Assembly: GCA_027306855.1 (NCBI GenBank)
Contig: DAHUYZ010000007.1
Span: 1-64,000, forward strand
Direction: 5' to 3'
From: Solirubrobacterales bacterium
GTDB lineage: Bacteria > Actinomycetota > Thermoleophilia > Solirubrobacterales > Solirubrobacteraceae
DNA: 64,000 bases
The position numbers and the translations under genes are program-made. Position 1 is the stretch's first letter, and the number at the start of each line of letters is the position of its first letter. Below, piece after piece: positions 1 through 64,000 of this stretch. Under the pieces are notes generated by a model that saw only the letters and a program-made list of their open reading frames with translations, had not been told where the DNA came from and made no database searches.

Positions 1-1
1 C

Positions 2-313
2 GACTACCCCTCGAAGGCCTTCCGCGACTCCTACGCCCGCCGCACCGCCTCCGAGCGCACCTTCTCACAGGTCTACGACCCGGCCTCAAACGACATCTCC
101 CGCGGCTTCTGCCGCCTGATGGGCCTCACGCCGAACGCGCTGCTGCTTGCAGGCGTCTTCATCGTCTCAAACATCCGCACAGCCGACGCCTTCGCCGCGC
201 GCAAGGCCGAAGACGAGCGCCGCACCGCCTGCGGGCTGCCGCCGCGCAGACGCCGCAGACGGCGAGGCACGATCGGCGAGCCCACCGCCAAGGCCAACGC
301 GCCGCCGGCCTGA
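2..313 (+). CDS. Transposase C-terminal fragment (partial, runs off left edge)
   Basis: The frame is open from the first bases of the window to a TGA at 311-313, so only the last 103 residues are visible. They contain a Y-x-RR-T-x-x-ER-x-FS pattern followed about 30 residues later by a hydrophobic NALLLAG stretch, which resembles the end of DDE transposases where the catalytic glutamate region is followed by a hydrophobic helix. The tail is very basic (a run of eight arginines). I infer a transposase remnant or the end of an intact insertion sequence lying mainly to the left. No terminal inverted repeat is visible on this side. Without the upstream part the family cannot be named. Confidence 0.55.
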   Translation, partial: DYPSKAFRDSYARRTASERTFSQVYDPASNDISRGFCRLMGLTPNALLLAGVFIVSNIRTADAFAARKAEDERRTACGLPPRRRRRRRGTIGEPTAKANAPPA

Positions 314-540
314 AGCGGCGCTCTCAGCCACCCTCGCCAGAGCACGCAGCAGCTCCAAGCGCAGCCACGCCCTGGGATCGTCCAAAGCTCCGTCCGGGCG
401 GGCCGGCATCCTTCCCGAAGACGCCCAAATCGCCCACTGGCAGCTCCATCAGCGCCCCGAGCCACGCAAACCCCTCCGCAACTCGCACGGGCAAGGCCAA
501 ACGTGAACTGGGGAGGCGTTCGAACGTGAACACCTCGAGA
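314..540. other. Non-coding gap between transposase end and tRNA-Ser
   Basis: About 230 bases with no reading frame I can support and no clear hairpin or repeat. It may be decayed sequence from the mobile element to its left. Confidence 0.4.
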
Positions 541-629
541 CGGAAGGGGAGGGATTCGAACCCCCGAGACCGGTCACCCGGCCTAACGGTTTTCAAGACC
601 GCCGCATTCGACCGCTCTGCCACCCTTCC
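541..629 (-). tRNA. tRNA-Ser (anticodon TGA)
   Basis: On the minus strand a seven-base acceptor stem GGAAGGG (623-629) pairs with CCCTTCC (542-548), with G at 541 as discriminator. The anticodon loop reads CTTGAAA, giving TGA. The long variable arm between anticodon stem and the GGTTCGAATCC T-loop is typical of serine tRNAs. CCA is not encoded. Confidence 0.95.
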
Positions 630-711
630 CCGCAGCCGGCGCCTACAGATGCTAGCCGCACGCACCGCGCCGGCGAGCCTGGCTGCGATTACACTGAGCA
701 GCCTGAGTCCC

Positions 712-800
712 GGAGAGGTGGCCGAGCGGCTGAAGGCACTCGCCTGCTAAGCGAGTATGGGGCTAAACCTCCATCGAGGGTTCGAATCCCTCCCTCTCCG
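712..800 (+). tRNA. tRNA-Ser (anticodon GCT)
   Basis: The acceptor stem GGAGAGG (712-718) pairs with CCTCTCC (793-799), discriminator G at 800. The anticodon loop CTGCTAA gives GCT, and a long class II variable arm precedes the GGTTCGAATCC T-arm. CCA is not encoded. The gene overlaps, in antisense, the 3' end of the coding region at 763-1110. Confidence 0.95.
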
Positions 801-1110
801 CTTTGCGATCGGTGTCTCCCGCGTCGGCCGGGGTGACCGCGTAGACGATGTGCGCGCGAGCGACCGCCAAGAACCGGTGGCGCTCGACCGCGCCACCGTC
901 GAGCGGGGTCAGCTCCACGTCGGTGAGCGTCAAGAAGTCGCGCTCCGAAGCGTTCAGGACGTCTGAGACGCGGCTGCGATAGCCGTCGCGGGCGAGCACG
1001 AGAAACCCCTCGATCCTGTGCCGCTGGGTCTCCACGCGAATGCGCTCGCGCCGCTGATCGCCGCCGGGAGGATGCTCCTCGAAGGAAGGTTCATCGGTGG
1101 GGCCGCTCAT
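763..1110 (-). CDS. Small conserved protein (DUF6812-like), unknown function
   Basis: A 115-residue frame starting with ATG at 1110. The core (about residues 20-95) alternates basic and hydrophobic positions, including ERIRVETQRHRIEG, a GYRSRVSDVLN segment, DFLTLTDVELTPLDGG and a final VARAHIVYAV strand. This looks like a single small beta-rich domain, as in the DUF6812 family; I am recalling the family from its pattern and could not check it. The last dozen residues and the TAG stop lie inside the oppositely oriented tRNA-Ser(GCT), so the C-terminal tail is simply antisense tRNA sequence. No function can be assigned. Confidence 0.6.
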   Translation of the reverse strand: MSGPTDEPSFEEHPPGGDQRRERIRVETQRHRIEGFLVLARDGYRSRVSDVLNASERDFLTLTDVELTPLDGGAVERHRFLAVARAHIVYAVTPADAGDTDRKAEREGFEPSMEV

Positions 1111-1176
1111 GGCGTCATTATCGTCGCTCAGGGTCCGTTCATGAGCGAACCCTGAGCGACAGACCCCGTGGCGGCC

Positions 1177-1866
1177 CTATGGCACGACGATCGCGAAGGC
1201 GACTGTGTTGACCGGAGCCGTCGGCAGCTTGGCGTCGTACGTACGAACCTCGAATTCGCCTGCTGAGCAGTCTTTGCGCTGGGCTTCGAGCACGGTCAAT
1301 GGCACTGGTCCCCCAGTGCTGTAGCTTGCCTCGCCCGTCACCGCCGCGGGCTCCGTAGCGGGATTGATCGGGGCGGCCGGCGCGACGCAGTAGATGCCCG
1401 TGCCGACCCTGTGGACCGAGGCTATGTTCGACGTTTGAGCCGCTATGAGGCCTTTCGTGGACGGAGTGCTTTCCACTTCGCCGGGATTGACCACCGCATA
1501 CGCCCGCGCTGTTCCTGCGGGTCCCGCGGGACCCGCAGGTCCCTGGATTCCTTGGATCCCCTGGAGTCCCTGGGTCCCTTGCTTGCCCGTGTAGCCACGC
1601 GGCCCCCTAGGACCCGTGAACCCACGCGGCCCAGCCGGCCCAGGCACGCCGCGCAGCCCGCGCGGGCCCGGGATTCCCCGCGGTCCTCGCGGGCCGGGTA
1701 TCAGGCACTCGCGCACGCTGCGATGGCCGATCCGCGCGGTGAAGCAATGACTGCGGGCAGAAGTATGGGCAGTGGGGACCGCGATCCCGGCTAGGGCGGG
1801 CACGGCTACGGTCATCGCGCCCACGACAGCAGGGGTCGCGAGCAGCGCAAGGGTGCGTTGGCGCAT
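1177..1866 (-). CDS. Secreted collagen-like (Gly-X-Y repeat) protein
   Basis: A 229-residue protein. Residues 1-27 form a signal peptide (basic MRQR start, hydrophobic core, ALA cleavage-type site). A Gly-X-Y collagen-like block of about 60 residues follows from around residue 57 ([13 protein letters not shown], then [19 protein letters not shown]), rich in proline and arginine. The last 110 residues form a separate globular domain with two cysteines. An AGAAGGGAGAC ribosome site precedes the ATG. Bacterial collagen-like proteins are usually exported and form trimers at the surface; this is inference from the repeat. The nearby glycosyltransferase genes also concern the envelope, but no direct link is shown. 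Confidence 0.85.
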
Positions 1867-2037
1867 GGTCTCAAGTCTCCCTTCTAGGTTCTCCCGCGGG
1901 TCCCCCCGCCGGGCGCGGCAACATCAGTAACACGCTCGCCCCTCATGAGGTGCGGTGCAAAGGGCCCCGCCAGGCCGCCAGATGCTTTGGCGGTGACCCA
2001 AAGCCGGTGCGCAACGCCCGGACACGGGCAGCGAGCC

Positions 2038-3075
2038 CTACGACCCGACGCGCTCGGGCAGCTCGCTCTCCTCGCCCGCGCTCACGGCGGCGCTCACATG
2101 TGCGGCCAGGCCGGCCCTGGGCAAGGCGATGGGTCCGTCGAGCGTCGCCGGACGGTTGCGCTCCTCGCGCACGATGTAGAGCGGACGGTGCTTGACCTCC
2201 TCGTAGATGCGCCCGATGTACTCGCCGATCACCCCGATCGCGATCAGCTGGATGCCGCCGATCAAGAGGATCGCGATCGTGATGGTGCCGAACCCCGGCA
2301 GATAAGAGCCCGCGAAATGCAAGCCGATCACGATCGGGATCGCCACGAACGCGACACCCGCCGAGAGCAGGCCGACGTACGTGGCCAGCTGCAGCGGCAA
2401 ATGCGAGAACGAGGCGATCGCGTCCAGCGAGAAGCGCAGCATCTTGCGCAGCGTGTACTTGGTCTCGCCGGCCGTTCGCGCGTCGCGCTCATACGGGACG
2501 GCGGTCTGCCTGAAGCCCACCCAGACCGTCATCCCGCGCAAGAAGCGCGAACGCTCGGTCATCGACAGCAGCGCGTCCAGCGCACGACGGTCGAGCAGGC
2601 GAAAGTCGCCCGAGTTGGGCTCCAGGTCCACCTGGGCGAGCCTGTCGAAGAGCTTGTAGAACCATGAGGCGGTCGCGAGCTTGAATGCCGTCTCGCCGTC
2701 GCGCTGCTTGCGCACCGCGTAGACCACGTCGGCGCCGCCCGCCCACTGCTCGATCATGCGCGGTATCAGCTCGGGCGGGTCCTGCAGATCGGCGTCGATC
2801 ATCGCGACCACGTTGCCCACCGCGTGCTCGAGGCCGGCGGTCAGCGCCGCCTGGTGGCCAAAGTTGCGCGAGAGATGGATCACGCGCACGCGCTTGTCGC
2901 GCTCGGCGGCCCGATCGAGCAGCCTAGGCGTGGCGTCCGAGGAGCCGTCGTCGACGAGCACCAGCTCAAACTCGTAGTCGGTCAGAGCCGCGCAGGCACG
3001 GTCTATAAACGTTTCTATAAGCTCCTGCTCGTTGTAGACGGGAGCGACGACGCTCAACAGGCTCAGGGTGCGCAC
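2038..3075 (-). CDS. Family 2 glycosyltransferase, GtrB/DPM1 type, membrane anchored
   Basis: A 345-residue protein from the GTG at 3075, preceded by GGAGAA five bases upstream. Residues 7-18 (SVVAPVYNEQEL), VDDGSSD (41-47) and DADLQDP (94-100) are the nucleotide-sugar and metal-binding motifs of GT2 enzymes of the dolichol/polyprenyl-phosphate sugar synthase type. Two transmembrane helices lie at roughly 235-257 and 265-290, as in GtrB, which moves a sugar from a nucleotide donor onto undecaprenyl phosphate. An upstream ATG at 3129 would overlap the start of the divergent GtrA-like gene and is less likely. Gene pairing with GtrA supports a role in lipid-linked sugar supply for cell-surface glycosylation. 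The transferred sugar is unknown. Confidence 0.88.
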   Translation of the reverse strand: MRTLSLLSVVAPVYNEQELIETFIDRACAALTDYEFELVLVDDGSSDATPRLLDRAAERDKRVRVIHLSRNFGHQAALTAGLEHAVGNVVAMIDADLQDPPELIPRMIEQWAGGADVVYAVRKQRDGETAFKLATASWFYKLFDRLAQVDLEPNSGDFRLLDRRALDALLSMTERSRFLRGMTVWVGFRQTAVPYERDARTAGETKYTLRKMLRFSLDAIASFSHLPLQLATYVGLLSAGVAFVAIPIVIGLHFAGSYLPGFGTITIAILLIGGIQLIAIGVIGEYIGRIYEEVKHRPLYIVREERNRPATLDGPIALPRAGLAAHVSAAVSAGEESELPERVGS

Positions 3076-3127
3076 AAGTTCTCCGGCATCTTCCCTTCCA
3101 TAGGGACGAAGCTGATTAAGTAGGGGC

Positions 3128-3604
3128 ATGAGAAGAGTAGGGGACCGGACGCTCCCGATGCTGAGGATGCTCTCAACGTCTGCGCTCTTGCCCGTCGCGA
3201 CGCAGTTCGCGAAGTTCGGCGCAGTCGGCGTCTCGAACACGATCCTCTCCTTCGCGGTGTACACGATCCTGCTGAAGGCGGCCGGGCTCTGGTATCTGGC
3301 GGCATCGGCGATCGGCTTCGCCGTGGGCGCCGTCAACGGCTTCCTGTGGAACAGGGCATGGACGTTTCGTGGGCATGTCGGCGACGCGCTCACGCCCGTA
3401 CGCTGGTTCGTCGTGCAGACCGGCGGGCTGGCGCTGAACCTCGGCCTCGTCTATCTGTTCGTCGACGGCGCCGGCCTGGACGAGCTCGTGGCGCAGGCGG
3501 TCACGATCGCGATCGTGACCGTAACGACCTTCTTCGCCAATCGCGCGTGGACCTTCAGAGGTCACGCCGAGATGCTGATCGCGCAGAGCCCGGCGGAGCG
3601 TTGA
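3128..3604 (+). CDS. GtrA-like family membrane protein
   Basis: A 158-residue protein with four predicted membrane helices. It shows two copies of the family hallmark NRAWTFRG, at about residues 75-82 and 138-145, and the FGAVGVSNTILSF opening of the GtrA/DPMS fold. GtrA proteins are thought to flip polyprenyl-linked sugars made by GtrB across the membrane. It is divergent from such a GtrB-type transferase with only about 50 bases between starts. Internal ATGs at 3158 and 3167 are alternative starts, as there is no good ribosome site at 3128. Confidence 0.88.
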   Translation: MRRVGDRTLPMLRMLSTSALLPVATQFAKFGAVGVSNTILSFAVYTILLKAAGLWYLAASAIGFAVGAVNGFLWNRAWTFRGHVGDALTPVRWFVVQTGGLALNLGLVYLFVDGAGLDELVAQAVTIAIVTVTTFFANRAWTFRGHAEMLIAQSPAER

Positions 3605-3680
3605 CCCGGAGGCCCTGGCCGGGTGCCCGGGCTATACGTACCCTTGGCTAACGCTGACTCGGCTCGATGACCAGCGTCGG

Positions 3681-4409
3681 TCAGCGAAAGACCGCCAGCA
3701 GCGACAAACCGGCGGGGATCGAGCCGCCGCGTCCGATGACGGCGCCCTCCAGGCGCAGCGGCTGGCGCAGCGCCCAGTTCAGCGGCGCCGGCGGGACCCA
3801 CAGATCGAGGCTCGACTTCGTCGTTGAAGGCCGCAGGCGCTCGAGCGCGCGCAGGACGATCGCCATCGGAAGCAGCAGCGAGTTGAAGTGCGCGGTCATC
3901 TGCGCTTGCCAGCCGGCGGCCTGCGCGGCGGCCAGCAGCGTGCGGCGGTTGTAGCGGCGGTGGTGGTGGTTGACTTCGTCGTGGCCGCTCCACAGCCACT
4001 GATAAGCGGGGACGGTGACGAGCAGAGCGCCGCCCGGACGGGTCACTCGTCGCAGCTCCTGGAGCGCCGCCACGTCGTCCGGCAAGTGCTCGATGACGTC
4101 AAGGCTCACGGCGAGGTCGAAGAAGCCCTCGTCGAAGGGCATGTCCATGACCGAGCCCTCGACGACCGCTCCCGCGTCGCGCTCACGGGCAAGCTCGGCG
4201 CTTGTGGACGACAGCTCGACCCCGGTGACGGCGCCGTGGCGGGCGAGCTCGATCATGTTGCGGCCGCTGCCGCAGCCTGCGTCGAGTATGCGGGCGTCGG
4301 CCGGTAGCTGTAACCGCTCGATCGCCCGCTCGATCACGCGGCGACGGCCCTGGTACCACCAGTGGCGATCCTCCGCCTGATGTGTTTGCAGCTCGTACTC
4401 TCGCTCCAT
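3681..4409 (-). CDS. Class I SAM-dependent methyltransferase
   Basis: A 242-residue protein from the ATG at 4409 (MEREYELQTHQAED). An upstream ATG at 4469 would add 20 arginine-rich residues and looks less likely. Residues 41-51 carry motif I (ILDAGCGSGRN), followed by an acidic GVELS strand, a SLDVIEHLPDD post-motif II and a TRPGGALLVTVP motif, so the Rossmann methyltransferase core is complete. Such WHH-containing methyltransferases (here HWWYQGRRR and HHHRRYN) often sit in polysaccharide or lipid modification loci. The substrate is unknown. It is convergent with the GtrA-like gene. Confidence 0.82.
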   Translation of the reverse strand: MEREYELQTHQAEDRHWWYQGRRRVIERAIERLQLPADARILDAGCGSGRNMIELARHGAVTGVELSSTSAELARERDAGAVVEGSVMDMPFDEGFFDLAVSLDVIEHLPDDVAALQELRRVTRPGGALLVTVPAYQWLWSGHDEVNHHHRRYNRRTLLAAAQAAGWQAQMTAHFNSLLLPMAIVLRALERLRPSTTKSSLDLWVPPAPLNWALRQPLRLEGAVIGRGGSIPAGLSLLAVFR

Positions 4410-4504
4410 CTTCTTAGGGGATCTTTCACTAAGACGCTCCGGCGCGCGGCGCGACCCTCGATGAGCCACACACGCGCACGAGCTTTCGGACAGACTCCAA
4501 GCCC

Positions 4505-5947
4505 TCAGCGACCGACGGAGCGCACCGACCAGTCGATCGCCCCTCCACTTGCGCGCCAGCTCGCGAGCGCTCGATCGGTCGACGGATCGACCGCAAGCCC
4601 TACGCCACTGTAGTAGCCGGGCTGGGCAAAGCGCTCAGGCCGGTCGAAGCGCGGCACCCCACGCGAGGAGGGGACGCCCCTGGCAGCGACCAGCGCGCGG
4701 CGGGAGCCCGCACGCGGAGACAGTCGCGCCGGAGCCGAGCTCCAGACCGCGACCGCGTCGCCGCGCGGCCCGGTCGCAAGGGCCTGCAGGCGTGCGTCTT
4801 CGCCTGGCACAGAGATCATGCTCGTCGTGCGGACTCCCTGCAGGTCGATGCCCGCGGCCCGCACGACGAAATGGCCGGCATCGGTCCCGGTCCATGCCAT
4901 CAGAACGCTCTCGGTCGAGAGTCGCACGAGCCGTACCGTCGCGTCCAAGTAAGGCGCCGGATCCGCGCGCCAGCGCAACCGTTCGAGCAGGACCCCCCGC
5001 CCGAGCCGCATAAAGGGCGCAGAGATGTCGAGAACCAGCTTCGCCCCGTCGCGGCCCGGGTCGACCCACGCGACGAGCGCCCTGCCGTCGTCGCTGATGA
5101 GCGCCGTCAGCTGAACACGAGCTCCGGCTTTCGCAAAGCGCTGGAGCGGTCCGAGCGAGCCATTCTCCCGGCGCTCTCGAGCCCACAACCAGCCGTCTTG
5201 CCACCAAACGACGAGCGCATCGGTGCGGTAGTCGAGCGCCACCGCCAGCACCCTGCGTTGCCCCGGCTTGCCGCCGAGCCCGGCAGCGCCCCCAAAACCG
5301 CGCGCGAACCAGCGCTGCAGGCGTATCTGCACGCCCGAGCTCGTGCCCCCCGAGGAGGCGACCGCCACATCGCCCAGGTAGGCGGTCGCAAGGCCGAATG
5401 ACGCTCCGCTGCCGCCAAGCAACTGGGGCGCGCCGAACGCGCCGTCGGCCGGTCCCTCGAGCAGTGCTTGGATGCCGTGCGGACCGGAAGCAGGCGCTCC
5501 GACGAGCACGATCTGCCCCTTCGTGGTGGCTGCGCTGGAGATCGGCGCCGACAACGCGACGTGGGCGCCGCGCGGACGATGGGGCGCCCCTGGAACGTCG
5601 CGCGAGTCGACGCTCGCGATCAGCGCACCGGGACCCGAAGCGCACGAGCGCACACCCGCAAGCACGATCGCTCCCGGTCCGGTCCGGCGGAACGGTGTGG
5701 TCTGGGGGAACACGACCTGCGGCGCGAGCGGTCCTGAGCAGGCGGTGAGCCTCGCCGGGCGCGACCACACACCGTTCGCTGCCGGCGCTCGCGACGGAGC
5801 GGCGGCGGGCGCGCAGGCGCACATGGTCGTGACGGCCGTAACCGCCGCGATGAGGAGCCCAGCCCTCACAGCAGGGGCGCAGGCGGCAGACGCTTCGCTG
5901 GGCACAGGCGGCTCAAATCGGGCTGGCGCATCGAGGAATAGTTGCAA
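4505..5947 (-). CDS. Secreted hypothetical protein, beta-repeat rich
   Basis: A 480-residue protein whose N-terminal 26 residues precede an export-type hydrophobic stretch (AGLLIAAVTAVTTMCACAPAAA). A GTG at 5869 would start right at the signal peptide and may be the true start. The rest consists of many short alternating strands with repeated patterns such as GDVAVASSGG, ALVVWWQDG, RALVAWVDPG, SVLMAWTGTD and DAVAVWSS, which suggests a beta-propeller-like exported domain. I do not recognise a named family with confidence. It is divergent from the small secreted protein at 6029. Confidence 0.65.
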   Translation of the reverse strand: MQLFLDAPARFEPPVPSEASAACAPAVRAGLLIAAVTAVTTMCACAPAAAPSRAPAANGVWSRPARLTACSGPLAPQVVFPQTTPFRRTGPGAIVLAGVRSCASGPGALIASVDSRDVPGAPHRPRGAHVALSAPISSAATTKGQIVLVGAPASGPHGIQALLEGPADGAFGAPQLLGGSGASFGLATAYLGDVAVASSGGTSSGVQIRLQRWFARGFGGAAGLGGKPGQRRVLAVALDYRTDALVVWWQDGWLWARERRENGSLGPLQRFAKAGARVQLTALISDDGRALVAWVDPGRDGAKLVLDISAPFMRLGRGVLLERLRWRADPAPYLDATVRLVRLSTESVLMAWTGTDAGHFVVRAAGIDLQGVRTTSMISVPGEDARLQALATGPRGDAVAVWSSAPARLSPRAGSRRALVAARGVPSSRGVPRFDRPERFAQPGYYSGVGLAVDPSTDRALASWRASGGAIDWSVRSVGR

Positions 5948-6028
5948 TCGGCCCGGGCGGGTATCTTTGCGACAGTCGCGACTCAGCCGGAACGCTGGTT
6001 CGCGGTCCTTCCAAGAAGGAGGCTTGCG

Positions 6029-6490
6029 ATGGCGGTACGAGCAAGAGCCACAGCCCCAACCCTTGTCGCGGCGATCGCGGCCTGTCTGCTCGCGGCGGCG
6101 GCTTTCGCCGCGAAGCCCAGTCAGGTCAAGGGCGGCTCGTACGCGGGCGGCCTGATTCCCGCGTCACGCAACATTCGCGTCAGCTTCAAGGTTTCCAAAG
6201 ACGGACGAAACGTGACATCGCTGACCATCAGCAACACCCCTCTCTACTGCGAAGGCGGCGGACCGGCGACGCCGATCCACTTCAAGAACGCGCCGATCTC
6301 CTCCAGCGGCACGTTCAAGAGCACAGGTCGATACGTGATCGCCGTCGGCCCGCTCAAGGGTCAGGTCGGCACCAAGCTCGCGATCACCGGCAAGTTCCTC
6401 AAAGGACGGCGAGAGCAGGGGATCCTCACGACGACCTACCTCAAGGCGCCGACTTGCAGCGGAAAATCGTCATACACGACGAAGGCATAG
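6029..6490 (+). CDS. Small secreted hypothetical protein
   Basis: A 153-residue protein. The ATG at 6029 is chosen because AGAAGGAGG lies six bases upstream, while an ATG at 5942 has no ribosome site. A signal peptide (residues 1-29, ending AAFAAK) is followed by a KGGSYAGG start, alternating strands (IRVSFKVSKDGRNVTSL) and two conserved-looking cysteines. The pattern resembles secreted single-domain proteins common in soil actinobacteria. Function unknown. Confidence 0.72.
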   Translation: MAVRARATAPTLVAAIAACLLAAAAFAAKPSQVKGGSYAGGLIPASRNIRVSFKVSKDGRNVTSLTISNTPLYCEGGGPATPIHFKNAPISSSGTFKSTGRYVIAVGPLKGQVGTKLAITGKFLKGRREQGILTTTYLKAPTCSGKSSYTTKA

Positions 6491-6501
6491 GGCCTGTCGC
6501 T

Positions 6502-7067
6502 CTACGTCGTGCGGGTTAGTACGGCGACCGGCACGTCCTGGCGCTCGCGCTCGCACCTGAGCGCCGTTATGAAGGCCTCTACGACACGAGCGTCGAACTG
6601 GGTCCCCGAGCATTTGCGCAGCTCCTCCAGCGCGGCGTCCTGACCGATCGAGTCGTGCTAGGACCGGTCGCTCGTCATCGCCCCATAGACGTCGGCGACG
6701 GCGATGATGCGCGCCTCCAGCGCCACCTGGTCGCCGAAGAGCTTGGATGTCCGCCCGAAAAGTAAGCCACCACGGTGATCAGCGTGCTCCCCCAGCAGAG
6801 CGCCACATGCAAAGCCCAGACGGGCAGCTTCTCGGCGCGCCACCTGAGCAGGATCGCCGTCAGGTAGGCAGCGGCGACTCCAGTGAACAGCCCGATCTCG
6901 TTGACGTGCGCGGAATGGGGCAACGGGATGCTGAGCGCGGTCAGCGTCGCGCCCGCCGCGAACAGCGCAGCGAGAATCCGTGCGACTACGCTCGTCTGAA
7001 AGCTCGCGCTTACGAACAGGCTCCCCCGAGCATGCGCGAGACGCCCGTCTCCCACTGGATCGACCAT
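6502..7067 (-). pseudogene. Decayed HD-GYP phosphodiesterase gene with membrane N-terminus
   Basis: Two pieces of one gene lie in different frames. From 7067 to about 6760 the minus strand encodes an N-terminal membrane region of about four helices (ARILAALFAAGATLTALS, VAAAYLTAILL, VALCWGSTLITVVAYFSGG). From about 6760 to 6502 another frame encodes the end of an HD-GYP domain (ALEARIIAVADVYGAMTSDRS, then ALEELRKCSGTQFDARVVEAF). The central HD domain is missing, and a TAG at 6658-6660 sits where this family normally has tyrosine. Deletion, frameshift and nonsense codon together mark it as non-functional. HD-GYP proteins normally degrade cyclic di-GMP. Confidence 0.75.
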
Positions 7068-7131
7068 CTAAGCCGATATCGGCTATCGGAGCGCTCCGCA
7101 TAAGCGGCAGGCTGTGGCGCTCAGTACGGCA

Positions 7132-7203
7132 TGGACGCGGCTGGTTTCGAACCAGCGACCTCTCGCGTGTGAAGCGAGCGCTCTCCCACTGAGCTACGCG
7201 TCC
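7132..7203 (-). tRNA. tRNA-Val (anticodon CAC)
   Basis: On the minus strand GGACGCG (7197-7203) pairs with CGCGTCC (7133-7139), discriminator A at 7132. The anticodon loop TTCACAC gives CAC. D-arm (AGCTCAGTGGGAGAGC) and T-arm (GGTTCGAAACC) are standard. CCA is not encoded. Confidence 0.95.
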
Positions 7204-7283
7204 AGGAAAGCCGATTCTATTGGCTCGCGGGGCTTGCACCCTCGACCAAACCTCGCTGTGGCCGGCGCTGCTTGGCTTGCGAT

Positions 7284-7934
7284 CTACCGCGCTTCAGCCG
7301 CCTTGCCCGGGTGCGGCTCGAGTCGGACTGCCCCGATCGAGTAGGCCGCCGCAAGCGAGGCGACTTCGCTCGGCGTGAGCTTGGCGCCGAACGCTTTGGC
7401 CCCCCCAAGCTTGCGATAGCCGTCGAGCAGGCTCTTGCCGAGCAGCGAGAGATTGAAATGGGCGTCGTAGATGACGTCTATATAGAGCGAAGAGTTGGCC
7501 CGGGCGAACGTGGCCCCGGTCGAGCCGGCGGCAATCGTGCTTGCCGTCGCGTCGGTCATTTGCCAGCCCCTCCGCGAGAGGCGGCTGTAGCTTTCCCATA
7601 TGCCCGCCAAGCCGGCGGCAGGACCCGTGAGCGCATCGACCTCGAGCATGAAACGAGGTTCGGGAAGCCTCGCGGCGCTCGCGCTCGCGATCGCGCGACG
7701 CAGCGACCCTGACGGGACGACAGGCAGGCCGTCGACGATCTGCGGCCACACGAGCTTTGCCGCAGACAGCTCCTGCCTTACAGACGTCTGCGCCGCTCTG
7801 AGCCCTTCGCTCACGAGCACCAGCTGACTGCGCTGTAGCGCCAGTTCGCGGTGGGTCGTACCAGGCGAGCGGGTCGATCCGCACCCGGCCAGCAGGCAGG
7901 ATGCGACGACCGCGAGGCTGCCGCGCCGACTCAG
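7284..7934 (-). CDS. Lipoprotein of unknown function, apparent CTG start
   Basis: A 216-residue lipoprotein lying directly downstream of the FKBP gene. Its only reasonable start is a CTG at 7934 that overlaps the FKBP stop as CTGA. This start gives a complete lipoprotein signal: two arginines at 3-4, a hydrophobic core and an LAGC lipobox with the lipidated cysteine at residue 18. No ATG, GTG or TTG occurs in frame nearby. The mature part is mostly helical, with a coiled-coil-like stretch (residues 30-60) and no recognised domain. Translational coupling to the FKBP gene is inferred from the overlap. Confidence 0.65.
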   Translation of the reverse strand: MSRRGSLAVVASCLLAGCGSTRSPGTTHRELALQRSQLVLVSEGLRAAQTSVRQELSAAKLVWPQIVDGLPVVPSGSLRRAIASASAARLPEPRFMLEVDALTGPAAGLAGIWESYSRLSRRGWQMTDATASTIAAGSTGATFARANSSLYIDVIYDAHFNLSLLGKSLLDGYRKLGGAKAFGAKLTPSEVASLAAAYSIGAVRLEPHPGKAAEAR

Positions 7935-8515
7935 ACGCCCAGCAGGTCGACCACGAACACGAGCGGCGCGTTCGGCGGGATCGTGGGCGGGGAGCCGTTC
8001 TTGCCGTAGGCCAGTTCGGCCGGGATGATCAGCTCGCGCCGTCCGCCGACCTTCATGCCGGCGACGCCCTGGTCCCAGCCCTTGATGACCTGGCCCTGTC
8101 CGAGCGTGAACGTAAACGGTTCGCTGCGCTTCCAGGACGCGTCGAATTCCTTGCCACCGTGGAACAGGACCCCTACATAGTTGACGGTGACGGACTCTCC
8201 CGCTTTCGCTTCGGAGCCCGTACCCTTGATCAGGTCCTTGACGACGAGCTTGCTCGGCGCAGATCCGCTTGGCGGGGTCACTTTTGGCTCTATCGACAGC
8301 GGTCCGCTGGTCGGTGTCTTGACCGTGGACGCGGCGGGCGTGGCGGCGGCCGGAGGAGTCGTTTCGCCCTTGACGTGCGGGACAGAGCTGACGTCGGACT
8401 CGTTGCCCGGGACGATCGAGCTCGATTCGTTCGAGCCGCATCCGGCGATCAGGGCGGTGGCGGCCACGGTACACACGGACAGGGAGAGACGGGATCTAAG
8501 AAGCTTGGCGGTCAT
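7931..8515 (-). CDS. FKBP-type peptidyl-prolyl cis-trans isomerase lipoprotein
   Basis: A 194-residue protein. The lipobox IAGC places the lipidated cysteine at residue 26. A Pro/Thr/Ala-rich linker runs to about residue 85, and the FKBP domain fills 87-194 with typical motifs: VTVNYVGVLFHGGKEFDASW, FTLGQGQVIKGWDQGVAGM and RRELIIPAELAYG. The enzyme catalyses cis-trans isomerisation at proline and here acts outside the membrane on exported proteins. The next gene overlaps its stop codon, so the two are probably co-translated. Confidence 0.93.
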   Translation of the reverse strand: MTAKLLRSRLSLSVCTVAATALIAGCGSNESSSIVPGNESDVSSVPHVKGETTPPAAATPAASTVKTPTSGPLSIEPKVTPPSGSAPSKLVVKDLIKGTGSEAKAGESVTVNYVGVLFHGGKEFDASWKRSEPFTFTLGQGQVIKGWDQGVAGMKVGGRRELIIPAELAYGKNGSPPTIPPNAPLVFVVDLLGV

Positions 8516-8633
8516 AGTGGGTGGGCAGCGTAACGCAAACCGCGTGTCGGCGCGCCCGGTCGGACCAAACCACGACCCACTCCTGACGGGGCGGGGGCGC
8601 CCACCCCATGTTCATGCCCGCTACCATCACCGA

Positions 8634-8909
8634 TGGACCGTGCTAGGCGGGGACGTAGCGGAGCCCTGAACCCGCAATCCGCTCTAGCGGGGCCGAATTC
8701 CCCTCTGAGGGGCTTCGCCCCCGGTCGCTCCGCTGGCTGGAGCGTCGATGGCTCGGGTCCCGCGCGGTGTCGGCTCGTGAACCAGGTCAGGTCCGGAAGG
8801 AAGCAGCCTTAAGCGAGGACCGCCAAGCGCAGCGGGAGCACCCGGACCGGAGCTCTGACCGGCGAGCGCGATCGGTGGGCCGGATTCTCGACGAGGGGTG
8901 CACGGTCCA
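8634..8909 (+). ncRNA. ffs: Large signal recognition particle RNA with Alu domain
   Basis: The invariant S-domain core GTCAGGTCCGGAAGGAAGCAGC, with its GGAA tetraloop, lies at about 8787-8808. The 5' part (GTGCTAGGCGGGGA, GTAGCGG, CCGCAATCCGC) matches the Alu-domain sequence of the Bacillus-type 6S-like scRNA, and the 3' part ends GGGGTGCACGGTCCA. The first ten bases (8634-8643) pair perfectly with the last ten (8900-8909), which closes the Alu helix and fixes the ends at about 276 nt. With Ffh it directs nascent membrane and secreted proteins to the membrane. The 4.5S form of most proteobacteria lacks the Alu part. Confidence 0.92.
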
Positions 8910-8911
8910 TC

Positions 8912-10381
8912 TCAAGAGCACTTCCCGAACAGCAGCCACGATCTGTTGCCGGTCGTCTCGATGAAGCCCGGCGGGATCGACACGGCCGTATGCGGGTCGT
9001 GGGGATCGAGGATGTATTCGCGCTGCACTTCGACGCTCGCCGGATCGACATACACGCCGGTTTGGATCTGGTTCGCTTCGGCGCTGACGATCCGCGACGG
9101 CGCGACTCCCAGACGCAGCGCCAGCAGTGGGATCGGGGCGTGGTTGGGCACGCCGACGGGGCCGCAACGAAGCGTTATCGCGTGGTCGTCGACGAGCGCG
9201 ATCAGGTCGTTCTGGATGCTCTGCTGGCGCGCGAGGCTGCTCAGCTGACTGTGGGCAGAGCTCAGCTGGCCGGGCAGCGCGACGACCAGGCCGACAAGCA
9301 CGATCGCACCGGCCGCCATCCATGGCCCTCGCCGCCTGTCGCCGGGGTCGAGTGCCATCCAGCCGAACACCCCCGCGCCGCAGAACACGCACAGGATCGT
9401 CGCCGCACCGAACGCGTAGCGTTCGTCGATCGGCAGGCCGAACGTAGCCATCGCCGCGAACACGACGACCGCGAGCACCCCGGCCGCAGCGCCGATGCGG
9501 GCGCGCTCGCGCAGCCAGAGCAGCGACAGCACTCCGCCGAGCGCCGCGCCCACCAGCACGGGCGGTCGCAGGATCGCGCCGATGCGCCGCGGTATGTACT
9601 CGGGCACGTTGGCGATGCCCGTCACCCTGCCGAGCTCCTCAGCGGTGTGTTTGGTGTTCGTCAGCGACCACATAGCATTGCCTGTGACGAGCAGGTCGCT
9701 CAGGAGCCAGATCGCGGGCGCCGCGGCGGCGAGAAGCGCCAGGCCGGCGAGTTCGCGCCGCGTGTATCCCGGATGAGCCGATGTTGAAGGCCATGCCAGA
9801 TAGAGCCAGTAGACGGCCGAGAACGCCCACGCCTCGGGCCGCAGCAAGCCGGCGAGACCGAGCAAGACGAGCACCGGGGCGCCCGCACGGCGACGCTGGG
9901 TCTCGATGAGCAGGGCGGCGAGCACGAGCAGCAGATAAGGGATGTCGACGTAGGCGCGCACCCCATAAGAGAGGATCGGCACGCGCGTCAGCAGGATCAG
10001 CGCGGCGAGCAACCCCGCCGCCCTGCCGAACCAGGCGCTGCCGAGCCGATAGATCACCCACCCGCACGCCGCGAGCGCGAGGAAGCCGAGCGCCACCGTG
10101 ATCCCCGCCGCCAAGCCTGCGCCGAGCGGGGCGAGCGCGAGCCCGAGCGCCTCCAGGAGCGGGTGCGGTGTCGGCGCTATCGGCAGCCAATACTGCGGCA
10201 GTTCCGCGCGCGAGAGCTGCTGTCCCCAAACCAGTCCATAGAGTGTGTCGTAGTTGGCGAAACCCACCCCGGCGATCAGCCACAGCAGCAGAGCCGAAGC
10301 TGCGATCGCCAGCGGCGCCCTCGTGCGCGTCGGCAGGCGGGCCTGGACACCCGCTCGCTCACGTGTGATCGTGCTTGCCAC
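8912..10381 (-). CDS. Polytopic membrane protein, GT-C glycosyltransferase-like
   Basis: About 489 residues from the GTG at 10381; an earlier ATG at 10561 would overlap dnaX. There are around ten membrane helices. After the first helix comes a long first loop containing NYDTLYGLVWGQQL and TPHPLLEALG, where GT-C mannosyl- and arabinosyltransferases carry acidic and histidine residues. YVDIPYLLLVLAALLIETQRR and LLRPEAWAFSAVYWLYL further resemble the PMT/GT39-like family. The last 130 residues form an extracytoplasmic domain with two cysteines. A lipid-linked sugar transferase is likely, but acceptor and donor are unknown. Its end abuts the SRP RNA gene. Confidence 0.65.
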   Translation of the reverse strand: MASTITRERAGVQARLPTRTRAPLAIAASALLLWLIAGVGFANYDTLYGLVWGQQLSRAELPQYWLPIAPTPHPLLEALGLALAPLGAGLAAGITVALGFLALAACGWVIYRLGSAWFGRAAGLLAALILLTRVPILSYGVRAYVDIPYLLLVLAALLIETQRRRAGAPVLVLLGLAGLLRPEAWAFSAVYWLYLAWPSTSAHPGYTRRELAGLALLAAAAPAIWLLSDLLVTGNAMWSLTNTKHTAEELGRVTGIANVPEYIPRRIGAILRPPVLVGAALGGVLSLLWLRERARIGAAAGVLAVVVFAAMATFGLPIDERYAFGAATILCVFCGAGVFGWMALDPGDRRRGPWMAAGAIVLVGLVVALPGQLSSAHSQLSSLARQQSIQNDLIALVDDHAITLRCGPVGVPNHAPIPLLALRLGVAPSRIVSAEANQIQTGVYVDPASVEVQREYILDPHDPHTAVSIPPGFIETTGNRSWLLFGKCS

Positions 10382-10423
10382 CGAAGCGCACGCTATCCAG
10401 TCTGGCGGGGCGGCGGCCGAGGG

Positions 10424-10429
10424 TAGACT
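10424..10429 (+). promoter_or_regulatory. -10 element (TAGACT) of dnaX, leaderless layout
   Basis: TAGACT ends nine bases before the GTG start of dnaX. Transcription would begin at or within a few bases of the start codon. No ribosome site is present between them. Confidence 0.5.
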
Positions 10430-10438
10430 GGCCTGACC

Positions 10439-12229
10439 GTGGCCGACGGCGCTCAATCCCTGTATCGCAGACATCGTCCGCGCACTTTCTCCGACGTGGT
10501 GGGGCAAGAGCCGGTGGTGCGCACGCTGCGCAACGCCGTTGAACGCGGCAAGGTCCATCACGCCTACCTGTTCGTCGGATCGCGCGGCACGGGCAAGACC
10601 TCGATGGCGAAGATCCTTGCCGCGAGCCTGAACTGCGAGCAGGGCCCGACCGTCGATCCCTGCGGGCAGTGCGACTCATGCCGGTCGATCGCGCAGGCCA
10701 CCTCGCTCGACGTGATCGAGATGGACGCGGCCTCGAACAACTCGGTCGAGGACATCCGCGAGCTGCGCGAGTCGGTCGCCTTCGCACCCGTGTCGGGACG
10801 CCACAAGGTCTACATACTCGATGAGGCCCACATGCTCTCGCAGGCGGCCTGGAACGCATTCCTGAAGACGCTTGAGGAGCCTCCTCCGAGCACCGTGTTC
10901 GTGCTCGCTACGACCGAGGCCCAAAAGGTGCCCGCGACCGTCGTCGATCGCTGCCATCGCTTCGACTTCCAGCGCCCTTCGGTCGAGCAGATCGCGAGCG
11001 TGCTCGAACGCGTGGCTTGTTCGGAGCAGATCACGATCGGAAAGGAGGCGATCGCCGCGATCGCACGCTCGGCGACCGGCAGCTTCCGCGACGCGCTTGG
11101 CACGCTCGAGCAGCTCGTCACATACAGCGGCGCCGAGGTGGCGCTCGATGACGTGCTCGCCGTTCTGGGGGCCGCGAGCGAGCAGCTGCTCGCACAGGCT
11201 TTCGACGCGATCGCCTCTAAAGACGCGCGCGCAGCGCTGTTGGCCGTCGCGAGCTGCGTTGACGGTGGGCGCGACGCGGGCGCGTTCACGCGGGACCTGG
11301 AGACGCGGGCGCGCGAGCTGCTCGTCGTCCAGACGCTCACGTCCGTGCCGCCCGAGCTGTCCCTTACTCCCGATCGTGACGAGCGGTTGCTGGAGCAGGC
11401 GCAGCGGGTGAGCCCTGGCGAGGTCGTGCGCACGCTCGATCTGCTCGGCGCCGCGATGGAGGCGGTACGAGCCGGCGCGGAGCCGCGCACACAGCTCGAG
11501 CTGGCGCTCGTCAAGGCAGCCACGCCTCAGACAGACGGCTCGGCACGCGCGCTGCTTGCCCGCATCGAGCGGCTGGAGCAGGCGCTCGCCGTAGGAACGT
11601 CGCCGCTGTCGCTGCCGTCGCGGCCGGCCAACGCCGCTGCTGCGCCTGCTCCTTCTCTGACTCCCGCGGATCCGCCGGCCCCCCCTTCAGAGCCGATTCC
11701 GTCGGCTTCGTCAATCTCAGAGCCCGCTTCTGCCGCTCCGTCTCCCGAGCGGGCGCTGGAGCCCGCTCGGGCAGGCGCAGGTCGGGTGGCCGAGGAGTCG
11801 CCTGACATCGACGGCCTCTGGCCCGCCGTGCTCGAGTCGGTTCGCGCCGAACACGCGCTTCTCGGAGCGGCGCTTGCCGAAGCCGCTCCCGCGAGGATCA
11901 CGGTGCAGGAGCTCGAGCTCGCGTTCGGTGCGGGCGCCGCCTTTCACAAGCGCACGGCGGAGAGCCCCGCCAATCGCGCGATTCTCCTCGAAGCGCTCAA
12001 GCGCCTGACCGGCCGGCCATACAGGGTCACGTTCGAACTGCGCCAAGACATGGCCACAGACCCGCCCGCCGCGCAGCCGCTGCGCGAGGAGGAGATCGTC
12101 GCGCGCCTGATGACCGAGCTCGACGCCGAGGAGCTGGCCGGGGAGACCGCGATGGGCGACGGCGCGAACGACCGGGCGATAGGAAACTCCGCAATCCACG
12201 ACGGCGCAATCCACGACCGCGGGTCCTGA
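10439..12229 (+). CDS. dnaX: DNA polymerase III subunit gamma/tau
   Basis: A 596-residue clamp-loader ATPase. Visible motifs are the Walker A GSRGTGKT (47-54), four zinc-binding cysteines (66, 75, 78, 81), the Walker B DEAH (128-131) and the SRC-type sensor stretch TTEAQKVPATVVDRCHRF. Residues 1-370 are the AAA+ and collar domains; a Pro/Ser/Ala linker (about 390-460) leads to a C-terminal domain that binds the polymerase in tau. It loads the sliding clamp on primed DNA. The gene starts with GTG and is followed by ybaB and recR, a classic recombination/replication cluster. No clear slippery heptamer for a gamma frameshift was seen. Confidence 0.95.
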   Translation: MADGAQSLYRRHRPRTFSDVVGQEPVVRTLRNAVERGKVHHAYLFVGSRGTGKTSMAKILAASLNCEQGPTVDPCGQCDSCRSIAQATSLDVIEMDAASNNSVEDIRELRESVAFAPVSGRHKVYILDEAHMLSQAAWNAFLKTLEEPPPSTVFVLATTEAQKVPATVVDRCHRFDFQRPSVEQIASVLERVACSEQITIGKEAIAAIARSATGSFRDALGTLEQLVTYSGAEVALDDVLAVLGAASEQLLAQAFDAIASKDARAALLAVASCVDGGRDAGAFTRDLETRARELLVVQTLTSVPPELSLTPDRDERLLEQAQRVSPGEVVRTLDLLGAAMEAVRAGAEPRTQLELALVKAATPQTDGSARALLARIERLEQALAVGTSPLSLPSRPANAAAAPAPSLTPADPPAPPSEPIPSASSISEPASAAPSPERALEPARAGAGRVAEESPDIDGLWPAVLESVRAEHALLGAALAEAAPARITVQELELAFGAGAAFHKRTAESPANRAILLEALKRLTGRPYRVTFELRQDMATDPPAAQPLREEEIVARLMTELDAEELAGETAMGDGANDRAIGNSAIHDGAIHDRGS

Positions 12230-12244
12230 CAGAAAGGAGAGCGA

Positions 12245-12592
12245 GTGGCACCGCAGAAGCGACCCAACATGCAGCAGATGCTCAAGCAGGTGCAGCAGAT
12301 GCAGCGAGACATGGAGAGCGCTCAAGCCGAGCTCGCGAACGAGACCGTTCAGGCGTCGGCCGGCGGCGGAATGGTGACCGTCACCGCCTCGGGGGCGCTG
12401 GAGATCAAGGCCGTGAGCATCGCCCCAGAGGCCGTCGATCCGGAGGACGTCGAGATGCTGTGCGACCTCGTGCTCGCCGCGACCAACGAGTCGCTGAAGC
12501 TCGCCCAGGAGCTCGCGGCGCAGCGGATGGGCGCCGTCACGGGCGGCCTCGATCCGGGGGCGCTCGGCGGCCTCGGCCTGCCGGGACTGTAG
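12245..12592 (+). CDS. YbaB/EbfC family DNA-binding protein
   Basis: A 115-residue protein starting at GTG 12245, with AAAGGAGAG just upstream. It contains the family features KRPNMQQMLKQVQQMQRDMESAQAEL (helical arm), a GGGMVTVTASG strand pair and a final Gly/Leu-rich tail. The proteins form tweezer-like dimers that bind DNA and are part of the nucleoid. Location between dnaX and recR is the usual one. Confidence 0.93.
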   Translation: MAPQKRPNMQQMLKQVQQMQRDMESAQAELANETVQASAGGGMVTVTASGALEIKAVSIAPEAVDPEDVEMLCDLVLAATNESLKLAQELAAQRMGAVTGGLDPGALGGLGLPGL

Positions 12593-12621
12593 ACGCCGAT
12601 CCGTCGCATGCAACTGGGTCC

Positions 12622-13233
12622 ATGAGCACGTTCGCCCCTCCGGTCCAGCGCCTGGTCACCGAGCTGTCCAAGCTCCCCGGCGTCGGCAACCGCACCGCGC
12701 AGCGGCTCGCGTTCCATATCCTGCGCGCCTCAAACGAAGATGCGCTCGGGCTCGCTGACGCGATCAGGGAAGTCAAGGAACGGATCGGGCTATGCGAGAT
12801 CTGCTTCAACCTCGCGGACGAGCCCCGCTGCCGGATCTGCCAGGACGAGCGGCGCGATCGAGGGCTCATCTGCGTCGTGGAGGAGCCGGGCGATGTGATC
12901 CCGATCGAGCGCACCCACGAGTACCACGGCGTCTATCACGTGCTCGGCGGCGCGCTCTCACCGATCGACGGGATCGAACCGGAGGACCTGAAGATCGAGC
13001 AGCTGTACGCTCGCGTCACGGCCGGCGAGCCGACGGTCCGCGAGGTCGTGCTCGCCACCAACCCCACGACAACCGGCGAGGCGACCGCGCTTCACATCGC
13101 CGGGGAGCTGCGCTCGCGCGCTCCATCGCTCACCGTCTCTCGGCTGGCCAGCGGCCTACCCGTAGGGGCGGATCTCGAGTACGCCGACGAGGTCACGCTC
13201 GGCAAGGCCTTGACCGGACGCCGCTCCCTGTAG
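12622..13233 (+). CDS. recR: Recombination protein RecR
   Basis: A 203-residue protein. It shows a helix-hairpin-helix (LSKLPGVGNRTAQRLAFHIL, residues 15-34), a four-cysteine zinc finger (C58, C61, C70, C73), a Toprim domain beginning GLICVVEEPGDV and a C-terminal Walker-like segment. RecR works with RecO (and RecF) to load RecA at gaps. The ATG at 12622 is chosen by alignment with the family start. Thirty bases separate it from ybaB. Confidence 0.95.
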   Translation: MSTFAPPVQRLVTELSKLPGVGNRTAQRLAFHILRASNEDALGLADAIREVKERIGLCEICFNLADEPRCRICQDERRDRGLICVVEEPGDVIPIERTHEYHGVYHVLGGALSPIDGIEPEDLKIEQLYARVTAGEPTVREVVLATNPTTTGEATALHIAGELRSRAPSLTVSRLASGLPVGADLEYADEVTLGKALTGRRSL

Positions 13234-13244
13234 CCTCAAACAAC

Positions 13245-14543
13245 GTGTCTGAGATCGTGGTCATGAAGTTCGGCGGCACATCCGTCGCCGACGCGCAGCG
13301 GATCAAGCGCGCGGCGAGACGCATCGTGGAGAAGCGCGAGCAGGGCTCCTCGGTCGTGGCCGTGCTGTCCGCGCGCGGCAAGACGACCGACGAGCTGATC
13401 GCGATGGCTGAGGAGGTGTCCGAGCAGCCCGACGCGCGCGAGATGGACATGCTGCTCTCGACGGGCGAGCGCATCTCCTGCGCGCTCTGCGCGATGGCGA
13501 TCCACGATCTCGGCCACTACGCGATCTCGCTGACGGGCTCTCAAGCGGGGATCGTCACCGACACGTCCCACACCAAGGCGCGCATCCTCCAGGTGCGTGC
13601 CGATCGCGTGCGCGCCGCCTTGGAGCAGGACCACATCGTGCTCGTAGCCGGCTTTCAGGGCGTATCGACCGCCGACGATGTCACAACTCTCGGGCGCGGC
13701 GGATCGGACACGACGGCGGTCGCGGTCGCCGCCGCTTTGGGCGCATCAGAATGTGAGATCTACACGGACGTGCCGGGCGTCTTCAGCGCCGATCCGCGCA
13801 TCGTCCCGAACGCCCGCAAGCTCGATCTCGTCTCATTCGAGGAGATGCTCGAGATGTCCGCGTCCGGCGCCGGCGTGCTGCAGCTGCGCTCAGTCGAGTA
13901 CGCGCGCAACCACGGCGTACGTATCCATTGTCGCTCTTCCTTCGAGGATTGGCCTGGTACAATTGTCGTCACCGAAGAAGAGCGAGAAGGAGGGGCTGAA
14001 GCCATGGACCACCCCGAGCGACCCTTGATTACAGCGGTCACCCATTCCACCTCGGAGGCGATGATCACGCTTGTCGGCGTACGCCACGAGCCGGGTGCGG
14101 CCGCCACAATCTTCGAGGCGCTCGCCCAGGCGGGCGTGGATGTGGACATGATCGACCAGAACGTTCCCACCTCCACAGGGGGCAAGGCCGAGATCTCGTT
14201 CACTGTGGCGCACGAAGACCTCAGCAGGGCAACCGGCGCTCTGCAGCCGATCGCGAGCAGCGTGTTCGAGAGCATGAGCGCTCAGCGGGAGATGGGCAAG
14301 GTCTCGATCGTCGGCGCCGGCATGCGCTCCCACCCCGGTGTCGCCGCAAAGGTGTTCCGTGTGCTGACCGACGAACAGATCAACATCGAGATGATCTCCA
14401 CGTCTCCGATCAAGATCTCGTGCGTGATCGCGCGCGATCGGGTTGAGCGCGCCGTGAGGGCCCTGCACAGCGCCTTCGAGCTCTCCGGCCCCAACACCGT
14501 CGCGGCGGAGGAGCCCTTCAAGACTCCGCCTCTCACAACCTGA
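13245..14543 (+). CDS. lysC: Aspartokinase
   Basis: A 432-residue enzyme that phosphorylates L-aspartate, the first step to lysine, threonine and methionine. KFGGTSVADAQ near the start, the TLGRGGSDTTAVAVAAAL loop and the YTDVPGVFSADPR motif make up the kinase domain (1-245); two ACT domains follow (about 265-420) and probably bind lysine or threonine. The start is GTG 13245, 11 bases after recR; ATG 13263 is an alternative. A strong internal ribosome site and ATG at 14004 would give a separate regulatory beta subunit, as in Corynebacterium and Bacillus. The end overlaps the convergent dehydrogenase by 11 bases. Confidence 0.95.
   Translation: MSEIVVMKFGGTSVADAQRIKRAARRIVEKREQGSSVVAVLSARGKTTDELIAMAEEVSEQPDAREMDMLLSTGERISCALCAMAIHDLGHYAISLTGSQAGIVTDTSHTKARILQVRADRVRAALEQDHIVLVAGFQGVSTADDVTTLGRGGSDTTAVAVAAALGASECEIYTDVPGVFSADPRIVPNARKLDLVSFEEMLEMSASGAGVLQLRSVEYARNHGVRIHCRSSFEDWPGTIVVTEEEREGGAEAMDHPERPLITAVTHSTSEAMITLVGVRHEPGAAATIFEALAQAGVDVDMIDQNVPTSTGGKAEISFTVAHEDLSRATGALQPIASSVFESMSAQREMGKVSIVGAGMRSHPGVAAKVFRVLTDEQINIEMISTSPIKISCVIARDRVERAVRALHSAFELSGPNTVAAEEPFKTPPLTT
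13987..14006 (+). promoter_or_regulatory. Internal ribosome site and ATG for aspartokinase beta subunit
   Basis: AAGGAGGGG at 13987-13995 lies eight bases before an in-frame ATG at 14004. Starting here yields a 179-residue protein made only of the linker and both ACT domains, the same arrangement as the beta subunits of alpha2-beta2 aspartokinases. The ribosome site is stronger than anything in front of the full-length start. Confidence 0.75.
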
Positions 14544-15783
14544 CGATCTTGGCGGCGCCCATCCGCCGCGTGACGCCGCGCAGGTCGACGACGAGCGGCG
14601 AGCGCTCGACGACGAGGTCGTGATCCACCGAGGGATGCGCCGTGACGATCAGCGCGAGGTCGTTGCCGGTCAACGCCCGCTCGAGCGGCACGCTCTGAAG
14701 GCCGAGCTCGCTCAGCGAGGGCACATGCGGGTCGTGATAGCTGATGCTCGCGCCCGCTTGGGCGAGCAGGCCGATGATCTTTAGGGCCGGGGACTCCCTG
14801 ATGTCCCCTACCCCGGGCTTGTAGCTGACGCCGATCACGGTGATCTTGGCGCCGTTGACGGCGAGCCCAGCGTCGTTCAGTACGCGTTGGGCCTTGGCTA
14901 CACAGTGATAGGGCATCTGCTGGTTGACCTTGCCCGCCAGCTCGATGAACTCGGTCGTCATGTCGAACTCGCGTGCGCGCCATGAGAGATAGAACGGGTC
15001 GACCGGCAGGCAGTGTCCGCCCATCCCGGGCCCCGGATCGAAGCGCATGAAGCCGTACGGCTTGGTCGCCGCCGCGTCTACGACCTCCCAGATGTCGATC
15101 CCCATGCGGTCTGTCAGCATCGACATCTCGTTGACCAAAGCGATGTTGACCGACCGGAAGATGTTCTCGAGCAGCTTGCACAACTCCGCGGCCTCGGGGG
15201 TCGAGACGCGCACGAGCTCATCGCAGACCAGACCGTAGACTTCTTCGGCGCGCTGGGCGCACGTGTCGGTCAGCCCACCCAGGACCTTCGGGGTGTTGCG
15301 AAGCGTGAAGTCTGCCCTTCCCGGATCTACGCGCTCAGGCGAGAAGGCGAGGTGGAAGTCCTTGCCGGCCCTCAGGCCGGACTCCTCGAGGATCGGCAGG
15401 ATCCGCTCGCGCGTCGTCCCCGGGTAGGTGGTCGACTCGAGGACGACGAGCTGGCCCGCCTGCAGGACGCCTGTCAGGCTTTGCGCGGACTCCAGCAGCG
15501 GCCCGAGATCGGGCTCGCGGTTGGCGGTGAGGGGCGTAGGAACGCACACCAGGATCGCTTCGACCGTCGCCAGGCGCTCATAGCGCGTCGAGGCGTGGAT
15601 CAGCTCTCGGCGCTCCACGAGAGCGTGCGAGGGGACATCCTCGATGTAGGACTCGGCGGCGTTCAGCGCCTCGACCTTGCGCGGGTCGAGATCGACGGCG
15701 ACGACTTCGCAACCCTCCGCGGCGAACGCTACGGCCAGCGGAAGGCCCACATAGCCAAGGCCTACGATCCCGATCTTTCTCAC
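14533..15783 (-). CDS. UDP-N-acetylhexosamine 6-dehydrogenase (UDP-ManNAc dehydrogenase type)
   Basis: A 416-residue NAD-dependent nucleotide-sugar dehydrogenase. The start is GTG 15783 with AGAGGAG eight bases upstream. It has the Rossmann motif GLGYVGLPLA (8-17), ESTTYPGTT, FSPERVDPG and the catalytic cysteine C258 within GPGMGGHCLPVDP. FSPERVDPG and HCLPVDPFYL fit the WecC/WbpA branch that oxidises UDP-ManNAc or UDP-GlcNAc to the uronic acid. The adjacent upstream gene is a UDP-GlcNAc 2-epimerase, so UDP-ManNAcA is the likely product, used in a surface glycan or teichuronic-type polymer. Substrate assignment is inferred. Confidence 0.88.
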   Translation of the reverse strand: MRKIGIVGLGYVGLPLAVAFAAEGCEVVAVDLDPRKVEALNAAESYIEDVPSHALVERRELIHASTRYERLATVEAILVCVPTPLTANREPDLGPLLESAQSLTGVLQAGQLVVLESTTYPGTTRERILPILEESGLRAGKDFHLAFSPERVDPGRADFTLRNTPKVLGGLTDTCAQRAEEVYGLVCDELVRVSTPEAAELCKLLENIFRSVNIALVNEMSMLTDRMGIDIWEVVDAAATKPYGFMRFDPGPGMGGHCLPVDPFYLSWRAREFDMTTEFIELAGKVNQQMPYHCVAKAQRVLNDAGLAVNGAKITVIGVSYKPGVGDIRESPALKIIGLLAQAGASISYHDPHVPSLSELGLQSVPLERALTGNDLALIVTAHPSVDHDLVVERSPLVVDLRGVTRRMGAAKIVRL

Positions 15784-15853
15784 GTCCGCTCCTCTAGCCA
15801 GCCCGTGATGGGCAGCGGGCGCGGGCGATCATACCGCTGGCTCACTGCGCGCT

Positions 15854-16975
15854 TCATCCGCCAACCATGCCGCTCTGAAGGCTCGCCGGGCGTGGGGCAC
15901 TGGATGCGAGCTGGATCCTTCCGATCGCCTGCACGCACCGCTCGGCCGCTTTTCCGTCGCCGTACAGCGAAGGCCGCTCGCTCGGACGTGGCTGCTCGAG
16001 CGCCGCAAGCGCCCGCTCGGGGTCGAGGTCTACGAGCGTGTTCCAGCCCGCGCCTACGGTCTCGACCCACTCGGTGGTCGACCGCAGCGTTATGCAGGGC
16101 ACGCCCGCCAGGTACGCCTCCTTCTGCACGCCGCCCGAGTCGGTGACGATCGCCCTGGCCTGGCACGCCAGCGCGCTGAACTGCAGATAGCCAAGCGGCT
16201 CGGTCAACGTCAGCCCGTCGAGCCGCTCCAGCTCGTCGAGCATGCCCGCGGCGCGCAGTCGCTCGCGCGTGCGCGGATGCACCGGGAAGAGAACCGGCTT
16301 GGGAAGCGCTCCCACCAGCGCCACGAGCTCCTTCAGCCGACCAGGATCGTCGACGTTGCCGGCTCTATGGGCCGTCAGCAGCAGATAGGAGCCAGGCTTC
16401 AGCCCGTACGAAGCGGGCGTCTGCGTCTGGGCTTGCGCGGTCGGCGCAAGACGCAACGCGACATCCACCATCACATCGCCCACGACCTCCACGACGCCGC
16501 GCACAGACTCCGCCTGCAGGTTCGCGGCCGCGACATCAGAGGAGCACAGCAAAAGCTCGCTCACATGATCGGTCAGCACCCTGTTGAGCTCCTCGGGCAT
16601 CGTGCGGTCGAACGAGCGCATGCCCGCCTCTACATGCACGACCGGCACCCCCCGCTGGGCGCCCGCGAGCGCACCCGCGAGCGTGGAGTTGGTGTCGCCG
16701 TATACGAGCACCACATCCGGCATCGCCTCATCGAGCAGCGGCTCGAGCGCCGCCAGCATCCTCGCGGTCTGCGATGTGTTCGTGCCGCCCCCGATCTCGA
16801 GCTCGCGGTCGGGACGGTCGAGGCCCAGCTCTCCGAAGAAGATCGCTGAGAGGTTGTCGTCGTAGTGCTGCCCGGTGTGGACAAGCACCTCCTCGTGCTC
16901 ACGCCGCAGCGGCCCTGACACGGCCGCCGCCTTGATGAATTGTGGACGGTTGCCTACGACCGTTAGTACGCGCAC
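15854..16975 (-). CDS. wecB: UDP-N-acetylglucosamine 2-epimerase (non-hydrolysing)
   Basis: A 373-residue enzyme converting UDP-GlcNAc to UDP-ManNAc. GNRPQFIKAAAV (N-terminal), VYGDTNSTLAG, HVEAGMRSFDRTMPEELNR and TDSGGVQKEA are hallmark motifs. The GTG at 16975 is chosen because it places the conserved VRVLTVVGNRPQ at the start; a longer frame would run back into the sdhE gene. It lies 10 bases after sdhE and 70 before the dehydrogenase gene. The pair would supply UDP-ManNAcA. Confidence 0.92.
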   Translation of the reverse strand: MRVLTVVGNRPQFIKAAAVSGPLRREHEEVLVHTGQHYDDNLSAIFFGELGLDRPDRELEIGGGTNTSQTARMLAALEPLLDEAMPDVVLVYGDTNSTLAGALAGAQRGVPVVHVEAGMRSFDRTMPEELNRVLTDHVSELLLCSSDVAAANLQAESVRGVVEVVGDVMVDVALRLAPTAQAQTQTPASYGLKPGSYLLLTAHRAGNVDDPGRLKELVALVGALPKPVLFPVHPRTRERLRAAGMLDELERLDGLTLTEPLGYLQFSALACQARAIVTDSGGVQKEAYLAGVPCITLRSTTEWVETVGAGWNTLVDLDPERALAALEQPRPSERPSLYGDGKAAERCVQAIGRIQLASSAPRPASLQSGMVGG

Positions 16976-16985
16976 ACGCTGCAGC

Positions 16986-17888
16986 TTATGCCGCGGCGCC
17001 CACCACCGCGCTCGACCAGTCGATAACTGAGGTCGGCTTGACGACATGGCGGCTCATGCCCAGCTCCTTCGGCTCGAGCCCGAGCGCAAGGCCAACGAGC
17101 TGGGGAAGGTGCAAGACCGGCATCTGAAGCTCGCGACCCACGACTTTCTCGGCGAGCGGCTGCTGCATGTCGAGGTTCAGGTGGCACAGCGGGCAGGGCG
17201 TCACGAGACAGTCGGCGTCGGCATCGAGCGCATCGCCCAGGTGCATGCCGGCCTGCTTGAGCGAGGCCTCCTTGTTCATCGTGATGATCGGGAAGCCGCA
17301 GCACTTGCGCATGCCGGCGTACTCGATCACGGTGCCCCCAAGCGCGTCGATCAGCCGCTCCAGATATTGGTCGCGCTGGTTCTCCGAGTCGATGCCGAGA
17401 CGGTTGCGGGGCCGGACTATGTAGCAGCCGTAGAAGGGCCCCACCTTGAGGTTGGTGAGCGGGCGCTTGACCATCGAGCGCAGCTTGTCCAAGCCGATCT
17501 CCTCGACGAGCAGCCACAGGAAGTTCTTGTTGGTGAGGCCCTTCTCGTAGGAGAGGCCCTCGCCGGCAAGCGTCTCGTTCACGTGCGCCCTGTACTGCGC
17601 GTTCGCGTCAAGGCGCTCCTGGCACTCGCTCTGGGCGCCCTGGCAGGTCGAGCAGATGTTCATCATCAGCTCCGCGCCCTGCACCTGTTGGGCGAGCGCG
17701 AACGTGCGCGCGTTGAGCGTGTCCGCGAGCTCCTGGTTGTGCTCGGCGATCACCCCGCAGCCGCAGCAATTCGCGCGGTCCAGCTCGACGAGCTCGATGT
17801 CCAGAAGCGGCGCCACCTTCGCCATCGAGCCGTGCAGCTCGGGGGTGAAGCCCCTGCTCACGCAGCCGGGCCAGTAGGCGACCTTCAT
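16986..17888 (-). CDS. sdhE: Succinate dehydrogenase CCG-domain subunit (SdhE, HdrB-like)
   Basis: A 300-residue protein with two cysteine-rich CCG domains. The first has C9, the C41-C42-G-C44 cluster and C79/C82/C89; the second has a GCYIVRP motif, MRKCCGFP and VTPCPLC. These resemble subunit B of heterodisulfide reductase and the SdhE subunit of E-type succinate:quinone reductases, where the domain replaces classical membrane anchors and binds an unusual iron-sulfur cluster. Its ATG overlaps the sdhB stop as ATGA. No SdhC/SdhD-like helices occur in the window. This SdhE is not the small flavinylation factor of the same name. Confidence 0.9.
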
Positions 17889-19042
17889 CAGTTGGTGCTC
17901 CCTTCTGTGGACTGCGGCACGCTCTGGGCGTTCCCTGCCACCACGCTCGCTACTGGCTCCTCGACGTCTTCGTCATAGCCGGTCACGTACAGGTTCAGCT
18001 CGTAGCGCGTCGGACGGCTCTCGACCTTCTCGTAGATCTTCTTGACGGCGTTCAGGTCCTGCCTTGGGATCTTGTGGCCGAACATCGCGATCTTCGGGTT
18101 GACCTTGCGTTTGACCAGGGCTCTGAGCACCACCGGCAGCGAGCTGAGCAGCTCCTTGCCGGCGGCGGGATGGAACTTGCCGAACCACGAGTTACCGCCG
18201 TAGGAGCGAGGCAGCATCTCCGCCTCGTGCAGCAGGCCATAGCCCTTGATCAGCGTCGTGATCGTTTCCTCGTGGCGGTGACCGTTGTTCTGGTCGACGA
18301 TCTTCTGGTCCGATCCGGCGATCCTGCGCAGCCTCATGATCTGGCCCATAGGGTTGACGTCCTTCGGGCAGGCCTGCACGCACTTGAAACAGTGGGTGCA
18401 GTCGTAGATGCCCAGCGGGTCCTGTGAGAGATCGATCAGGCGCTCCCGCTGCTCTTCGTCGCGAGGGTCCCCTACGAAGCGATACGCCTTGGCGAGCGCT
18501 GCCGGGCCGATGAAACCGGGGTCTACCTCCATCGCCAGGCAGTCCGACACGCACGCCCCGCACTGGATGCAGGCCATCGTCTGGGTGATGTCCACCATCG
18601 ACTCCCTCGGCACGATGTGCTCGCGCTCGGGCTGAGGGCCCTCGTTGAGCAGCCATGGCGTGACCCGCTTGACCTTCTTCCAGTGGACCGCGTCCATGTC
18701 GACGATCATGTCCTTGATTACCGGCATGTTGCCCATCGGCTCGACCTCGATCACACCGTCCTTCGCGTACGCGCGCGCATGATCGAGGTGGGTGTGACAG
18801 GCGAGGCCGGGCTCGCCGTTGATGCGCACGCCGCACGAGCCGCAGATGGCGGCGCGGCACGAGCAGCGGATGCCGATCGACCCGTCGAACTTGGCCTTCG
18901 CCTGGAGGATGCCCTCGAGCACGGAGCGGTGCGGCTCGAGCTCGATCGTGTGCTCGTCCCAGTAAGGCGCGTCCCCCGACTCCGGGTCATAGCGGCGCAA
19001 GCGCAGCGTGAATTGCTCGGGTGGGCGGTGCGTCTCGGCCAT
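17888..19042 (-). CDS. sdhB: Succinate dehydrogenase iron-sulfur subunit
   Basis: A 384-residue protein. The plant-type [2Fe-2S] ligands C62, C67, C70 and C82 are in the standard C-x4-C-x2-C-x11-C spacing. Two further cysteine groups, [11 protein letters not shown] (near residue 157) and [15 protein letters not shown] (near 215), hold the other clusters. It is about 140 residues longer than classical SdhB; the C-terminal extension (250-384) is charged and may contact SdhE. It moves electrons from SdhA to SdhE. It is coupled to both neighbours by ATGA overlaps. Confidence 0.95.
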
Positions 19043-20742
19043 CAGTATTTCCTCTCCTCAGGCTGCCACTGGGTGATCGTCACCGGCGAGTAGCTCACCT
19101 GGGGCCCACCCGCCCCATCGGCGCTCGTGGTGATGTCGATGTGCTTGAGCCACTGCTCGTCGTCGCGCTCGGGGAAGTCGGTCCTGAACTGGGCACCACG
19201 CGACTCCTTGCGCTCGATCGCGCTCACGACGATCGCCTCCGCGGAGTCGAGCATGTAGCCAAGCTCGATCGCGCCGAGCACGTCCTGGTTAAAGACGGTC
19301 CCGCGATCGTCGACGTATGCGCTGCCCGACTCGTCCTTCAATCGCCGGACGGTCTCGTGTGCGGTGCGCAGCCCCTCCTCGTCGCGATAAACGGCGACGT
19401 ACTTGTTCATCGTCTCACCCAGCTCCTGCTTGATCTCGGAGACCCGCCTGCCCGTGTGCGGGCGGGCGATGATGGCGTCGATCATCGCCATGTCCTCGCC
19501 GAGGCGAGCCTGCGGAATCTGCGGCATCGCCATCTGGGCGGCCCTCGCCGCCGCATGCTCACCGGCGCGCCGGCCGAAGATCAGCGTGTCGAGCAGCGAG
19601 TTGGCGCCCAGGCGGTTGCCTCCGTGTACCGATACGCAGGCGACCTCGCCGGCGGCGTACAGGCCCTCAATGGAGGTGGCGCCGTTGACGTCGGTCTTGA
19701 CCCCGCCCATGATGTAGTGCTGCCCGGGCCGGATCATGATCGGCTCGCGCGTGATGTCCACACCGGCGAAGTCCTTGCCGATGTTGACGATCTCGCGCAG
19801 CGCCTCCAGTGTGCGCTTGCGCGGCACCTTCGTGATGTCGAGATAGATCCCGTCTTTTCTCGCGCCGACGCCCCTACCCTCGAGGATCTCGGTCTGCTCG
19901 GCCCGCGAGACCACATCGCGCGAGGCAAGCTCCATCTTGTTGGGGGCGTACTTCTCCATGAAGCGCTCGCCCTCTGAGTTGAGCAGCACCGCGCCCTCCC
20001 CACGCGCGCCCTCGGTGATCAGCAGCCCGTTCTCGACGAGCGTCGTCGGGTGGTACTGGATCATCTCCATGTCCATCAGCGGAGCGCCGACCCTGTATGC
20101 CTGGGCGATCCCATCGCCGGTCACGATCAGAGCGTTGGTCGTCGGGCTGTAGACCTGGCCGGCGCCCCCACACGCGAGGATCACGTTCTTGGCGCCAAGG
20201 ACGTCCATCTGCCCGGAGCGCACGTCGCGCGCGATCACGCCGCAGCAGCACCCGTTTTCGTCTTGGAGCAGGGACGTGACGAACCACTCCTCATAGCGCG
20301 TCACCTGCTCGTGGTGCTTCATCAACTGCTCGTACAGCACGTGCAGGATCGCCTGTCCGGTTATGTCGGCGACGTAGGCGGTGCGCTTCATCGAGGCGCC
20401 CCCAAAAGCACGCAGGTCCAGTTCGCCGGAGTCGTTGCGGTGGAAGGTGACCCCGATGTGCTCCAGGTGCATGACCTCCTTCGGAGCCTGTGAGCACATG
20501 ATCTCGATCGCGTCCTGGTCGCCGAGGAAGTCCGATCCCTTGACCGTGTCGTACGCGTGCGAGCGCCAGTCGTCGGCCACGTTGATCGCCGCGTTGATCC
20601 CGCCCGCGGCGGCGACCGAGTGCGAGCGCACCGGATGGACCTTGCTCACGATCGCAACGTCAGCGCCGCCCTGTGCGGCCGCCAGAGCTGCGCGCTGGCC
20701 CGCGAGACCCGCGCCGATGATCAAGACGTCGTGTGCCGGCAT
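19042..20742 (-). CDS. sdhA: Succinate dehydrogenase flavoprotein subunit
   Basis: A 566-residue flavoprotein that oxidises succinate to fumarate. It has the FAD-binding GAGLAGQ (11-17), the histidine of RSHSVAAAGGIN (H41) used for covalent FAD attachment, the substrate-site HPTTLVENGLLITEGARGEG and RPGQHYIMGGVKTD, and the C-terminal capping domain. AGGGAG precedes the ATG, so this is the first gene of a tightly coupled sdhA-sdhB-sdhE operon. Confidence 0.96.
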   Translation of the reverse strand: MPAHDVLIIGAGLAGQRAALAAAQGGADVAIVSKVHPVRSHSVAAAGGINAAINVADDWRSHAYDTVKGSDFLGDQDAIEIMCSQAPKEVMHLEHIGVTFHRNDSGELDLRAFGGASMKRTAYVADITGQAILHVLYEQLMKHHEQVTRYEEWFVTSLLQDENGCCCGVIARDVRSGQMDVLGAKNVILACGGAGQVYSPTTNALIVTGDGIAQAYRVGAPLMDMEMIQYHPTTLVENGLLITEGARGEGAVLLNSEGERFMEKYAPNKMELASRDVVSRAEQTEILEGRGVGARKDGIYLDITKVPRKRTLEALREIVNIGKDFAGVDITREPIMIRPGQHYIMGGVKTDVNGATSIEGLYAAGEVACVSVHGGNRLGANSLLDTLIFGRRAGEHAAARAAQMAMPQIPQARLGEDMAMIDAIIARPHTGRRVSEIKQELGETMNKYVAVYRDEEGLRTAHETVRRLKDESGSAYVDDRGTVFNQDVLGAIELGYMLDSAEAIVVSAIERKESRGAQFRTDFPERDDEQWLKHIDITTSADGAGGPQVSYSPVTITQWQPEERKY

Positions 20743-20964
20743 GTGCTCCCTAGATGGTCGAGGAGATGAGATCTTGCGTCAGGCCGGGACTCTATAACGA
20801 GCGCCCCTTCGTTCGCCCTCCCGACCGGACCGGGCCATGCACGCCGGTTATGCGACCCGGCGAATTTGGAATGACCTCTGGAAAAGAATCCGAATGGCCG
20901 GTGGAGCACATGACGCGTGGCTGGATCCTGTTCCAGCCCATAGCGCCAGCGCCTGAGCGGTGGC

Positions 20965-22140
20965 TCAGGCGCCCCCGGCCGGGCGCAACGCTTGGCGGAT
21001 CTGGGCGACGGTGACGACTCCCCGCAGGACACCGTCGGCGTCGACGGCGACCATCCCGCCGAGCCTGCCGAGACCCTCGCTGCTCAGAAGCGACTCGAGC
21101 GGCTCGGACTCGCCGATCCGCACAGGCAGGTCCTGCTCGAGCACCTCTCCTACCGCCAGCGCCGGGCGGCCGGCGGCGATCTCCTCATCGATGCGCTCCG
21201 AGCGCACTACGCCGAGGAAGTGGCGCGCATGGTCGACAACGGCGAACCACGGGCGGCGATAGCGCGTAAAGAACTGCTCCTGGGCCTCGAGCACGCGCAG
21301 ACCCGCGTCGATCGCGATCGGGTCGCGGTCCATGATGTCGGCGACGGTCACGCTCTGGATCCGCTGCCCCAACGCGCCCTGCACGACCGCGCCGCCGGAG
21401 GCCTGATAGAGGAGCATGCCGAGCACGAGCGTTATCAGGCCGAAGCCGTTGCCGCTGATCAGGCCGAACAGACCGAACAGACCGAGCGCGATCGCCAGTC
21501 CCTGGCCGGCACGGCCGGTGAGACGGGTACCCCGGTGGCGATCTCCCGTGCGCCACCAGATCAGCGCTCTGGCGATCCTGCCTCCATCGAGCGGGAAGGC
21601 CGGCACGAGATTGAAGACGAGCAGGATCGCGTTGATCGTGGCAAGCCACCACAAGAGCGCGAGCGCCGGCGTGATCGTGGCGCCTTCGCGGCCGAGCAGC
21701 GCGTCGGTCGCTCGAGCGCTGCCTCCACCCGCAAGCTCCGTCGCCACAGCGAACAGGAGCAGCAGGCCGAGCGTCACGGCCGGGCCCGCGGCCGCCACCT
21801 TGAATTCCTCGCCCGGCGTCTGCGCGTCGCGCCCGGGCCTTGCGAGACCCCCAAAGAACCACAGGTCGATGCCCAGGATCGGGATTCCCAGACGGCGCGA
21901 GACGAGCGCGTGGCCCAGCTCGTGCAGCACGAGCGAGCCAAAGTAGCCGAGCGCGCCCGCGACCGCCACGAGATACGCGGTGCTCTGGGAGCCGCCGAGG
22001 ATTTCATGGAAGTAGCTCGACAGGTAGACGATCGAGAAGGCGAGCACCAGAAACCAGCTCGCGCTGACGCCCACCCGGATCCCGAAGATCCGCGCGAGCT
22101 GGATGCTGCCGCGGGTTGGCATCGGTGCTCTTGCAGCCAT
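20965..22140 (-). CDS. Site-2 protease (M50 family) with CBS-like C-terminus
   Basis: A 391-residue intramembrane metalloprotease. HELGH at 73-77 supplies two zinc ligands and the catalytic glutamate, and NLVPAFPLDGGR near residue 185 supplies the aspartate ligand. About six helices span residues 25-245. The C-terminal 140 residues look like two CBS repeats (VADIMDRDPIAIDAG; LGGMVAVDADGVLRGVVTVAQI), as in the subfamily that senses nucleotides. Possible substrates include anti-sigma factors or membrane-bound regulators; a membrane-linked sigma factor lies 33 kb away, but no link is shown. A -10-like TAACAT sits seven bases before the ATG. Confidence 0.9.
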   Translation of the reverse strand: MAARAPMPTRGSIQLARIFGIRVGVSASWFLVLAFSIVYLSSYFHEILGGSQSTAYLVAVAGALGYFGSLVLHELGHALVSRRLGIPILGIDLWFFGGLARPGRDAQTPGEEFKVAAAGPAVTLGLLLLFAVATELAGGGSARATDALLGREGATITPALALLWWLATINAILLVFNLVPAFPLDGGRIARALIWWRTGDRHRGTRLTGRAGQGLAIALGLFGLFGLISGNGFGLITLVLGMLLYQASGGAVVQGALGQRIQSVTVADIMDRDPIAIDAGLRVLEAQEQFFTRYRRPWFAVVDHARHFLGVVRSERIDEEIAAGRPALAVGEVLEQDLPVRIGESEPLESLLSSEGLGRLGGMVAVDADGVLRGVVTVAQIRQALRPAGGA

Positions 22141-22147
22141 GCCGCAG

Positions 22148-22153
22148 ATGTTA
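22148..22153 (-). promoter_or_regulatory. -10 element (TAACAT) of site-2 protease, leaderless layout
   Basis: On the minus strand TAACAT ends seven bases before the ATG at 22140, so the transcript should begin at about the start codon. Confidence 0.5.
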
Positions 22154-22170
22154 GGGCGAGCGACGCCGCG

Positions 22171-23877
22171 TCAGGCTATCTGAGCCCGGCCCCGCTCGAC
22201 GATCGCCGCGAAGTCGCAGCTTGCCGGCAGCGTCCCGTACTCCAGACCGGCGTCCCCGGCCAGTCGCGAAGCGCAGAACGCGTCAGCCACCGCGGGCGGA
22301 GCGTGACGCACGACCAAAGAGCCCTGCAGCGCAAGCGCCATGCTCTCCACGATCTTGCGCGCCCGGCGCTCGGCGTCATCGAAGCTCGACAGCTCGTCCT
22401 TCATCCGCGCAAGATGCGAGTCGAAGCGCTCGTCGGCACCCGCGGCGAGCTCGAGCTCCGCGACGAACGCGTCGAGGCATGCTGGCTGCTTGACGATCGC
22501 TCGGAGCACGTCCAGACAGATCACGTTGCCCGAGCCCTCCCAGGCCGAGTTGACCGGCATCTCGCGATATAGGCGCGGCATGCCCGACTCCTCTACATAC
22601 CCGTTGCCGCCCAAGCACTCGAGCGCCTCCGCCGCATGCGCTGGGCCGCGCTTGCAGGTCCAGTACTTCGCGACGGCGGTTGCGATGCGCTTGAACAGCT
22701 GGGCCTGCGTGCCGTTCTCGCCCGTCTGCCCATCATCGTGCGCTTCGTCATAGGCGCGGGCGAGACGCATCGCGGTGGCGGTGGCGGCCTCTGACTCGAT
22801 GCAGAGGTCGGCAAGCACGTTGCGCATCAGGGGCTGCTCGATCAGGGGCTTGCCGAACGCGGCGCGCCCCGCGCAATGGTGGGTGGCGAGCGCTACGCCC
22901 AGACGCATGCCGGCGGCCGAGCCCAGCACGCAGTCGAGGCGAGTGTGATTGATCATCTCGACGACGGTCGCCACGCCACGCCCCGGTTCTCCGACCATCT
23001 GCGCCCATGCCCCGTCAAGCTCGATCTCGGCTGAGGCGTTCGAGCGGTTGCCGAGCTTGTCCTTCAGGCGCTGGATGTAGAAGCGGTTGCGGCTGGAGTC
23101 GGGCAGGACACGTGGCACCAAGAAACAGGAGATGCCCTCCTCGGTCTGGGCCGTGATCAGGAACATGTCCGACATCGGCGCCGAGCAGAACCACTTGTGG
23201 CCGGTCAGCTCGTATTCGCCGCCGGCGCCGCCTTCGCCGATCGGCTGTGCGCGCGTGGTGTTGGCGCGCAGGTCGGAGCCGCCCTGCTTCTCGGTGAACG
23301 ACATCCCGCAGGTGATGCCCTTCTTCTCGGCGGGGTCTATCAGGCGGGGGTCGTAGCTGCGCGAGAACAGACTCGGCTCCCACGCTGCCGCCAGCTCGGG
23401 CTGCTTACGCAGGCTGGGCACTACCGCACACGTCATCGAGATCGGGCATCCGTGCCCGCCCTCGGCCTGGGAGATCGTCATGAAGGCCGCCGCCCTCGCC
23501 GCGTGCGCGCCGGGGCGCTGCGCGCTCCATGGGATGCAGTGCAGCCCATGAGAGATCGAGGCCCACATGAAGTGGTGGTAGGCGGGGTGATAGGAGACCT
23601 CGTCGATGCGATTGCCGAAGCGGTCGTGCGTGCGCAGCACCGGCGTGTTCTCGTTGGCGAGGCGACTCATCTCGATCGCCTCTGCGCTGCCGGCGAAGCG
23701 TCCGATCTCGCTCGCCTGCTCGTCGATCCAAGCGGCGCCCTCGCGCTGCACGGCCTCAACGAGAGCGACGTTCGAGCGGTACATGTCGACGCCCTGCAAG
23801 GGGGGCGCCTGGTTGAAGACCTCGTGGGTTCCCTGGTTCGCGCCTGGCGGCGAAGAGGGATGGATTGCGGTCGCCAT
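22171..23877 (-). CDS. Acyl-CoA dehydrogenase, AidB-like
   Basis: A 568-residue flavoprotein, longer than ordinary acyl-CoA dehydrogenases (about 380) and in the range of E. coli AidB (541). Motifs include GITCGMSFTEKQGGSDLRANTTRA (flavin and substrate region), GHKWFCSAPMSD, NRSNASAEIELDGAWAQMVGEPGRG and ECLGGNGYVEESGMPRLYREMPVNSAWEGSGNV near the catalytic base. AidB binds DNA and is linked to the alkylation response, with weak isovaleryl-CoA dehydrogenase activity. The ATG at 23877 is chosen because the family starts close to NQAPPLQGVDMYR. A -10-like TAACCT lies eight bases before it. Confidence 0.88.
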   Translation of the reverse strand: MATAIHPSSPPGANQGTHEVFNQAPPLQGVDMYRSNVALVEAVQREGAAWIDEQASEIGRFAGSAEAIEMSRLANENTPVLRTHDRFGNRIDEVSYHPAYHHFMWASISHGLHCIPWSAQRPGAHAARAAAFMTISQAEGGHGCPISMTCAVVPSLRKQPELAAAWEPSLFSRSYDPRLIDPAEKKGITCGMSFTEKQGGSDLRANTTRAQPIGEGGAGGEYELTGHKWFCSAPMSDMFLITAQTEEGISCFLVPRVLPDSSRNRFYIQRLKDKLGNRSNASAEIELDGAWAQMVGEPGRGVATVVEMINHTRLDCVLGSAAGMRLGVALATHHCAGRAAFGKPLIEQPLMRNVLADLCIESEAATATAMRLARAYDEAHDDGQTGENGTQAQLFKRIATAVAKYWTCKRGPAHAAEALECLGGNGYVEESGMPRLYREMPVNSAWEGSGNVICLDVLRAIVKQPACLDAFVAELELAAGADERFDSHLARMKDELSSFDDAERRARKIVESMALALQGSLVVRHAPPAVADAFCASRLAGDAGLEYGTLPASCDFAAIVERGRAQIA

Positions 23878-23970
23878 CGCCCTAAAGGTTACTCGCGCGC
23901 GTGCGTTAAGAAAGCCTTGCTTCGCGCGCGCGCGAGAGGCTCTCAGCTGCGAGCCCTCGACGCTGCGCGA

Positions 23971-23976
23971 TAGCAT
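23971..23976 (+). promoter_or_regulatory. -10 element (TAGCAT) of icd, leaderless layout
   Basis: TAGCAT ends eight bases before the GTG start of the isocitrate dehydrogenase frame; no ribosome site lies between. Confidence 0.5.
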
Positions 23977-23984
23977 CGCCCGCC

Positions 23985-25205
23985 GTGACGACGAAGATCA
24001 AGGTCGACAAACCGATCGTCGAGCTCGACGGCGACGAGATGACCCGCATCATCTGGGCGCTGATCAAGGAACGCTTGATCCTGCCCTATCTGGACATCGA
24101 GCTGGACCGCTACGACCTGCGCATCGAGAGCCGTGACGCGACCGACGACGCGATCACGGTGCAGGCGGCGGAAGCGATCAAGCGCCATGGGGTCGGCGTG
24201 AAGTGCGCGACGATCACGCCGGATGAGGCGCGCGTGGAGGAGTTCGGCCTGAAGCGCATGTATCCGTCGCCGAACGGCACGATCAGGAACATCCTCGGCG
24301 GGGTGATCTTCAGGGAGCCGATCGTGATCTCGAACGTCCCGAGACTGGTGCCGGGGTGGACGAAGCCGATCGTGATCGGCAGGCACGCCTTCGGCGACCA
24401 GTACCGCGCGACCGATCTCGTCGTGCCGGGCGAGGGGAGGCTGACGCTCACGTTCACGCCGAGCGAGGGCGGCGAGCCGATCGAGCTCGACGTCTATGAC
24501 TTCAAGGCCGGTGGGGTCGCGATGGCGATGTACAACCTCGACGACTCGATCAGGGACTTCGCGCGCGCGGCTATGCGCTACGGGTTGGCGCGAGGCTACC
24601 CGGTCTACCTGTCGACCAAGAACACGATCCTCAAGCGCTATGACGGCCGCTTCAAGGATCTCTTCCAGGAGATCTACGACAGCGAGTTCAAGGACTAGTT
24701 CCAGGCGGCTGGATTGACTTACGAACACCGGCTGATCGACGACATGGTCGCAGCCGCTCTGAAGTGGGAGGGCGGGTATGTGTGGGCGTGCAAGAACTAC
24801 GACGGCGACGTCCAGTCCGACACGGTCGCTCAGGGCTTTGGCTCGCTGGGGCTGATGACGAGCGTGCTGATGAGCGCCGACGGCAAGACGGTGGAGGCGG
24901 AGGCCGCGCATGGGACCGTCACGCGCCACTATCGCTTCCACCAGCAGGGCAAGCCGACATCTACCAATCCGATCGCCTCGATCTTCGCGTGGACGCGGGC
25001 GTTGGAGGCTCGCGGGCGGATGGACGGCACGCCCGCCGTCAGCGAGTTCGCCGGAACGCTCGAGCGCGCCTGCGTACAGACAGTTGAAAACGGCTATATG
25101 ACCAAGGATCTAGCGCTGCTGATCGGCGAAGACCAGGCGTGGCAGACCACCGAGGAGTTCCTGGCCTCGATCGAGGAAACATTGAAGCGAGAGATGGTGG
25201 CCTGA
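23985..25205 (+). pseudogene. icd: NADP-type isocitrate dehydrogenase interrupted by an in-frame TAG
   Basis: One continuous frame of 407 codons encodes the whole dimeric, eukaryote-like isocitrate dehydrogenase, but codon 238 is TAG (24696-24698). The halves keep all signatures: [23 protein letters not shown] and [12 protein letters not shown] before the stop; [23 protein letters not shown] and [12 protein letters not shown] after it. Related enzymes normally have lysine where the TAG stands (EFKDKFEAAG), so AAG to TAG is the simplest change. Both halves look otherwise under selection. Options are a recent loss, a sequencing error, read-through, or two peptides with re-initiation at TTG 24714. 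The enzyme oxidises isocitrate to 2-oxoglutarate; mdh follows. Confidence 0.85.
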
Positions 25206-25275
25206 TGCGAGCCGCGGCCGCCCGGCCGATCGTCGTCCGAGCGGAGAATCGACCCCAACTAGGAGCTGAGAATCA

Positions 25276-26256
25276 GTGAGCAATCCCGTACGTGTCACCG
25301 TCACCGGCGCCGCCGGCCAGATCGGCTACAGCCTCGTGTTCCGTATCGCAAGCGGTCAGCTGCTGGGGCCCGACCAGCCTGTCGATCTGCGCCTGCTGGA
25401 GATCCCCCAGGCGATGGGAGCGCTGGATGGGGTGGCGATGGAGATCGTCGACTGCGCCTTCCCGTTGCTCGCCGGTCTCGACCTGCACGACAACCCGCAG
25501 GACGCCTTCGACGGGGTCAATATCGCGCTGCTCGTTGGTTCCCGCCCGCGCACGAAGGGCATGGAGCGCTCGGAGCTGCTGAGCGAGAACGGCAAGATCT
25601 TCACGGCCCAGGGCAAAGCGCTGAACGAGCGGGCGGCGGGCGACGTCAAGATCCTCGTGGTCGGCAATCCCGCCAACACGAACTGCCTGATCGCGATGAA
25701 CAACGCCCCCGACATCCCTCGCGAGCGGTTCACGTCGATGATGCGCCTCGACCACAACCGCGCCGTCGCCCAGCTCGCGAACAAGCTGGGTGCGACGGTC
25801 GGCGACGTGTCGAGTATGGGGGTGTGGGGCAATCATTCGCCGACGATGTACCCAGATCTGTTCCACGCACAGGTCAAGGGCGTGCAGGCGGCGCAGGTCA
25901 TCGACGATCAGGCTTGGATCGAAAACGACTTCCTCCCGAACGTCGGCAAGCGCGGCGCTGCGATCATCGAGGCGCGTGGCGCATCCAGCGCGGCCTCAGC
26001 AGCGAACGCGGCGATCGATCATGTGCGCGACTGGGTGAGTGGCACGAGCGACTGGGTGTCGATGGGCGTCGTCTCCGATGGCTCTTACGGCGTGCCGGAG
26101 GGCCTGATCTCAGGCTTCCCCTGCACATGCGTGGGTGGCGAGTGGTCGATCGTCGAGGGCCTCGACATCGACGACTTCTCCCGCTCCAAGATCGACGTCT
26201 CGATCGCCGAGCTGCAGGACGAGCGAGCCACCGTGCGGGAGCAGGGTCTCATCTAG
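25276..26256 (+). CDS. mdh: Malate dehydrogenase
   Basis: A 326-residue enzyme that interconverts malate and oxaloacetate. The GTG at 25276 follows AGGAGC at nine bases. [19 protein letters not shown] binds [18 protein letters not shown] carries the substrate arginines, [10 protein letters not shown] is typical, and [10 protein letters not shown] holds the catalytic histidine. The pattern is that of the cytosolic-type (LDH-unlike) malate dehydrogenases. It lies 70 bases after the icd frame, so the two were probably a TCA-cycle unit with sdhABE close by. Confidence 0.96.
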
Positions 26257-26264
26257 ATACGAAA

Positions 26265-26296
26265 ACGGCCGGGTCGCCAATCGCGAGCCCGGCCGT
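26265..26296. terminator. Bidirectional terminator hairpin between mdh and the nucleoid-like gene
   Basis: ACGGCCGGG (26265-26273) pairs with CCCGGCCGT (26288-26296). Read on the minus strand the hairpin is followed by TTTTC, and on the plus strand by CTCTC. It separates two convergent genes. Confidence 0.65.
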
Positions 26297-26418
26297 CTCT
26301 CAATCCCAAGACCAGTCAGTCTTGCAGGCCGACGGATCGTGTTCTCTGGCAAGGACGCAGGAAGCGTGGCGTGCAAGACGCACGCGAGCGACCGAGGACG
26401 TCGCCAGAGGGCACGAGA

Positions 26419-26883
26419 CTAGGCCTGGGGGTGCCAGCCGCGACCGGACTTCTTGATCTTCTTTTCCTGCTCGAGCGCAGGCAGGACGCGGTACAGGTAG
26501 TTCTGCTTGATGCCCATCTTGGCCGCTAGCTCGGGGATCGTGATGCCGGGCTGGCCGGTCACGAATGAGAGCGCCTGAGCCGAGCGGGTGCCACTCCCCT
26601 TACGACGACCTGCTCGGCGGCGGGGTGCGGCGGTCGTCGCGGTCGCCGTTGCCGGCGACGTAGCGGCGCGGCGAGTGGTGGCTGTCCTGCGAGTCCTCGA
26701 GCCACGAGGACGTCCCGGGCCACGACGGGCCGGAGCGGCGGCGGCTGTGGTGGCGGCGCCACCACCAAGTCCCGCGAGTGCCTTCGCGGCGGCCTCGAGC
26801 CGGCTGTACTCGTCGATCAGCGGCTTCAGTTCCGTCAAGCGGTCGTTGATCTCTCGGCGCTTCTCATCAAGGAAGTCGGTCAC
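26419..26883 (-). CDS. Nucleoid-associated-like protein: coiled coil, basic AT-hook linker, winged helix
   Basis: A 154-residue protein starting at GTG 26883. Residues 1-38 are a charged helix likely to dimerise (FLDEKRREINDRLTELKPLIDEYSRLEAAAK). Residues 50-100 are a low-complexity Ala/Thr/Arg linker with a GRPRGSR AT-hook core and GRRKGSG. Residues 100-154 form a small winged helix-turn-helix (QPGITIPELAAKMGIKQNYLYRVLPALEQ). This domain order, with minor-groove binding and a dimerising helix, suggests a chromosome-organising protein analogous to H-NS or Lsr2, though unrelated to them in sequence. It has a strong sigma70-type promoter. Function is inferred. Confidence 0.75.
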   Translation of the reverse strand: MTDFLDEKRREINDRLTELKPLIDEYSRLEAAAKALAGLGGGAATTAAAAPARRGPGRPRGSRTRRTATTRRAATSPATATATTAAPRRRAGRRKGSGTRSAQALSFVTGQPGITIPELAAKMGIKQNYLYRVLPALEQEKKIKKSGRGWHPQA

Positions 26884-26947
26884 GATTTCGCATCCTGTTC
26901 ACTGAGGGGTAAAGGAACCTCTACGGCGAGAGGGCCCGGAGTCGCGC

Positions 26948-26976
26948 TTAATAGTACACACGCGAGCAGTTTGTAA
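26948..26976 (-). promoter_or_regulatory. Promoter of the nucleoid-like gene
   Basis: On the minus strand TTACAA (26971-26976) and TATTAA (26948-26953) are separated by 17 bases, a near-consensus vegetative promoter. The region is unusually AT-rich for this window. It leaves a leader of about 55-60 bases before the GTG. Confidence 0.65.
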
Positions 26977-27021
26977 TCGTTCTGCAACAAGTCGTCCCTG
27001 GAAAACCGTTCGAGGGAGTTT

Positions 27022-27471
27022 CTAGGACTGCTCCAGGAGAGCCTTCAAACGTTCAAGGGTGCGAGTGGCCTCGCGCTCGGGCATTCCTCCGACGAGCGCA
27101 CGGCTTGCCAGCGCGCCGAGCACTCCGAGCGGCGGGTGAAACTCGTTTCGGTAGTCAAACCGTGTCGTGCCGCTCGCCACCGAGCTCAAGCGATATTCGG
27201 TGCGGGCGCGCGAGTGCGCGGGGCCGTTTCCCTCCCATACCGCGCGCTCGCGTGGAACGCATTCGATCAGCCGCCAATGAACCTCGAGGTTGACTCCTCT
27301 CAGGTGGACCTGCTGGTCCATGCGATAGCCCACGCGCAGCGCGCCCCCGTCAGCGTGCTCGAGGCGCCGGTGAATCGTCACCCAGTCGGACAGCCGCGCC
27401 GGGTCCATGACGGTCTCCCAAACATCGCCCGGCGAGGCGTCGATGTCGATCGAGGCGGTGACGGTGCTCAT
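27022..27471 (-). CDS. SRPBCC (START-like) family protein
   Basis: A 149-residue protein from the ATG at 27471, which overlaps the stop of the upstream epimerase-like gene as ATGA. It has the polyketide cyclase/dehydrase pattern: ASIDIDASPGDVWETVMDPARLSDWV at the start, a WRLIECVPRERAVWEG strand pair, FDYRNEF and a long final helix (REATRTLERLKALLEQ). The fold makes a hydrophobic cavity for lipids or aromatic ligands. The ligand is unknown. Coupling to an NAD-binding protein suggests joint action on a lipid-like compound. Confidence 0.82.
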   Translation of the reverse strand: MSTVTASIDIDASPGDVWETVMDPARLSDWVTIHRRLEHADGGALRVGYRMDQQVHLRGVNLEVHWRLIECVPRERAVWEGNGPAHSRARTEYRLSSVASGTTRFDYRNEFHPPLGVLGALASRALVGGMPEREATRTLERLKALLEQS

Positions 27472-28502
27472 CGCGCGGCGAGCGGCTCGAACTTTTCCCA
27501 CTCATACAGCGCGTGCTCGACGGCAGAGTCGAACGAATGCAGCTCCACGCCAAGCTGCTCTGCCGCGCGATGGTCGGCGGGCAGCAGGTCGTAGGTGAGG
27601 CTTTCCATCAGGGGGACGGTCAGCTCGGCGCTCTCGTTCGCGAACACGGCGGCGAGACGAGCGGCGATCGGGGTGACGTTGAGATCGATCCCGATCGCCG
27701 GACGGTCGAGCAGCATCAGCTCGGCAATGCGTTTGACGATCTGAGCGTAGGTACACACCTGCGGTCCTCCTATATCAAGGCTGCGTGGACTGATGGACGT
27801 AGCGGTCGCAGCGGCGAGGAGCATGGCGACGACGTCGCGCTCGTCGATCGGCTGTGTCTTGAAGCGTCGCCAAGCAGGCAGCACGAGGACCGGCAAGCGC
27901 TCGATCAGACGGACGAGCAGCCGGAACGAGCGCGAGCGTGCGCCGATCACGATCGATGCCCGCAAGGCGAGCGAGTCCTCGGTGGCGGCCAGCAGGATTC
28001 GCTCGACCGCTCTCCTGCTCGCCAAGTGCATCGAGGGTGGCTCCTCGGCCGGCTGCAAACCGCCGAGATAGACGATCCGACGCACGCCCTCAGCGCGCGC
28101 GGCTGTGGCGAAGGCTTCGGCCGCAAGACGCTCACGCACCGCAAACGCGCTCCTATAGACCGGCGAGAATGCTCCCCCCTTCGTGCGCGCCCGAAGGTCA
28201 CGATCATCGCCGTCGAGCAATGGCTCCATCGAGTGGATCAAGTAGTAGGCGACCTCGACGCCCTTCATCGCTCGACGCAGACTTCTGGGGTGCAGCACGT
28301 CCCCGAGGATGAGCTCGAAGTCTTTGAACGTGAGTCCGGCATTGCGCTCCCTGACAGAGACCGGTCGGTCGGGCTGCTCGAGCGCGGCTTGCACACGAGC
28401 GGAGTCTCGCGCGAGCGCGCGCACCTCGTGGCCCTCTTCGAGCAGCGCAGGCAGCAGCGCCGCTCCGACGAAGCCGCTTACGCCCGTGATGAGGATGCGC
28501 AT
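27468..28502 (-). CDS. NAD(P)-binding atypical short-chain dehydrogenase/epimerase
   Basis: A 344-residue protein from the ATG at 28502 (MRILITGVSGFVGAALL), with the glycine-rich Rossmann loop at residues 6-12. LILGDVLHPRSLRRAMKGVEVAYYLIHSM and EGVRRIVYLGGLQP resemble the NmrA-like or complex-I-intermediate (NDUFA9-like) branch, which often lacks the full YxxxK catalytic pair. The substrate is unknown. It forms a two-gene operon with the SRPBCC protein. Confidence 0.8.
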   Translation of the reverse strand: MRILITGVSGFVGAALLPALLEEGHEVRALARDSARVQAALEQPDRPVSVRERNAGLTFKDFELILGDVLHPRSLRRAMKGVEVAYYLIHSMEPLLDGDDRDLRARTKGGAFSPVYRSAFAVRERLAAEAFATAARAEGVRRIVYLGGLQPAEEPPSMHLASRRAVERILLAATEDSLALRASIVIGARSRSFRLLVRLIERLPVLVLPAWRRFKTQPIDERDVVAMLLAAATATSISPRSLDIGGPQVCTYAQIVKRIAELMLLDRPAIGIDLNVTPIAARLAAVFANESAELTVPLMESLTYDLLPADHRAAEQLGVELHSFDSAVEHALYEWEKFEPLAAR

Positions 28503-28643
28503 CGCCGCCGATGATGACGCCTCAGGCGCGCCTGCGATCATTTCTCTGCGATTTGCGGGATGGCGCTGAGCGCGAAGCGGAGACTGGTGCTTTGATGCTC
28601 GAGGACCGGCGGCGAGCCGGGAAAGTCGAGTTCAAGGGGAGCC

Positions 28644-28877
28644 GTGCCAGGCAAGCAGGGCAAGCGCGTCGCGCGCAAGGTGAGCTGCGAGGATTGCTTC
28701 TTCCACCGCAACCTCCTATGCGCGCTGGCCGAGCGTGAGCCTTGCGCAACGTTCCGCCCTCACGACGCCGGTCTCGCTCCGCCGCGCCAGCTTCGGCTCG
28801 TATTCCGTCAGGAGCGTCGCTCGCGTGCCGCCTGGGCCTTCCCGTCTGCCCAAGAGCAGGCAGCGCTTCGCGCCTGA
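28644..28877 (+). CDS. Short cysteine-containing protein, unknown function
   Basis: A 77-residue frame starting at GTG 28644, with AAGGGGA three bases upstream. It contains CEDCFFHRNLLCAL and EPCATFRPHD, i.e. four cysteines in a C-x2-C-x8-C-x7-C arrangement typical of a small zinc site, then a basic helix (LRLVFRQERRSRAAWAF). The amino-acid pattern looks selected rather than random, but I do not recognise the family. Confidence 0.5.
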   Translation: MPGKQGKRVARKVSCEDCFFHRNLLCALAEREPCATFRPHDAGLAPPRQLRLVFRQERRSRAAWAFPSAQEQAALRA

Positions 28878-28948
28878 ACGTCTTTACCACCGATCATCGG
28901 GGGTATATTGGAGACGATCGGCAAGCTCTCATCAGAGGTGGTGGCGAA

Positions 28949-29404
28949 ATGGCGGCAAAAGAGAGGATCAGCAAGGCGGGCGAGGCGCTGCGGGACAACG
29001 AGTACATCAAGCGCCTGATCGAAGACGAGGAGTTGCGCGCGAACCTGCTGTCAGCGTACGGCGCGGCGCGAAGCGCGTATGGGCGAGCGTTCAACGGCAA
29101 GCCCGCGACGAAGGCGATTTTCGAGGACCGCAAGCTCCAGCGCGAACTGCGCGAGGCGGCCCGCGCCCTTCGAGACGCGTCGAACGCGCTTCGCGAACCA
29201 CCCAGCAAGGCGCGGCGCAAAGCCGGCGTCGGCCGGACGCTTCTGCTCCTGATCGTCGGCGCGGCGCTGGCGCTGGCGCTCAGCGAAGACCTGCGCTCGA
29301 AGGTGCTCGACCTGCTGTTCGGGGCCGAGGAGGAGTTCGACTACAGCTCCACCACCATGCCTGCCCAAGAGGCGCCTCAAACGGCGAACGCCTCGACGGC
29401 TTGA
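28949..29404 (+). CDS. Small membrane-anchored helical protein, unknown function
   Basis: A 151-residue protein from the ATG at 28949, preceded by AGAGGTGG. Residues 1-95 are strongly charged and helical (ERISKAGEALRDNEYIKRLIEDEELRANLL); one membrane helix lies at about 101-117 (LLLLIVGAALALALS), followed by an acidic tail. It probably sits in the cytoplasmic membrane with the long helical part inside. A TetR regulator gene follows 25 bases later. Confidence 0.65.
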   Translation: MAAKERISKAGEALRDNEYIKRLIEDEELRANLLSAYGAARSAYGRAFNGKPATKAIFEDRKLQRELREAARALRDASNALREPPSKARRKAGVGRTLLLLIVGAALALALSEDLRSKVLDLLFGAEEEFDYSSTTMPAQEAPQTANASTA

Positions 29405-29429
29405 TCGGGGATCGACCGCACATCCGCGC

Positions 29430-30107
29430 ATGACGCCGACAGCCACCAAGGACGCGAGCGACGTGCTCGCGAACGGACCCGCTGCGCGCGGCGGGGAGAT
29501 CCACTCGGGGACGCCCGCTTCGAGGTCGCTCTCCGGCGAGAAGGCGCAGCGGATCGTCGAGGCGATGCGCCACAGCGTGGCGCGCCGCGGGGTCGCCGGC
29601 TCGACGTTCGATCACGTCTCACGCGAGGCGGGAGTGTCGAGGGGGCTGCTGCACTATTACTTCGGCACCAAGGAGCAACTGCTCGTCGAGGCCGCCCGGC
29701 GCGACTGCGAGCTGCGCGTAGAGGAGCTCGAGCAGCGGGTCGCCGGAGCGCAAACGGCCGACGACTTCATCGCGTTGATGGCGCAAAAGCTGCAGGAGAC
29801 GATCAGCGAGGACCCCGACTTCGTGACGCTCGTGTTCGAGCTGTTCACGCTCTCCCGCCGCAACACAGAGATCGCCGCCGAGTACATCCAGCTAGTCAAG
29901 CGCACCCGCGAGCGCGTAGCCGGGCTGCTGGCGGCCGCGCAAGAGAGCGGCGTGCTGCGCCTGCACGCCGAGCCCCAGGCGGTCGCTGAGATCCTGTTCT
30001 CGATCGGCGACGGCCTCGCGCTGCGGATGCTCTCCGAGCCTGAGCGCGACTTCTCGGAGACGATCCGCGCGGGAATCGTGTCCGTCCGCGCCCTGCTCGC
30101 CGAGTAA
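29430..30107 (+). CDS. TetR-family transcriptional regulator
   Basis: A 225-residue regulator. The DNA-binding helix-turn-helix spans about residues 37-83, with GVAGSTFDHVSREAGVSRGLLHYYFGTKEQLL containing the recognition helix and the YYF signature. The C-terminal part (90-225) is the helical ligand and dimer domain. The ligand and target operon are unknown; the 30-residue N-terminal extension is unusual and an internal start is possible. Confidence 0.9.
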   Translation: MTPTATKDASDVLANGPAARGGEIHSGTPASRSLSGEKAQRIVEAMRHSVARRGVAGSTFDHVSREAGVSRGLLHYYFGTKEQLLVEAARRDCELRVEELEQRVAGAQTADDFIALMAQKLQETISEDPDFVTLVFELFTLSRRNTEIAAEYIQLVKRTRERVAGLLAAAQESGVLRLHAEPQAVAEILFSIGDGLALRMLSEPERDFSETIRAGIVSVRALLAE

Positions 30108-30115
30108 CGCCTCCC

Positions 30116-30121
30116 TATAAT
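30116..30121 (+). promoter_or_regulatory. -10 element (TATAAT) of the FmdB-like gene
   Basis: A perfect TATAAT ends ten bases before the ATG at 30132, leaving at most a few bases of leader. Confidence 0.6.
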
Positions 30122-30131
30122 CGGCGCGGTC

Positions 30132-30407
30132 ATGCCGATCTACGAGTACAGACGTCCCGACGGGAGCACTTTTGAGGTCGTTCAGGCTTTCAGCGACGAC
30201 CCCCTCACCGAGGACCCCGAGACCGGCGCGCCAGTCGAACGCGTGCTGTACGCACCCGCGGTCCACTTCAAGGGCAAAGGCTTCTACAACACCGACTACG
30301 GCACGCGCAGGCGCAGACGCGAGGATGACGCCGCGTCCAAGTCTGAGGACAAATCCGAGACCAAGAAAGACGAGCCCGCCAAGCCTACCGCCGCGGCGGC
30401 GAGCTAG
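30132..30407 (+). CDS. FmdB-family protein lacking the zinc-ribbon cysteines
   Basis: A 91-residue protein that keeps the FmdB frame (MPIYEYRRPDG, FEVVQAFSDDPLTEDPETGAPVERVL, HFKGKGFYNTDYG), but all four zinc-binding cysteines are replaced: the first CxxC by RRPDG and the second by DPET. The tail (55-91) is charged and Lys/Glu/Ala rich. Loss of all ligands at once suggests a stable subfamily that folds without zinc. The last four bases overlap the convergent LCP gene. Function of the family is unclear. Confidence 0.85.
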   Translation: MPIYEYRRPDGSTFEVVQAFSDDPLTEDPETGAPVERVLYAPAVHFKGKGFYNTDYGTRRRRREDDAASKSEDKSETKKDEPAKPTAAAAS

Positions 30408-31504
30408 CCGGCCAGAAAGCGCGCCACTGCGGCGCGGCGCTCGGATTCCGAGACGGTGAGGCCCTGCTCCCCGTCGGACAGCGTGATGTTGCCGGAAGGC
30501 CTCAGCACCCGCGTCGGAGGCGTGCCACCGACCGCGAGCGCTCCGAACAGCCCGAGAAGTTCGGGGCCGCTCATGTCCGAGATGATCGCCGGCGGCGCGT
30601 TCCAGGCGATCAACGGCAGGCGCACAAAGCTCGAGAAGGACTCGAGCTGAGCCTTCATCGCATTGAACAGCGCCTGCTGGTGTTCCTCGCGCTGGATGTC
30701 CGTCTGGTTCGGGGCGCAAAGGTTCTCGCGCGTGCGCGCAAGCGCCAGCGCAGCCTTGCCGTCGAGATGGTTGACGCCTTGATGCAGACGCAATGTGTAA
30801 CCGCCGTTTCGAAAGCCCCCATCGATGCGTGAATAGACGCATCCCCCGGTGTAGTCGACGCCGCCCATCGAGTCGATCAGTGCGGGGAAGTCTTCGAAGT
30901 TGACTTCCACGATGTGGTTGATCGGGATCCCCAGATAGCGCTCGATCACGCTGATCGACAGCGCCGGTCCCCCAAAGGCGTAGGCGGCGTTGATCTTCTG
31001 CAGGCCGTGCCCAGGGATTTCTACGACGGTGTCGCGCGGGATCGACAGGCGCGCCGAATGGCTCGCGCCGGTGCGGATCAGCATGATCGTGTCCGAGCGG
31101 CTCGGCCCGCTCGTGTTGGCGCCCGGTTCCTTGCTGCCCTTCGGCCGGCGGTCGGAGCCGAGCACGAGGATGTTGTTCGCGGAGGTCAGCGGGTACCCGC
31201 CGGGCGTGAGCACGCTCGAGACGTTCGCCGGCGGTGAGATGCGCTCGAAATGGGAGCTCGCCAGGAACAGAGCCAGCGAGAGCACGACCCAGCCCACCAG
31301 GAGCGACACCAAGCCGATGACGAGGCGCTTTGCGGTCAGCCGCGGCCTTCGCGAACGAGAGTCGGCCGCGTCGTAGCGGGGTGACCGCGGCGCCTTCCCG
31401 AGATCGTCCAGACCATCGGCCCGCTCCTCGCGCTCGCGCAGGGGCAGACGCCATCCGGCTCGATAGCGCTTGTAATGGGGTCTGTCAGGCAGGTCTTCGG
31501 TCAT
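30404..31504 (-). CDS. LytR-CpsA-Psr (LCP) family cell-wall glycopolymer transferase
   Basis: A 366-residue protein. A basic cytoplasmic stretch of 58 residues precedes one membrane helix (62-85, LVIGLVSLLVGWVVLSLALFL). The LCP domain follows with NILVLGSDRRP, RSDTIMLIRTG, LSIPRDTVVEIPGHG, INAAYAFGGP and LARTRENL, which contain the arginines and aspartates that bind polyprenyl pyrophosphate. LCP proteins attach glycopolymers such as teichoic acid or arabinogalactan to peptidoglycan. It could act on the glycans supplied by the UDP-ManNAcA and GtrA/GtrB genes, but that is inference. Confidence 0.92.
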   Translation of the reverse strand: MTEDLPDRPHYKRYRAGWRLPLREREERADGLDDLGKAPRSPRYDAADSRSRRPRLTAKRLVIGLVSLLVGWVVLSLALFLASSHFERISPPANVSSVLTPGGYPLTSANNILVLGSDRRPKGSKEPGANTSGPSRSDTIMLIRTGASHSARLSIPRDTVVEIPGHGLQKINAAYAFGGPALSISVIERYLGIPINHIVEVNFEDFPALIDSMGGVDYTGGCVYSRIDGGFRNGGYTLRLHQGVNHLDGKAALALARTRENLCAPNQTDIQREEHQQALFNAMKAQLESFSSFVRLPLIAWNAPPAIISDMSGPELLGLFGALAVGGTPPTRVLRPSGNITLSDGEQGLTVSESERRAAVARFLAG

Positions 31505-31604
31505 CGGCAGGCCTTCGCCAGATCGTCTTTGAGCGGGTGGGAGATCGTCGTCTGGGCAGGTCGGGAGCCATGTCCATCGTCGTTTGGAGCAGCGTGAAGG
31601 ACCC

Positions 31605-31610
31605 TATATT
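31605..31610 (+). promoter_or_regulatory. -10 element (TATATT) of rsmI, leaderless layout
   Basis: TATATT ends six bases before the ATG at 31617, with a possible -35 TTTGGA sixteen bases upstream. Confidence 0.55.
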
Positions 31611-31616
31611 TGCCGG

Positions 31617-32330
31617 ATGACCGGCACCCATGACGCAGTCGCCGGCTTAGGGCCCGCTCGCCTCATTGTGTGCCCGACGCCGATCGGCAACCTTCGCGAC
31701 GTGACGCTGCGCGTGCTCGACTGCCTGCGCGAGGCGGACGTGATCGCGTGCGAGGACACCAGGCGCACCCGCACGCTGCTCGACCGCTACGAGATCGAGA
31801 AACGGCTCGTCAGCTTTCACGAGCACAACGAACGCCGTCGTGCCGGCGAGCTGCTCGAGCGCATGCGGACCGGCGAGACGGTGGCGCTCGTCTCCGACGC
31901 GGGGATGCCGCTCGTCTCGGACCCAGGGTTCGTGCTCGTGCGGGACTGCATCGACGCCGGCATCGCTGTCGAGGTGCTGCCGGGGCCCAGCGCCGTGCAG
32001 GTGGCGCTGGTGGTATCCGGCTTGCCTGCTGCGCGCTGGTGCTTCGTCGGGTTCCTTCCGCGCAAGCGCGCCCAGCGCGAGCGCCTGCTCGCAGAGACGA
32101 GCGAGACGCTCATAGCGTTCGAATCGCCTCACCGGCTGGCGGCGACGCTCGAGATGCTGGCCACGCTCGATCCGCAGCGGCGCGTGGCCATCTGCCGGGA
32201 GCTGACCAAGCTGCACGAGGAGGTCCTGCGCGGCACGGCCGCCGATCTGGCCGAGCGCTACCGCGAGCAGCCAGCGCAGGGGGAGGTGGTGCTCGTGATC
32301 GGACCAGGTTCGGAGCGACGGGTAGCCTAG
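31617..32330 (+). CDS. rsmI: 16S rRNA 2'-O-ribose C1402 methyltransferase RsmI
   Basis: A 237-residue enzyme from the ATG at 31617. It has the family motifs CPTPIGNLRDVTLRVLDCLREADVIACEDTRRTRTLL, LVSFHEHNE, VALVSDAGMPLVSDPG and LPGPSAVQVALVVSGL of tetrapyrrole-methylase-like RsmI. It methylates the ribose of C1402 in the ribosome decoding centre. Transcription appears leaderless. metG follows after seven bases. Confidence 0.94.
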   Translation: MTGTHDAVAGLGPARLIVCPTPIGNLRDVTLRVLDCLREADVIACEDTRRTRTLLDRYEIEKRLVSFHEHNERRRAGELLERMRTGETVALVSDAGMPLVSDPGFVLVRDCIDAGIAVEVLPGPSAVQVALVVSGLPAARWCFVGFLPRKRAQRERLLAETSETLIAFESPHRLAATLEMLATLDPQRRVAICRELTKLHEEVLRGTAADLAERYREQPAQGEVVLVIGPGSERRVA

Positions 32331-32337
32331 GGCTCCC

Positions 32338-33909
32338 GTGTCCTCGTTCTATGTGACAACGCCGATCTACTACGTCAACGCTGCGCCCCATCTCGGACAC
32401 GCGTATACGACGATCGCCGCGGACGTGCTTGCGCGCCACCATCGCCAGCGCGGGGACAGCGTGTTCTTCCTGACCGGCACCGACGAGCACGGCGAGCCCG
32501 TCGCCGATGCGGCGCACGCACTGGGAATCTCCGCACAGGAGCTCGCCGACCGCAACTCCGAGCGCTTCAGGGCGCTCGCGCCGAAGATCGGGGCCTCCAA
32601 CGACTTCTTCATCCGCACGACCGACGAGCGGCATATGGCCGTCGTGCGCGAAGTCCTGTTCAAGGTTTATGAGAACTGTTTCGTCTACAAGGGCACATAT
32701 GAGGGTTGGTACTGCCCGAAGTGCGCCGACTTCAAGGCCGAGAACGAGATCGACGAGGGCGATCGCTGTCCCATCCACCACATCCCGCTGACGCGCGAGC
32801 AGGAGGACAACTACTTCTTCGCGCTGTCGCGCTTCCAGGAGCCGCTCGAACGGTTGTACGCCGAACGCAAGGACTTCGTCGCCCCACGCACCCGCTACAA
32901 CGAGGCGCTGTCGTTCATCCGCTCGGGCCTGCGCGACGTCCCGCTGACACGCCACAAGCTGAGCTGGGGCGTGCCCGTGCCGTGGGACTCAGAGCACGTG
33001 TTCTACGTGTGGTTCGACGCCTTGCTCAACTACTACTCGGCCCTGTCCTTCGCCCATGCGCCTACGCTTGCGGGTGGGACCGTGGATGCGGGGGTCCGGG
33101 ATGCGGGGAAGGGCGATCTGCTCGACACGTTCTGGCCCCCGAACGTTCATCTGATCGCCAAGGACATCCTGCGCTTCCACGCCGTCTACTGGCCCGCGCT
33201 CCTGATGGCGGCCGAGATCGAGCTGCCGAAGCGCCTGTTCGTCCATGGCTACCTGCTGATGGAGGGCGAGAAGATGAGCAAGTCGCTGGGCAACGTGCTC
33301 GACCCGTTCGAGGTGATCGAGCGGTTCGGGTCCGACGCGCTGCGCTTCTATCTGTTGCGCGACGTCTCCTTCGGCCAAGACGGGTCGGTGTCGACGGCTT
33401 CGTTCGAGCAGCGCTACGAGAGCGAGCTGGCCAACGAGTACGGCAATCTCGCCTCCCGCACGCTCGCGATGATCGGACGCTACCGCGATGGGGCGCTCGT
33501 CGAAGGTGCGCCCGACCAGCTGCTCGTCGCCGACTTCGATGGGATGGTTGAGCGTGTGTGCGAGCTGGTCGACAAGGTGCAGTTGACGGCCGCGCTCGAT
33601 GAGATCTGGGGGGCGGTGCGGCGCCTGAACCGCTACGTCGAGGAGCAGGCGCCCTGGCAGCTGGCGAAGGACCCATCGCGCGCAGGCGATCTGGATTGCG
33701 CGTTGCGCACGCTCGCCGAGGGGTTGCGCGTCGTCTCGGTGCTCCTGCACCCGTTCATGCCTGCCAGCACCGAGCGTCTGCTGGATGCCCTCGGCGCACG
33801 CGACACCTCGCTCGGCGCCGCCCGATTCGGAGCAGAAACGATCGATCGGGTGCAGCCACTGGAGCCGCTGTTCCCGAAGATCGAGACAGCCGGGCCGGCG
33901 ATGGCGTGA
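32338..33909 (+). CDS. metG: Methionine-tRNA ligase
   Basis: A 523-residue class I synthetase from the GTG at 32338. The HIGH motif is HLGH (18-21) and the KMSKS loop begins at K312. A zinc knuckle is formed by C126, C129, C144 and H147. It lacks the C-terminal EMAP/Trbp-like tRNA-binding domain of longer MetG forms. It charges both tRNA-Met species, including the initiator tRNA present at 59.9 kb. Its stop overlaps the tatD start (GTGA). Confidence 0.96.
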   Translation: MSSFYVTTPIYYVNAAPHLGHAYTTIAADVLARHHRQRGDSVFFLTGTDEHGEPVADAAHALGISAQELADRNSERFRALAPKIGASNDFFIRTTDERHMAVVREVLFKVYENCFVYKGTYEGWYCPKCADFKAENEIDEGDRCPIHHIPLTREQEDNYFFALSRFQEPLERLYAERKDFVAPRTRYNEALSFIRSGLRDVPLTRHKLSWGVPVPWDSEHVFYVWFDALLNYYSALSFAHAPTLAGGTVDAGVRDAGKGDLLDTFWPPNVHLIAKDILRFHAVYWPALLMAAEIELPKRLFVHGYLLMEGEKMSKSLGNVLDPFEVIERFGSDALRFYLLRDVSFGQDGSVSTASFEQRYESELANEYGNLASRTLAMIGRYRDGALVEGAPDQLLVADFDGMVERVCELVDKVQLTAALDEIWGAVRRLNRYVEEQAPWQLAKDPSRAGDLDCALRTLAEGLRVVSVLLHPFMPASTERLLDALGARDTSLGAARFGAETIDRVQPLEPLFPKIETAGPAMA

Positions 33910-34655
33910 TCGACAGCCATACCCACCTAGATCTGTGCGAGCAGCCGGACACCGAGTTGGTGGCAGATGCCGTGGCGGCCGGTGTGACGCGCATGGTGAC
34001 GGTTGGGACCACCAGCGCTTCCTGCCGCGCCGCGCTCGCGGCGGCCGAGGCCTTCCCGCAGGTCTACGCCGCGATCGGCCGCCATCCCAACGAGGCGCAC
34101 GGCTTCGACGACGCCGACCTGACAGAGCTCGAGGCGCTCGCTGCGCATGAGCGCTGCGTGGCGATCGGCGAGACTGGCCTCGACTTCTACCGCGAAGGGG
34201 CTCCTCCGGCCGATCAGGAGCGCGCCCTCTCTGCCCAGATCGAGCTTGCGCGCGAGACGGGCAAGCCGCTCGTGATCCACACGAGGGCCGCCGCCGATCA
34301 GACGCTCGACAGGCTCGCCGCCGAGGCCGACGGGGTGCAGGTCGTCCTGCACTGCTTCTCGATGCCCGACCGCCTGCAGGAGTGCCTCGATCGCGGCTAT
34401 GCGATCTCGTTCGCCGGCAACGTCACGTACAAGAGCGCCGGCGACCTCGCCCAGGCGGCGAGCGCAGTGCCTGAGGACCGACTCCTGGTCGAGACCGACG
34501 CCCCCTACCTGACGCCCCAGGCCGTTCGCAAGCACCGCAACCAGCCGGCCTACGTGATCCACACGGCCGCCTTCATCGCCGAGCTGCGCTCGATCTCGCT
34601 CGCCGAGCTGGACTCCATCGTGGAGCGCAACGCGGCGCGCATCTTCGGATGGTGA
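33906..34655 (+). CDS. tatD: TatD-family metal-dependent deoxyribonuclease
   Basis: A 249-residue TIM-barrel hydrolase. The GTG at 33906 overlaps the metG stop. Metal ligands appear in DSHTHLDL (H5, H7), GETGLDFYR, VIHTRAA, LHCFSM and ETDAPYL. Family members are 3'-5' exonucleases that act in DNA repair and degradation. Position between metG and rsmA is widely conserved. Confidence 0.94.
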   Translation: MIDSHTHLDLCEQPDTELVADAVAAGVTRMVTVGTTSASCRAALAAAEAFPQVYAAIGRHPNEAHGFDDADLTELEALAAHERCVAIGETGLDFYREGAPPADQERALSAQIELARETGKPLVIHTRAAADQTLDRLAAEADGVQVVLHCFSMPDRLQECLDRGYAISFAGNVTYKSAGDLAQAASAVPEDRLLVETDAPYLTPQAVRKHRNQPAYVIHTAAFIAELRSISLAELDSIVERNAARIFGW

Positions 34656-35473
34656 GCGTGCAGGCGCGCAAAGGGCCGAGCGCCGCCAACCGAAGGGGCC
34701 GTCGAGCAAAAGATCTCGGCCAGAACTTCCTGCGCGACCCAAACATCCTGGACGTGATCGGTCGAGAGAGCGAGCTGTCAGGGCAGGACGTCGTACTCGA
34801 GATCGGTGGCGGCGAAGGAGTCCTCTCCGCCTACCTCGCTCCGCGGGTTCGATGGCTGCACGCCGTCGAGCTGGACGAGCGGCTGCGCGAGCCGCTCGAG
34901 CAGAGCGTCGCCGGTGCCGGCAATGTGGCCCTCTGGTGGGGGGACGCGATGGAGGTCGATCTCGAGGCGATGAGCCCGGCCCCGACGAAGATGGTGGCGA
35001 ACCTTCCCTACGGGATCGCCGCCGGCGTCGTGCTGCGCACGATCGAGGAGCTTCCGAGCATCGAGCTGTGGCTCGTCATGGTCCAGCGCGAGGTGGGCGA
35101 ACGACTGGCCGCGGCGCCTGGGAGCGGGACGTACGGCGTCAGCTCGGTGCTTGCCCAGCTGGCGGGAGACGTCAAGGTCGTGCGGGCCATCCCGAGAACC
35201 GTGTTCGTGCCGGCGCCCAACGTCGACTCTGTGCTCGTCAGGATCACACGGACCGCCGCCGCGCCTGCCCAGCCGGTGCGCCGCCTCGTGCGCGCCGCGT
35301 TCGCCCATCGCCGCAAGACGCTCGCCGGCTCGCTCCTGCTCTCGGGGAACGTGTCGCGGGAGCGCGGGCAGATACGCGAGGCGCTCGTGCGGCTCGGGCA
35401 CCCCCCTGATGTACGGGCCGAGCGCCTTGCGCCCCAAGAGCTCGTCGCGCTGGCAAAGGAGCTGGAACTATGA
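34649..35473 (+). CDS. rsmA: 16S rRNA dimethyladenosine transferase RsmA (KsgA)
   Basis: A 274-residue enzyme that dimethylates two adenines (A1518/A1519) near the 3' end of 16S rRNA. GQNFLRDPNILDVI starts the domain, LEIGGGEGVLSAYLAPR binds SAM, and NLPYGIAAGVV is the catalytic NLPY motif; PRTVFVPAPNVDSVLV lies in the C-terminal lobe. It overlaps tatD by seven bases and ispE by four. Confidence 0.94.
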   Translation: MVSVQARKGPSAANRRGRRAKDLGQNFLRDPNILDVIGRESELSGQDVVLEIGGGEGVLSAYLAPRVRWLHAVELDERLREPLEQSVAGAGNVALWWGDAMEVDLEAMSPAPTKMVANLPYGIAAGVVLRTIEELPSIELWLVMVQREVGERLAAAPGSGTYGVSSVLAQLAGDVKVVRAIPRTVFVPAPNVDSVLVRITRTAAAPAQPVRRLVRAAFAHRRKTLAGSLLLSGNVSRERGQIREALVRLGHPPDVRAERLAPQELVALAKELEL

Positions 35474-36414
35474 CGGGAGCCACTTCGTCCTCTCAAGCGA
35501 TGGCCCTGCCACTTCGAGCGCTGGCCCCGGCGAAGATCAATCTGGGCCTGTTCGTCGGCCCGACCCGAGCGGACGGGCGGCACGAGCTCGTCAGCGTCAT
35601 GCAGGCGATCTCGCTCGCCGACGAGCTCACGTTGGAGCGCGCTCCCGAGGGGGGCGAGCACGATGAGGTGGTCTGCGCGGCGGTCACCGGCGAGAACCTG
35701 GCGGCACGCGCGCTGCAGCGTTTCCGCGAGGCGAGCGGCTGGGAGGAGAGACCGCTGCGGCTGACGATAAAGAAGCGCATCCCCCTCGCCGCCGGCCTCG
35801 GCGGTGGGTCGGCCGACGCGGCCGCTTCGCTGCGTCTCGCGAGCGCCGCCTCAGGACTGGGCGATGAGAGCCTGCTGCTGGCGATCGCGCAACAGCTGGG
35901 GGCCGATGTGCCCGCCCTCCTCGCGCCCGGACGATGGCTGGCCGAGGGCGCCGGGGAGCGCCTTCGGCCGCTCCTGCCACCCGCATCGCCGCTGGCGGTG
36001 CTCGTGCTGCCCAGCGCCTCCCATCTATCGACCGCCGATGTCTATGCAGCGGCCGACCGCCTGTCGATCGCGCGCGAGACAGACTCGCTCGTGGAGCTGG
36101 CCTGCGCCTTGCGGCTTGCATTTGAGCAAGGCGCGCCGCTGCCCCGCGAAGAGTCGTTGCTCGACAACGACCTCCAAGCCGCCGCGATCGAGCTCTGTCC
36201 GGATATCAAGCGGATGCTCGCGCGCGTCCGCGAATCGAGAGCCGAGATCGCGCTCCTCAGCGGCTCCGGTCCTACCGTCATCGGACTGTTCTCGGGACCA
36301 GACGCAATCGATCGCGCACGGCAAGCCGCACAGTCTCTCGGAGACTTGGCGCCCGCGCCGATCGTGGCGGTCGCCGTGCAGCTCGACTTCGCCCAAGCGC
36401 ACAGCGTTGCCTGA
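35470..36414 (+). CDS. ispE: 4-diphosphocytidyl-2-C-methyl-D-erythritol kinase
   Basis: A 314-residue GHMP kinase of the non-mevalonate isoprenoid pathway. LAPAKINLGLFV contains the substrate lysine, PLAAGLGGGSADAAASL is the phosphate-binding loop, and LLSGSGPTVIGLFSG is motif 3. The ATG overlaps the rsmA stop (ATGA). It feeds polyprenol carriers needed by the wall and glycan genes in the window. Confidence 0.94.
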   Translation: MTGATSSSQAMALPLRALAPAKINLGLFVGPTRADGRHELVSVMQAISLADELTLERAPEGGEHDEVVCAAVTGENLAARALQRFREASGWEERPLRLTIKKRIPLAAGLGGGSADAAASLRLASAASGLGDESLLLAIAQQLGADVPALLAPGRWLAEGAGERLRPLLPPASPLAVLVLPSASHLSTADVYAAADRLSIARETDSLVELACALRLAFEQGAPLPREESLLDNDLQAAAIELCPDIKRMLARVRESRAEIALLSGSGPTVIGLFSGPDAIDRARQAAQSLGDLAPAPIVAVAVQLDFAQAHSVA

Positions 36415-36473
36415 AGGCCTCGCCTTACGTAACAATTAGGAGCGTCCCGACCAGGATTGAATGAGAGCGAGCG

Positions 36474-36686
36474 ATGAGCACCAGCACAACCGCCGATCTG
36501 CTTGCCGTCTGCGCGGGCGTGTTCGGCCTTGCGCTGTTCGCCGGCCTGATCCTGATTCCCGCGCTTGGCTCCTACTCGCGCCTGTGGGAGCGACTTGCGG
36601 CGAGCATCCTTTCGCTCTACGTGCTGGCCGCGCTCGTCGGCACAGGCGTGCTCGGCGCGCTCGCAGCCGTGTACTTCTGGGGCTGA
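36474..36686 (+). CDS. Small two-helix membrane protein, unknown function
   Basis: A 70-residue protein with two hydrophobic helices (about 7-30 and 42-68) joined by a short polar stretch LGSYSRLWER. A GAGAGCGAG purine run precedes the ATG. It lies 28 bases before the PucR-type regulator. No family recognised. Confidence 0.55.
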   Translation: MSTSTTADLLAVCAGVFGLALFAGLILIPALGSYSRLWERLAASILSLYVLAALVGTGVLGALAAVYFWG

Positions 36687-36714
36687 AAGCGCTGGCGCGC
36701 CCAAGGAGAAGCTG

Positions 36715-37929
36715 ATGTCCGAGTTGCTCGGGCTTGATGCCGTAACCGAGGCCGTCGAGTCGGGAGCAGGGCTGCCCGAGGTCGTACGCGCCGCCGCCCG
36801 CGCGCTCGACGGAAGCCTTGCCGTCGCTGACGCCTCTGGCGCAGTGATCGCTGTGGCGGCGCGCTCACATGCAGACGAGCGCTCTCTGCATGCGGGCGGC
36901 GACGGCGTGATCACGGTGGCGCTGCGCGTGGCCGACGAGACCGTCGGCTCGCTGCACATGCGCACACGCACCGAGCCGAGCCCGCTTCTGCGCAGGCTGC
37001 TGGTGACGATGATCGCCTCAGAGGTGCAGCGCGTGCGGGCGCCCGACGCCGCCTCCGAGACCGCTGCCGCCGATTTCATTCGCCGCGCCCTCGGCGGCGA
37101 GCGCCTTACGCGAGATGAGGTGCTTGCCCTGGCGGGAGCGCTGTCGCTCGATCTGCAGGCCGGCGCGGCCGTGATCGTCGCGCGTGCCCATCCCCAGGCG
37201 CCTACCGAGGAGGGCTGGCGGCCAAGGGCTCGCGCGGCCGCGGAGCGCGGGGCGCGCGCGCTCGCCGGCCGTTCGATCGCGGCCCTCTCCGAGCGCGAGG
37301 GCGTGACGGGGGTCGAGGTCGTGCTGGTCGTCCCCGGCGGCGACGAGCAACTTGCCGCCCGCGCCACCGAGGCTGTGCTGCGCGAGATGCAGAGCGCGCT
37401 CGGCGGTTGCACGTTCGCGCTCGGTCACAGCCGGATCACCAAAGATCCAAGCGATCTCCCGCGCGCCTTCGGCGAGGCGCTGCTCGCCGCCAACGTAGTC
37501 GAGGGCAGCCCGCAGGAGAGCGTGCTCGCTTTCGATCAGACCGGCGCCTACCGGCTGCTGCTCAGCGCCATGAGCGAGAATCCGAGCGAGCTGCAGCGCT
37601 TCTATTCAGAGACCGTCGAGCCCCTTCAGGCCTATGACGAGCAGTACGAGACCGACCTGATGCAGACGCTCGAGACGTTCCTCGAAGCCGACGCCAACGT
37701 CGCCGGCACAGCGCAGCGGTTGTTCACGCACCGGCACACCGTCTACTACCGCCTGGAGCGCATCCGCGACCTGACCGGCCTCGACGTGAGCTCCAGCGAC
37801 GGCCGCGAGAAGCTGAGCCTCGGCCTGAAGGCGATGCGCGTGCTCGGGATCTCATCGGCCCGCGGCCCGGCTTCTGAGGATGGCGCCGAGGGAGGGCGCG
37901 TTCCCCGTCGCGGCCCGCGGCGCACCTGA
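36715..37929 (+). CDS. PucR-type transcriptional regulator (CdaR/PucR C-terminal HTH)
   Basis: A 404-residue protein from the ATG at 36715, with AAGGAGAAG four bases before it. The N-terminal 120 residues form a GAF-like sensory part. The middle (155-300) resembles the GGDEF-like domain of CdaR proteins. The C-terminal helix-turn-helix is LETFLEADANVAGTAQRLFTHRHTVYYRLERIRDLTGLD. Family members respond to small metabolites; the target here is unknown. Confidence 0.85.
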   Translation: MSELLGLDAVTEAVESGAGLPEVVRAAARALDGSLAVADASGAVIAVAARSHADERSLHAGGDGVITVALRVADETVGSLHMRTRTEPSPLLRRLLVTMIASEVQRVRAPDAASETAAADFIRRALGGERLTRDEVLALAGALSLDLQAGAAVIVARAHPQAPTEEGWRPRARAAAERGARALAGRSIAALSEREGVTGVEVVLVVPGGDEQLAARATEAVLREMQSALGGCTFALGHSRITKDPSDLPRAFGEALLAANVVEGSPQESVLAFDQTGAYRLLLSAMSENPSELQRFYSETVEPLQAYDEQYETDLMQTLETFLEADANVAGTAQRLFTHRHTVYYRLERIRDLTGLDVSSSDGREKLSLGLKAMRVLGISSARGPASEDGAEGGRVPRRGPRRT

Positions 37930-37998
37930 GGACCCCGTCAATTCCCATCCACGTCCCGGCCACCCCAAATGCACCATCTACTCTGGCGGGGGTCGTGG

Positions 37999-38598
37999 TC
38001 AGCCCCTAGCAGCGAACACGACTGCGTACGTGGCTCCGCGGCGGCCTCCAGCCAGCCTGCGCGGCACAGCTGGCGCGATGCCGACGCCGATTTCCCTGTA
38101 TTCGCCGCTCAGCATGATCTCGCGGTGGGGAGCCGAGCGCATCCACTGGGCGACCATCGCCGCCGGCGTGGAAAGCCCGCCCGTGCCCCAGCCGATGTTC
38201 TGTCCCGCCGCCAGCCGCCGCGCCCCGTGGCCGTAGCGCGAGCCGATGATGCGCTGCCATGGGGTCCGTCCCGTCAGCGAGTTATCGCCGAAATAGTCTC
38301 CCCTCACCATGTCGCTGGCCTGCCCGCCCGCCATCCTCTGCAGGTAACCGCTCAAGCGCAGCGTCCTCGCGTGATGGGCGCTGCGTTCGTGCTCGATCAG
38401 GCACAGCGTCGCGGCCAGCGCGCGCGCCAGCGTCTTGCGCGTCGGTCTTGCGTACGCGCCGACGCACCGGGCGACTCGCGCGACCCGCACCGTCTTAGCC
38501 TTGCGTCCCATCGCCTCCGCAACCTGGCTGTTGCCGTTCAACAGGCTCGCGGCGACGACCAGCATCGTCATTGCCGCACTCCTCGCGCTGCGCTTCAT
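37999..38598 (-). CDS. Secreted CAP (SCP/PR1) domain protein
   Basis: A 199-residue protein with an N-terminal export signal (residues 1-30). The CAP domain carries CLIEHERSAHHARTLRLSGYLQRMAGGQASDMVRGDYFGDN, QNIGWGTGG and TPAAMVAQWMRSAPHREIMLSGEYREIGVGIA, all family landmarks. CAP proteins in bacteria are common but mostly of unknown role, often at the cell envelope. An AGGGGGT lies upstream of the ATG. Confidence 0.88.
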   Translation of the reverse strand: MKRSARSAAMTMLVVAASLLNGNSQVAEAMGRKAKTVRVARVARCVGAYARPTRKTLARALAATLCLIEHERSAHHARTLRLSGYLQRMAGGQASDMVRGDYFGDNSLTGRTPWQRIIGSRYGHGARRLAAGQNIGWGTGGLSTPAAMVAQWMRSAPHREIMLSGEYREIGVGIAPAVPRRLAGGRRGATYAVVFAARG

Positions 38599-38699
38599 CT
38601 CGACCCCCTAGCGTGATCTGCCCCTAACAGTCAAGAACCCAGGCGCGATTCTGCCAGGCGTGGACGACGCGGGCGTCGGTAGCATCTCCTGTGTCCCTT

Positions 38700-38770
38700 T
38701 GGGGGGTCGTCTAATGGCAGGACATCAGGTTTTGGTCCTGAGAATCGGGGTTCGAATCCCTGCCCCCCAG
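38700..38770 (+). tRNA. tRNA-Gln (anticodon TTG)
   Basis: TGGGGGG (38700-38706) pairs with CCCCCCA (38763-38769), discriminator G at 38770. The anticodon loop TTTTGGT gives TTG. The T-arm reads GGGTTCGAATCCC-like. CCA is not encoded. The likely -35 region of glmU would lie within its 3' half. Confidence 0.95.
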
Positions 38771-38782
38771 CCTCATCGCATC

Positions 38783-38788
38783 TAAAGT
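38783..38788 (+). promoter_or_regulatory. -10 element (TAAAGT) of glmU, leaderless layout
   Basis: TAAAGT ends seven bases before the ATG at 38796. The promoter would overlap the end of tRNA-Gln. Confidence 0.5.
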
Positions 38789-38795
38789 CTGCACA

Positions 38796-40250
38796 ATGGC
38801 CGCCCCCCCGACCGTCCTGATCCTCGCCGCCGGGCAGGGGACACGCATGAGATCGGCGACGCCGAAGGTTCTGCACGATCTGTGCGGGATACCGATGGTG
38901 CTGTGGCCGGTCCGGGCCGCGCTGGCCGCGGGGGCAGGCCGGGTGGTCGTCGTCGACTCGCCCGCGCGTGCGCTCGATGGGGTTCTGCCGGAGGGAGTCG
39001 AGCTGACGGTGCAGCCCCAGTCCGACGGCACGGGCGGGGCTGCTCGGGCCGCCGCCGGATCGATCGACCCCGATGCGCCGGTCCTGGTGTTGAGCGGCGA
39101 CGTCCCACTCGTCAGCGCAGAGGCGATCGGCGAGCTGCTGCAGGCGCACGCCGTCGGTGGAGCCGGCGCAACTATGGCTACAACCGTGCTCGATGACCCG
39201 GCCGGCTATGGCCGCGTCGTGCGTGACGCCGCCGGGTCGGTCGCGCAGGTCGTCGAGACCAAGGAGCCGGGCGATGCCACGCCCGAGCAACTGGAGATAC
39301 GTGAGGTCAACACGGGTATCTACGTCTTCGCCGGCCGCACGCTGCTCGACGCGTTGCCTCGCCTCACGGCCGACAACGCCCAGGCAGAGCTGTATCTGCC
39401 CCAGGTCCTCGACATCCTTCGCCGCGACGGCGCCACCGTCGCAGCGCACGTCGTCGATGACGAGCGGCTGGTGCTGGGTGTCAACGATCGGGTCGCGCTC
39501 GCTCATGTCCGCGCGCTGGCCCAGCGGGCGATCTGCGAGCGACACATGCTCGCCGGCGTGACGATCGTAGATCCGGCGGGCGCGGTCATAGACGTGGATG
39601 TCCAGGTCGGCCAGGATGCTCTCATCGAGCCGGGCTGCTCGCTGCGCGGCGCCACAACAGTCGGCGAGGCGGCCCTCATCGGACCTCATACAACCGCGAT
39701 CGACTCGTATATAGGCGACGGCGCGCGAGTGGGGCCGCACACGACCGTGATCGACTCGCGGATCGGCTCTCGAGCGCAGGTGCGCGCATCGTGGCTCGAG
39801 CGCGCCACGCTGTACGACGACGTAACGGTCGGGCCGTTCGCCTACCTGCGCCCGGGCGCGCTGCTGCGTGACGGCGCCAAGGCGGGCACGTTCGTCGAGA
39901 TCAAGAACTCGGACATCGGCGCCGCGGCGAAGGTCCCCCATCTCTCCTACATCGGCGACGCCGACGTAGGCGAGCACACAAACCTCGGCGCGGGCACGAT
40001 CACGGCCAACTACGACGGCCGCTCAAAGCACCGCACAACGATCGGCAGCGGGGTGCGCGGCGGAGTGGACACGTCGTTCGTCGCTCCCGTCACCGTCGGC
40101 GACGATGCCTACACGGCGGCCGGCTCGGTCATCACGCAGGACATCCCCGCCGGAGCGCTCGGGGTTGCGCGCGCGCGCCAGCACAACGTCGAGGGCTACA
40201 CAGAGCGCCGCGCAGCCGACGCCGATCGCGATGACGAGCAAGGCTCGTGA
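38796..40250 (+). CDS. glmU: Bifunctional GlmU: GlcN-1-P acetyltransferase / GlcNAc-1-P uridyltransferase
   Basis: A 484-residue enzyme making UDP-GlcNAc. The N-terminal half has LAAGQGTRMRSATPKVLHDLCG, and the QSDGTGGAARAA and LSGDVPLV substrate motifs. The C-terminal half (from about 255) is a left-handed beta helix of hexapeptide repeats with FVEIKNSDIG, SYIGDADVGEHTNLGAGTITANYDG and the acetyl-CoA region. Its product feeds peptidoglycan and the wecB/dehydrogenase pair at 14.5-17 kb. prs lies 37 bases downstream, the usual Gram-positive order. Confidence 0.95.
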   Translation: MAAPPTVLILAAGQGTRMRSATPKVLHDLCGIPMVLWPVRAALAAGAGRVVVVDSPARALDGVLPEGVELTVQPQSDGTGGAARAAAGSIDPDAPVLVLSGDVPLVSAEAIGELLQAHAVGGAGATMATTVLDDPAGYGRVVRDAAGSVAQVVETKEPGDATPEQLEIREVNTGIYVFAGRTLLDALPRLTADNAQAELYLPQVLDILRRDGATVAAHVVDDERLVLGVNDRVALAHVRALAQRAICERHMLAGVTIVDPAGAVIDVDVQVGQDALIEPGCSLRGATTVGEAALIGPHTTAIDSYIGDGARVGPHTTVIDSRIGSRAQVRASWLERATLYDDVTVGPFAYLRPGALLRDGAKAGTFVEIKNSDIGAAAKVPHLSYIGDADVGEHTNLGAGTITANYDGRSKHRTTIGSGVRGGVDTSFVAPVTVGDDAYTAAGSVITQDIPAGALGVARARQHNVEGYTERRAADADRDDEQGS

Positions 40251-40271
40251 TGCCATGTCGCGGCCCGGCTC

Positions 40272-40277
40272 TACACT
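40272..40277 (+). promoter_or_regulatory. -10-like element (TACACT) before prs
   Basis: TACACT ends ten bases before the ATG of prs, in the short glmU-prs gap. Confidence 0.4.
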
Positions 40278-40287
40278 CCCGATTGAC

Positions 40288-41316
<1,029 letters not shown>

Positions 41317-41320
41317 GCTG

Positions 41321-41833
41321 GTGGCGTCCTACCCGTCCGCCTCCGGGCCAAGCTCTCCGGGGGCCTGGTTTCGTGCTCGACTGCGAGCGCTGCGGCCATG
41401 GCAGCGTGCCCTGATCGCGTTCCTGATCGTCCTGTTCCTGCTCGTCAGCCTGCTGCTGGCGCGCTTTCTGTCGGCCGAGAACATCGAACGCGACGACGTA
41501 CTCGCGGTCCTGCAGGCGCAGACGTCCGGCGACGCGCACGGCATCATCTCCCGGCTCCATGACTGCGAGGCCACGCCGTCGTGCGTGGCGAGCGCCACTG
41601 CAAACGCTCAGCGTCTGCGCCGCACGGGTTCGGTAAAGATCCTGTCGCTGACGTCCTCGACCGCGTACTCCCTCGCGGGCGCCACAGGCAAGACGCGCGT
41701 GGCCTGGACGGTGCTCGGCCGGCTTCCGATCGTGCAGTGCGTGCTGGTCAAGCGCACGGGGAGCTTCTTCTCCGGGGTTCACGTAGCGCTGCTCTCGCTC
41801 AGCGCGCCCATCGCGAACGAAGCGGATTGCTAA
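41321..41833 (+). CDS. Single-pass membrane protein, unknown function
   Basis: A 170-residue protein starting with GTG four bases after the prs stop. A basic proline-rich segment is followed by one membrane helix at about 30-48 (ALIAFLIVLFLLVSLLLARFL). The outer part (50-170) has three spaced cysteines and a strand-rich end and resembles a small exported domain. Likely cotranscribed with prs and rplY. No family recognised. Confidence 0.65.
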   Translation: MASYPSASGPSSPGAWFRARLRALRPWQRALIAFLIVLFLLVSLLLARFLSAENIERDDVLAVLQAQTSGDAHGIISRLHDCEATPSCVASATANAQRLRRTGSVKILSLTSSTAYSLAGATGKTRVAWTVLGRLPIVQCVLVKRTGSFFSGVHVALLSLSAPIANEADC

Positions 41834-41889
41834 AGTCCTCCACCGCGCGAACGACTCCATGCGCGCGAACACCTCTTCTTTTCGATCCG

Positions 41890-42570
41890 ATGGCAACAGC
41901 AACAGATACCACCACGCTCGCAGTGGCAAGCCGTGAGCCGCAGGGCTCGCGCGCCGTGCGCCGCCTTCGTCGCAGCGGTCGCATTCCGGGGGTGCTCTAC
42001 GGCGGTGGCTCCGATCCGCTGAGCTTCGACGTCGATGCTCGCGAGCTGCGGCTCGCGCTCGCCGGGGCCGGCGCTGTCGTCGACCTCAGCGTCGACGGCG
42101 CCAAGCCCACACCGGTCGTCCTCAAGGAGGCCCAGCGCGATCCTGTGCGCGGCGAGACGGTCCATGTCGACCTGCTGCGCGTGCGCCTCGATCAGCCGAT
42201 TCACGCCGTTGTCGCACTCGAGCTCGCCGGCGTGGAGGACACCCCCGGGGTCAAGGAAGGCGGCATCCTCGAGCACCTCACGCGAGAGCTCAACATCGAA
42301 GCTCTGCCCACCGCGATCCCTGAGTCGATCGTGCACGAGGTCGGGGAGATGCAGATCGGCGACACGCTTGCGCTGGGGGCGATCGCCGCACCCGAGGGCG
42401 TCACCCTGCTCGACGACGAGGAGCTCGTGATCGCGACCCTGTCGGCCCCGCGTCTGCAGGCTGAGGTCGAGGCTGAAATCGAGGCTGAGACGGAACTCGT
42501 CGGCGAGGGCGCCGAGGGCGAGGGCGAGGCGTCTGCGGCAGGCGATGACGGCTCCTCTTCAGAGGAGTAG
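41890..42570 (+). CDS. rplY: Large ribosomal subunit protein bL25 (CTC form)
   Basis: A 226-residue protein from the ATG at 41890. Residues 1-95 are the 5S rRNA-binding L25 domain (SRAVRRLRRSGRIPGVLYGGG; VLKEAQRDPVRGETVHVDLLRV). The C-terminal TL5/CTC-like domain (100-190) has VVALELAGVEDTPGVKEGG and a very acidic Glu/Ala/Gly tail. This long form is linked to general stress in some Gram-positives. pth follows directly. Confidence 0.93.
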   Translation: MATATDTTTLAVASREPQGSRAVRRLRRSGRIPGVLYGGGSDPLSFDVDARELRLALAGAGAVVDLSVDGAKPTPVVLKEAQRDPVRGETVHVDLLRVRLDQPIHAVVALELAGVEDTPGVKEGGILEHLTRELNIEALPTAIPESIVHEVGEMQIGDTLALGAIAAPEGVTLLDDEELVIATLSAPRLQAEVEAEIEAETELVGEGAEGEGEASAAGDDGSSSEE

Positions 42571-42573
42571 CTG

Positions 42574-43154
42574 CTGAAGCTGTTCGGAGGCGGTCCAGCC
42601 ATCGACTGGTTGATCGTCGGCTTGGGCAATCCGGGCCGCGAGTATGCATCCACCCGTCACAACGTCGGCTTCATGGTCGCCGAGCGACTCATTTCCCGCT
42701 GGGAGCTGCCGCGCCCCAAGAGCCGCTTTCAGGGCCACATCACCGACGACCGGATCGGAGAGGCCGGCGGCCCGCGCCCTCGCGTGGCGGTCCTCTGTCC
42801 CCAGACCTACATGAACGAGGCAGGCCGCTCCGTCGGCCCGGCGCGCGGAGCGTTCAAGGTCCCGCTCGAGCGCGTGCTCGTGATCCACGACGAGATCGAC
42901 CTGCCCTTCGGCGAGATCCGCACGCGCCTCGGTGGCGGGCTCGCCGGTCACAACGGTTTGAAGTCGCTCCGGCGCGAGCTGGGCGGCGCCGACTTCATGC
43001 GCGTGCGCGTCGGGGTCGGCCGGCCCTCTTCGACCGACCCGGAGGTCGTCTCCGCTTACGTGCTCGGCCGCTTCGCCGAGCCTCCCGAGGCGCTCGACGG
43101 CCTGATCGAGGCCGCCTGCGAGGCCGTGGAGCGCGTCGTGCTAGGTGAAGAGGA

Positions 43155-43158
<4 letters not shown>
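42574..43158 (+). CDS. pth: Peptidyl-tRNA hydrolase, apparent CTG start
   Basis: A 194-residue enzyme if started at CTG 42574, six bases after AGAGGAG. A TTG at 42610 is possible but has no ribosome site and would remove the LKLFGGGPAIDW lead-in. The catalytic histidine is in GLGNPGREYASTRHNVGF; other motifs are CPQTYMNEAGRSV, VIHDEIDLPFGEIR and GGGLAGHNGLKSLRRELGG. It releases peptides from peptidyl-tRNA that drops off the ribosome. Its stop overlaps mfd (ATGA). Confidence 0.9.
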
Positions 43159-46697
<3,539 letters not shown>

Positions 46698-46731
46698 GAA
46701 ACCCCTTAGCCACAACTTGGGTGCGATCCGC

Positions 46732-46737
46732 TAGAGT
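46732..46737 (+). promoter_or_regulatory. -10 element (TAGAGT) of the parvulin lipoprotein gene, leaderless layout
   Basis: TAGAGT ends nine bases before the GTG at 46747 in the 49-base gap after mfd. Confidence 0.5.
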
Positions 46738-46746
46738 GCCCGCGTC

Positions 46747-47955
46747 GTGCGAAAGCTATCGGGTCCTATCGCGGCGCTCAGCGCCGTTTTGCTTGCAGGA
46801 GCAACGCTCACGGCGTGCGGGGGAATCCCCGGCGACGCCGTCGTCAGCGTGAACGGGAACGCGATCACGACGAGCACGTTCAACCACTGGATGGCCATCG
46901 CCGCGTCCTCCAGCTCGCCCGCCACGACCGCCGGCAAGACGGCCGCCAAGCCGGTCGTCCCCGACCCGCCGAACTACACGGCCTGCATCGCCCACCTCGA
47001 AGCGACTGCGCCCAAGCCGGCCAAGGGCCAGGCAAAGCCCACCGCTGCCGCGCTGAAGGCGCAGTGCGAACAGCAGTACACGGCGCTCAAGCAGCAGGTC
47101 CTCGGCTTCCTGATCTCCTCCAACTGGGTGCTCGGCGAGGCCTCCGACCAGGGCATCAAAGTTTCCGACGCAGAAGTCAAGAAGCAGTTCAACCAGATCA
47201 AGAGCCAGCAGTTCCCCAAGGAAGCCGACTTCCAGAAGTTCCTCGCCAACTCGGGTCAGACGATCTCCGACCTGCTGCTGCGAGTCAAGCTCGACATGCT
47301 CTCCCAGAAGATCCAGCAGAAGATCACCAAGAACGCCGGCAAGAAGCCGAGCCAGAAGGAAATCACGGCCTACTACGAACAGCACAAATCACAATTCGGA
47401 CAGCCGGAACGCCGCAACATCCTGATCATCCTGACCAAGACTCAAGCGCAGGCTGAAGCGGCCAAGAAAGAAGTCCAGTCGGGCAAGAGCTTTGCGAGCG
47501 TCGCCAAGAAGGTCTCGATCGATCCGGTCAGCAAGGCCTCCGGCGGATCGCTTCCCGGCGTCGTCAAGGGCCAGGAGCAGAAGGCGCTCGACGAAGCTGT
47601 CTTCTCGGCCAAGCTGAACGTGCTGAGCGGTCCGATCAAGACACCGTTCGGCTACTACGTCTTCGAAGTCAAGAAGACGCTTCCCGCCAGCCAGCAGACG
47701 CTTGCTCAGGTCCAGTCCACGATCCAACAGCAGCTCATGGCCCAGAACCAGCAGAAGGCGCTCAGCGAATTCGTCAAGAACTTCCGCAAGAAGTGGACCG
47801 AACGGACCGAATGCCGCACCGGCTACGTCGTGCAGGACTGCAAGTCCTACAAAGCGCCCAAGACGCCCACCTTCCCGGGCACCGGGACCGGCACCGCGAC
47901 TCCCCAGACGGGCTCCAGCTCGACGAGCGGCACGTCCACCGCTCCAAAGAAATAG
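46747..47955 (+). CDS. Parvulin-type peptidyl-prolyl isomerase lipoprotein (PrsA/SurA-like)
   Basis: A 402-residue lipoprotein from GTG 46747. The lipobox LTAC puts the lipidated cysteine at about residue 24. A SurA-N-like helical chaperone region (30-215) is rich in Lys and Gln. The parvulin domain (about 215-320) reads RRNILIILTKTQAQAEAAKKEVQSGKSFASVAKKVSIDP, GGSLPGVVKG and GPIKTPFGYYVFEV. The tail is Gly/Thr/Ser rich. It helps fold exported proteins outside the membrane. Confidence 0.9.
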   Translation: MRKLSGPIAALSAVLLAGATLTACGGIPGDAVVSVNGNAITTSTFNHWMAIAASSSSPATTAGKTAAKPVVPDPPNYTACIAHLEATAPKPAKGQAKPTAAALKAQCEQQYTALKQQVLGFLISSNWVLGEASDQGIKVSDAEVKKQFNQIKSQQFPKEADFQKFLANSGQTISDLLLRVKLDMLSQKIQQKITKNAGKKPSQKEITAYYEQHKSQFGQPERRNILIILTKTQAQAEAAKKEVQSGKSFASVAKKVSIDPVSKASGGSLPGVVKGQEQKALDEAVFSAKLNVLSGPIKTPFGYYVFEVKKTLPASQQTLAQVQSTIQQQLMAQNQQKALSEFVKNFRKKWTERTECRTGYVVQDCKSYKAPKTPTFPGTGTGTATPQTGSSSTSGTSTAPKK

Positions 47956-47993
47956 CTTTGGTCTCGCGCCTGAGAGGCGCCCGATCTGGATAA

Positions 47994-49331
<1,338 letters not shown>

Positions 49332-49374
49332 GAGGTCTTGCAGGAGGTCTGCGCCCAATGGCGAATGCGGACGA

Positions 49375-49698
49375 ATGCCTGCGTCCAGATCTACGCGCCC
49401 GCGATCGTCGGCGCCCGCACGGATCAAATGGGACAAGCTCGGGCGCATCGCGATGCTCTGCGTGCTGGTCGCGATCGTCTATCTCTACCTCAGCGCGGGT
49501 CTCAGCCTCTTCTCGAGCTGGCGGGAGTCCAAGCGCGACAGCGCTCAGGTCAGCGCCCTCGAACGCGAGAACCGCCTGCTGGTCAGGCAGCGCGAAGCCG
49601 TCTCCGGTCAGGGCGCGCTCCAGATTCAGGCACGCCGCCTGGGCATGATCCGCCCCGGCGAGCAGGGCTACGTCGTCAGCGGCCTGCCCCCCAACTGA
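49375..49698 (+). CDS. ftsB: FtsB/DivIC family cell division protein
   Basis: A 107-residue protein: a basic cytoplasmic start, one membrane helix (26-44, MLCVLVAIVYLYLSAG), then a coiled coil (RESKRDSAQVSALERENRLLVRQREA) and the conserved ARRLGMIRPGEQGYVV. It belongs to the FtsQ-FtsB-FtsL divisome complex. Position right after eno is the classic location. Confidence 0.88.
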   Translation: MPASRSTRPRSSAPARIKWDKLGRIAMLCVLVAIVYLYLSAGLSLFSSWRESKRDSAQVSALERENRLLVRQREAVSGQGALQIQARRLGMIRPGEQGYVVSGLPPN

Positions 49699-49803
49699 GG
49701 CATAACGCCCCAGCTGACCCCTTCGCGGGCGGCTGAGGGTTGTCGGCCCGGCTGACCCCTATCGCGGCAGGGCCTGAGCGCCCTGCTGCTAGCCTCGCGC
49801 CTC

Positions 49804-50133
49804 GTGTCGGACCTCCAGAGCACGATCGGGCAGTGGCATCAAGGCGAGCGGCGCCTCGCGCAGGCTCCCATCGAGCGCGCCCGAACGCTACAGATGATCA
49901 TCGACGTCATAGTCGCCGAGCTTCGAAGGCGGCTCGGCGGCAGGTTCTCTGCTCAGGAGCTGTCCGAGCTCTACGCGCGTGGGAGCACCTGGTGCCTGCA
50001 GTTGGCGATGCAGACGGCTCCCGACGACGCCTGGGCCTGGGACAGTGCGATCGTGGTCGATGCGGCGTTTGCGCGCTACCTGCGCGAGGCTGCCGACTAT
50101 GCCGGGGGGCGGCTGATCGTCGCCGAGGGCTGA
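49804..50133 (+). CDS. Conserved hypothetical protein
   Basis: A 109-residue all-helical protein starting at GTG 49804, with a -10-like TAGCCT eight bases upstream. It has ARTLQMIIDVIVAELRRRLGGRFSAQELSELYARGSTWCLQLAMQTAP and DAAFARYLREAADYAGGR. No membrane segment or signal. The pattern is compact and looks selected, but no function is apparent. Confidence 0.65.
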   Translation: MSDLQSTIGQWHQGERRLAQAPIERARTLQMIIDVIVAELRRRLGGRFSAQELSELYARGSTWCLQLAMQTAPDDAWAWDSAIVVDAAFARYLREAADYAGGRLIVAEG

Positions 50134-50141
50134 CGCCGCCG

Positions 50142-50157
50142 GCCGCGCGAGCGCGGC
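50142..50157. terminator. GC hairpin between convergent genes
   Basis: GCCGCG (50142-50147) pairs with CGCGGC (50152-50157) around a CGAG loop. It is followed by CGACCCCCC rather than a T-run, so terminator activity is uncertain. Confidence 0.35.
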
Positions 50158-50164
50158 GACCCCC

Positions 50165-50746
50165 CTACTCTGCGCCGGCGCGGCGAATCACGATCTGGTC
50201 CTCTCCGACGGTGACCGTGACCGGCCGGTGCCCAGCCCAGTGCTCGGCGTAGATGGGGTTGTCCTGGATCGCCGGATCGAGCCACAAGCCGTAGCCCTCT
50301 TCGCCGTGGTCGAACGTGCCCTCCAGAAGCTCGGAGCCGCGCGATCCTGACTTGCGTCCACGCCGTCCCCGCCTCCTGCGAGCGCTCGCCGGGGCGCCCT
50401 CGCCCTGCGATGACTCCTCGCCCTCGCCGTCGCCCTCGCCCTCGCCCTCATTCTCGGCCTCGGCTTGCGCCTGCGCCTTGGCTCGCTCTGCCTCCATCGC
50501 CGCCTCCAGTTCCGCGGCTATCAGCTCATCGTCCTCGGCTCTGAGGTCGATCTCCTCGGGGTAGGCGGGCGCGGTCCCGTTGCCCTCAACTGAACTCTCC
50601 TCCCCGATCAGATCGTTCTGGCGCTTGAACTGCTCGATCTCCTGGACGGGGACTTCGAGCTGGTGCGCGACCCACGCATCGGTGCGCCCCTGCCGCACCC
50701 AGCTGCGGATCTGATTCAGATGCGGGCGCAATGATCTACGAGCCAT
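50165..50746 (-). CDS. Hypothetical protein with acidic and RGRRGRK-type basic blocks
   Basis: A 193-residue protein. Residues 1-45 resemble a small DNA-binding helix-turn-helix ([38 protein letters not shown]). Residues 60-115 are a strongly acidic, repeat-rich helix ([17 protein letters not shown]). Then comes a basic patch ([15 protein letters not shown]) and a compact C-terminal domain (140-193: [39 protein letters not shown]). Alternating charge blocks suggest nucleic-acid contact. Function unknown. Confidence 0.65.
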
Positions 50747-50877
50747 GGCCGGATCGGGAGACTAGCGCATGCGCGGACGCGCCGGCGTTCGGTCGCCACG
50801 GAGACTATGCTTGCGGTAGGGCGAGACGGGGGGCGATCTCAGCCCCGATTCCATCGTCAACGGAGAAGGGTGCAGCA

Positions 50878-51120
50878 ATGCTGGTTCTTACGCGCAAGCC
50901 AAACCAGAGCATCATGATCGGCGACGAGATCGAGGTGTCCGTTCTGTCCGTGGCCGGCGAAAAGGTCCGTATCGGCATCCACGCTCCCCAAGACGTGCCC
51001 GTGTTCCGCACGGAGATCTATGTCGAGGTCGGGCGCGAGCAGGCTCCAGGCAGCGCGCCGTCCGAGGAAGGCATGCAAGAGGTCGAGGACGCTCTCGACA
51101 GACTGCGCGAGCCCTCCTGA
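50878..51120 (+). CDS. csrA: Carbon storage regulator CsrA
   Basis: An 80-residue RNA-binding protein. [37 protein letters not shown] and [10 protein letters not shown] form the five-strand dimer that binds GGA motifs in mRNA leaders, with a longer acidic tail than E. coli CsrA (61). A GGAGAAGGG ribosome site precedes the ATG. CsrA is usually next to flagellar genes (fliW) in Gram-positives; none are here. Confidence 0.94.
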
Positions 51121-51130
51121 GGGCGCGGGC

Positions 51131-51370
51131 TCAGCTCAGCAGCAGATACAGCGTGCGGAACATCACGACCGTGACGATCGCGGCCGTGAGGATCAGGGTG
51201 AGGACCAGCAGCACGAAGCGCACCGAGCCGCGTTTGTGACGGCGGTCGGTCTCGCGCTTGATCGTGCGCTGCTCGGCGGTCCTGCGCAGCGATGCGCGCC
51301 GGTGCCGCTCGATCGAGATCTCACGAGCAAAGGCCTGCTCGATCTCAGCCAGGCTCTGGCGCATCCTCAT
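51131..51370 (-). CDS. Small membrane protein with basic cytoplasmic helix
   Basis: About 79 residues from the ATG at 51370 (a second ATG at 51364). A long basic helix (SLAEIEQAFAREISIERHRRASLRRTAEQRTIKRETDRRHKRG) is followed by one membrane helix at the C-terminus (FVLLVLTLILTAAIVTVVMF). It sits eight bases after the DUF2090 gene and is probably in its operon. Function unknown. Confidence 0.6.
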   Translation of the reverse strand: MRMRQSLAEIEQAFAREISIERHRRASLRRTAEQRTIKRETDRRHKRGSVRFVLLVLTLILTAAIVTVVMFRTLYLLLS

Positions 51371-51378
51371 GACTTTTC

Positions 51379-52305
51379 CTACGCTACCGGCGCCTTGCCC
51401 TCGGCGCGCTCGTACACCTTGATGAAGCGCAGGTAGTTCTCGGCGATCTGGGCGGCTCCGGTGGAGCGTTCGATCTTGCCGTCGACGTATTCCTTGAGCG
51501 GGTTCCACCAGATCGAGCGACCGATCGCAAACCCGACGAACCCGTCGACCGGAGCGGCCTGCTCGAGCCAGTGATCGACCTTCGCGTCGTCGGCGCCACG
51601 TCCGAGCACGACGCAGACGACGCCGTCACGGCCCCCCGAGCGCGCCTGGGCGGCGAGCATCTCGCAGTCGGAGCGCTCGTCGACGCCCTCGATCTTCCAG
51701 ATGTCAACCTCGATGCCGAAGTCCTGGATCGCGGCGATCGCGCGTCGCATCAGCTCGGGCCGGAGCTCTGCGTCATAGCGATCGGAGCTCCCGTCGACCG
51801 ACTCCAGCTGCGCCTCCTCGGCGGGGACGAGCAGCTCGAACAGGAACTTGCGGTCGCGTCCGTGGAGCCAGTCCGACAGCCTCTTGAGCTTGGTCAACTG
51901 CTCGCGGTTGGCCTGGAGGTCGCCGTCGGGGTTGTAGCGCACCAGCACCTTCGTGAAGTCGGGGTCGAAGCGCTCGATGTGCTCGCCGAAACCCTCGCCG
52001 TACTCGAAGTCGAACATATTCTGGCCGCTGCGCTCCGCCGGCATCGCGAGCTTCAGGCCCCGCTCTCGCGCCTGCGAAGGGACCGCTCCGCCGAACTGCT
52101 CGTCTACGAGCACGCCCGTCACGGAAGGGTCGGCGCCCGCGGCGACCGCCCGCTCGAGACCCTCGAAGATCAGGTGCTTGGCGTCGGCGATCATCGCTGT
52201 CTGCTCAGGGTCAGGCTGTCCCTCGATGCCGAAGAACTTCTTCTGGAACGAGCCGCGGTGGTCGAACGCGAGGATGTAGAGCTTCTTCTCGTAGCCGAGT
52301 TGCAT
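51379..52305 (-). CDS. DUF2090-family TIM-barrel protein
   Basis: A 308-residue protein matching the family found as the C-terminal part of some IolC proteins and as stand-alone aldolase-like enzymes. Landmarks are LYILAFDHRGSFQKKFFG, VTGVLVDEQFGGAV, FTKVLVRYNPDGD, KFLFELLVPAEEAQL, VDIWKIEGVDERSDCEMLAAQAR, VCVVLGRGADDAKVDHWLEQAAPV and GFAIGRSIWWNPL, which follow successive barrel strands. The substrate may be a sugar or inositol derivative; no inositol genes are nearby. Divergent from the rhomboid-like gene. Confidence 0.82.
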   Translation of the reverse strand: MQLGYEKKLYILAFDHRGSFQKKFFGIEGQPDPEQTAMIADAKHLIFEGLERAVAAGADPSVTGVLVDEQFGGAVPSQARERGLKLAMPAERSGQNMFDFEYGEGFGEHIERFDPDFTKVLVRYNPDGDLQANREQLTKLKRLSDWLHGRDRKFLFELLVPAEEAQLESVDGSSDRYDAELRPELMRRAIAAIQDFGIEVDIWKIEGVDERSDCEMLAAQARSGGRDGVVCVVLGRGADDAKVDHWLEQAAPVDGFVGFAIGRSIWWNPLKEYVDGKIERSTGAAQIAENYLRFIKVYERAEGKAPVA

Positions 52306-52443
52306 CGAACGGTTTCCTTTGGGAGTCGCTGACGGCGCCTCGCCGATGCGCCTGCGCGGTGTCTGCTCGGGAGCGGCGAGGACAGCGCAACTCTATCGCT
52401 GGAGCGCCTTTTGGGGGCCGACAGGCGGGCTGGATGGGCAACG

Positions 52444-52449
52444 TAGAAT
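52444..52449 (+). promoter_or_regulatory. -10 element (TAGAAT) of the rhomboid-like gene, leaderless layout
   Basis: TAGAAT ends seven bases before the ATG at 52457. A second ATG at 52448 overlaps the hexamer and is therefore an unlikely start. Confidence 0.5.
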
Positions 52450-52456
52450 GAACTTG

Positions 52457-53227
52457 ATGCCCTCAGGCGCTGATCTGTTCGTCGTGTGCAAGAAGTGCGG
52501 ATCGGAGGTCAGCCCGTACGTGACAGAGTGTCCGTACTGCGGCAACCGCCTGCGACGCCGCGCGCCGAAGCTCCCGCGCGAAGGCCGCTCGCGCTCGATC
52601 GGGCTCAGGCTGTGGCGCCGGCGCTCGCTGGGCCGCCTGCGCCGGGGCGAGATCGCGGGCGTCAGGGCCGATTCGCCGCCGTACGCGACGGTTGCGCTCG
52701 TGGCTGGCAGTTGCGGCTTGTGGATCGCCTCGCAGGGCGACTATGTCAGCCTCGGCAAGCTGATCCTGGCGGGGCCTCTTCATGGAGATTGGTGGCGGCT
52801 GTTGACGAGCCCGTTCGTCTATGGGTCTGGCTTCTCGGCCGGGCTCTTCATGTTCGCGACGCTGCTGGCTATAGCGATCTTTGGATGGTTGCTCGAGCGT
52901 CACCATGGACCGATCGTGGTGCTTGCGTTGTTCTTCGCCGCGAGCGTGACCGGCGGGCTGGCGGCGGAGGCGGTCTATGCCTCCCCGGTCGTGACGGGCG
53001 CCAACGCGGCGGCCTTGGCTCTTCTCGCGGCGTGGGCCGCGTCCGACCTGCTGACGGCACGAGAAGGCGGCTACTACGAGGGCGACCTGCTCGGCGCGGC
53101 GGCGATTGCCGTGGTTCTGCTTGCGATGCCGTTCGCGCGTCCAGAGGCGAGCTGGCTGGCGGGCGTGACGGGCGGCGTTCTCGGCCTTTTGCTGGGTCTC
53201 GGCCTGAGCAAGGTCCGGACCGCATGA
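52457..53227 (+). CDS. Rhomboid-like membrane protein with N-terminal zinc ribbon, catalytic residues absent
   Basis: A 256-residue protein. Residues 12-30 are a zinc ribbon (CKKCGSEVSPYVTECPYCG). Six membrane helices follow from about residue 78. The arrangement and the DWWRLLTSPFVYGSGFSAGLFMFATLLAIAIFGWLLERHHG segment fit the rhomboid fold. The catalytic GxSG reads GANA (VVTGANAAALALLAAW), and the helix that should carry the catalytic histidine reads ASWLAGVTGGVLG. It therefore looks like a pseudoprotease, similar in idea to iRhoms and derlins. Client proteins are unknown. Confidence 0.75.
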   Translation: MPSGADLFVVCKKCGSEVSPYVTECPYCGNRLRRRAPKLPREGRSRSIGLRLWRRRSLGRLRRGEIAGVRADSPPYATVALVAGSCGLWIASQGDYVSLGKLILAGPLHGDWWRLLTSPFVYGSGFSAGLFMFATLLAIAIFGWLLERHHGPIVVLALFFAASVTGGLAAEAVYASPVVTGANAAALALLAAWAASDLLTAREGGYYEGDLLGAAAIAVVLLAMPFARPEASWLAGVTGGVLGLLLGLGLSKVRTA

Positions 53228-53339
53228 GGGCCGCAGTAACCGCACCCGGCTCTGGGGCCGGCCCAACTCTACGCATCGAGGCTGATGCGGCCATATCATG
53301 GACGGCCTGCCCGATCGTCCCCGAAAGAGGAGCACTGAG

Positions 53340-54020
53340 ATGCAGATTCGCTTTCTCGGCCACGCGGCGTTTGAGCTCACCGACGGCGATACGTCGGCTC
53401 TGATCGACCCGTTTCTGACCGGCAATCCGAAGGCGGCGGTCGAAGCCGATGAGCTGAGCCCAGATGCGATCCTGCTGACGCATGGCCACGCGGATCACTA
53501 CGGCGACACGGTCGGGATCGCAAAGCGCACCGGGGCGCACGTGGTCGCGATCGTCGAGATCGCAAACGAGCTTGGGGAAGAAGGCGTTGGAAACCTTCAT
53601 GACCCCAACCTCGGCGGCACCGTCGAGCTGCCGTGGGGATCGGCGAAGCTGGTGCCGGCCTGGCACACCTCGACCACGCCGAAGGGGACCGTCAACACGC
53701 CCGCAGGATTGATCGTGAAGTTCGCCGATAAGACGATCTACCACCTCGGCGACACCTGTCTGTTCTCCGACCTGGAGCTGATCGCCAAGCAGAACGGTCC
53801 GATCGACGTGGCGCTGATGTGCATCGGCGGCCACTACACGATGGATCGCCACGATGCCGTTCAGGCCGCCAGGCTGATCGGCGCAAAGCAGGTGATCCCC
53901 TGCCACTACAACACGTTCCCGCCGATCGAGACAGACGCGCAGGCGTTCAAGGCCGATGTGCAGGCGCAGGGCGTATCCGAGGTGATAGTGCTCGACCCAG
54001 GCGAGACGCATTCGTTATGA
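53340..54020 (+). CDS. UPF0173 metal-dependent hydrolase (metallo-beta-lactamase fold)
   Basis: A 226-residue protein from the ATG at 53340, preceded by AAGAGGAG. Metal ligands are visible in LTHGHADHYGD (H, H, D, H), the later WHTS, HLGDTCLF and PCHYNTFPP. FLGHAAFELTDGDTSALIDPFLTGNP is the family start. The substrate is not known for UPF0173. Its stop overlaps the RAM-domain gene (ATGA). Confidence 0.93.
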   Translation: MQIRFLGHAAFELTDGDTSALIDPFLTGNPKAAVEADELSPDAILLTHGHADHYGDTVGIAKRTGAHVVAIVEIANELGEEGVGNLHDPNLGGTVELPWGSAKLVPAWHTSTTPKGTVNTPAGLIVKFADKTIYHLGDTCLFSDLELIAKQNGPIDVALMCIGGHYTMDRHDAVQAARLIGAKQVIPCHYNTFPPIETDAQAFKADVQAQGVSEVIVLDPGETHSL

Positions 54021-54298
54021 CGATGACCCATGCCGTCGTCTTGATCGAGGCCGAGCGCGACGCGCTGTCGACGCTTGGCGGCGAGCTGGCGGACGTGGAG
54101 GGAGTCGCGGAGGCTTATTCGGTCACGGGCGAGTGGGACTTCGTCGCGATCGTAAGAGTCCCTGACCATGAGCAGCTTGCGAGCGTCGTGACGGCAGGGA
54201 TTGGCAAGCTGGGAGGGGTGGTTCGTACGCAGACGATGGTCGCGTTCGCCGCCTTCTCCAGACACGACCTGGAGGCTCTGTTCTCGATCGGCGAGTGA
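54017..54298 (+). CDS. Stand-alone Lrp/AsnC ligand-binding (RAM) domain protein
   Basis: A 93-residue protein that is only the effector domain of Lrp/AsnC regulators (AVVLIEAERDALSTLGGELADVEGVAEAYSVTGEWDFVAIVRVPDHEQLASVV; then VVRTQTMVAFAAFS). No helix-turn-helix is present. Such domains (SraA-like) form octamers that bind amino acids. It is translationally coupled on both sides (ATGA before, GTGA after). Confidence 0.88.
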   Translation: MTMTHAVVLIEAERDALSTLGGELADVEGVAEAYSVTGEWDFVAIVRVPDHEQLASVVTAGIGKLGGVVRTQTMVAFAAFSRHDLEALFSIGE

Positions 54299-54963
54299 GA
54301 GCGCCTGCCGATGACGCCCCCTCGATGACGCCGATTCCTCTAGAGCCCCAGTACGGTCCTACGCTCGGCCGCCTGCTCGAGCCGCGCTGGCGTGGGGCGA
54401 GTCCTATGGCCAAGACGATCGTGATCGCGATCGGGGTGGGCCTGCTGGCGGGGGCGCTCGCGCTCGTGCTGAGCCTGCTCGACGCCGAATACTCGAGAGG
54501 CGGGCGGGTACCGTTCAGCTTCAAGTACAGGGGTCTGTATCGGACGGCGCCCGAGCCGGGGGGGTACGTGAGGGTCGCGACCAAGTCCGGCAGGCGACTG
54601 CTGGACTCTTATGAAGTTGCGCCGCTGCGGATTGAAGGCTATGGCGGCAGCGTGACCGGGGAGCTGCCGTTGGCCGCGAACGACTATGAGCGCGTGCTGG
54701 AGCGCCGCTTTGGGGGAGTACGCCTGGAAGGCGAGGGCAAGACGCGGATCAGCTCGACGTTGGCGGGCTATCAGGTCCTGTACAGAGCAGAGGTTTCGGG
54801 CCAGACGTTGTATGGGCGCGACGTGATGCTGTTGCCGGGCTCCGCAGGCGCTCGCGAAGGGGTCGTCATCGAGATGTTGAGCTCCGAACCGGCGAGCGTC
54901 TCGAGGCCTGTCGCGAGCTCTGGCCTGCTCGAACGGCCGCTGAAGACGTTTACGTTCGGCTAG
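54295..54963 (+). CDS. Single-pass membrane protein, unknown function
   Basis: A 222-residue protein from GTG 54295, overlapping the RAM-domain stop. A proline-rich cytoplasmic stretch leads to one membrane helix (about 39-61, TIVIAIGVGLLAGALALVLSLL). The outer domain (65-222) is strand-rich, with RLEGEGKTRISSTLAGYQVLYRAEVSGQTLYGRDVMLLP as its most regular part. Completes a three-gene coupled unit. Convergent with the sigma factor gene, overlapping it by four bases. Confidence 0.65.
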   Translation: MRAPADDAPSMTPIPLEPQYGPTLGRLLEPRWRGASPMAKTIVIAIGVGLLAGALALVLSLLDAEYSRGGRVPFSFKYRGLYRTAPEPGGYVRVATKSGRRLLDSYEVAPLRIEGYGGSVTGELPLAANDYERVLERRFGGVRLEGEGKTRISSTLAGYQVLYRAEVSGQTLYGRDVMLLPGSAGAREGVVIEMLSSEPASVSRPVASSGLLERPLKTFTFG

Positions 54964-56657
54964 CGCGAGAGGGAGCCGCCTTGGGGGCCGTCGCCTGTAG
55001 GCCCTTCGGTTGGGGCCCCGCTGGGCGATCCTGAGGAGCTGCCTGAGCCGCCTTCGGACGTCGGCGGGAGCGCTTCGTGTTCGGGAGTGGGACCGCTTCC
55101 TTCTTGGGTAGGCGGCGGAGGAGGCGTAGTCGGCTGGGTGGTCGACTGGCCTTCGGGCTGGGCGGCGCTGCCCCCAGTGGTGGCTGTCGTGCTGCTCGAG
55201 TCGGCGCCGGCCGTGCCCGCGCTCGATCCCGTCGCGGCATTGCCGGTGGCGCCTGGGGCGGCCGGGGGCGAGGACGGGAGTTGGGTCGTCTCTGTCGTTA
55301 CTTGCGTCAGGGGCGGGGGCTGCTTGGCTGCGACGGCCGGCTTGGCGGCTGCGGGCGGGGGCGTGGCGGTCGAAGGGTCTGGCGTCGTGGATGTGGTCGT
55401 GAGGGCGACCTTCGCCTTGCGGGCGGCGTGGGCTCTGGACTTGTGGGCGCTCGGGCCGGCATGGTGGCTGGGCGAAGCGAGCGTGACGGGCTGAGCGCTC
55501 GAGCCGGTCACGATCGGCTGATCGGCAGTGGTAGATGCGGAGCCGACGCTTGCGACGGTTGCATGGTGGGAGCGTGGCGGGGGGCTCGTAACGTGGTCGG
55601 CCTCTACGGTTCCGGCGGTGACTATCGCGGCGACCGCGAGACCTGCGACGGCCTTGGTCGCGAGGGCGCTTGTGCCGGCGGTCAGCAGGCTTGTCGTCGC
55701 CGTCGCTCCGCTCATCGCTCCGCCCGCGGCGGCGCTTGCCCCGCCTGCTCCGGCCACATGAGCGCCGCCTGCTCCGGCGGTCGATCCGAGCTTTGTGAGC
55801 GCGAGCTTCTTGAGCAGCAGCAATGGCCCGACGGGGAGGATCGCGGCGAGCGCGACGTTGTTCTCCTTGAGCTGCTTGCGGAACGCGTGGCAGCGCACGC
55901 AGTCTCGGGCGTGACGGCGAACGGCGGGGCTCATCTTGACGAGACCCTCGGCGACTTCGCCCAGCTCTAGGCGAGCCTGCTCGCACGTGAGCTTGCGTGC
56001 CTCGGCGGCCTCGGCGAGCGAGATGCGGGCGCGCACGAGCAGGGACTTGACCGCCGGGACGGTCGTTTCCATCGCGTGGGCGATCTGCTCGTAGGAGAGG
56101 GCGTCGATCTCGCGCAGCAACAGGGCGGTGCGCTGGGTCTCGGCGAGCCGCCCTACGTCGTCGATCAGCTGGCGGAAGCTCTCGCGCCGCATGACCTTCT
56201 CGGCGGTCGATAGACCGTTGTCCGCGAAGTGGATGTCCATCGAGTCGACGCCGATCGCGCTTGCGCGGCGCAGATGGTTGAGCGAGCGGTTGCGGGCGAT
56301 CCGGTACAGCCAGGGACGGACGTTGATCGGGCGCTCGTCGGCGAGGATCGCGTTGAAAGCGGCCGCGAAGACCTCCTGCAGAACGTCCTCGGCGTCCTCG
56401 CGCGAGCCGAGCATGTGCCGGCAGAAGGCGAGCAGCCGGGCGCGGTAGCGGGCGAACAGGACCTCGAACGCGGCGTGCTGACCCCGGCGGATCAGCGCGA
56501 TGAGCCGCTCGTCGGACTGCAGGCGCATCAGCGCGGTCGGCCCCCGCAAGCCGGGCACAGCGGCGGGTTTTAGTGCTGAGACCTCCACGGACGGTCCTTT
56601 CGCTGCTGTTGCTCCTAAAGACACCGTACCAGGGGCCGAGTTGCGGTATTGCCGCAC
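54960..56657 (-). CDS. ECF sigma factor fused to a zinc anti-sigma domain, membrane segment and Pro/Thr/Ser-rich tail
   Basis: A 565-residue protein from GTG 56657 (AGAGGA upstream; ATG 56528 is an alternative). Residues 50-131 are sigma region 2 ([52 protein letters not shown]). Residues 160-215 are region 4 ([41 protein letters not shown]). Residues 225-256 match a zinc-binding anti-sigma motif: C225, then H249-x3-C253-x2-C256. A membrane helix lies near 331-351, possibly with another at 268-284. Residues 355-565 are a low-complexity Pro/Ser/Thr tail predicted to be outside. It is likely a self-inhibited, membrane-held sigma factor released by a signal. Confidence 0.88.
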
Positions 56658-56737
56658 AACTGGTCCTCTTGCCGCATCGCTGCACGCGCTCGCTCACATC
56701 CCGGCGCAGGCGCTTGCGTAGACTGGCCCGACGGGAT

Positions 56738-56821
56738 GCCCGGGTGGCGGAACTGGTAGACGCCGTCGACTTAAAATCGATAGTCCGAAAGGGCGTGTGG
56801 GTTCGAGTCCCACCCCGGGCA
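56738..56821 (+). tRNA. tRNA-Leu (anticodon TAA)
   Basis: GCCCGGG (56738-56744) pairs with CCCGGGC (56814-56820), discriminator A at 56821. The anticodon loop ACTTAAAATC gives TAA. A long class II variable arm precedes the GGTTCGAGTCC T-arm. CCA is not encoded. Confidence 0.95.
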
Positions 56822-56830
56822 TACATAGCC

Positions 56831-58489
56831 ATGCAGAACACTCAAGAGAAGACAGGGGAGGCCGTCGAGCTCCATGGCGGGAGGCTGATCGCGCGCCGGC
56901 TGAAGGACAACGGCGTGTCCAAGCTGTTCACGCTGTCGGGCGGGCATCTGTTCTCGATCTATGACGGCTGTCGGGAGGAGGGCATCGAGATCGTCGATGT
57001 GCGTCATGAGCAGACGGCGGCCTTTGCGGCGGAGGGCTGGGCGAAGGTGACGCGGCAGGTGGGGGTCTGCGCGCTGACGGCGGGCCCGGGCGTGACGAAC
57101 GGGATGAGCGCGATCGCGAGCGGACAGGCGAACCACACGCCGATGCTCGTGCTTGGAGGTCGGGCGCCGGCGTTGCGTTGGGGACAGGGCTCGCTGCAGG
57201 AGATCGATCATGTGCCGTTCGTGAGGCCGCTGTGCGAGCTCGCGGCGACCGCACAGAGCACCGCGGAGATTCAAGGACTGATCGATGATGCGCTGGCGGC
57301 GGCGATGGCTCCGCATGGGGGCCCGGCGTTCGTCGACTTCCCGCTCGATGTCGTGTTTATGTCGGCGCCGGAAATGGAGGCGGCAGGCATTGGCGGCGAG
57401 CGTCGCCGGAAAGGCGCCGACGAGGCCGAGGTCGAGCGCGCCGCACGCTTGCTGGCAGAAGCTGAGCGCCCGGTGGTGATGGCGGGCACCGATCTTTATT
57501 GGGGCGAGGGGGAGCGGGCCTTGTGTGAGCTGGTGCAGGAGCTGCGGATTCCGGTGTTCTTGAACGGGCTCGCCAGGGGGTGCGTCCCTGCGGACCACGA
57601 GCTGTTCTTCTCGAGGACACGCTCGATGGCGCTGAAAGACGCCGATGTGGCGCTGGTGATCGGCGTGCCGATGGACTTCAGGCTGGGCTTTGGAGCCGCG
57701 TTTGGGGATGAAACTTTTATCGTCGCGATCGACGTCGCCGAACCGGAGCGTCGGCATCCGCGCGAGCCGGCGGCGGAGCTGTATGGGGATTTGAGCGAGA
57801 CGCTGGACGGGTTGCGGATCGCGGTCGGAAGGGGCGCCCTGGACAGCGAGCAGTGGATTGGGGCTCTGCGGGAGGCCGAGACCGAGAAGAGACAGGACGA
57901 GCGCGCGGAGATGGAGGACGGACGCGCGCCGCTGCACCCGATGAGGCTGTATGCGGAGCTCGGGAAGGTGCTCGATCGCGACGCGATCGTGATCGGCGAT
58001 GGGGGCGACTTCGTGTCGTATGCGGGCAGGGTGATCGAAAGCTTCCAGCCTGGATGCTGGCTCGATCCGGGTCCGTTCGGGTGCTTGGGCACCGGGCCGG
58101 GATACGCGCTTGCGGCCAAGCTGGCTCACCCGGGGCGCCAGGTCGTGCTGCTGCTGGGGGACGGGGCGTTCGGCTTTGGGGGCATGGAGTTCGACACGCT
58201 CGCAAGACATGGCGTGAACGTGGTGGGGGTGATGGGCAACAACGGGATCTGGGCGCTCGAGAAGCACCCGATGGAGTTCCTGTATGGGTACTCGGTCGCT
58301 GCGGATCTGCGCCCCGCAACGCGCTATGACCAGGTCGTGGAGGCGCTTGGCGGCTACGGCGAGCTGGTGGAGCGCCCTGAGGATCTTGCGTCTGCGTTGG
58401 AGAGGGCGTTCGAAGCGGGTAGGCCTGCGCTCGTGAACGTGCTGACAGACCCGTCGGTTGCGTATCCGCGCCGGGCGAACCTGGCCTGA
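56831..58489 (+). CDS. Thiamine diphosphate enzyme, acetolactate synthase / 2-hydroxyacyl-CoA lyase-like
   Basis: A 552-residue enzyme starting 10 bases after tRNA-Leu. The N-terminal PYR domain has the cofactor glutamate in [39 protein letters not shown]. The central FAD/ADP-type domain spans about 200-330. The C-terminal PP domain has the ThDP motif [30 protein letters not shown]. Close relatives are annotated as acetolactate synthase, oxalyl-CoA decarboxylase or 2-hydroxyacyl-CoA lyase; the sequence alone does not settle which. No small regulatory subunit (ilvH) or branched-chain genes are nearby, which argues against a plain IlvB. Confidence 0.85.
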
Positions 58490-58524
58490 CGGCGGGAGAC
58501 AAAGACCGATCTGAAAGACGACGC

Positions 58525-58555
58525 GAGGAAGCCGCCCATAAAGGACGGCTTCCTC
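58525..58555 (+). terminator. Hairpin downstream of the ThDP enzyme gene
   Basis: GAGGAAGCCG (58525-58534) pairs perfectly with CGGCTTCCTC (58546-58555) around an 11-base loop. No T-run follows. It may stop transcription or mark an old mobile-element end. Confidence 0.5.
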
Positions 58556-58560
58556 AGGGG

Positions 58561-58602
58561 GCTTGGCCTCGAGACGTAGGCAGGGGTGCTTGGCCTCGAG
58601 AC
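58561..58602. repeat. 15-bp direct repeat
   Basis: GCTTGGCCTCGAGAC occurs at 58561-58575 and again at 58588-58602, in the 280-base gap after the ThDP gene. It starts just past the hairpin. The rest of the gap up to 58770 holds no gene I can support. Confidence 0.6.
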
Positions 58603-58770
58603 CGATGGGTAGCCCTGGCTGCGGAACCGTCGATCGCCTCGACGTCACCAGGACCTGTAAACGGCTGTTAGGACACGCGGCAGTGCCCCGTGCCTTGTGC
58701 CGATAGCTTGGCATTCGGCAGAGGGCATCGATCGCTTAGCTAGGGCGCCGATGTTCGAACAAACGTCCAG

Positions 58771-59700
58771 TCAGATGACCCCAGCGAGAGTGAGGGCGCC
58801 GCCGCGGAGGATGTCGTGCTCTGAGACTTCGATGCGGTCGAGGTCGAATGCTCGGATCGCCTCGCTGAGGAGGATCATGCCGGCGACGATCGTGGGGGCG
58901 CGATCGGGGTGCAGGCCGACGACTTGGCGGCGCTGCGCTTCGGTCATGTCGGCGAGGCGGGCGATCAGGAGCTCGACGGTCGCGAGCAGGAGGGGGTAGC
59001 CGTGGACGCGGTTGGGGTCGTATGGATCGAGCTCCTGGTCGATCGCGGCCGCGGACGTGGGTGTACCGGCGACGGCGATCCCGCGGGCGATGCCGACGCG
59101 CTGCTCAGGCGGGAGGGCGTCGAGGAAGAGCGAGCGTGTGTCCGCCGCGAGTTGCTGGAGCTCCTCGGGAGTTGGGGGATCGGAGTGGATGTGGCGCTCG
59201 GTCATGCGTAGGACGCCTGCTTGGACGGAGACGTGAAAGGAGGCGGAATGGTCGGAGCCGACGATGAACTCGGTCGAGCCGCCGCCGATATCGATGACGA
59301 CGGTAGGCTCGCTGGGCGAGCGGCTGTGCTCGCTCATCGCGCCGAGGAACGTCATCTGGGCCTCTTCGTCGCCGGAGAGGATGCGGGCGTGCAAGCCGAA
59401 CTGAGATCGGACTTGCTCGGTGAAGGCGACTCCGTTGGAGGCGTCTCGGACGGCCGAGGTCAGGACGGCGAGGTTGGCGTCGCAGCCGTGGTGGGCGACG
59501 GTGTCGCGGTAGACGGCGAGCGTGGAGAAGACGCGGGCGATCGCCTCCTCGGAGAGGGTCCCCCCTTGATCGACTTGATCTCCGAGCCGGGTGACGCGGG
59601 ACTCGCGATGCAGTTCGAGGACTGCGCCGCTGGAAGGATCGACGTCGGCGATCAGCAGGCGGGTCGAGTTGGTCCCGATGTCGATGACCGCAGCGCGCAT
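58771..59700 (-). CDS. Ppx/GppA-family exopolyphosphatase / pppGpp phosphatase
   Basis: A 309-residue protein from the ATG at 59700. The ASKHA phosphate loops are visible: AVIDIGTNSTRLLIADV at the start and VVIDIGGGSTEFIVG near residue 135, with LTSAVRDASNG and LSGDEEAQMTFLG between. It is the short, two-domain actinobacterial form without the HD-type C-terminal domain. It hydrolyses polyphosphate or pppGpp. A -10-like TACGAT lies nine bases before the start. Confidence 0.92.
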   Translation of the reverse strand: MRAAVIDIGTNSTRLLIADVDPSSGAVLELHRESRVTRLGDQVDQGGTLSEEAIARVFSTLAVYRDTVAHHGCDANLAVLTSAVRDASNGVAFTEQVRSQFGLHARILSGDEEAQMTFLGAMSEHSRSPSEPTVVIDIGGGSTEFIVGSDHSASFHVSVQAGVLRMTERHIHSDPPTPEELQQLAADTRSLFLDALPPEQRVGIARGIAVAGTPTSAAAIDQELDPYDPNRVHGYPLLLATVELLIARLADMTEAQRRQVVGLHPDRAPTIVAGMILLSEAIRAFDLDRIEVSEHDILRGGALTLAGVI

Positions 59701-59916
59701 AGGTCGGGCATCGTAGAGCGCGCCGAGTCTGTGCGGCACCCTGCAATCGGCGTTGCCGGCGTTGCGCCCCGTGCCCTCCTGCCCCTTTGGCCGCGAGTCC
59801 GGCGCCCTTTTGATCGCAATGACCGACCGCCTCCCCTGCGCCCCCCGCAAGCGCAAATGCAGACTTCCTTGCCCCCTGGAACGGGTAGCCGATGTCTGCT
59901 AGAACATGGGATGCGA

Positions 59917-61722
<1,806 letters not shown>

Positions 61723-61726
61723 CGCA

Positions 61727-61972
61727 TCACTCTTGGGCGCTCGTGGCCTTGGCCTCGGCTGCTCGGCGCAGCAATCTGACGATCACGGCGAGCTGGCGAT
61801 TGGCGATCTCCTCGGTACCGTCGCCTTCGAGCGGCAGGACTTTGACCGTGACGGTCAGCCCATCGGCCTGCGTGTCTGAGCCACCGGGCGCGGGAGCGCG
61901 CTGGCAGGCAGAGCGACGGCTCGATCTCCGTAGTACGGCTGATTGTTTGCGGGCTCGGTTCGATGCGTCCAC
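61727..61972 (-). CDS. Small protein upstream of the recombinase, unknown function
   Basis: An 81-residue frame ending five bases before the recombinase ATG. A basic N-terminal half is followed by a strand and an amphipathic helix (LTVTVKVLPLEGDGTEEIANRQLAVIVRLLRRAAEA). Its position suggests a directionality factor or another accessory protein for the recombinase, but this is only context. Confidence 0.5.
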   Translation of the reverse strand: MDASNRARKQSAVLRRSSRRSACQRAPAPGGSDTQADGLTVTVKVLPLEGDGTEEIANRQLAVIVRLLRRAAEAKATSAQE

Positions 61973-61996
61973 GTCTACCTCGATCCGGGAGAAGTC

Positions 61997-63139
61997 TCAA
62001 GTCCGATGCCGCTGAGGACTCCGCCGGGCCGCCTGGCAGCGCGGGCCTTGGCGAGACCAGTGCGTGATCCGGGCTCGGGCGATAGGCACGTAGGCCGCTT
62101 CGCGCTCGATCCCGAGGAAGCGCGCGCCCTCAAGCAGAGCGGCGGCGCCGGTGCTGCCCGAGCCGGCGAATGGGTCGAGCACGAGCCCGCCTGGCGGGGT
62201 GAGTAGCCGCACGAGCCAGCGCATCAGGTCGATCGGCTTGACGGTCGGGTGGATGTTCGCGACCGGATGGTCCTCGCAAAGCTGCTCGTTGCGGGCGCCG
62301 ATCTTGAAGGTCTGCACGACCCGGCGAGGCAGCGCCTCGCATCCGGCGTCGCGCTCCCGGCGGGACGCCTTCGCTGCGTAGAAGAAGCGATGGCGCTCCC
62401 CGAGCAGTCCGATTGGGCAATCGGGTTCGCATTGGGCTCCGTTGCATGACTCGCCGTGCGAGAGGAGCAGGTTGGCTGGCCATCTCCCCTGCGGGCTGGC
62501 GGTGATCCGGCGGCCGTGCGCGCGTCCTTCGGTCGGGCAGTCCTGCTGCGAGAGCTCGACGCGACAGGCGTCGATGTTCATCGCGCCGGTGCCGTGCTCG
62601 GCGAGGTTGTGCTCGGTGCTGCCGTCGAGCGGTCGTCGTGCGAGCATGATCGGCTCCCAGGCGGGCTTCAGGCCCGTGCCGAGTCCGCCTGGGAGGACAC
62701 GGGTCGCGGGGTATCCCTGGCCTTGTATCCACATGAGGACGTCGCGGAGTTCGAGCCCGGCTTCTTCGAGGCCGCGTGCCAGGAGGTGGAAGGTGCGCGG
62801 TGCGGCGAACGCAGCGAGGTGGCCGCCGGGCTTGAGTACCCGCAGACACTCTGCGCTCCACTGTGCGCTGAAGCTCTGAAACGCCGCGCTCGGGTCGGCG
62901 TTGGGAGCACGCCGTCCGGGCTTATGCGCCGGGTCGAGCGCGCTGGGCCGGTCCCATGTCATGTTGTTGAAGTTGATGCCGTATGGCGGGTCGGTGATGA
63001 TCACATCAACGCTCGCGGCATCGAGCGTCGGGAGCGCCTTCAGGCAGTCGGCGTTCTTGATCTGCCAGCGTCGCGGGCGACTCGCTCGCCGCGACCTGCC
63101 GGCTCGGGTCTGCCCGTTATTGGATCGCGCGGAAGCCAT
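61997..63139 (-). CDS. DNA methyltransferase (N6-adenine / N4-cytosine, DPPY type)
   Basis: A 380-residue enzyme from the ATG at 63139, with GAGGAGG eight bases upstream. The catalytic motif IV is DPPYGI (50-55) and the SAM-binding motif I is DPFAGSGSTGAAAL near residue 330; this order (IV before I) is the beta class. LRVLKPGGHLAAFAAPRTFHLL and HPTVKPIDLMRWLVRLLTPPGG are family landmarks. A target-recognition region with several cysteines lies between. No partner endonuclease is visible, so it may be a solitary methylase protecting the element. Confidence 0.92.
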   Translation of the reverse strand: MASARSNNGQTRAGRSRRASRPRRWQIKNADCLKALPTLDAASVDVIITDPPYGINFNNMTWDRPSALDPAHKPGRRAPNADPSAAFQSFSAQWSAECLRVLKPGGHLAAFAAPRTFHLLARGLEEAGLELRDVLMWIQGQGYPATRVLPGGLGTGLKPAWEPIMLARRPLDGSTEHNLAEHGTGAMNIDACRVELSQQDCPTEGRAHGRRITASPQGRWPANLLLSHGESCNGAQCEPDCPIGLLGERHRFFYAAKASRRERDAGCEALPRRVVQTFKIGARNEQLCEDHPVANIHPTVKPIDLMRWLVRLLTPPGGLVLDPFAGSGSTGAAALLEGARFLGIEREAAYVPIARARITHWSRQGPRCQAARRSPQRHRT

Positions 63140-63141
63140 GC

Positions 63142-64000
63142 TCACTCCTCCTCTGCTTGTGATTGGCCGAGCCAGTCGACGGGCTGTTCGGGCTGCTCGG
63201 CGGAGATGAAGATCGGCGCGAACGGACCCCGCTGGGTGAGATCGTCCAGGGTCACGAAGGACACGGGGATAGTGCCGAGGTGGTCCTTCGCTGGGTCGGA
63301 GTGGTGCAGCGCGAGGGTGCGCTGGATGCGCTGGTGCATGCGCTCGCGCGGCTGGTCGGCGAGGACGATCAGTAGGTGCGGGAAGGAGCGGTAATGGCTG
63401 CGCCATAGCGGCTCGGGCTCCTCCTCGCCGGGTGTGCTCGGTGGCGCGTAGTAGCGAAGCCTGGTGTAGCGCGTGATCTTGCTGGCGAGCTGCTCCGCTG
63501 GGCGGGCGGTGCCACGGTCGAGCTCGATCCACCGCTGGTGCAGCGTGATCGCGCCGTCTTTGTCGACCTGGAGATACGTCAGCAGCGCGTCGGCGATCAC
63601 TAGCTCGGCGGGCCGTCGTCCTCGCCAGGGGGAGATAGGGTGCGCGATCTCGTGCCGCCAGGAGTCAGGGCCGCACTCATCCTCCCGCTCGCGCGCGGCC
63701 TTCACGAACGCGATGCCGACGTCGTTGACCGCGATGGTGTGCGCGCGCAGCGGCCCTTCGGCCTGCGCGCAGGTCGGCACGCGCCTGCGCGGCTCGGCGC
63801 GCGGTCCCGCGGTCTCGACGGCGTCAGCACCGGCCTCGGTGAGAAACCAGTGCGAGAGCCTGCCGGGGGCCTGTACACGGTCGACGAGCTGCCGGTCTAG
63901 GAGCAGCCGCAGGACACGCCGCGCCCAACCAACGTTGTCATCGGGTGTGTGCAACGCGTGGAGCTGAGCCGTGGTCAGCAGCCGGTGTTGGTAGAGGCTT
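63142..64000 (-). CDS. Replication-relaxation family protein (partial, 5' end beyond window)
   Basis: The frame is open from the right edge to a TGA at 63142, three bases before the methyltransferase ATG. The first visible residues (LYQHRLLTTAQLHALHTPDDNVGWARRVLRLLLDRQLVDRV) form a winged-helix domain in which a small wing precedes a GRLSHWFLTEAG segment, as in replication-relaxation proteins of actinobacterial plasmids and integrative elements. The C-terminal part (about 90-280) has HEIAHPISPWRGRRPAELVIADALLTYLQV, a nuclease-like region. A role in plasmid-like replication or transfer is inferred. A TTG at 63954 is a possible start but the frame runs further. Confidence 0.75.
   Translation of the reverse strand, partial: SLYQHRLLTTAQLHALHTPDDNVGWARRVLRLLLDRQLVDRVQAPGRLSHWFLTEAGADAVETAGPRAEPRRRVPTCAQAEGPLRAHTIAVNDVGIAFVKAAREREDECGPDSWRHEIAHPISPWRGRRPAELVIADALLTYLQVDKDGAITLHQRWIELDRGTARPAEQLASKITRYTRLRYYAPPSTPGEEEPEPLWRSHYRSFPHLLIVLADQPRERMHQRIQRTLALHHSDPAKDHLGTIPVSFVTLDDLTQRGPFAPIFISAEQPEQPVDWLGQSQAEEE

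Follow-up and report, generated by a model that had tools for sequence, protein, structure and literature searches.

The analysed window, a stretch of 64,000 nucleotides from a Solirubrobacterales bacterium, carries three adjacent genes on its reverse strand: sdhA (19042..20742; 566 aa, flavoprotein subunit, TIGR01812), sdhB (17888..19042; 384 aa, iron-sulfur subunit, TIGR00384, Fer2_3 and Fer4_8) and sdhE (16986..17888; 300 aa, double CCG-domain subunit). All three are complete open reading frames at the coordinates given in an earlier note on this DNA, and their composition is coding-like, with a GC3 of 0.89–0.92 versus a GC2 of 0.40–0.43. The sdhA/sdhB and sdhB/sdhE junctions both read TGATG, the TGA and ATG overlapping by one base, which corrects the two ATGA overlaps of the earlier note; ATGA is found in a close relative (locus L033), in which sdhE begins at the final coding base of sdhB. 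The A-B-E order was kept in 73 of 80 loci from named genomes, the remaining seven being cut by contig ends, and this conservation argues against a chance arrangement. The earlier proviso that SdhE might stand outside the complex is not borne out, since sdhE travels with sdhAB at these 73 loci. A conserved fourth gene was not seen: apart from those of sdhA, sdhB and sdhE, no gene cluster reached more than 11 of the 21 loci compared (the window plus 20 fetched from the class), and an sdhF-like member was rejected on this count.

SdhA scored 706 bits against TIGR01812 (cut-off 567), as expected of an SDH/FRD-family flavoprotein. His41 (20620-20622) occupies the position bearing covalent FAD in succinate-oxidising succinate dehydrogenases (SDHs), and the RSHS motif that includes it is present in 18/18 aligned SdhA sequences. 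The protein begins MPAHDVLIIGAG, and no Tat leader was found on it. SdhB matched TIGR00384 above the cut-off (222 bits). Twelve of its 13 cysteines are conserved in 42/42 rows, and the other, C60, in 37/42 (alignments A3, A4 and A5 comprised 42, 18 and 49 rows, a selection of the available sequences). The [2Fe-2S] site region (18797..18865, reverse strand) holds C60, C62, C67, C70 and C82, while two CxxCxxCxxxC motifs (18368..18571, reverse strand; C158-C168 and C215-C225, the latter with C215, C218, C221 and C225) are both present in all 42 rows. From these ligands, two [4Fe-4S] sites are expected in SdhB, the second replacing the usual [3Fe-4S], a replacement that excerpts of PMC2680327 describe as an E-type feature.

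PDB SdhB chains match the window SdhB up to residue 230-242, and the protein runs ~145 residues beyond, close to the ~140 extra C-terminal residues claimed earlier. Residues 232-345 (18008..18349, reverse strand) are predicted to form a helical, HdrC-like extension and the docking site of SdhE; they are followed by a tail (residues 346-384; 17891..18007, reverse strand) of mostly very low model confidence, with a pLDDT below 50 for residues 352-384. Judged by the lengths after the last CP, the tail region is longer in Solirubrobacterales SdhB than in other phyla, and the extension is common to other E-type enzymes. Searched alone, the extension gave 0 PDB matches at E<=10 and no Pfam family match. 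In hhalign comparisons, the 232-345 region matched the C-terminal part of HdrC at 98.7%, and the extension alone matched HdrC at 96.5% with a score of 56.2, the best of 50 column-permuted controls reaching 20.9. The HdrC of locus L051 matches class-E SdhB models across the extension, and the fold match of the extension to HdrC was weak (8rwn_C; Z 7.7, rmsd 5.8). Similarity to the C-terminal part of HdrC appears to account for residues 232-345 of SdhB, so SdhB-SdhE seems to resemble an HdrC-HdrB pair set on an SDH core.

SdhE contains two Pfam CCG stretches (94 bits), and its predicted structure (pLDDT 93.8) adopts the HdrB fold: the model aligned with HdrB (5odc_B) over 286 residues at Z 37.4 and rmsd 1.8, and with mycobacterial EtfD (9ojn) at Z 18.5, in agreement with the earlier description of the third subunit as a double CCG-domain protein like HdrB. 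No solved SdhE structure was found in the PDB. A transmembrane segment is not predicted in SdhE (highest 19-residue hydropathy, 1.1). The idea that amphipathic helices of SdhE bind the membrane gained no SdhE-specific support from the helix scans and the hydropathy comparison with HdrB: the best amphipathic moment was 0.47 (residues 132-150), the hydrophobic C-terminal stretch is also present in HdrB, and the hydropathy differences between the two proteins are small.

Both CCG sites of the window SdhE keep five cysteines. The N-terminal site (17643..17864, reverse strand) comprises C9, C41-C42-G43 (17760-17768), C79 and C82, reading N-C-C-G-C-G here; the C-terminal site (17184..17426, reverse strand) comprises C155, C196-C197-G198-F199-P200 (17289-17303), C232 and C235. 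The sites were aligned across 136 loci with 119 distinct sequences, of which two lacked the N-terminal motif, leaving 117 rows (112 SdhE and five HdrB-like). The C-terminal site was invariant in 112/112 SdhE rows and always CCGFP, and at residue 42, the second Cys of the N-terminal motif, 46 of the same 112 had Thr or Ser. Loci L156 (CTG) and L159 (CCG) form a close natural pair with differing SdhE motifs. We did not find the combination of an invariant CCGFP and a variable N-terminal CCG cysteine in print.

The genome, whose nearest named relatives place it in the Solirubrobacteraceae and which is 92% complete, so that any absent gene could sit in the missing part, has one SdhB and one CCG protein. 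Across it, no Sdh_cyt match was obtained even at E<=1 and no b558-type SdhC was found; the check for an sdhC or sdhD elsewhere that could pair with sdhAB turned up neither of the two families searched, and with no other SdhB in the genome a hidden classical SDH was rejected. A bc-type cytochrome b is present, together with two haem-copper oxidases (COX1) and menD (470 bits). SdhABE is probably the only complex II encoded in this genome, and the aerobic chain probably uses menaquinone, menD being the one marker from which the quinone type is read. Because SdhE is a double-CCG protein, SdhB has two complete [4Fe-4S] motifs and no haem-anchor gene accompanies them, the sequence-defining features support an assignment of sdhABE to the known E-type ('non-classical') succinate:quinone oxidoreductases, the reading put forward in the earlier note.

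We detected SdhE in 46 of 53 sampled genomes of the order. The other seven all have another SDH: B-type sdhCAB in three (G184, G059, G188) and an Sdh1-like set in four (G139, G160, G163, G194). In genus g14, the membrane subunit next to the Sdh1-like SDH had no match among the Pfam and NCBIfam families. B-type SdhCAB with a b558 SdhC was matched in 12/53 order genomes, and at one locus (L037) it adjoins sdhABE in divergent orientation, the two enzymes sharing ~30% identity in SdhA and ~27% in SdhB. The B-type enzyme is expected to catalyse the same reaction, but its membrane anchor is unrelated. At the class level, 182 of 199 genomes gave an SdhE-like match; since this count includes HdrB relatives, we rely on the order count instead. 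In families f6 and f8, all four sampled matches (L051, L052, L118, L120) adjoin an HdrC-like gene, and most sampled members matched Sdh_cyt; the f9 match (L119) has no sdhA or sdhB match nearby. The 17 SdhE-less class genomes comprise the seven of the order, two in which sdhE is cut by a contig end (G033, G144), one whose contig ends ~550 bases after sdhB (G147) and seven others (G061, G094, G149, G155, G159, G164, G197). E-type enzymes occur across many bacterial phyla in this sample, which revises the earlier view that they are known mainly from archaea and some bacteria.

SdhAB could instead use an undetected membrane anchor, with SdhE as an accessory electron carrier. Anchors can escape profiles, as the g14 subunit illustrates, and Acidianus-type operons carry an extra SdhF according to excerpts of PMC2680327. 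Against this stand the lack of any further gene cluster shared by more than 11 of the 21 loci and the constancy of A-B-E across distant phyla, and we regard such an anchor as improbable. The E-type assignment brings the window close to the SdhABE(F) enzymes of Acidianus and Sulfolobus, which, in the portions of PMC2680327 and PMC3578206 that treat them, share the flavoprotein, the SdhB with two [4Fe-4S] motifs, the CCG-domain SdhE and the lack of a haem anchor; the window differs in having no sdhF, a long SdhB tail and an aerobic actinobacterial host with menD.

The 8-methylmenaquinol:fumarate reductase (MFR, SdhABE) of Wolinella succinogenes and Campylobacter jejuni offers another comparison, and the window enzyme might likewise work mainly as a fumarate reductase. 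The three-gene sdhABE layout and the CCG anchor subunit are alike (PMC2680327, in part), SdhE scores highest among NCBIfam models against the MFR anchor (188 bits), and the SdhB extension is shared, HdrC matching the MFR SdhB model over it. However, the scores fall far under the MFR cut-offs (188/500, 120/600 and 447/1100), and the window SdhA has neither the Tat export of MFR nor its Ala, His41 standing where excerpts of PMC2680327 place Ala86; MFR membership was rejected on these grounds. With two haem-copper oxidases and no other SdhB in the genome, a mainly fumarate-reducing role seems very unlikely.

Equally doubtful is a transfer of SdhE electrons to a disulfide/thiol couple rather than to quinone, as in thiol:fumarate reductase or HdrB: the HdrB fold, both five-cysteine sites and the conservation of the residues corresponding to Cys81 and Cys234, the bridging cysteines of Hdr, would suit it, but F199-P200 and P231 are present in 112/112 SdhE and replaced by other residues in 5/5 HdrB-like rows, residue 42 is not Cys in 46/112, and SdhE-less genomes have membrane-anchored SDHs instead. 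HdrB membership itself was rejected (TIGR03288, 174/345 bits; neighbours sdhA and sdhB, no separate HdrC gene), as was TfrAB membership (sdhB and sdhE separate, not fused; SdhB against the TfrB model, 143/385 bits). Relative to the methanogen HdrB-HdrC pair (5odc, 8rvu), which shares the SdhE fold and resembles the SdhB C-terminal region, the window has its HdrC-like part in one protein with an SDH [2Fe-2S] domain and in partnership with SdhA, and its SdhE type bears the CCGFP signature and the variable N-terminal cysteine.

Mycobacterial EtfD, an ETF:menaquinone oxidoreductase (9ojn), combines two CCG domains with an adjacent HdrC-like dicluster, has been proposed to deliver electrons to menaquinone, and has at its N-terminal motif the CTG that many SdhE also show; in it, a Cys-to-Thr change at the same position accompanies a linear [3Fe-4S] cluster (parts of PMC13083937). 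Unlike SdhE, EtfD has five transmembrane helices and haem, and its His583 has no equivalent in SdhE, where the window has Thr81 (PMC13083937, in part). The main text of that paper contains no occurrence of SdhE, and our search, with papers on the Sulfolobus SdhE cluster and the 2023 work on complex II modularity lying outside it, found no proposal of a linear [3Fe-4S] in SdhE or of an HdrC-like SdhB tail. We tentatively suggest that bacterial SdhE might occur in either of two cluster states, with repeated evolutionary switches from one to the other: an Hdr-like five-cysteine N-terminal form, as in the window, and a CTG form with an EtfD-like linear [3Fe-4S], the C-terminal noncubane cluster being fixed and quinone reduced in the HdrB disulfide cavity.

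Overall, we consider it likely that SdhABE is an E-type succinate:quinone oxidoreductase in which an HdrC-HdrB-like module passes electrons to quinone, and that its host, an aerobic member of the Solirubrobacteraceae, probably has no other complex II. The operon, the cofactor ligands, the absence of the classical anchors searched for, the HdrB fold, the HdrC-like extension and co-inheritance all support this reading at the level of sequence and models. Succinate would be oxidised by SdhA at covalent FAD (His41), and the electrons would reach SdhE by way of the SdhB clusters, a single [2Fe-2S] and a pair of [4Fe-4S]. Because the C-terminal part of SdhB and SdhE seem to form an HdrC-HdrB-like module, SdhE may dock on the extension as HdrB does on HdrC. 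Electrons from SdhB would enter at the invariant C-terminal CCG site, which is expected to hold an Hdr-like noncubane [4Fe-4S], and the N-terminal site would lie beyond it. A quinone, most likely menaquinone, would then be reduced at the membrane face, plausibly between the two CCG sites, in the cavity that takes up the disulfide in HdrB. Electron transfer from succinate to menaquinone is energetically uphill. SdhABE has no visible means of using the membrane potential, and this counts against the overall reading.

With neither transmembrane helices nor haem in E-type complex II, the way its electrons reach quinone is an unsettled question. For most of the Solirubrobacterales sampled, SdhABE seems to be the sole enzyme of this kind, probably within a menaquinone-based aerobic chain, and their case sharpens the question to succinate oxidation by menaquinone without use of the membrane potential. 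Although the enzyme type is already known, the lineage provides clean material for studying how an anchorless SDH gains access to the quinone pool. Reading the SdhB tail as HdrC-like predicts where SdhE docks, and the alternation of Cys and Thr at residue 42 ties SdhE to EtfD, in which the linear [3Fe-4S] cluster was newly described. If the two-state proposal is true, linear [3Fe-4S] clusters would be widespread among the complex II enzymes of phyla such as Chloroflexota.

Three head-to-tail ORFs on the minus strand, sdhA (19042-20742), sdhB (17888-19042) and sdhE (16986-17888), make up the operon described in the earlier note. Its gene content stands, but the two ATGA overlaps do not: in the window sequence both junctions read TGATG with a one-base overlap, and the ATGA form occurs at the sdhB/sdhE junction of L033, a locus from a near relative. 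In profile searches, SdhA and SdhB passed the curated cut-offs set for general SDH/FRD models. SdhE showed two CCG domains; its top-scoring equivalog models stayed far under cut-off, with 188 bits for the MFR anchor and 174 bits for HdrB. The E-type interpretation was borne out by the CCG-domain SdhE, by two complete four-cysteine motifs in SdhB (42/42 aligned rows) and by the lack of any Sdh_cyt or b558 SdhC match in the genome. PMC2680327 names a second [4Fe-4S] site and a CCG anchor as the marks of this type. The assignment of the window sdhABE to E-type complex II, a type already known, is thus well supported.

PMC2680327 also describes MFR as Tat-exported, with Ala86 at the position of the FAD histidine. 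In contrast, the window SdhA has no leader and carries this histidine, in an RSHS motif whose histidine is kept in 18/18 aligned rows. Because the leader is missing and the histidine present, succinate oxidation would be the likelier direction of the window enzyme.

The source genome assembly (2.23 Mb, 259 contigs, 92% complete) contains a single CCG protein, SdhE itself, and one copy of SdhB. A classical sdhCDAB elsewhere, for which the earlier note had proposed a search, was not found in this 92% complete genome, with no Sdh_cyt match at E ≤ 1 and no b558 SdhC; the E-type enzyme is likely its sole SDH. The genome also encodes menD (470 bits), two COX1 genes and a bc-type cytochrome b, which together point to a putative aerobic chain using menaquinone, the quinone being predicted from menD.

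Two further regions of the window were recorded. At 23985-25205 (+), a gene that we take by eye to be isocitrate dehydrogenase is broken by an in-frame TAG (24696-24698) into two same-frame ORFs, 237 and 163 aa long, its L033 counterpart being a single 405-aa ORF; the stop may be an assembly error, a strain mutation or a site of readthrough. At 59950-63999 (-), a 590-aa ORF has, by eye, the look of a serine recombinase, and an ORF past it that of a replication-relaxation protein; they possibly mark the edge of an integrated element.

The extra C-terminal residues reported for SdhB are present. Past the last CP motif, SdhB extends by 98-134 residues in other phyla and mostly by 132-176 in Solirubrobacterales-like loci, three of which exceed this range and reach as much as 236. 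In hhalign, the SdhB alignment profile matched HdrC, taken from loci where it adjoins HdrB, over SdhB 154-344 (98.7%). With the cluster region removed, SdhB 232-345 still matched (96.5%, score 56.2; best of 50 column-permuted controls, 20.9). In the reverse search, the HdrC of L051 matched two SdhB models, PRK12577 over positions 206-326 of 330 and that of MFR over 199-312 of 320. Two results count against kinship: the match to the HdrC fold is weak (Z 7.7, rmsd 5.8), and a PDB search with only the extension gave no chain at E ≤ 10. On balance the extension is very probably HdrC-related; it may serve in docking.

SdhE matched in 182/199 genomes of the class Thermoleophilia, a figure that partly comprises HdrB relatives, and, within the same table, in 46/53 of the order Solirubrobacterales. 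All seven SdhE-less genomes of the order carry a different SDH, so that SdhE or another SDH occurs in 53/53. Three of them (G184, G059, G188) have a B-type sdhC-sdhA-sdhB set. The other four, of genus g14, encode a PRK07803-kind SdhA (812 bits in L102; cut-off 819), SdhB and an adjoining membrane protein of ~270-285 residues that, tested in L102, matched no Pfam or NCBIfam family. This set appears Sdh1-like, judging from the flavoprotein match and, in part, from what is known of the mycobacterial enzyme. In the g14 loci (L101, L102, L104, L105), which lack sdhE, the likely SDH membrane subunit (~270 aa) keeps conserved cysteines and histidines. SdhE and b558 SdhC occur together in 9 genomes of the order; the b558 SdhC of G005 is split over two contigs and under cut-off.

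By their record labels, the 80 named loci span Chloroflexota, Poribacteria, Eremiobacterota, Planctomycetales, Nitrospirales and Bacillota; the nearest are mostly Solirubrobacteraceae and Solirubrobacterales, with SdhE identities of 84-90% in L121-L131. A-B-E share one orientation in 73, and the remaining 7 start at contig ends. B-type genes lie upstream on the opposite strand in two of the 80, and in L037 (8578-16587) a single genome carries E-type sdhABE back to back with a complete, divergently oriented B-type sdhCAB. Two loci with ill-fitting labels, L125 (Chlamydiae) and L149 (Bifidobacterium breve), carry Solirubrobacterales-like SdhE (87% and 81% identity) and are likely mislabelled or contaminated bins. 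In families f6 and f8 (L051, L052, L118, L120) the closest SdhE-like gene adjoins an HdrC-like gene, not sdhA, and most of these genomes matched Sdh_cyt. One internal stop codon interrupts the SdhE match in G182, G013, G063 and G085 (TAG in three, TAA in one).

The AlphaFold2 model of SdhE (pLDDT 93.8) aligned with HdrB 5odc_B over 286 residues (Z 37.4, rmsd 1.8) and with mycobacterial EtfD over 231 (Z 18.5, rmsd 2.9). No transmembrane segment was found in SdhE. Amphipathic helices, suggested earlier as its membrane contact, gained no specific backing, as sequence scans returned no SdhE-specific stretch; HdrB, too, has an equivalent of the conserved LHLPQLxGLALG segment.

Comparison of 117 distinct rows (112 SdhE, 5 HdrB-like) revealed two unequal CCG sites. 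At the C-terminal site C155, C196, C197, C232 and C235 are invariant in SdhE, and the following Phe199-Pro200 is present in 112/112 SdhE rows, whereas the five HdrB-like rows have other residues there. The N-terminal site has four invariant cysteines, C9, C41, C79 and C82, but residue 42 varies: 66 rows have Cys, 42 have Thr and 4 have Ser. Among the 46 rows without Cys42, 11, all near the window's family, have Cys at residue 40 and thus keep the cysteine pair one residue earlier; the remaining 35 have a four-cysteine site. On a quick tree built without the variable N-terminal-site columns, and with many weak branches, residue 42 required at least 13 changes; a starred clade joins L156 (CTG) with L158 and L159 (CCG), and in another (L161, L164, L167) all have Ser.

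In EtfD, as PMC13083937 describes it, Thr replaces the second CCG cysteine of Hdr at the N-terminal site, which holds a linear [3Fe-4S] cluster, and the C-terminal site holds a noncubane [4Fe-4S] cluster that His583 completes. Going by the order of the motifs, SdhE C9/C41/C42/C79/C82 correspond to EtfD Cys503/Cys538/Thr539/Cys581/Cys584, and the structure alignment, which begins 1 to 495, is consistent with this pairing. Unlike EtfD, SdhE lacks a His583 equivalent (Thr81 in the window). By analogy with the EtfD threonine site, CTG-form SdhE would hold a linear [3Fe-4S] cluster and the window SdhE an Hdr-like one, and the predictions for the route from SdhE to the quinone are now sharper.
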